From a virus, in the IMG/VR virus record IMGVR_UViG_3300037852_000028, positions 1 through 20,878 of that record: DNA of 20,878 bases; one strand, 5' to 3'. The position numbers were made by a program, and so were the translations under genes. Under the pieces are notes generated by a model. The model ran no database searches. It had not been told where the DNA came from and saw only the letters and a program-made list of their open reading frames with translations. The first letter of the stretch is position 1. Each line of letters starts with the position of its first letter. Positions 1 through 20,878 of this stretch are shown piece by piece.

Positions 1-1
1 C

Positions 2-127
2 GTAAGGGGAAAGCCAATTTCGGCCTGCTGGATCGACTACCAGCCCGTTGCCCGGACGAACCCCAAAGGGGAGCGCCTGTTTCGTTTGGAGATACTGACG
101 TACGTTGACCTTTACTCTCGGAAGTAA
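2..127 (+). CDS. 3' end of an unidentified rightward gene (cut by left edge)
   Basis: An open frame of 41 codons enters from the left edge and stops at TAA 125-127. The residues are well mixed (WIDYQP near the start, RLFRLEILTYVDLY near the end) and look like a folded protein's C-terminus, but I do not recognise a family. G or C occupies 29 of 41 third codon positions, against 22 of 41 for the directly opposed minus-strand frame, which favours this strand. The layout also fits: a rightward operon that comes round a circular or permuted genome would end here, facing the end of the leftward operon at 307, with hairpins between them. The competing reading is a minus-strand gene starting with TTG at 163 behind AGGAGG and running off the left edge. 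Both are open, so confidence is limited. Confidence 0.4.
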   Translation, partial: VRGKPISACWIDYQPVARTNPKGERLFRLEILTYVDLYSRK

Positions 128-165
128 TGTCATCAAGGCCGGATAGGATTTGAATGCGACCAACT

Positions 166-247
166 CTTCCTCCTAACAGGAAGTGGGGTCGGGTGGTTAG
201 GCACCCAACCCCGGCTTTCCACTGCCCCGAATCCGGTTGAACTCGGG
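166..247. other. Block of three stem-loops, two with complementary loops
   Basis: Hairpin A (166-183) has a perfect 6-bp stem, CTTCCT/AGGAAG, with loop CCTAAC. Hairpin B (185-212) has an 11-bp stem with one C-A mismatch (GGGGTCGGGTG against CACCCAACCCC) and loop GTTAGG. Hairpin C (226-247) has a 5-bp stem, CCCGA/TCGGG, with a 12-base loop. Loops A and B are exact reverse complements, so they could form a kissing interaction. No clear T-run follows B in either direction, so it is a weak match to a standard intrinsic terminator, although its place between two convergent transcripts is where a bidirectional terminator is expected. No named RNA family is recognised. Confidence 0.5.
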
Positions 248-306
248 ACAAACTCAATGCCGATTTTTCGACTCTAGTATCCATGTTCAGGCCACAATTG
301 CAAGCA

Positions 307-1098
307 TTATTTTGCCGCTGCCATTAGTTCGATTAGTTTGTCCGCTTGTGCGTTACGAAATTCCTGTCTTTTAGCGTCGGCGGCGGCGTAGGCGGCGGCG
401 TAGGCGGCGTGGGCGGCGGCGTCGGCGTAGGCGGCGTGGGCGGCGTAGGCGGCGGCGGCTTCGGCGGCGTAGGCGGCGGCGTCGGCGGTGTCGGCGTAGG
501 CGGCGGCGGCTTCGGCGGCGGTGTCGGCGTAGGCGGCGGCGGCGTCGGCGGCGGCGGCGGCGTCGGCGGTGTCGGCGGCTTCGGCGGCGTAGGCGGCGGC
601 GTCTTCGGCGGCGTCGGCGTAGGCGGCGGCTTCGGCGGCGCTCCGCAACGAATTCCAGTTGACACCTTGCGCTTTGCCATCGGCAACCAACTGATAAGCG
701 TCAGCGACATCCTGAATTGCTTTCTTGCCAGCCTTCGATTTGGTGAACTGAATGACCCCATATTTCGGATCGACGAGTAGCCAGACAGCGAATTTCGGCC
801 ATACGAGCGAGAGATCGGCCCCAATATTCGGAGCCATCAGGAATTGTTCGGGCCAAATTTTCGAGCGGCCATTCGATAGCGATTCAAAGATTCCGTCTTC
901 GAGTTTGGCCAGAATACGCGGGATGCCAAGTTCTTTCTCGTAGGCAATATGACTTGAAGAATGCACGGTGCATCCGACCGCACAGCCTTTTCCGTTCTCC
1001 CAATATTTGCCGTGGATCAATTCGTCAGCAGCAATGTGGGCGCGCACTCGGGCGAGATAAAAATCCTTAACTTCCTGCTTTCCGTGATAGGCGATCAT
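307..1098 (-). CDS. Phage protein with conserved N-terminal domain and alanine-rich helical repeat tail
   Basis: 263 aa; function unknown. The start at 1098 is chosen because AAAGGAG lies 7 bases upstream; a longer in-frame version from 1215 would run through the gene ahead. Residues 1-150 form an ordinary globular domain opening with MIAYHGKQEVKDFYLARV and containing a GCAVGC motif near 38-43. This N-terminus resembles small proteins I know from many phages and mobile elements, some with Ala-rich tails and sometimes described as Imm-5-like; that link is from memory and tentative. Residues 153-242 are almost only Ala, with Tyr, Asp, Glu, Thr and His inserted every 6-11 residues, predicting one long helix. 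A short charged helix (KRQEFRNAQADKLIELM) closes the protein. It is the last gene of the leftward operon, 26 bases after its neighbour. Confidence 0.85.
   Translation of the reverse strand: MIAYHGKQEVKDFYLARVRAHIAADELIHGKYWENGKGCAVGCTVHSSSHIAYEKELGIPRILAKLEDGIFESLSNGRSKIWPEQFLMAPNIGADLSLVWPKFAVWLLVDPKYGVIQFTKSKAGKKAIQDVADAYQLVADGKAQGVNWNSLRSAAEAAAYADAAEDAAAYAAEAADTADAAAAADAAAAYADTAAEAAAAYADTADAAAYAAEAAAAYAAHAAYADAAAHAAYAAAYAAADAKRQEFRNAQADKLIELMAAAK
373..645. repeat. GC-rich degenerate triplet repeat array inside the Ala-rich gene
   Basis: On the plus strand the stretch consists of GGC/GGCG triplets broken by TAG, GTC, TTC and TGG steps, such as GGCGGCGTAGGC, repeated over about 270 bases with strict 3-base periodicity. 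It encodes the Ala/Tyr/Asp tail on the minus strand. Because nearly every triplet has the form GNN or NGC, other frames stay open across it (Gly/Val on the plus strand, Pro on another minus frame). Such an array should be prone to slippage and length variation. Confidence 0.9.
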
Positions 1099-1124
1099 TG
1101 ACTTGCTCCTTTCGAATTTTCGAC

Positions 1125-1310
1125 TCAGCGTTTCGACTGTTCTATTCCGAGAATGGCCCGTAACTGCCTTGAACACGGAGCATGGGCACAATCGGCAAGG
1201 GTGCATCGGTCCCAATCCTCGGGGAGTGCAAACAATTTCTCGATTGCGACCATGACTTCCGGTGGAACGTGTTGAGCATACAGCCAGTCTTTGAGAGTGA
1301 GTTTAGCCAT
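1125..1310 (-). CDS. Small hypothetical phage protein (61 aa)
   Basis: 61 aa, not recognised. It starts at ATG 1310 with AGGAGG six bases upstream, and that start shares one base with the TAA of the 33-aa gene in front (TAATG). The sequence has a short helix (LTLKDWLYAQHV), a second helix (PEVMVAIEKLFALP) and a Cys-bearing segment, CTLADCAHAPC, that could bind a metal, though no standard zinc-ribbon spacing is present. It belongs to the leftward early operon and is followed by the Ala-rich protein. No membrane segment or signal peptide is seen. Confidence 0.75.
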   Translation of the reverse strand: MAKLTLKDWLYAQHVPPEVMVAIEKLFALPEDWDRCTLADCAHAPCSRQLRAILGIEQSKR

Positions 1311-1411
1311 TAACGCCTCCTAGTCACAAATGCATAAGTTAAGGCTGCAACCCAACATAAAACTAAAGTAAGTAAAATTCGAACCCGAAAAAGAGCTTCA
1401 TGATCGCTCAC
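1310..1411 (-). CDS. 33-aa single-pass membrane microprotein
   Basis: GTG start at 1411, TAA at 1312-1310. The start overlaps the TGA of the gene in front (GTGA) and the stop overlaps the ATG of the next gene (TAATG); GAGG lies about seven bases upstream of the start. The peptide has a short polar N-terminus (MSDHEALFRVR), a hydrophobic stretch (ILLTLVLCWVAALTYAFV) and a TRRR tail, which suggests one transmembrane helix with a positively charged cytoplasmic end. It fits exactly between two coupled genes, which is the main reason to believe in it. Function unknown; small early phage membrane proteins often alter the host envelope or exclude other phages, but nothing here shows that. Confidence 0.7.
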   Translation of the reverse strand: MSDHEALFRVRILLTLVLCWVAALTYAFVTRRR

Positions 1412-1608
1412 TTGTCACCTCGAATGAGTTTCTCGAACTCCTCAGCGTTTCGGGCCAGCTTTCGAATCTCGGCGAGTGCCCGGTCTTCGGCGTCCCACCT
1501 TGTCGGCGCAGCGACCGCTACGGCATCGGAGCCGCAGAACTCGCATCGAAGGTGCGTGTCGAGCCGAGTCACCAAATCACAGTTCATGCAGAACCACCGC
1601 TCGTCCAT
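1408..1608 (-). CDS. Small zinc-ribbon protein (66 aa)
   Basis: 66 aa. The N-terminal half carries CMNC (residues 7-10) and CEFCG (22-26), a C-x2-C-x11-C-x2-C arrangement typical of a zinc ribbon. The C-terminal half (about 38-66) is a charged helix, RALAEIRKLARNAEEFEKLI. Small phage zinc ribbons of this type may bind nucleic acid or a host protein; no specific partner can be named. The start at 1608 has GAGGAG with 5-base spacing, and that ribosome binding site overlaps the stop of the preceding gene at 1618. Its own stop overlaps the GTG of the 33-aa membrane protein. Confidence 0.8.
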   Translation of the reverse strand: MDERWFCMNCDLVTRLDTHLRCEFCGSDAVAVAAPTRWDAEDRALAEIRKLARNAEEFEKLIRGDK

Positions 1609-1617
1609 CGAAGCTCC

Positions 1618-1884
1618 TCAATCAGTGAAGCATTCATGTTCACACACATAAACAGATTGTCCCCATCCGAAATCATCTCGAATCTCGAAAAAAGAGTTTC
1701 CGTTAGGACAATCTAGTTGCTTGCGAAGCCATTTCTTATCGGAAAGATTTGGGTGGATCGGACGGATGAAAACCACAACTTTTTGCATCGCTTGTTCTTC
1801 GGCAAAGGGAATATAATCCCCGCCTTCCGACTTGGGATGTATCGACCGCAGGCGGGCTGGTTGCCATTCTCGACTATCGTCCAT
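1618..1884 (-). CDS. Hypothetical phage protein (88 aa)
   Basis: 88 aa, not recognised. The start at 1884 follows GAGGAG at a slightly long 9-base spacing; an in-frame TGA shortly upstream rules out a longer form. The centre (KVVVFIRPIHPNLSDKKWL) looks like a beta strand plus helix, and the C-terminus (FGWGQSVYVCEHECFTD) has two Cys and a His near the end. A frame starting at 1949 with GGAGAAGG in front overlaps most of this gene and encodes a less protein-like sequence, so it was not chosen. Bases 1885-2056 between this gene and the 33-aa gene to its right hold no other supported gene. Confidence 0.65.
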   Translation of the reverse strand: MDDSREWQPARLRSIHPKSEGGDYIPFAEEQAMQKVVVFIRPIHPNLSDKKWLRKQLDCPNGNSFFEIRDDFGWGQSVYVCEHECFTD

Positions 1885-2056
1885 GATGTCGGTCTCCTCG
1901 ATTCAGTTTCGGGGCCGAGAGGGAGCGATATGTTGTATCCGGTGACCATCCGGCCTTCTCCCTCTTGCTTCGGTTCGGCTCAACCAGCCCCGGCTCTGCG
2001 GTTAGAGGCAAATGGGGAAGGACTAAGCCTCACTCCGCGAGATCGTCAAACAGCTT

Positions 2057-2158
2057 TCAGCGTGAAAGTCCTTTGACACACTGGACTAGAACCCACGCGA
2101 AGCCTATGAAGGCAAAAAGGCCAACGACCATTTGCCCAAGTATTACCCAGCCGTCCAT
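2057..2158 (-). CDS. 33-aa single-pass membrane microprotein after the ERF gene
   Basis: ATG at 2158, one base after the TGA of the ERF recombinase gene, with GGAGGG five bases upstream; stop TGA at 2059-2057. The peptide starts MDGWVILGQMVVGLFAF, continues as a hydrophobic helix up to about residue 26 and ends QCVKGLSR, so a single transmembrane segment with a positively charged C-terminal end is expected. It has the same length and layout as the other 33-aa protein at 1310-1411 but no clear sequence identity. Function unknown. The strong ribosome binding site and tight coupling argue that it is translated. Confidence 0.7.
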   Translation of the reverse strand: MDGWVILGQMVVGLFAFIGFAWVLVQCVKGLSR

Positions 2159-2159
2159 T

Positions 2160-3044
2160 TCATCCCTCCACTTCGATATTCAGCTTCTCACATAGAGCAA
2201 GCAGCCCCTTCTCATAGTTCTCAGGAACCTTCCAAGCTACTTTGCCAGTCTGTTTCGACTTAATGAACTTGCAATCCGTGTCCTCGAAGAACGTCTGAAG
2301 CTGTGGCACGGCGATTAGCCCGGAAGCCAGGATGTAATGGCCGTTATAGTCCTCTGGCCGGGTGATAATAAGCTTCTTTTCCGGCTCGACCTGGCTCATT
2401 GCGTCGATAGCAGACGGTACGCCACGACTAGCAGCTTCGGCTACCTTGTTCGACGCGATCTTGCGCTGTTTCTCTTTGCCTTCCTCGAAAGTGACGGTGC
2501 CATGCTCCTCGACATCATTTCCGATGGGCAGGTTGAAGATGTTGATAATGGCGTACTTCCGGCATCCAGTCATGGCCTTGTAAATAGATTTGTCGGTTGA
2601 ATCGTAGCCATCCCCTCGGAACACATACTCCCGGTGATCTGAGTTTTCCGTATCCTCCAGAGTCCAGCGCATCGTTACGCCTGAGATATAGCCGCTTCGC
2701 CCTGTAATTCCATCCTTGCCGGTTCGCTCATGGATGATCCGCTCACTAGCTATGACCTCGCCGATCAAGATAAGCTTGTTCGCGGTCATCAGCTTATTTA
2801 CAGCTACGACGGCATCCTCGATTCGGAGATAATTACCGCCGCCCATTTCGGAGCCGAACTTGCCCTGTTTCTTGACCACGCCGACGCGATCCTGGATTTC
2901 AAGTATCTTCTGAGCGAGCGTTTTGGGCTTTTCGGCTGGCGCTTCGGCTCGTTCGATGTAAGAGGTCGCAGGCTTGTTTTCTTTCACGAATTCCCCCCTG
3001 TCACCGGCGGCATTCTGCACAGGGAAATTACCGGGAGTGTTCAT
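2160..3044 (-). CDS. erf: ERF-family single-strand DNA annealing recombinase
   Basis: 294 aa. ERF proteins anneal complementary single strands during phage recombination and repair, often circularising the incoming genome. Residues 42-185 form the ERF domain: an opening helix (LAQKILEIQDRVGVVKKQG), the NYLRIEDAV segment near 71, and the diagnostic block GDGYDSTDKSIYKAMTG (144-160) followed by KYAIINIFNLPIGND. The first 40 residues are Pro/Ala/Glu-rich and probably disordered. Residues 228-294 look like a separate small domain, unlike the short tail of a minimal ERF protein. GGAGG lies four bases before the ATG, which overlaps the stop of the zinc-motif gene (ATGA). No partner exonuclease or SSB is visible nearby. 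Confidence 0.9.
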   Translation of the reverse strand: MNTPGNFPVQNAAGDRGEFVKENKPATSYIERAEAPAEKPKTLAQKILEIQDRVGVVKKQGKFGSEMGGGNYLRIEDAVVAVNKLMTANKLILIGEVIASERIIHERTGKDGITGRSGYISGVTMRWTLEDTENSDHREYVFRGDGYDSTDKSIYKAMTGCRKYAIINIFNLPIGNDVEEHGTVTFEEGKEKQRKIASNKVAEAASRGVPSAIDAMSQVEPEKKLIITRPEDYNGHYILASGLIAVPQLQTFFEDTDCKFIKSKQTGKVAWKVPENYEKGLLALCEKLNIEVEG

Positions 3045-3235
3045 ATTTCCTCCGTATGTTCATCGGCCAGAATAGATTCGGCATCGACAGGCTCGTATCC
3101 GAGACACAGACAAAAATCTTCTCCGTCGCGCCAGTAGCATGTACCTTCGTGACAAGATTCCGTGTGGCCGCAGTGTCGGCATGGCCGATCTTCGGCAGGC
3201 TGTTGGCGTTCGACCTGCTCATCATCGTAGGTCAT
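3041..3235 (-). CDS. Cys/His-rich zinc-motif protein (64 aa)
   Basis: 64 aa. It carries CRHCGH (19-24), then SCHEGTC and FCLCLGYEPV, giving the pattern C-x2-C-x-H ... H ... C ... C-L-C-x-G-[FY]-E. This is a compact metal-binding fold, and the same pattern ends the ribbon-helix-helix protein at 5472-5807. The start at 3235 has AAGGAG five bases upstream and overlaps the TGA of the 56-aa gene (ATGA); its stop overlaps the ERF start. The role is unknown; a nucleic-acid or protein-binding adaptor is the safest guess. A shadow frame at 3028-3225 was set aside because it lacks these couplings. Confidence 0.8.
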   Translation of the reverse strand: MTYDDEQVERQQPAEDRPCRHCGHTESCHEGTCYWRDGEDFCLCLGYEPVDAESILADEHTEEI

Positions 3236-3402
3236 GACGGCTCCTTATCGGTAGGAATGTCGATAGGGCAATCGGAAATGAATTCGAGCCAGGGCATACC
3301 CTCTTCGATCTCGAAGGCGATGTTTCGGACGAGAATGGCTTGAGCGGTTCGGCCCTCTCGATCACAGCGTTCGGCCCAGCGTTTCAGATCATCGACGTTC
3401 AT
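3232..3402 (-). CDS. Hypothetical early protein (56 aa)
   Basis: ATG at 3402 with GAGGAG eight bases upstream; TGA at 3234-3232 overlapping the next start. The product opens with MNVDDLKRWAERCDREGR, a charged amphipathic helix, continues as AQAILVRNIAFEIEEGMPWL and ends in an acidic, Pro-rich tail. No family is recognised and there is no membrane segment. Both ends are in ATGA overlaps (with 3399-3590 before it and 3041-3235 after it), which makes a chance frame unlikely. Confidence 0.7.
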   Translation of the reverse strand: MNVDDLKRWAERCDREGRTAQAILVRNIAFEIEEGMPWLEFISDCPIDIPTDKEPS

Positions 3403-3590
3403 GGTTTCGGCTCCTCTTTGCGGACATATTCGACGGCGCGAAATTCAAGCGTCTGAAAAGTTCTTTGGGACTCTCCGATAATGAACAGGGCTGAAGCGTG
3501 ATCTTTGAATGGACAAGCAGAGGCGTCGATTCGCCACGAATTATCTTCGCTTTTCGGCTTAAACTCGATAATCCACACCGATTCACTCAT
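3399..3590 (-). CDS. Hypothetical early protein (63 aa)
   Basis: 63 aa, not recognised. It reads as a small beta-rich protein: SVWIIEFKPKSED, SWRIDASACPFKDH, ALFIIGESQ, then LEFRAVEYVRKEEPKP. AGGAG lies eight bases before the ATG at 3590. Its TGA overlaps the next gene's ATG. An overlapping frame at 3389-3586 was rejected because it breaks this coupling. Part of the leftward early operon. Confidence 0.75.
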   Translation of the reverse strand: MSESVWIIEFKPKSEDNSWRIDASACPFKDHASALFIIGESQRTFQTLEFRAVEYVRKEEPKP

Positions 3591-3614
3591 TCGGAACGCT
3601 CCTGTATCGAGGTG

Positions 3615-3845
3615 TTAGCGAGTTTCATGATAACCTTTCTGGAACAGGCGATCTCGGGCTTCGCAATAGGCCATAACCAAAAGGAAGGGCACGCCAACGA
3701 CAGCGCCGATCAGGGTAACGGCGACATAGAACAAGACAAGCTGCCATCGGTAATTGACCTCTTCATCGAGGCAAACTGCTGTGAAAAAGCCTGTTAGAAG
3801 CCCACAGGCTACATAAGCACCGATGATGATTTCGAGAATGGTCAT
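3615..3845 (-). CDS. Two-helix early membrane protein (76 aa)
   Basis: 76 aa with two predicted transmembrane helices: TILEIIIGAYVACGLLTGFF at residues 2-21, and roughly residues 35-58 (VLFYVAVTLIGAVVGVPFLL). The loop CLDEEVNYRWQ and the charged tail CEARDRLFQKGYHETR flank them. The start at 3845 is chosen over the in-frame Met at 3887 because GGAGG sits five bases upstream and the ATG overlaps the TGA of the lipoprotein gene. Size and two helices would also suit a holin, but it sits in the early operon beside a lipoprotein and far from any lysin, so an envelope or exclusion function is equally possible. Confidence 0.75.
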   Translation of the reverse strand: MTILEIIIGAYVACGLLTGFFTAVCLDEEVNYRWQLVLFYVAVTLIGAVVGVPFLLVMAYCEARDRLFQKGYHETR

Positions 3846-3982
3846 GGACGCCTCCGATTGACGCAATGAGCATCGAATTTCGGGCACAGAGACCGGGAAC
3901 CAGGCTCAAAGCGCACCACCTTGACGATTGGGCGCATCGGGCAGCCAGAAGCAAGTAATACGAGAATCAGAATTGATTTCAT
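3842..3982 (-). CDS. 46-aa predicted lipoprotein
   Basis: ATG at 3982, TGA at 3844-3842; both ends are in ATGA overlaps with neighbours. The peptide MKSILILVLLASGC has a Lys, a hydrophobic core and a lipobox-like ASGC ending at Cys14, so signal peptidase II cleavage would leave a lipidated peptide of about 33 residues rich in Arg/Lys, with two further Cys (33 and 40). It is too short and too Pro-poor to be a typical Rz1 outer-membrane spanin. Small early phage lipoproteins that block receptors are known (T5 Llp, for example), which is a possible parallel only. No strong Shine-Dalgarno is seen, so translation probably depends on coupling to the HTH gene. Confidence 0.65.
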   Translation of the reverse strand: MKSILILVLLASGCPMRPIVKVVRFEPGSRSLCPKFDAHCVNRRRP

Positions 3983-4155
3983 GGTTTTATCACCCAATCC
4001 GATACGATCTCTTTCGAGATATGCCAGACCTTGCGCTTGCCAGAGCCGAGCTTGACAGCTGGGAGCTTGCCCGCATAAATGAGCTTGTAAAGCGACGTGA
4101 CATCTCGGCCAGTCAATCGAGCGAACTCATAAACGCCAATTTTTCCGTTGTCCAT
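3979..4155 (-). CDS. Small helix-turn-helix DNA-binding protein (excisionase/MerR-like)
   Basis: 58 aa, the first gene of the leftward operon. The sequence MDNGKIGVYEFARLTGRDVT, then SLYKLIYAGKLPAVKLG, then KVWHISKEIVSDWV follows the winged-helix layout of phage excisionase/MerR-type domains: a first helix, a recognition helix with the usual Y-x-L-I-x2-G-x-L-P turn, a beta wing and a closing helix with the D-W pair. Such proteins bind DNA as small regulators or recombination directionality factors. No integrase is visible, so a role as operon autoregulator is more likely here. There is no Shine-Dalgarno; the promoter predicts a transcript starting at or next to the ATG. TGA overlaps the lipoprotein start. 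Confidence 0.8.
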   Translation of the reverse strand: MDNGKIGVYEFARLTGRDVTSLYKLIYAGKLPAVKLGSGKRKVWHISKEIVSDWVIKP

Positions 4156-4161
4156 GTGCGG

Positions 4162-4190
4162 ATTCTTTCATATGTTGTTGTTGTTGTCAA
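4162..4190 (-). promoter_or_regulatory. Predicted leftward early promoter, possibly leaderless
   Basis: Read on the minus strand, TTGACA (4190-4185, perfect -35) is followed after exactly 17 bases by AAGAAT (4167-4162, four of six matches to TATAAT). A start seven bases further on would be at 4155, the A of the HTH gene's ATG. The spacer contains a run of ACA/CAA triplets. The -10 is weak, so regulation is plausible. Confidence 0.55.
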
Positions 4191-4232
4191 GCACCAAATG
4201 AAAGAAAAAAGTACTAGGACTAACGAATTATC

Positions 4233-4262
4233 TTGCTATTCACGAAACAATAGGCTTATACC
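4233..4262 (+). promoter_or_regulatory. Candidate divergent rightward promoter
   Basis: TTGCTA at 4233-4238 and TATACC at 4257-4262 are separated by 18 bases and each match four of six sigma70 consensus positions. They sit between the divergent operons, upstream of the small rightward genes. The -10 lies within an inverted repeat, TAGG-N6-CCTA (4251-4264), that could be an operator. Confidence 0.35.
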
Positions 4263-4264
4263 TA
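4251..4264. promoter_or_regulatory. Candidate operator, short inverted repeat
   Basis: TAGG at 4251-4254 and CCTA at 4261-4264 form a palindrome with a 6-base centre (CTTATA) covering the predicted rightward -10. A further TAGG half-site lies at 4215-4218. The HTH protein encoded at 3979-4155 is the obvious candidate binder. Arms of four bases are short and could arise by chance. Confidence 0.25.
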
Positions 4265-4303
4265 GCATCGACACAGTTGTGCCTAATCCACCGAGGCAGA
4301 ACG

Positions 4304-4522
4304 GTGAGAGCGTTTCACAGCTTGGACAATCCACCGACCCGAAAAACAAGAGAGCAGCGCCGAATCGAGCGAATGGAGCGTTTAGAGCGCTTCGAGGCGA
4401 TGCGAATACACGGTGAGAATCGAGGCTGGCAGATCAAATCAAGCGCAGGGATGCCGACCTGGCAGTTTATTCGAGGCGGGGCATTTCAACCACTGAATCA
4501 TGAATCCAAAGCTCACACTTGA
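4304..4522 (+). CDS. Small Arg/Glu-rich hypothetical protein (72 aa)
   Basis: Not recognised. From the GTG at 4304 (GAGG seven bases upstream) it reads as a charged helical N-terminus, TREQRRIERMERLERFEAM, followed by a compact segment with GWQIKSSAGMPTWQFIRGG. A TTG at 4277 in the same frame is an alternative start. A second open frame, 4199-4416, covers the first half in another register but lacks a ribosome binding site and is less protein-like in the overlap. The last 23 bases overlap the next gene. Confidence 0.5.
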   Translation: MRAFHSLDNPPTRKTREQRRIERMERLERFEAMRIHGENRGWQIKSSAGMPTWQFIRGGAFQPLNHESKAHT

Positions 4523-4688
4523 ACTCGACCAATCGACAGGCCAAGTCTCGGTAAATGGCCCAATCGACCAGACATTATTCTGCCTAGGCGTGTTAGAACT
4601 AGCCAAGAACGCGATCCTCGATCACGCTAAACACTCGAAGAATCAGATACTTGTCGCTCGACCGGCGATTAGCTTGGTGAAGCAATGA
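4500..4688 (+). CDS. Hypothetical phage protein (62 aa)
   Basis: 62 aa. The sequence MNPKLTLELDQSTGQVSVNG, then PIDQTLFCLGVLELAKNAI, has the layout of small phage proteins in which a beta hairpin with a VNGPI turn is followed by a helix; I know such proteins only as hypothetical. The start has no strong Shine-Dalgarno, and the gene overlaps the previous one by 23 bases. Its TGA overlaps the ATG of the next gene (ATGA), supporting expression in an operon. Confidence 0.65.
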   Translation: MNPKLTLELDQSTGQVSVNGPIDQTLFCLGVLELAKNAILDHAKHSKNQILVARPAISLVKQ

Positions 4689-4852
4689 AGTGGTCGGCCC
4701 AATTAACTAGCGCATTCATAGAAGATTATGTGCTCATCTCAGCAGTGCCACGCAATTTCTCACCATCGGCTATCTTGGCAGAAGCATTGGAGTTGTTCAT
4801 CGAATCACCGACAATGGATTTCGTCCAATATCACATTGAGGAGCTTCGATAA
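4685..4852 (+). CDS. Hypothetical small protein (55 aa)
   Basis: 55 aa, unrecognised: MKWSAQLTSAFIEDYVLISA, then a PRNFSPSAI turn, then helices LAEALELFIES and MDFVQYHIEELR. It starts in an ATGA overlap with the previous gene and ends TAA at 4850-4852, sharing its last base with the next ATG (TAATG). The end of the gene also carries GAGGAG, which serves as the next gene's ribosome binding site. Helical and mildly acidic, with no signal or membrane segment. Confidence 0.65.
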   Translation: MKWSAQLTSAFIEDYVLISAVPRNFSPSAILAEALELFIESPTMDFVQYHIEELR

Positions 4853-5016
4853 TGATCTACATGCTCATGGGCGCTTTAATCGGCACAGCAATTAGCCTTC
4901 ATATCACCTGGCCGAGAGCACAACGAATCGATTGGGAAGCGATAATGCGCGAATATCAACACGATTTCGATAATCAGCATTTGATCCTAAAGGAGTTATC
5001 GACACGTGTTCGTTAA
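4852..5016 (+). CDS. N-terminally membrane-anchored small protein (54 aa)
   Basis: ATG at 4852 is eight bases after GAGGAG. The first ~19 residues (MIYMLMGALIGTAISLHIT) are hydrophobic and would form one membrane helix; the rest is a charged helix (IDWEAIMREYQHDFDNQHLI) that could be a coiled coil. The layout resembles a very short inner-membrane spanin, but size and position do not prove it, and no lysis genes are nearby. Its last 11 bases overlap the next gene. Confidence 0.65.
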   Translation: MIYMLMGALIGTAISLHITWPRAQRIDWEAIMREYQHDFDNQHLILKELSTRVR

Positions 5017-5206
5017 GGGCCAATCCGGTAATCCTTCAGGTGTAACGAAGGCATTGGCTCTTGGCGACCAAAGCCTCACCAATTTGGTTGGGCCTCAAGA
5101 AAATAGTTTGCAATCAATTGAAACGATTAGGCTTGTTGAAGAGTGGCAATCGCAAGCTCACCTGACAATTGACTTAGAGCAAGATTGTCGAAATTCAGCG
5201 CAATGA
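5006..5206 (+). CDS. DUF5681-like small protein (66 aa)
   Basis: 66 aa from a GTG start at 5006, ten bases after AAGGAG. The N-terminus VKGQSGNPSG is the hallmark of DUF5681-type phage proteins, whose usual opening is KGQSGNPxG followed by basic residues; in phages these are often found near packaging genes. Here the motif is followed by a short acidic helical tail instead of a longer terminase-small-subunit-like body. No other candidate for a small terminase subunit is obvious in the window, so that role is possible but unproven. Confidence 0.6.
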   Translation: MFVKGQSGNPSGVTKALALGDQSLTNLVGPQENSLQSIETIRLVEEWQSQAHLTIDLEQDCRNSAQ

Positions 5207-5307
5207 ATTCGCAAGAAAGCCAGCTTTTACATTATTCGGGCCTTCCACTTCAGATAACTTACATTATGTCTACTATCGCTGTAAGTTGTTCATTCTATTC
5301 ATGCTGA
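5203..5307 (+). CDS. Possible 34-aa peptide
   Basis: ATG at 5203 overlaps the TGA of the DUF5681-like gene (ATGA) and the frame ends at TGA 5305-5307. The peptide starts MNSQESQLLHYSGLPLQITY and ends in a moderately hydrophobic, Cys/Ser-containing segment. Only the four-base overlap supports it; there is no Shine-Dalgarno and the composition is not distinctive. Confidence 0.3.
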   Translation: MNSQESQLLHYSGLPLQITYIMSTIAVSCSFYSC

Positions 5308-5471
5308 ATAATTGTAATGGACGGAATAAATCCCGGTACCTTTATGGAAAAAGCCTCATGCGGAGGGCAGGTCGCCCCAGGCGTCACTTTGTGAGCGACG
5401 TGGCATTGCCTAGCAACTTTATCCGTACAAATCCCTTGATTTCCGTCCGTACAAGTGCTACACATCCGTAC
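5308..5471 (+). promoter_or_regulatory. Leader of the RHH gene with three TCCGTACA repeats
   Basis: No convincing gene is seen here. Direct repeats of TCCGTACA lie at 5422, 5446 and 5465, the first two extended to TCCGTACAA. The third runs across the start codon of the ribbon-helix-helix gene at 5472. Each contains the palindromic core GTAC. RHH proteins typically bind tandem short sites and repress their own promoter, so this is a good candidate operator. A weak promoter pair, TTGATT and TACACA with 17-base spacing, overlaps the repeats. Confidence 0.5.
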
Positions 5472-5807
5472 ATGAAAACAGCGCGGTGGGAGCTACGGAT
5501 CGAGCCAGAAGAGCTTACGGAATGGAAGGCGATGGCAGCTGAGCGAGGGATGCTGCTATCGGAGTGGATACGCAGTTGCTGCAATGGAGCGGGGCCGTCA
5601 ACGGCGCGAAGGATCGAGGAGATTGAAGGAAGTGCTCGAATATCGGATGTGCGGCAAGACGCTGCGGTTCCTGCGGCTAAGGGACGGGAGTCTGTTGCCG
5701 TACCATCTCCGGGAATATGCGCAAACTGCGAGCATCGAAGATCGAAGCACGGCGGATTTGGTTCGGCCTGTCAGGAAGACAACTGCTTATGCAGTGGCTT
5801 CGAGTGA
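5472..5807 (+). CDS. Ribbon-helix-helix regulator with C-terminal zinc motif (111 aa)
   Basis: Residues 1-38 fit a ribbon-helix-helix DNA-binding domain: strand ARWELRIEP, helix EELTEWKAMAAERG, then LLSEWIRSCC, with the S-E-W-I-R motif common in MobC/RHH families. A polar linker leads to a C-terminal Cys/His motif: CANCEH, SKHGG, then CQEDNCLCSGFE, matching the motif in the 64-aa protein at 3041-3235. The open frame extends upstream to 5286, but the start at 5472 is preferred because the domain begins there and the upstream residues are unlike protein; no strong Shine-Dalgarno is present. It is likely a DNA-binding regulator acting on the repeats just upstream. Confidence 0.75.
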   Translation: MKTARWELRIEPEELTEWKAMAAERGMLLSEWIRSCCNGAGPSTARRIEEIEGSARISDVRQDAAVPAAKGRESVAVPSPGICANCEHRRSKHGGFGSACQEDNCLCSGFE

Positions 5808-5860
5808 GGGACTGGCCGGATTCGAGCCGAGTGGTGCATGGGATAAGGGTGTGGTACTGA

Positions 5861-6046
5861 GTGGACGTTAAGCCTCCCCGAAGATCGGTGCAACTGGGTC
5901 CAGGACAGCATTACGGGTCTCCTCTTCAGTCGGTGCATGGACCGGCACCAGCAAAACCTTCCGCGGTGAAGTATAAGAATCCCGAAATACAAGACCTCTA
6001 CGAACGGCTGAAAAAGGTGTTTGCCGAGATGGGGCATGAGTTTTAG
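5861..6046 (+). CDS. Hypothetical protein (61 aa)
   Basis: 61 aa from GTG 5861, directly after an in-frame TGA, ending TAG at 6044-6046. The N-terminal two thirds are rich in Pro, Gly and basic residues (PPRRSVQLGPGQHYGSP) and probably disordered. The last third is an amphipathic helix, NPEIQDLYERLKKVFAEMG. Not recognised. The ribosome binding site is weak and the exact start is uncertain. It precedes the structural genes by 89 bases, a stretch containing a small hairpin, CTTCG-GTT-CGAAG (6048-6060), but no clear promoter. Confidence 0.5.
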   Translation: MDVKPPRRSVQLGPGQHYGSPLQSVHGPAPAKPSAVKYKNPEIQDLYERLKKVFAEMGHEF

Positions 6047-6135
6047 CCTTCGGTTCGAAGCAATAGAGAAGGCGAACCTTAGCCGGTGCGACGGTCGGAG
6101 TTTCGTTCGGCGCATGTCGGTTCTAGGAGCATAGC

Positions 6136-6741
6136 ATGGCATCACTTACAGTTAACTCGGGAGTGAGTCCGTTCGCGCCTTCGAGCGTGGGCGGGACTTC
6201 CACATCCGAGCAGATGTTTCCAGCGCCTTCGGCGAACTTCACATCCTCGACGCTATCGACGACCACGCCGATGCAGCTCACGATCCCGAATAGCGGGCAA
6301 TATGAGCAGCAAAGGATTGTGGTGAATGCCTCGGGGAAGGTCACCCTGGGGTCTACCTCTTCGCCGACCCTGCTTTGGAAGATGTACAGCGGCAAATCCC
6401 TTACGGCCTCTTCCAACGGCACGGCAGTCCTTACGATGTCGGCCCTGACCGGGTTGACGGTCAGCAAGACTTATCCGTGGACTTGGCAGAGCATCTTTCA
6501 AGGGGATTCGACTTCCGGCATCTTGCAGGCCATTTCTTCGACGCTGTGGGTCGATAACGCCACTGCCGGGACGATCACCCTCACGGGTATTGCATCGGGC
6601 GTGAACTTCGGAGGCGGCGTGGGAATCATCACTTCGGGCTACTCTTCGAACTATGCCCTGAACTTCGTCTTGTCGTTCACGTTCGGCGTGTCCTCGGCGA
6701 CCAATATCTGCTACTGCTCGCAGTTCGTGGCGGAGAGTTAA
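6136..6741 (+). CDS. Putative beta-rich virion protein (201 aa)
   Basis: 201 aa, almost entirely Ser/Thr/Gly/Val-rich with alternating hydrophobic residues, as in phage capsid decoration or fibre proteins. The N-terminus is Ser/Pro-rich (SPFAPSSVGGTSTSEQ); the middle has strands such as RIVVNASGKVTLG and GTAVLTMSALTGLTV; the end, ALNFVLSFTFGVSS, is a typical closing strand. AGGAG lies six bases upstream of the ATG. It is first of three similar-looking proteins (6136, 6745, 7260) placed just before the terminase, so a shared role on the capsid surface is likely. The exact function is not identified. Confidence 0.75.
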   Translation: MASLTVNSGVSPFAPSSVGGTSTSEQMFPAPSANFTSSTLSTTTPMQLTIPNSGQYEQQRIVVNASGKVTLGSTSSPTLLWKMYSGKSLTASSNGTAVLTMSALTGLTVSKTYPWTWQSIFQGDSTSGILQAISSTLWVDNATAGTITLTGIASGVNFGGGVGIITSGYSSNYALNFVLSFTFGVSSATNICYCSQFVAES

Positions 6742-6744
6742 CCG

Positions 6745-7263
6745 ATGACAACCCTGGCGCAGCACGCCCAAGTCACGAACGACGGGCAGAACAACGACTT
6801 TCTCCACTACACCGCGTCGAGCGGGCAGATTCTCTATGCCATTAACTCCTCGGGCAACACTTCCATATCGGGCGGCGTGGCGCTTGTCGGCCTCGGCCAG
6901 CCTTCCATCGTCTACACTCTGAGCGCGAGCCTGGGATTCGCGGTGTGGAATGCGGCGGCGGCGGTGAACATGCTTCCCACCACCGTTCCAACCGGCACGT
7001 ATCGCATTTCCCTGTACCTCGTTACGACTACCGCTTTTGTAACGAATACAGAAGAGGTGATTACGTTCGGATGGACCGATGACGACCAGGCCCAGACGCT
7101 TGCGTTTACGACTTCGGCAAAATCGGCTGGTACGACACTCGTTGGTTCTCAGTTGATTCGTGTGGTAACGAGTACGGCAGTGACCTATACCCCGTCAGTG
7201 ACGGGATCGAACGCCACGGCAGGTGTCAACGCCGTATCTATCGTTGTGGAAAGGCTTATATGA
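6745..7263 (+). CDS. Putative jelly-roll virion protein (172 aa)
   Basis: 172 aa. The second half has the look of a C1q/TNF-like or related jelly-roll sandwich: GTYRISLYLVTTTAFV, VITFGWTDDDQAQTLAF and a final strand, GVNAVSIVVERL. Such domains form trimers in phage decoration and fibre proteins. GGAGAG lies six bases before the ATG and overlaps the end of the previous gene. The TGA overlaps the ATG of the next gene, so the three genes appear translationally coupled. The virion role is inferred from composition and position. Confidence 0.75.
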   Translation: MTTLAQHAQVTNDGQNNDFLHYTASSGQILYAINSSGNTSISGGVALVGLGQPSIVYTLSASLGFAVWNAAAAVNMLPTTVPTGTYRISLYLVTTTAFVTNTEEVITFGWTDDDQAQTLAFTTSAKSAGTTLVGSQLIRVVTSTAVTYTPSVTGSNATAGVNAVSIVVERLI

Positions 7264-7916
7264 GTTCAGCACCATTCAGTTTGCCGCAGTTCGGAGTCAG
7301 TCTCAAAGGCAAGGCCACGAATCTTGCGCAGGGCACGCAAGCGCAGATCGGCATCGACCAGTTCAACGCTCAGACGGTTTCCCAAGTCGGGATGCCGTAT
7401 GGGTTTATGACCCTTGCCGGACTCATGTGCACGGGCACCTGGCCCGCCGCCGCCGCCGCCGCTTTGTCGGCCACGGCGCTATCGGCTTGGGCGCTCTATA
7501 ACCCGGCAGGTTCGAACGTCAACATTCACCTCCAGAGCATTACGGCGGTGATGACAGCCTTCACCGCTCAGGCCGCATCCTCGGCAGTCGGAATCGTTCC
7601 TTTTTCCCAAACTCCAACCTCCACCACCACGACCGGCACAGCCAAAGCTAATTGCCTCATCGGGACGGGAAACGCAGTGCAGGGCATCCAGTACGTGACC
7701 GGGACCACGGTTGGCGCGGTGACGGTGCCGATACGCTGGATCGGCGGCATTTACACGGACCTGGCCGCCGGGGATACGCCTGCGACATTGCACGATGAAA
7801 TCGCAGGGTCGATGATTATCCCTCCCGGCAGCGGTATTCAGATTGGCGCGGTTGGCGGCACGGTGGCCGACCTCACCATCGCTGTCAGCATGACCTGGGC
7901 CGAAATCCCGGTGTAG
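7260..7916 (+). CDS. Putative virion surface protein (218 aa)
   Basis: 218 aa. It contains LYNPAGSNVNIHLQ near the middle and a C-terminal part with DEIAGSMIIPPGSGIQIGA followed by VSMTWAEIPV. I recognise this pattern (an N-P-x-G-S segment, a P-P-G turn, and a closing TW-x-E-x-P-V) from phage head-associated proteins of unknown role. A GCC run at about 7442-7461 encodes a six-Ala stretch in the first third. The start overlaps the previous stop (ATGA), with GGAAAGG five bases upstream. It is probably a capsid-associated protein; no enzyme motif is seen. Confidence 0.75.
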   Translation: MSSAPFSLPQFGVSLKGKATNLAQGTQAQIGIDQFNAQTVSQVGMPYGFMTLAGLMCTGTWPAAAAAALSATALSAWALYNPAGSNVNIHLQSITAVMTAFTAQAASSAVGIVPFSQTPTSTTTTGTAKANCLIGTGNAVQGIQYVTGTTVGAVTVPIRWIGGIYTDLAAGDTPATLHDEIAGSMIIPPGSGIQIGAVGGTVADLTIAVSMTWAEIPV

Positions 7917-7919
7917 CGA

Positions 7920-8255
7920 ATGCCATTCAAAAGCCTTGCTCAGGAAGGGTATCTTCACGCCCACCCTGAAATCCTGGGCAAGGCTGGCCTTAAAGAGTGG
8001 GACTCGGCCACGAAAGGAAAACACTTGCCAAAACATGCCAAGCACGGATTCACGCATTCCGAGATCAAGCACCACCACGACGGAAGCCACACCGTAACCC
8101 ATCACCACGTAGACCCATCGAAGACTGTAGAGCATGCCGTTCCCGATCTTGCCGGGGCGCAGGACTCGCTCGAGCAGCACATCGGCGCTGGCGCGCAGGC
8201 GACTGAACCGCCTCCCATGCAAGCGGCTCCCGGAGGGATGCCCGGTGCCGCGTAA
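7920..8255 (+). CDS. His-rich small phage protein, apparently two joined modules (111 aa)
   Basis: 111 aa. Residues 1-40 (MPFKSLAQEGYLHAHPEILG, then KEWDSATKGKHLP) match a short module often seen as a separate small phage protein. Residues 43-89 contain GFTHSEIKHHHDGSHTVTHH, then HVDPSKTVEHAVPDL and SLEQHIG, a His-rich module also known to me as a stand-alone phage protein. The tail is Pro/Gly/Ala-rich. The many His residues suggest metal binding, but this is inference. The start has no strong ribosome binding site; the gene follows the preceding stop by three bases. Its position before the terminase is typical for both modules. Confidence 0.75.
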   Translation: MPFKSLAQEGYLHAHPEILGKAGLKEWDSATKGKHLPKHAKHGFTHSEIKHHHDGSHTVTHHHVDPSKTVEHAVPDLAGAQDSLEQHIGAGAQATEPPPMQAAPGGMPGAA

Positions 8256-8418
8256 GAAGATGAAGCTCAAGATTCACAAGGGCGGATTCCATGAATGGCT
8301 CGGGAAGAAAGAGGGCCAGAAGATTACCGCCGCCGACATCGCCAAAGGTAAATCCGCTGGAGGCCATGCCGCGAAGATGGCCGTATTCGCGCAGAACGCG
8401 AAGTCGTGGAACCACTAG
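8245..8418 (+). CDS. Small conserved phage protein next to terminase (57 aa)
   Basis: 57 aa from GTG 8245, eight bases after GGAGG; the frame is open further upstream, but those residues lie antisense-like within the previous gene. A second possible start is ATG 8260. The sequence KGGFHEWLGKKEGQKITAAD ... GKSAGGHAAKMAVFAQNAKSWNH fits the known small phage protein pattern of a G-x-L-H-x2-LG-x3-G-x2-I-x core and a basic helix ending in FA-x-NA-x-x-W-x-H. It is strongly basic, so nucleic-acid contact is possible. Function unknown. It overlaps the previous gene by 11 bases and the terminase gene by 13. Confidence 0.75.
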   Translation: MPRKKMKLKIHKGGFHEWLGKKEGQKITAADIAKGKSAGGHAAKMAVFAQNAKSWNH

Positions 8419-10223
8419 AAGAATCCAAAGTCCCCGAAGCTCCCCGACCCTCGGCCCTCCCCGATGGATGCACGAATGAGTCGTACTACAAGTCGGAAGC
8501 CCGTCCGCTCTACCAATTAAAACCTCTGTGGAAGAAATTCGGGGACGAAATCTCCTTCAAGATGTGGCTCGATTTCCGGGACAGGTGCAGGAAAGATTTG
8601 TTCTGGCTCGGCAAGTATGTTCTCAAAAAGGATTTAACCAGGTGGCACCTTATCCCCTGCTTTCGAATGTTCGTGCAAAAGAACTTCGATGGAGTCTATA
8701 AACTCGGCTATTCCATCGGGGACGTTCATGCCGCGATTGGAGCGCAGAAGCGGGTCAAGGAGATGCTGTTCCTTGCTTCCCGCGGCAGTTTTAAGTCAAC
8801 GCTCGACGGGATTGATTCGGTGCAGTGGATGCTCAACTGCCCGGATATTCGCATTTTGATCCTGACCGGGGAATATAAGCTGGCTCTCGCGTTCATGTCG
8901 GAAATCAAGGGTTACTTCTACCGGGCTGAAAAAGCCCCCGCTACGTTTCTTCACAAGCTGTTCCCCGAATACATCCTCGAAGGCAAGGACGGGACATCCG
9001 ACCAACCCCTCGAATGTCCCGCCCGGATACACAACCAGAAAGAACCAAGCCTGTGGGTCAACGCGATTGTGGCGAACCTGTCGGGCTGGCATTGCGACAT
9101 CCGCAAGATGGATGATGTAATCACGGATGAGAACTGCAACTCGGTGGATGCGCGGGGGCCCGAAGGAAAACTCAAAAAGAAGATTGATGGCACCGATAAT
9201 CTCGTCGATGAGTGGGGCTTCACCGACATCATCGGGACGCCTTACTACACGGACGACTATTATGCCGAACGCCTGAAAGCCCCGCCCGAGGAAGCGCCTC
9301 TTATCTTTGGTAAGTTTCCTTGCTGGCAGATCAAAAAGCCGTTCATCGGGACGCCAATCAAGGAGCTAAAAGAGGAGATGGTTGATCTTCTCTTCCCCGA
9401 AAAGCTGACCTTCAAATCGCTTCGCCAGAAGCTGATGAAGAACGAGACTCTCTTCCGCTGCCAGCAACTATGCGAACCGGCGGCGGAGGGCGAAAGCATC
9501 ACCTTCACGGAGTCGATGCTCAAGGCGCATCTCGTGATGGAAGCGCCGCACGCCGAAGGCGATATTTACACGACCTGGGACACCTCGTTTGCCAGAACAT
9601 CGTACGCCGATTATTCCGCAGGCGTAGCGGTAAAGATCATTCCCCGAGAAGGCAAGAGTTTCGACGCTTACATCATGGAGATTGTGTTCGGCAGGTGGCG
9701 GCCTTCCGAACTTGCGTTTCAGTATGTGATGTTTGAAAAGAAGTGGAAACCGAAGGCATCGCTCATTGAACGTCCCGCCGGAGATGAACTGCTTCGCATT
9801 GAACTTCAGAGACAGGCGCAGAAGCATTCCGTGGCCCTCAACATCATCTGGAAGAACGTCTCGAATAACAAGGACTCGAAACGCAATCAGATCAAAGGCA
9901 TCGAGACGCTCATTTCAAATGACCAACTCTGGTTCGTCGGCGGACAGTGGATCGACGAAACTTTCAACCAGTTCATGCGCTACACCGGAGAACCGAAGAA
10001 CAAGGGACGGAAGGATGACATCCCGGATGCCGTCTCGCAGATTCAATTCTTCTGCCCATTCACTTCCGGGAACGAGGAACTCGAACGCCTGAAGAAAGAG
10101 CGGGAACAGAAAGCCGATCAACTCGCCATCTATAGTCATATCTTCGAGCGGCCCAACAAGCCCGCGCCCATCATTCCTCCGGTTCCGATGCGTCAGAGAT
10201 TATTTGGGAGCCTTGCCAGATGA
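8406..10223 (+). CDS. terL: Phage terminase large subunit
   Basis: 605 aa. It is the ATPase/nuclease motor that packages DNA into the prohead through the portal. The ATPase half has a Walker A-type loop, ASRGSFKST (124-132); a Walker B region ending in DD (236-237, RKMDDVITDEN); and a coupling segment, IGTPYY (276-281). The nuclease half has WDTSFARTSYADYSAG with the first Asp at 392, LIERPAG with Glu455, and KDDIPDAV with Asp537/538 and Asp541, giving the acidic RNase H-like centre. Phe129 replaces the usual Gly before the Walker Lys, a variant seen in several podovirus terminases. The start is GTG 8406, with a weak ribosome binding site. No separate small subunit is obvious. Confidence 0.92.
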   Translation: MEPLEESKVPEAPRPSALPDGCTNESYYKSEARPLYQLKPLWKKFGDEISFKMWLDFRDRCRKDLFWLGKYVLKKDLTRWHLIPCFRMFVQKNFDGVYKLGYSIGDVHAAIGAQKRVKEMLFLASRGSFKSTLDGIDSVQWMLNCPDIRILILTGEYKLALAFMSEIKGYFYRAEKAPATFLHKLFPEYILEGKDGTSDQPLECPARIHNQKEPSLWVNAIVANLSGWHCDIRKMDDVITDENCNSVDARGPEGKLKKKIDGTDNLVDEWGFTDIIGTPYYTDDYYAERLKAPPEEAPLIFGKFPCWQIKKPFIGTPIKELKEEMVDLLFPEKLTFKSLRQKLMKNETLFRCQQLCEPAAEGESITFTESMLKAHLVMEAPHAEGDIYTTWDTSFARTSYADYSAGVAVKIIPREGKSFDAYIMEIVFGRWRPSELAFQYVMFEKKWKPKASLIERPAGDELLRIELQRQAQKHSVALNIIWKNVSNNKDSKRNQIKGIETLISNDQLWFVGGQWIDETFNQFMRYTGEPKNKGRKDDIPDAVSQIQFFCPFTSGNEELERLKKEREQKADQLAIYSHIFERPNKPAPIIPPVPMRQRLFGSLAR

Positions 10224-10414
10224 TTCCAGTGGAAATTATTGATCTACTGAAAACCGATAAGAAAGACCAAATTATTGGCCGATACGAATTATCTGAGCAA
10301 TCAGCCAAAGCCCTTGACTTTCCGTTGTGTGCCGATGGTGTGCTGAGAATTTCTGCACTCTATTGGGAAGTTATGATTCCAGAAGCCAAGTCCATGTTTG
10401 AGAAAGTATCTTGA
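10220..10414 (+). CDS. Low-GC accessory gene between terminase and portal (64 aa)
   Basis: 64 aa, unrecognised. It begins MIPVEIIDLLKTDKKDQIIG, continues through RYELSEQSAKALDFPLC, and ends in LYWEVMIPEAKSMFEKVS. Its ATG overlaps the terminase stop (ATGA) and its TGA overlaps the portal's TTG start (TTGA). Hand-counted GC is 79 of 195 bases (about 40%), well under the flanking structural genes. It has no part in the usual terminase-portal pair, so it looks like an acquired accessory gene carried in the late operon. An anti-host or exclusion protein is possible; nothing in the sequence proves it. Confidence 0.75.
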   Translation: MIPVEIIDLLKTDKKDQIIGRYELSEQSAKALDFPLCADGVLRISALYWEVMIPEAKSMFEKVS

Positions 10415-12465
10415 GCACCAAGCCAGCCGCAGTCATCGACAAGACCAACACCCGCTACAACGCCGAAACCGGAACGCACGATTTCGACGATGACGCGGCC
10501 TTGAAGTTGGTGCTTGATGATCTGACTGAAACCGATACGTGGATGAACCTTCAGCAATGGCCTAGCCGGTGGCTAGATTCGATCATGCTCCAGCAGTCTC
10601 CGGTATCGGGATTCGATGACATCGCCAAGATGTCGGTGCCGAAGTTCACGCTCTCGAATACGGTCGCCACGCTTGTCAGCAAGATCATCCTGGGAATGTT
10701 TTACGACGATCCGCCATTCGTCCTTCGCCCGCGCCCGAATACCGATCCGAATGTCACTAGAGCCAAGACCGCTCTTTTCTCTTATCAGCTGGACGAGATG
10801 AAGTTTCAGGAAGAAATCGAATCTGGTTGGGAGTTTCTGGCGCTTCTCGGGACGGGGATTTGGAAGTGGGGATTCTGCAACAAGAAAAAGAAAGTCACGA
10901 CATTCAAGGCGAAGGAAAATCCGACCCCAGTTGACACTCCGTTCACAACGGAGCAAGTCCATACTCCCGATTCGATGGAATTTGAGGAAGTAATCGAAGA
11001 GAAGGATGTCGCGCATCCGTGGCTGAAGGCTTGCGACATTCGAAATGTCAGGGTATGCAAAGGCACAAGGCGCGGCGATATTCGCAAGGCCAAGTTCGTC
11101 ATCCACAGCGAATATCCGACCTGGGATGAACTCCAAGACCTTGCGGAAGAGGAAGACTACGATTTGCCGGATCGAGAGACGCTTGAGCGGTTCTTTCTTG
11201 AACGCTCTACCACTCCTCCTGGCGATAACCTGACCATCACACTTCCCGAGAACATGCGCGGATATTTGCAGACTGCGACTCCGAGAAATCTCAAGGATAG
11301 CGCCAATCCTTTCGATAACGGAATCGAACTGGTCGAACGGGTCGATCCAAAGCACAAGATGGTCGTCATTCGCGTGGGCGGAGAGCATAACTTCATCGTC
11401 TACAATGGGCCGAACCGATACGGCAAGATTAATTACTACTCCTCGAACTGGCGCAATCTTCCCGATGCGTTTTATGGTCAGGGACTCGGGCAACTCATTG
11501 GTTCCGAGCAAATGGTTGAGCAGGGGACAACGGCTCTTGCGCTCGGGATGCTGGCCTATGGACTTCAGCCTACCGCGATTCGAAAAAAAGGATTCAACGC
11601 CATCAGCCAACCTACCGTCTGGGAGCAGGGAGGCATCATTGATGTGGAAGACGATGTGGACAAGGCTTTCAAGTTCATGGAGTTTCCTAACGTCCCTGCG
11701 GAGGCTTGGCAAGCCATTCAGCTTTCGAAGGCCGACTCCGCCGAAACCAGCGGAGCCAATCAGCAAACTTCGATGGGATCTGGAGCAAGTGGAGTCAAGA
11801 CTACAGGAATGCGATCAGGAACGGGGGCTGCTCTTGTTGGTCAGGCAAGCGCTTCTCGACTCGATGGCCCGGTCGAACGCTTCATCCGGCAAGTATTTGT
11901 ACCCTGGCTCTACCAAATGGACGAGCTGAACAACAAGCTCCTACCCACAAAGATTCTGAACGATGTGCTCGGGGAAGAGATCGGCCAGGAGTTCAGGGTC
12001 GATCACATCAAGTTCCGCAACGCCAAGATGGAGTTCGATGTACTCGCGGGCGCGCACCTCGGCGCGAAGAAAGAGCAGGCTCAATTCCTGCCGTTTGTCA
12101 TGCAACTGGTCAACAATCCGACGCTCATGGAGCAGGCTGCCGAGCAAGGTCTGAATTTCAACTTCAAGGCATGGTTTGATGCGTTCTCCGACCTTGCGGG
12201 ATACAGCTTCGCGCAGAACTTCTTTACCAAGATGACTCCGGCGCAACAGCAACGCAGGCAGGCGAACTCCCCGGCGGGAGTCGCGGCGCAAAAGAATCAG
12301 GCGACGCAGAATCAGCAAGTTCAGAAGTTCCAGCAGGAGCAGCAGCTTCTCGATCAAGAGCAACTCGGCAAGGGCGCAAATGAATCGGAGCGCATCATCC
12401 TCGAACATGTTTTGGATCAGGGACTAGAAGGCGGCGAAGGCACCTTCGGAACGGCGGAACAATGA
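10411..12465 (+). CDS. Portal protein (podovirus type)
   Basis: 684 aa, long like the P22-type portals. The portal is the dodecameric ring at one capsid vertex through which DNA enters and to which the tail attaches. Position directly after the terminase, size, and features such as the central DAFYGQGLGQLIGSEQMVEQ (near 350-370) helix-turn region support this. A mid-section contains GTGAALVGQASASRLDGPVE, and the end is Gln-rich (AQQQRRQ, then QNQQVQKFQQEQQLL) like the coiled barrel of P22-like portals. The start is TTG 10411, overlapping the preceding stop, with only GAGAAAG as a ribosome binding site. The subfamily is not certain. Confidence 0.85.
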   Translation: MSTKPAAVIDKTNTRYNAETGTHDFDDDAALKLVLDDLTETDTWMNLQQWPSRWLDSIMLQQSPVSGFDDIAKMSVPKFTLSNTVATLVSKIILGMFYDDPPFVLRPRPNTDPNVTRAKTALFSYQLDEMKFQEEIESGWEFLALLGTGIWKWGFCNKKKKVTTFKAKENPTPVDTPFTTEQVHTPDSMEFEEVIEEKDVAHPWLKACDIRNVRVCKGTRRGDIRKAKFVIHSEYPTWDELQDLAEEEDYDLPDRETLERFFLERSTTPPGDNLTITLPENMRGYLQTATPRNLKDSANPFDNGIELVERVDPKHKMVVIRVGGEHNFIVYNGPNRYGKINYYSSNWRNLPDAFYGQGLGQLIGSEQMVEQGTTALALGMLAYGLQPTAIRKKGFNAISQPTVWEQGGIIDVEDDVDKAFKFMEFPNVPAEAWQAIQLSKADSAETSGANQQTSMGSGASGVKTTGMRSGTGAALVGQASASRLDGPVERFIRQVFVPWLYQMDELNNKLLPTKILNDVLGEEIGQEFRVDHIKFRNAKMEFDVLAGAHLGAKKEQAQFLPFVMQLVNNPTLMEQAAEQGLNFNFKAWFDAFSDLAGYSFAQNFFTKMTPAQQQRRQANSPAGVAAQKNQATQNQQVQKFQQEQQLLDQEQLGKGANESERIILEHVLDQGLEGGEGTFGTAEQ

Positions 12466-12686
12466 AAATTACTTTTGATATTCGAAGTAAAAATCTCCTT
12501 TTTGAAAATGAGGTGGGGATAACAGACATTGGATTTCCTATTCAAAATCTCTTGGATGAAATGAAAAATCCCACACTCGAATGCGAAGTGAACGTGTGTC
12601 CAATTCGCGGAATAATAAGCGAAGGGAATGTTTGCTTATCTTTTGAATACACTAACGATGGTTCACTTTCATGGAGCCGTCAATGA
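12462..12686 (+). CDS. Low-GC accessory gene after portal (74 aa)
   Basis: 74 aa, unrecognised, beta-rich and acidic: MKITFDIRSKNLLFENEVGI, then a helix NLLDEMKNP, then LECEVNVCPIRGIISEG, ending LSFEYTNDGSLSWSRQ. GC by hand count is 82 of 225 bases (about 36%), the lowest of any gene here. ATGA overlaps tie it to the portal stop and, through ATGATG, to the next gene. The alternating strand pattern and two Cys would suit a small globular immunity- or inhibitor-like protein, but this is only a shape argument. It looks inserted into the structural operon. Confidence 0.75.
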   Translation: MKITFDIRSKNLLFENEVGITDIGFPIQNLLDEMKNPTLECEVNVCPIRGIISEGNVCLSFEYTNDGSLSWSRQ

Positions 12687-13015
12687 TGGACCTGTCGAAA
12701 GTCTTTCTTGGCGAGTATCTGACTCAGACCGAGCGCCTCTATCTCAGGTCGCTCCCCGATCATGATGGATTTACAGTGCTCAAGAAACTCTTCGATCAGG
12801 TCTGCCGCCTTGCGCACGAGGATGTAGTGAAACTCGATCCAGAAGACCAGCAATATGAGAAGAAGCTTGCGGTTCGCGTGCAAAGAGAAAGGTATTTCAA
12901 CGAGTTTGCGGGATGCATCATCAAGAGTTTCAATGCTAACGTAAAGATCGCCAATGACATAGAGAAAAAGGAGAAACACAATGCCGGAACAAATTCAAGA
13001 CCAGAAGCCAACTGA
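12683..13015 (+). CDS. Helical protein between portal and scaffold (110 aa)
   Basis: 110 aa from ATG 12683, which overlaps the previous stop and has GGAG six bases upstream; a Met four codons earlier (12671) is in frame but lies within the preceding gene. The sequence is strongly helical: KVFLGEYLTQTERLYLRSL, DGFTVLKKLFDQVCRLAHED, then QQYEKKLAVRVQRERYFNEF. It could be a small capsid-assembly or head-completion protein given its position, but no family is recognised. The last 35 bases overlap the scaffold-like gene, whose own ribosome binding site is inside this gene. Confidence 0.75.
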   Translation: MMDLSKVFLGEYLTQTERLYLRSLPDHDGFTVLKKLFDQVCRLAHEDVVKLDPEDQQYEKKLAVRVQRERYFNEFAGCIIKSFNANVKIANDIEKKEKHNAGTNSRPEAN

Positions 13016-13793
13016 GAAGTTTGTATTCGAGTTTCAGCACACCGACCGAAACGGTCAGCCAATTATCGACCCGCGCACCGGAAAGCAGGCATTCACGAAT
13101 CTCACGGGCGCGAATGAAAGGGAAGTGCTCGACAAGCTGAAGGAATCGTATTTGGAACTAGAGAGCGCCTATGTGCGCGTGCGCTCCCAAAAACCAGTTC
13201 CAAAAGCGGAACAGCCCGCTCCCAAAGAACTATCGGCGGAGGAAGAGCGGCAGGCTGTGACCGAAGTTACCGACCCGGTAAAAGGGCGTGCGGCGATCCG
13301 CAAGCTCGCGGGAGTCGAAGACCTTGAAGCGCGGCAAAAGGCTACTGATGAAGCCAAGTTTCAGGCCGATGCCAATCGCGCTGCTTATGCTTTTATGGCC
13401 CAGCACATCAATGACTACTATCCATGCCAAGCTAATTCCGCTGAATTGACTAAATACATCAATGAAAATGAGCTAGACCCCCGAAATGTCGAAAACTATG
13501 AAGTAGCCTTCAATGCTGTCGAGCATAAACTTGCGCCTCGGCCCGCACCACCCGCACCACCCGCACCGCCAAAGATCGACGAGCCTCCCGCAGCGCCGCC
13601 CGAAAAGAAGGCGAGCGGAGGAATGCAGCCCGGCCAATTCACAGGCGACAAGCCAAGACCTCGAAACACCAAAGCAATCACAAGAGAATCCATCAATGAA
13701 ATGCGCCGCACCGCCGAGGGGCGTGCGGAGTACAAAAAGCGAATGCGAGACCCCGAATTCGTTCGGCAGGTCAACGCGGCATTTCAAACCTAA
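12981..13793 (+). CDS. Scaffold-like protein preceding the capsid gene (270 aa)
   Basis: 270 aa. It is highly charged and helical in the first two thirds (NEREVLDKLKESYLELESAY, then ELSAEEERQAVTEV), followed by a Pro/Ala linker near residues 190-212 (PAPPAPPAPPKIDEPPAAPP) and a basic C-terminal helix with KKRMRDPEFVRQVNAAF. Position immediately before the major capsid gene, low complexity and charge are typical of internal scaffolding proteins, whose basic C-terminal helix contacts the capsid. No protease motif is seen. AGGAG sits seven bases before the ATG. Confidence 0.75.
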   Translation: MPEQIQDQKPTEKFVFEFQHTDRNGQPIIDPRTGKQAFTNLTGANEREVLDKLKESYLELESAYVRVRSQKPVPKAEQPAPKELSAEEERQAVTEVTDPVKGRAAIRKLAGVEDLEARQKATDEAKFQADANRAAYAFMAQHINDYYPCQANSAELTKYINENELDPRNVENYEVAFNAVEHKLAPRPAPPAPPAPPKIDEPPAAPPEKKASGGMQPGQFTGDKPRPRNTKAITRESINEMRRTAEGRAEYKKRMRDPEFVRQVNAAFQT

Positions 13794-13807
13794 AAGGAGA
13801 TTAGAAA

Positions 13808-14851
13808 ATGGCAGGTCCGAATCCATCGGCAGCAAACAGCGGAAACCTACTCACGGCACAAGCCATCGAGTTCGATTCCGAGCTGATCCCGAACCTAAAG
13901 TCCAACACCAACGCCTTCATGCAGGCGGCGGTCAAGCGGGTACAGGGCGAGGGAACAGGTATTAACCGCACGTTCTTCCAGTACGAGGAACTCGGCGCTC
14001 AACTCTTCCCCACAACGGATGGCGCGGTCGGCTCTCCGACATTCGTGGGCCAGATTTCACTCCCGGCGCAGGTCGGCGAGTGGAACAATTTCGGCAACTT
14101 CTCGGCAATGTCGGTCTATGCGGCAGTCGATGATGTGGTCGGAAACTCGGCCATCGAGGCGAGTTACCAGGTCGGCCAGACCATCAGCGAACTCTATGCC
14201 GAGGAACTCGACGCGGCATCGACAAGCGATTCGAACGTCAACCAGTCCTCGCTTCTTTCTTCTCCCTACACCATGAACCTTCCGACCATTCGAACGATGA
14301 AACAGCAACTCGTTTCGATTGGCGTGCTCCCGCCTCCGGGACACGGTGGACGGTTCTGCGGCCAGATCAGCCCGAACGTATTGGGCGACCTCTGGAACGG
14401 AACCACGGTCAACGCCTCGGCGATTGACTTCTGGAAGTACACGGCGGCAGGTCAGGAGATGTACGACAAGATGGCTGGTCAGGTCGATCAGAACTTGGAG
14501 ATCGAGTTGCCCGGCACAGGAGTCGTGTTCTATCAGACGCCTTTCGTCCTGAAGACCGCGAGCTACCAATCTGGCAGCTTGACCGCCTATCGGACCTACA
14601 TTTGCGGCCACTATGCCCTGATCGGCGTGTGGCTGAACGTCCCAGGCGATACGGAACTCGGAGACGGGAACTGGAAGACCATCGATTGCCACGTTGTAAC
14701 GGATGCGCCTTCATCGGTCTATGATCCTCCGGCAACTATCGGTGCATGGTGGATGTGGAGATTTCATCAGACTGTGACAACGCCTCCGGTTTACGGGACC
14801 GTGAACAGCCAGCGCGTGCGGTATGCGGATTCGGTTCCAGCCATTCAATGA
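13808..14851 (+). CDS. Major capsid protein, HK97 fold (N4gp56-like)
   Basis: 347 aa. It is expected to form the icosahedral shell. The sequence follows the N4gp56-type capsid layout: an N-terminal LTAQAIEFDSELIPNLKSN region, a mid-section VGEWNNFGNFSAMSVYAAVDD, then a spine-like helix (SAIEASYQVGQTISELYAEEL), and a beta-rich C-terminal half with FYQTPFVLKTASYQ and GHYALIGVWLNVPG. AGGAG lies eight bases before the ATG. It follows the scaffold-like gene by 14 bases; its stop overlaps the next start (ATGA). The family assignment is by eye, while the capsid role is well supported by context. Confidence 0.8.
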   Translation: MAGPNPSAANSGNLLTAQAIEFDSELIPNLKSNTNAFMQAAVKRVQGEGTGINRTFFQYEELGAQLFPTTDGAVGSPTFVGQISLPAQVGEWNNFGNFSAMSVYAAVDDVVGNSAIEASYQVGQTISELYAEELDAASTSDSNVNQSSLLSSPYTMNLPTIRTMKQQLVSIGVLPPPGHGGRFCGQISPNVLGDLWNGTTVNASAIDFWKYTAAGQEMYDKMAGQVDQNLEIELPGTGVVFYQTPFVLKTASYQSGSLTAYRTYICGHYALIGVWLNVPGDTELGDGNWKTIDCHVVTDAPSSVYDPPATIGAWWMWRFHQTVTTPPVYGTVNSQRVRYADSVPAIQ

Positions 14852-15525
14852 TTGAAACGAACGCCAGCCCGTTCCGTAGCCAGCATAATGTCAAGGTTAC
14901 GGAACAGAGCATCAAGAACATCCTCGCCGATGGGACGCCGAGATGGGTGTCCCATCCAAAGGATTTCAAAGAATATGCCAACGAGGAGTACTACCGGGAA
15001 AAGGAACAATCTGACCGCCTCGTATCGGCATATCGGATGGAGGAGCAGGACACCCTAACCGATGAAAAAGCCCGCAAAGTCGGGAAGATCAGCACTCGGG
15101 AATTCATCAAGAAACTGCGGGATAATGGGGTCAACTGCTTCACCTATCAGGTTCCACCGGACGCGAAGACTCCGGCCTCGATGCGAAACACCGTTGGTCT
15201 GTGGTGCGAAGTTCCATCGGAGCGTTCCATCGGGTTTTCGTATCGCGGCATCAATCACCAATATGTCACTTGGATGGATATTCCATTCATGTACGAATGG
15301 AGCATTCTGCGGCTTGACGATCACCAGCTTCCAGCAGGGGAGAAATACCGTGGATGGCGCACGGTACTTGCACGGCTCGTGATGCGAAAGGTTCTAAGCG
15401 AAGTGAAGGCTAATCGGATATTTGGCGAGCCTTCTGGGGCAACATCGAAGATTTACAAACGCACGCTATTCGAATTTCGAAACGGAAGGATAAAACTCAA
15501 TGACCGACCAGCTGCAACCGAATGA
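14848..15525 (+). CDS. Hypothetical protein downstream of capsid (225 aa)
   Basis: 225 aa from ATG 14848, in an ATGA overlap with the capsid stop; the frame is open further upstream but only inside the capsid gene. The first half is helical and charged (DFKEYANEEYYREKEQSDRL), followed by STREFIKKLRDNGVNCFTYQ and a beta-rich centre with LWCEVPSERSIGFSYRG and QYVTWMDIPFMYEWSILRLD. No family is recognised. Similar genes between capsid and tail-adaptor genes in podoviruses are often of unknown function. Its last 26 bases overlap the next gene. Confidence 0.8.
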   Translation: MIETNASPFRSQHNVKVTEQSIKNILADGTPRWVSHPKDFKEYANEEYYREKEQSDRLVSAYRMEEQDTLTDEKARKVGKISTREFIKKLRDNGVNCFTYQVPPDAKTPASMRNTVGLWCEVPSERSIGFSYRGINHQYVTWMDIPFMYEWSILRLDDHQLPAGEKYRGWRTVLARLVMRKVLSEVKANRIFGEPSGATSKIYKRTLFEFRNGRIKLNDRPAATE

Positions 15526-16006
15526 CGAACTACTGAAGATCATGCGCGCCCGCGAGTTGCGGGAGGCGCAGCGATTCGAGCAGGAGCAGGCCGAACGACA
15601 AGAAAAAGAACTGGGTCGCAAGCAGCGCGTCGCCACTCAAGTCGAGCAGGACAAGCAAGTGTTCATCGCCGCAGCCGAGTGGCAGGCGAAGTGCGACCAC
15701 CGTAAAGGAACGAGCGGCAAGAAAAAGTGGAGACACATCGACTACATGCTCTCGAAGCATACGTTCCAGAACGGCGTCGTGCAGTTCAAATGCCTCAAAT
15801 GCCGGTTCAAGGCGTTCCCCGGCGACACTCGGGAAGCGTGCTCCTACAATTTCGAGAACTTCATGAAAGGCAAAAACAAGGTGAAATATCCGAATCCGAC
15901 AGGCCTATCCTATGCCGATTGGTTCAAGATGTTTCAGGACGGCACGACCAATACCGAAACACGCTCGGAGATGGTTGTGGCAGGTCCGGTTCCGGTAACA
16001 AGCTGA
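15500..16006 (+). CDS. Zinc-finger-like protein with coiled N-terminus (168 aa)
   Basis: 168 aa. Residues 10-55 are a charged helix or coiled coil rich in Glu, Arg and Gln (ARELREAQRFEQEQAERQEK). Further on, KCDHRKG and FKCLKCRFKAFPG supply a C-x-H and a C-x2-C that could together bind zinc. The end (NPTGLSYADWFKMFQDG) is less structured. It overlaps the previous gene by 26 bases and starts after AAGGA. Function unknown; it may be a capsid- or DNA-associated protein. Confidence 0.75.
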   Translation: MTDQLQPNDELLKIMRARELREAQRFEQEQAERQEKELGRKQRVATQVEQDKQVFIAAAEWQAKCDHRKGTSGKKKWRHIDYMLSKHTFQNGVVQFKCLKCRFKAFPGDTREACSYNFENFMKGKNKVKYPNPTGLSYADWFKMFQDGTTNTETRSEMVVAGPVPVTS

Positions 16007-16016
16007 GGGAGGAACG

Positions 16017-16688
16017 ATGTCCAGCCGCACCTATCCAGCGCTGAATACGAATAGCACGTTCACGGGATTCGAGTCATTTCCTGGGGGAACGAGTTTAGGT
16101 CTACGTTCACTTGCTTTTACCGTGAGCGGCACATTCACAATTCCCGCTGTTTTGTTGAAAATAACAGTTATCGGTGCTGGCGGTGCCGGTGGCGGATCGA
16201 ATGGCTCGAATTGTGGAACAGGAGGCGGCGCTGGGGGCAATGCGATTGCATGGTTGTCGGCGCTCACGATTGGCGGAACGCTTACAGTCACAATAGGAAG
16301 CGGAGGGGCAGGAGTATCGGCAGGTACCGGAGGGACGGGAGTTGCCACGACCGTCACTTCGGGAACGCAGGCCATTTCCACGATTACAGCAAATGGAGGT
16401 GCTGGAGGAACGGCCAACTCTACCGGAGGGAACGGCGGCGGAGTTGGCGGAACAGCGAGCGGTGGAAATATCAATGTAACAGGGGCGCAAGGTTCTTATA
16501 CGACAGCCGGAACAGTAGGCGTGCAAGGTGCGAACTCGATTTACGGAGCAGGTGGCAACTCTGCGGCAGGGGCAGCAGGAAACGCAGCGACCGGATACGG
16601 ATCAGGCGGCGGCGGCGCTCAAGGCACAGGCCCTTTCGCTGGTGGCGCTGGGGCGGCTGGAATCGTTATTTTCGAATGGGTGGCTTAA
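16017..16688 (+). CDS. Glycine-rich tail surface protein (223 aa)
   Basis: 223 aa. It matches the phage glycine-rich domain pattern: FTVSGTFTIPAVLLKITVIG leads into GAGGAGGGSNGSN, then GGAGGNAIAWLSALTIGGTL and a TVTIGSGGAG strand, and it finishes with a long Gly/Ala/Ser/Thr run and a closing strand, GIVIFEWVA. Such domains, with stacked Gly-rich helices, occur at tips of phage fibres and adhesins and can contact the host receptor. GGGAGG lies four bases upstream of the ATG. The Gly run makes it likely to vary between relatives. Confidence 0.8.
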   Translation: MSSRTYPALNTNSTFTGFESFPGGTSLGLRSLAFTVSGTFTIPAVLLKITVIGAGGAGGGSNGSNCGTGGGAGGNAIAWLSALTIGGTLTVTIGSGGAGVSAGTGGTGVATTVTSGTQAISTITANGGAGGTANSTGGNGGGVGGTASGGNINVTGAQGSYTTAGTVGVQGANSIYGAGGNSAAGAAGNAATGYGSGGGGAQGTGPFAGGAGAAGIVIFEWVA

Positions 16689-18050
16689 TTGGCCGTCATC
16701 GTCTACGATCCATCGGGAAACGCCTACGCTCTCGGGATTGACGCGGCGGGAGAGCTTCAGGCCACCATTACGACCGGGCCAACTCCGCCATCCATGCCCC
16801 CGATTGTTTACGACACTTCAGGCAACGCCTATGCAATAAGCGTTCTTTCCACAGGGAATCTCTTCGCCAATCCCGTCTCGATTCAAGGCAATACCCTAAA
16901 AACTGCAGTCATCATCCTCGACAGTTCAGGAAACTCCTATTCGATCAGTGTGCGGACGGACGGTTCGCTCGGAGCCGATCCGGTCACGACTCCCACGACA
17001 GGTTCAGGAATCACGCTCCAGAATATCGCTGATGTGCTTTCGACGATGATCGACATTCAGCCGATTCTATCGGTGGGCGGCTACTCGAACCTAACCATGC
17101 TCACGATTGCCAACGATGTGATGAACGAGATTTGCGCTCAGTCCTTCCCGTGGCCGTGGAACGAGATTCAGCTTCCGCTCTTTTACTCGAACTCTTGGCA
17201 ACAGGATTATGCCATTCCCGGCCTCATGAATCTGGCGTCCTTGCAGCGCGGCATCGTCGTGAACATCAACAACAACTCGGTGCCGAAGCCCTGGGGATAT
17301 GTGCAATGCGTTCGGGAACAGACGATGGCGACGAGTTCCTGGAACGGCCCGTGTCCGTATTACAACACATTCGTATTCAGCGCGAACTGGATGCTCAACT
17401 CGAATCTCTACTATGGGACGTGGGGAGATGCCAACACCGGGAATGCGACTTTTGGAAATAATCCTGTGGCAGGCAGTGTTTACACAAATCCTCTTGGAGC
17501 CGCGTCCCAGCCCGATAATCCAATCACACAGATTATTGACGCAAACAGAAACCTTCTTGTCCTCACTCGGTATGGATTTGAAGGAACCGCAGCGCCGATT
17601 GCTCCTGTCTATTCTCAGGGAGGAACGGTAGTCTCGGGCACCGGAGCAACGACACAATGGACCGTCGTGAATCCCGATGGGCAAGGTATTCGAATTAATC
17701 CGATCCCATCGCAGACAGGTGTGGTGTGGCAATTCAATCTTACTGGGCAAAGGAAGCCAGTTCGGTTTACAGGACTCTCACAGTCGATATTCCCGCTTCC
17801 CGATTACATGGAGACGACATTCCGGCAGGGATGCACGGCGCAGGCTTACCGATATTCGCAATCCGCGAAAGTGGCTGCTAAGTTTGATAAAGAATGGGCG
17901 CTCTGGCTTCGGTCCTTGCTGCTCTTGCGCGAACGTTCGGACAAAGAACGTGACGCTTCGAGGTTCGTACCGAAGCGCTCTGTGCTCGGGGCTGGCGGTC
18001 CGAGAGGCGGCTGGCCTGGTCCGGCTTATCCGTGGCTGGTGGGGCGCTAA
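16689..18050 (+). CDS. Tail-tube/adaptor-like protein with three N-terminal repeats (453 aa)
   Basis: 453 aa from TTG 16689, immediately after the previous TAA. Residues 3-24, 39-60 and 74-95 are three copies of a V-I-x-[YL]-D-x-S-G-N-x-Y-x-[IL]-x-V repeat. From about residue 108 follows a domain beginning LQNIADVLSTMIDIQPI, with NDVMNEICAQSFPWPWNEIQ, which resembles the start of podovirus head-to-tail adaptor / tail tubular A-type proteins. Residues from about 370 (GLSQSIFPLPDYMETTFRQG) continue into a basic, Arg-rich tail. It lies between the Gly-rich protein and a second adaptor-like gene. The family match is by eye. Confidence 0.7.
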   Translation: MAVIVYDPSGNAYALGIDAAGELQATITTGPTPPSMPPIVYDTSGNAYAISVLSTGNLFANPVSIQGNTLKTAVIILDSSGNSYSISVRTDGSLGADPVTTPTTGSGITLQNIADVLSTMIDIQPILSVGGYSNLTMLTIANDVMNEICAQSFPWPWNEIQLPLFYSNSWQQDYAIPGLMNLASLQRGIVVNINNNSVPKPWGYVQCVREQTMATSSWNGPCPYYNTFVFSANWMLNSNLYYGTWGDANTGNATFGNNPVAGSVYTNPLGAASQPDNPITQIIDANRNLLVLTRYGFEGTAAPIAPVYSQGGTVVSGTGATTQWTVVNPDGQGIRINPIPSQTGVVWQFNLTGQRKPVRFTGLSQSIFPLPDYMETTFRQGCTAQAYRYSQSAKVAAKFDKEWALWLRSLLLLRERSDKERDASRFVPKRSVLGAGGPRGGWPGPAYPWLVGR

Positions 18051-18761
18051 TTGGCTTCGACGATCCAGCTTCAGAACACCGTAAATTGGGCTTCTGCATT
18101 TATCGAGTTCGAGGTACCGACGCTTGGCACTGCAAATGAGCCTTCGATTACGAGTGCCAACACGGTCATGCAAACGATTCTCGGACCTCCCTTCAAATGG
18201 AGTTTCAATCGCGCGACCGTTCCATTCACAACGACAGGCGGAAATCAAGATACGAAAGTGGCCGTCTCTAATTTCGGTTTCATCGAATCCGCGAGTGCTA
18301 CTAGCGGAAATACCACTTTCGCATTCAAGGAAGTCAAACAGGAACTCACGATTGGCACGGAACCAGCAAGGCCGCAATCCATCGCGGCGCAGTTCGATGA
18401 CAATGCGGGCAATATCACGTTCCGATGTCTTCCGGTGCCAGATAAGGCATATGTAGTGACTGTGACATACCAGCAAGCGCCGCCCGCTCTCTTTTCGGCG
18501 CTTTCGACAACTTGGACACCAATCCCCGACAAGTACTCTTACATCTACAACTACGGATTCCTCGCGCTCACGATGGCCTATGACGATGATCCGAGGTTTC
18601 CACTCTTCAACCAGAAGTTTGTCGCGCATCTGCTCGGAACGCAGCAAGGACTGACCGAGACGGAGCGGAACCTGTTTATCGACACATGGAATCTGATCGC
18701 CCGACAGGAAGCACTAATGGGGATTAAGACGCAACAAGGGAGGCAAGCGCTTGGGACCTGA
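18051..18761 (+). CDS. Second tail adaptor-like protein (236 aa)
   Basis: 236 aa from TTG 18051, directly after the previous TAA. The C-terminal part has the pattern seen in tail tubular/adaptor proteins: VPDKAYVVTVTYQQAPPALF, then PIPDKYSYIYNYGFLALTMA, YDDDPRFPLF and a final helical stretch ending in a basic tail. The N-terminal half is beta-rich (TTGGNQDTKVAVSNFGFIES). It would join the portal to the tail or form the tube, next to the tail protein at 18951. The final 11 bases overlap the next gene. Confidence 0.7.
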   Translation: MASTIQLQNTVNWASAFIEFEVPTLGTANEPSITSANTVMQTILGPPFKWSFNRATVPFTTTGGNQDTKVAVSNFGFIESASATSGNTTFAFKEVKQELTIGTEPARPQSIAAQFDDNAGNITFRCLPVPDKAYVVTVTYQQAPPALFSALSTTWTPIPDKYSYIYNYGFLALTMAYDDDPRFPLFNQKFVAHLLGTQQGLTETERNLFIDTWNLIARQEALMGIKTQQGRQALGT

Positions 18762-18951
18762 ACCGATTTTAACATCCGATAAATGGAAAGATACACTTGG
18801 AACGATAAAAGTTTTCTTCCACGAAGAAAAAGGCCCATATATAACTTTCGGTGAAACAAGATTGGGAGAGCGTGGTTGGATTGCCGTGGTTTTAGATTCA
18901 AAAGGAGAAATTGATTTTCGAGCAGTGAAGCTACCTTCTTCTGGATTTTAA
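18751..18951 (+). CDS. Low-GC accessory gene before the tail protein (66 aa)
   Basis: 66 aa from TTG 18751, seven bases after GGGAGG. It overlaps the previous gene by 11 bases and the next ATG by one (TAATG). Hand-counted GC is 78 of 201 bases (about 39%). The sequence (EPILTSDKWKDTLGTIKVFF, GPYITFGETRLGERGWIAVV) is a small mixed alpha/beta protein with a WIAVVLDSKGEIDF strand-turn-strand; not recognised. With the genes at 10220 and 12462 it forms a class of low-GC cassettes inserted between structural genes by overlapping codons. Confidence 0.75.
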   Translation: MGPEPILTSDKWKDTLGTIKVFFHEEKGPYITFGETRLGERGWIAVVLDSKGEIDFRAVKLPSSGF

Positions 18952-20878
18952 TGCCCAGCCAATCGCTCTTACAGATTCTCGGCTCGAAGGGCAATAAGGA
19001 GACGCGATATGCTCCGATCTTCACAGACCGATTCTTCGTCGGATACTGGTCCAACCGAAATCCTCTGCGTAGTCCGCTGTCAACCTTCTACGCCGATGGC
19101 TGGCACCTGGGCGGCACAGATGCTCTTATATCGGGAACAAACATCGAGCTTTCGCCTCGTCTTACTCTGTGTCGAAGACCCGGAAACGTCGCCTATTCAA
19201 CCGCAACCTTTACCACCCCGCCTCTGACGTTCTATCCATTCCGGCTGTTTGGCGCTACGTCTCCATCCATCGATGTGATTGTCGATACGCTCGGAAACAT
19301 CTACAACCTGACAACCACTTCCTCGACTTCGATATTCTCGAAGGCCGCGAACGCTGGACAGGCCAACTTTCTCGGGATCGGCCAGACGCTTTACTTCGGA
19401 GATGGCGCGGAAGTGATGGCTTGGCAGAATGGGACGATTCGGAATTGGGGAATTTCGATCAGCCCCTTTACAGCGTTAGCTGGACCGAATACAGCAGGAA
19501 CCGGAGCATCTTCGGCATGGGCCAATCCAAGCGATGTGACGGGATCGAGTGGTTATGCAACTGTAACTCAGGGAGCCTTGATATTTCCTGTTTCGACGCA
19601 GCCCTTACTTGCCACTAATTTCGGATTCTCCCTGGGAGTTACCGAAATTGTTGGTGGTATTACCATAACTCTGACAGGTTTTAGGACAGTGAACAGCGGT
19701 GGGGGAATTGTAAACTTCGGCGCACAACTTCTCAAGAATGGCAGTCCTGTAGGGAATATAATCTTGGTCAATGCGCCTTCTTCTAGTGGGACTGTCACAT
19801 TTGGAGGATCAAGTAATCTCTGGGGCACTACTTTTACTGGGAATGACATCAATCAGACCACTTGGGGCGTTCAAATCACAGGAACGGTCCCTGTAAGCAC
19901 AAATGTCACGTTCAGTGTTCGAAATGTGAATGCTACGGTCAGTGGAGTCGTCGCGCCATCGGTCACACCGACAGGTTCCGGTTCCATATCTCTCACAACG
20001 GGCTGGCAATACGCAGCGGCTTATGGCAATTCCTCTTCAGGGCAAGTTTCATCGGCGACCCCGGTAAGCGTCACTACGGGGCCGCAGACGAGTAAATCTT
20101 ATATCGGAGTGGGCCTAATCGCTTCCACCGATCCGCAAGTGAATCAAATCTGGCTTTTCCGTACAACTGATGGCGGTGCAACTTTACTTAATCTGCCGAC
20201 TTCTCCATATCCGAATACGACGCAGACGATTCAGGACACGAATCCCGATACGACTCTGAACATCCTCCAGCAAGCGCCATTGAATTTCGTCAATAACCCG
20301 CCTCCTACGCAGGCACTCGATCCGGTCTACTACCTCAATCTCGTGTGGGTACACGTTGGCAATGCAGTCTACTTTTCGAGGACGCCATCGGCCATCGTCG
20401 GGGTGACGCAGGAATCATTTCCTCCGGCGAACGTTTTTACGTTCCCGGAGACAGTCATTCGGAAGATTCCGTTCAGTTCCGGGCTTCTCATTTTCACGAC
20501 TTCGAATATCTACATCATCCTCGGGAATAACACTTCTACTAGTCCGCTCTATTCGGTTCCTTTCGAAGCGGGATATGGAATTCAGTCGTGGAACGCGGTC
20601 TGGACCGATGGCAGCGTGATTTATTTCTTCACTTCGAATCACCGGATGATGGAACTTAATCCTTCCTCGGGACTCTCGGACATCGGCTTCCCGATTGCCG
20701 ATCAGCTAGCGAATCTCAACCCGGCAAACGTGTATGTGACCTACAACAGTTCTACATCGAATGACTCGGCGCTCTATGTCGGGGATGGTTCGACAGGCTG
20801 GTATCGCTGCAATCCTAATCAGGTGCCGGATGGCGCGATCACAGGCCCGATCTGGAGTCCAAAGGCCACGATTGTCGG
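18951..20878 (+). CDS. Large tail nozzle-like protein, cut by right edge (642+ aa)
   Basis: Open from ATG 18951 to the right edge, at least 642 residues without a stop. The first 180 or so (FFVGYWSNRNPLRSP, LCRRPGNVAYS, DVIVDTLGNIYNLTT) and the part from about residue 335 (SKSYIGVGLIASTDPQVNQI, RTTDGGATLLN, ELNPSSGLSDIGFPIADQ) have the repeated strand pattern of beta-propeller tail proteins such as T7 gp12 and relatives, which form the tail nozzle. Residues about 197-333 are an inserted beta-sandwich with the signature LWGTTFTGNDINQTTWGV, familiar from phage surface proteins. It probably forms the tail tip and contacts the host. The family match is by eye; the 3' end is outside the window. 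Confidence 0.75.
   Translation, partial: MPSQSLLQILGSKGNKETRYAPIFTDRFFVGYWSNRNPLRSPLSTFYADGWHLGGTDALISGTNIELSPRLTLCRRPGNVAYSTATFTTPPLTFYPFRLFGATSPSIDVIVDTLGNIYNLTTTSSTSIFSKAANAGQANFLGIGQTLYFGDGAEVMAWQNGTIRNWGISISPFTALAGPNTAGTGASSAWANPSDVTGSSGYATVTQGALIFPVSTQPLLATNFGFSLGVTEIVGGITITLTGFRTVNSGGGIVNFGAQLLKNGSPVGNIILVNAPSSSGTVTFGGSSNLWGTTFTGNDINQTTWGVQITGTVPVSTNVTFSVRNVNATVSGVVAPSVTPTGSGSISLTTGWQYAAAYGNSSSGQVSSATPVSVTTGPQTSKSYIGVGLIASTDPQVNQIWLFRTTDGGATLLNLPTSPYPNTTQTIQDTNPDTTLNILQQAPLNFVNNPPPTQALDPVYYLNLVWVHVGNAVYFSRTPSAIVGVTQESFPPANVFTFPETVIRKIPFSSGLLIFTTSNIYIILGNNTSTSPLYSVPFEAGYGIQSWNAVWTDGSVIYFFTSNHRMMELNPSSGLSDIGFPIADQLANLNPANVYVTYNSSTSNDSALYVGDGSTGWYRCNPNQVPDGAITGPIWSPKATIV

Follow-up and report, generated by a model that had tools for sequence, protein, structure and literature searches.

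A small orphan gene at the terminase–portal joint of a virus late operon: a probable horizontally gained cargo with a possible counter-defence role

Introduction

The closest published architecture to the locus described here is the anti-Tab/Tab pair of Pseudomonas phage JBD26, in which small accessory genes sit within the packaging module of the late operon. In the available portions of that report, anti-Tab (atab, gp30) is a late-operon gene that overlaps terS by 1 bp and lies between terS and terL, and it encodes a counter-defence protein whose timing is set by its position (PMC10884400). Tab is described in the same portions as having no similarity to known families, and it is expressed from the prophage, from its own promoter on the opposite strand. 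According to those portions, anti-Tab is dispensable together with tab, and phages with terminases more than 90% identical lack both (PMC10884400). A second point of comparison is provided by phage morons and single-gene mosaic swaps, such as Brujita 65 and Island3 68 in mycobacteriophages; typical morons, as presented in the accessible part of that paper, bring their own promoter and terminator (PMC3029335).

Here we describe a 64-residue gene between terL and the portal gene of virus record IMGVR_UViG_3300037852_000028. The whole 20,878-base record was analysed and is referred to as the window; its late operon runs on the plus strand. Set against these partial accounts, the 64-aa gene resembles anti-Tab in overlapping the preceding packaging gene. 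The two loci differ in site, since anti-Tab/Tab occupies the terS–terL position with tab on the opposite strand, and in content, since JBD26 carries a defence/counter-defence pair whereas the slot in the window holds one ORF alone. No sequence link to anti-Tab was found among 50,697 phage records, a set that may or may not include JBD26. Like Brujita 65 and Island3 68, as these appear in the source, the 64-aa gene is a single orphan, added or exchanged where two genes meet, that sets close relatives apart. Unlike the typical morons of that source, it is wedged in by start/stop overlaps, with neither promoter nor terminator seen. It is an orphan of a familiar type, an accessory phage gene located at a joint of the mosaic.

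Results

A coding-like, AT-rich ORF shares its ends with terL and portal

Coordinates and assignments for the main features of the window are given in Table 1. The ATGA at 10220–10223 is common to the terL stop and the start of the 64-aa ORF, and the TTGA at 10411–10414 is common to the stop of the ORF and the portal start. An earlier note on this DNA had described a 64-aa gene of about 40% GC held between terminase and portal by these overlaps. Both joints are exact, the GC content agrees, and profile searches bear out the identities of the two flanking genes. The 57% GC that the note gave for a sample of the capsid gene (14041–14100) was measured as 56.7%, with the whole capsid gene at 57.6%. 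A major capsid candidate (phrog_1357, E 2e-4) and the SU10-type adaptor gene also belong to this plus-strand late operon.

Table 1. Positions of the 64-aa gene, its neighbours and other features of the window discussed in the text
Feature	Position	Strand	Remarks
ERF-type single-strand annealing recombinase	2160..3044	-	PF04404 E 3.7e-7; phrog_155 E 2.3e-17
terL (terminase large subunit)	8406..10223	+	phrog_38 E 1.3e-36; Terminase_6C E 1.2e-5
GGGAG SD-like site for the 64-aa gene	10206..10210	+	inside terL 3' end
64-aa accessory orphan gene	10220..10414	+	40.5% GC; absent or replaced in relatives
Portal, SU10 type	10411..12465	+	SU10_portal PF23899 E 7.6e-13; start codon TTG
Second junction-precise small ORF, 74 aa	12462..12686	+	36.4% GC, GC3 30.7; follows portal, before the next gene; CAATGA either side; missing in G1
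SU10-type adaptor gene	18051-18761		PF24175 E 3.7e-7
SD site AAGGGAGG for the 66-aa ORF	18736..18743	+	adaptor gene 3' end; duplex -11.3 kcal/mol
Third junction-precise small ORF, 66 aa	18751..18951	+	38.8% GC, GC3 25.4; after SU10-type adaptor gene; TTG start; missing in G1, G3, G4

The 64-aa ORF stands apart from the rest of the late operon in base composition. Its third-position GC is 38.5%, against 46.9–74.8% across 15 other late genes, and none of 748 windows of 195 nt within those genes falls to 40.5% GC or below (minimum 43.6%). As is typical of morons, its composition is thus unlike that of the host genome. Codon choice, corrected for amino-acid content, is mildly unusual, with 79 of 749 core 64-codon windows scoring as low as the ORF or lower. 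This puts the ORF at the low end of the core-gene range, which counts against a simple reading as a foreign gene. Because small ORFs at 4685–5206 of the same phage are likewise AT-rich (44–45% GC), low GC need not imply a distant donor.

The ORF is coding-like. Dinucleotide shuffling of its interior left the frame open in only 0.8% of 5000 trials, and the remaining two plus-strand frames across it contain 4 and 5 stops. Minus-strand ORFs of 45 and 65 aa at the junction are unsupported. The case that the ORF is functional rests on its openness and placement, because there is no homologue against which purifying selection could be gauged. An exact 10-nt direct repeat, ATGATTCCAG, occurs at 10220–10229, over the start codon, and at 10373–10382 inside the gene; it repeats the residues MIP and may be due to chance.

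The gene is absent or replaced at the same junction in relatives

The closest relative of the window is IMGVR_UViG_3300027867_000044 (G1, entered as both L002 and G001); two further relatives, G3 and G4, are entries G003 and G004. G1 and the window share 98.5% amino-acid identity in terL and 97.8% in portal, yet a different ORF lies between them in G1, of 60 codons and 37% GC, with the same start and stop joints as the window ORF. The two DNAs are alike through the ATGAT of the start codon and then again from the portal's TGAGCACC. The difference is a swap with an unrelated ORF beside 98% identical neighbours, with its joints on start and stop codons. Both proteins begin with MI-VE-I, and homology between them was rejected when 429 of 1000 shuffles reached their BLOSUM62 local score. 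The G1 protein carries a Walker-A-like GKRASGKTT and has weak P-loop matches, including the small P-loop proteins phrog_11652 and phrog_4404 (E 9e-4 and 0.12); the window protein, unlike these, has neither a Walker A motif nor a match. The swap is visible against G1 only, at about 90% nucleotide identity, and may reflect one gain followed by replacement, or two gains.

We surveyed the junction in 68 contig entries, from which ten loci repeating a record had been removed. Sixty show the junction, and in six of these the gap sequence is identical to that of another entry. No gene occupies the junction in 52 of the 60, and 8 have an occupant. Absence of the gene in these fragments is trustworthy because both flanking genes were required. 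In L003, a 70% relative, the terL stop and the portal start share an ATGA with nothing between them. A search with a DNA pattern for the C-terminus of terL matched the two contigs already known and no others. Other occupants share the slot with the 64-aa gene. In L011 it is a C5-methylase-like ORF (PF00145 E 1.9e-5) with ATGA at both ends, which is not AT-rich (57.7% GC against 57.4% for its locus). GIY-YIG/NUMOD3 endonucleases are present in L037, L038 (repeated by L057) and L044, and the L034 ORF is HNH-like by eye, with no Pfam match. These are enzyme-like ORFs of 151–261 aa, and the nucleases carry leaders, unlike the 64-aa gene.

Wherever the junction could be seen in the relatives examined, the 64-aa gene is absent or has been replaced by an unrelated ORF. 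It is therefore present in one genome and absent from a close relative (G1), with its flanks contiguous elsewhere (L003 and the rest of the 52 empty junctions), a pattern expected of morons. The earlier note had proposed an acquired accessory gene, to be abandoned if the same gene with the same GC were found in all close relatives; the comparison went the other way, and together with the AT-rich composition it upholds the proposal. The 64-aa gene is accessory, exchangeable cargo and no fixed part of the virus.

Translation signals suggest that the gene is expressed with the late operon

The GGGAG site in the 3' end of terL has an anti-SD duplex energy of -6.5 kcal/mol for the window gene, and the values are -6.8 in G1 and -6.5 for the G3 portal. 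In G3 the same GGGAG site stands directly before portal, which suggests that the 64-aa cargo has taken over a ribosome-binding site that once served portal. L003 runs counter to this, since the site is missing there (-2.4) though portal directly follows terL. The window portal's own SD is weak (-2.7) and its start codon is TTG, where G1 and L003 have ATG; the weak site and the TTG start make it plausible that ribosomes restart at portal after the stop of the 64-aa ORF.

No promoter-like site was found in 9900–12900, a span in which host promoters may be of another type, and a single terminator-like site falls within the ORF, on the opposite (minus) strand. The promoter and terminator that a typical moron brings were thus not seen, which is a weak test given that the host promoter type may differ. 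Since no promoter-like site lies nearby, the 64-aa protein should be made late. Ribosomes would start on the ORF from the terL-embedded site that formerly served portal, finish at TTGA and in part restart at the portal TTG, keeping production in step with terminase and portal. This supports the earlier suggestion that the gene borrows late-operon translation.

Other small ORFs and insertions at gene joints

Between the window and G1, the late region shows about 82–92% nucleotide identity per block, and discontinuities of at least 100 bases fall at gene joints. Two of these joints in the window carry the 74-aa and 66-aa ORFs listed in Table 1. The adaptor C-terminal residues are identical in the window and G1, and synonymous differences remove AAGGGAGG in G1. 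That such differences create a strong SD site in the window argues for translation of the 66-aa ORF. An 8-nt direct repeat, GATTTTAA, lies close to each end of the insertion that carries the 66-aa ORF (18765–18772 and 18944–18951). G1 in turn has a 72-codon ORF of 45.7% GC, missing in the window, between the genes at 7260–7916 and 7920–8255; it extends 62 nt into the next gene and is less neat than the other joint ORFs.

A pairwise list of insertions was restricted to pairs aligned over 2500 bases or more, counting pieces of 200 bases or longer with 72% identity or more, and 20 inserts were chosen by eye for a short gap on one side or a position at the terL–portal joint. Judged by eye, 5 of the 20 (three in the window, one in G1 and one in L016) contain an ORF whose start and stop each lie no more than about 10 nt from an end of the insert. 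In most of the rest, an endonuclease ORF follows a leader, and others have no convincing ORF. Among the clean insertions in this clade, small ORFs that fit start and stop codons exactly are in the minority.

Several of the individual insertions merit description. At L016:699–920, a 71-aa ORF of 47.7% GC almost fills an insertion relative to L007. AT-rich LAGLIDADG-type insertions absent from relatives occur at L013:12168–13105, L044:7311–7945 and L026:7004–7657, assigned by Pfam in L013 and by eye in L044 and L026; their leaders are about 90–106 nt, and they may represent group I introns or free-standing genes. Insertions of endonuclease VII-like (PF02945) genes, with 42–43% GC, are present at L007:1169–1847 and L025:9994–10464, and an ORF in L022 and L026 resembles them by eye.

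Elsewhere in the window, a glycine-rich tail-fibre-like gene (16017–16688; Gly_rich_2 E 6.3e-12, phrog_863 E 1.4e-21) is 57% identical to its G1 counterpart while its neighbours are 97% identical, which suggests that this putative host-contact protein changes rapidly. The minus strand carries an HTH_17 protein at 3979–4155 with excisionase-like PHROG matches (E about 1e-3), and an alanine-rich ORF at 307–1215 with AAAYADAAE-type repeats, over which long ORFs arise in other frames; the latter weakly matches phrog_3416 (E 4e-5), of unknown function. No integrase was identified among the window products scanned against Pfam and PHROGs, and Rfam and tRNA scans gave nothing informative.

The 64-aa protein has no match to a known family or fold

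As the earlier note had it, the 64-aa protein belongs to no recognised family: it has no match in Pfam, PHROGs, NCBIfam or PDB sequences, none beyond chance in plasmids (tblastn), and none in viral or genome contigs. A tblastn search of the 50,697 phage records returned only two rows, both at E = 3 and from one phage. Matches in SSU5 and an Enterobacter plasmid (E 3 and 1) fall within a gene of roughly 278 codons that follows a major capsid gene, and were treated as chance, and a PADLOC match to PDC-M07A (E 0.008), covering 42 residues of a 321-position model, was treated as noise. No Pfam or NCBIfam match to a free-standing homing endonuclease domain (HNH, GIY-YIG, LAGLIDADG) was found. Viral contigs searched with the small ORFs gave nothing except the G1 ORF's own contig; genome contigs searched with the 64-aa ORF and portal, and phage records searched with the other small ORFs, were uninformative.

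A single-sequence AlphaFold2 model of the 64-aa protein has a mean pLDDT of 73.8 and a pTM of 0.54. The predicted fold has a helix at 4–10, a strand at 20–23, a helix at 26–31 and strands at 41–44 and 49–52. Foldseek and VIA-align gave no fold match, and no sequence or fold likeness to anti-CRISPR or anti-restriction proteins emerged from general libraries searched with this single-sequence model. The model of the 74-aa ORF (pLDDT 56.5) was too low in confidence for a fold search.

Discussion

The 64-aa gene is probably a dispensable, horizontally gained and promoterless cargo of the late (packaging and head) operon at the terL–portal joint, possibly with a counter-defence role. The cargo would have entered, or been exchanged, precisely where the terL stop codon and the portal start codon overlap, and the likeliest route of arrival would be ERF-mediated annealing with selection for intact reading. 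Because an ERF-type recombinase is encoded in the window, annealing-based exchange is a fair guess; recombinases of this class make mosaics between diverged phage sequences, according to the available sections of one report (PMC3945230). The short joints (4–6 nt) suit illegitimate exchange followed by selection equally well, a route proposed for mycobacteriophages in the accessible part of PMC3029335. Direct-repeat duplication or transposition was considered and rejected, as the ends carry nothing beyond ATGA/TTGA (CAATGA at the second site) and lack terminal inverted repeats. Terminal inverted repeats of the MPME type were likewise not seen, the only candidate being a 9-nt pair of which one arm falls beyond the insert. 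We found no paper on this exact pattern of junction-precise small-ORF insertion in the literature searched.

As to what the protein does, the chances are about even that it acts in some interaction with a host or a competitor. The narrower proposal, by analogy with anti-Tab, is a counter-defence factor needed, for example, when the packaging proteins appear, and this we put forward tentatively. A late counter-defence or host-interaction role is favoured because of the anti-Tab parallel and the methylase in the L011 slot. Its serious rival is selfish or neutral cargo of no benefit to the phage, for instance a passenger of the homing endonucleases that use the junction, which we regard as somewhat unlikely. 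GIY-YIG and HNH-like genes do occupy the same junction in relatives, and most of the longer clean insertions in the clade are endonuclease genes. However, the 64-aa ORF matches no nuclease family and has no leader, its start-to-left-end distance being -4 nt against 66–106 nt in several endonuclease-type inserts, and the presence of three such ORFs in so compact a genome suggests that they are retained. A superinfection-exclusion or competitor-blocking protein made without a promoter of its own is an improbable reading. Small accessory phage genes in or near the packaging module can block competitors, as the available portions of two reports describe for Tab (PMC10884400) and Tai (PMC11364771), but Tab in that account is expressed from the prophage by its own opposite-strand promoter (PMC10884400), and no promoter-like site was found here, where host promoters may differ. 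Nor was an integrase identified among the scanned products, though an excisionase-like HTH protein is encoded. The function put forward in the earlier note, an anti-defence or superinfection protein, gained no support from the sequence, profile and fold searches, which gave no homologue, no fold match and no defence-family match above noise. Since a promoterless late-operon gene would be made late, constitutive exclusion is the less likely half of that pairing.

The gpW gene of phage lambda, 68 residues long, lies between terminase and portal. The size and slot of the 64-aa ORF equal those of lambda W, and by this analogy the product might be a small virion or head-completion protein. That reading is very improbable. 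The window has no PF02831 match at E ≤ 10, the protein has no Pfam or PHROG match, and an SU10-type adaptor is already encoded. The gene is also not conserved among close relatives, being replaced by an unrelated ORF in the 98% relative G1 and absent from L003 and most others. We rejected a gpW-like virion component on the missing PF02831 match together with the swap, and the match to a known virion component that would have overturned the earlier note did not appear. A spurious ORF or assembly artefact is hardly credible. The sequence is a single copy from a metagenomic virus contig and has no homologue, but its frame is open where only a small fraction of shuffles stay open, its joints with both neighbours are exact, and a separate contig (G1) has the same architecture around a different ORF.

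The preferred account, promoterless cargo at the terL–portal joint, can be extended to a bolder proposal, which we consider a long shot. Start/stop overlaps such as ATGA would be ready-made acceptor joints, into which any ATG-to-TGA ORF could be dropped or exchanged by short-homology annealing with its neighbours undisturbed. The terL–portal joint would then be a privileged slot for late inhibitors that hide or shield TerL and portal from sensors like Avs, and the 64-aa protein and the G1 60-aa protein would be alternatives matched to different host defences. Avs proteins recognise exactly TerL and portal, as stated in the accessible portion of PMC11364771.

The window and G1, about 90% identical in late-region DNA, differ by small ORFs at four gene joints. 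The locus gains interest from its clean exchange against a near-identical phage and from the two sister insertions in one 20-kb window, and the two phages together supply defined orphan genes and empty alleles for the study of counter-defence. They also offer a natural case of how single genes enter a compact operon with translation unbroken. Should the terL–portal slot prove to be a general site for cargo, the genes found there would make a compact candidate list of anti-defence proteins.
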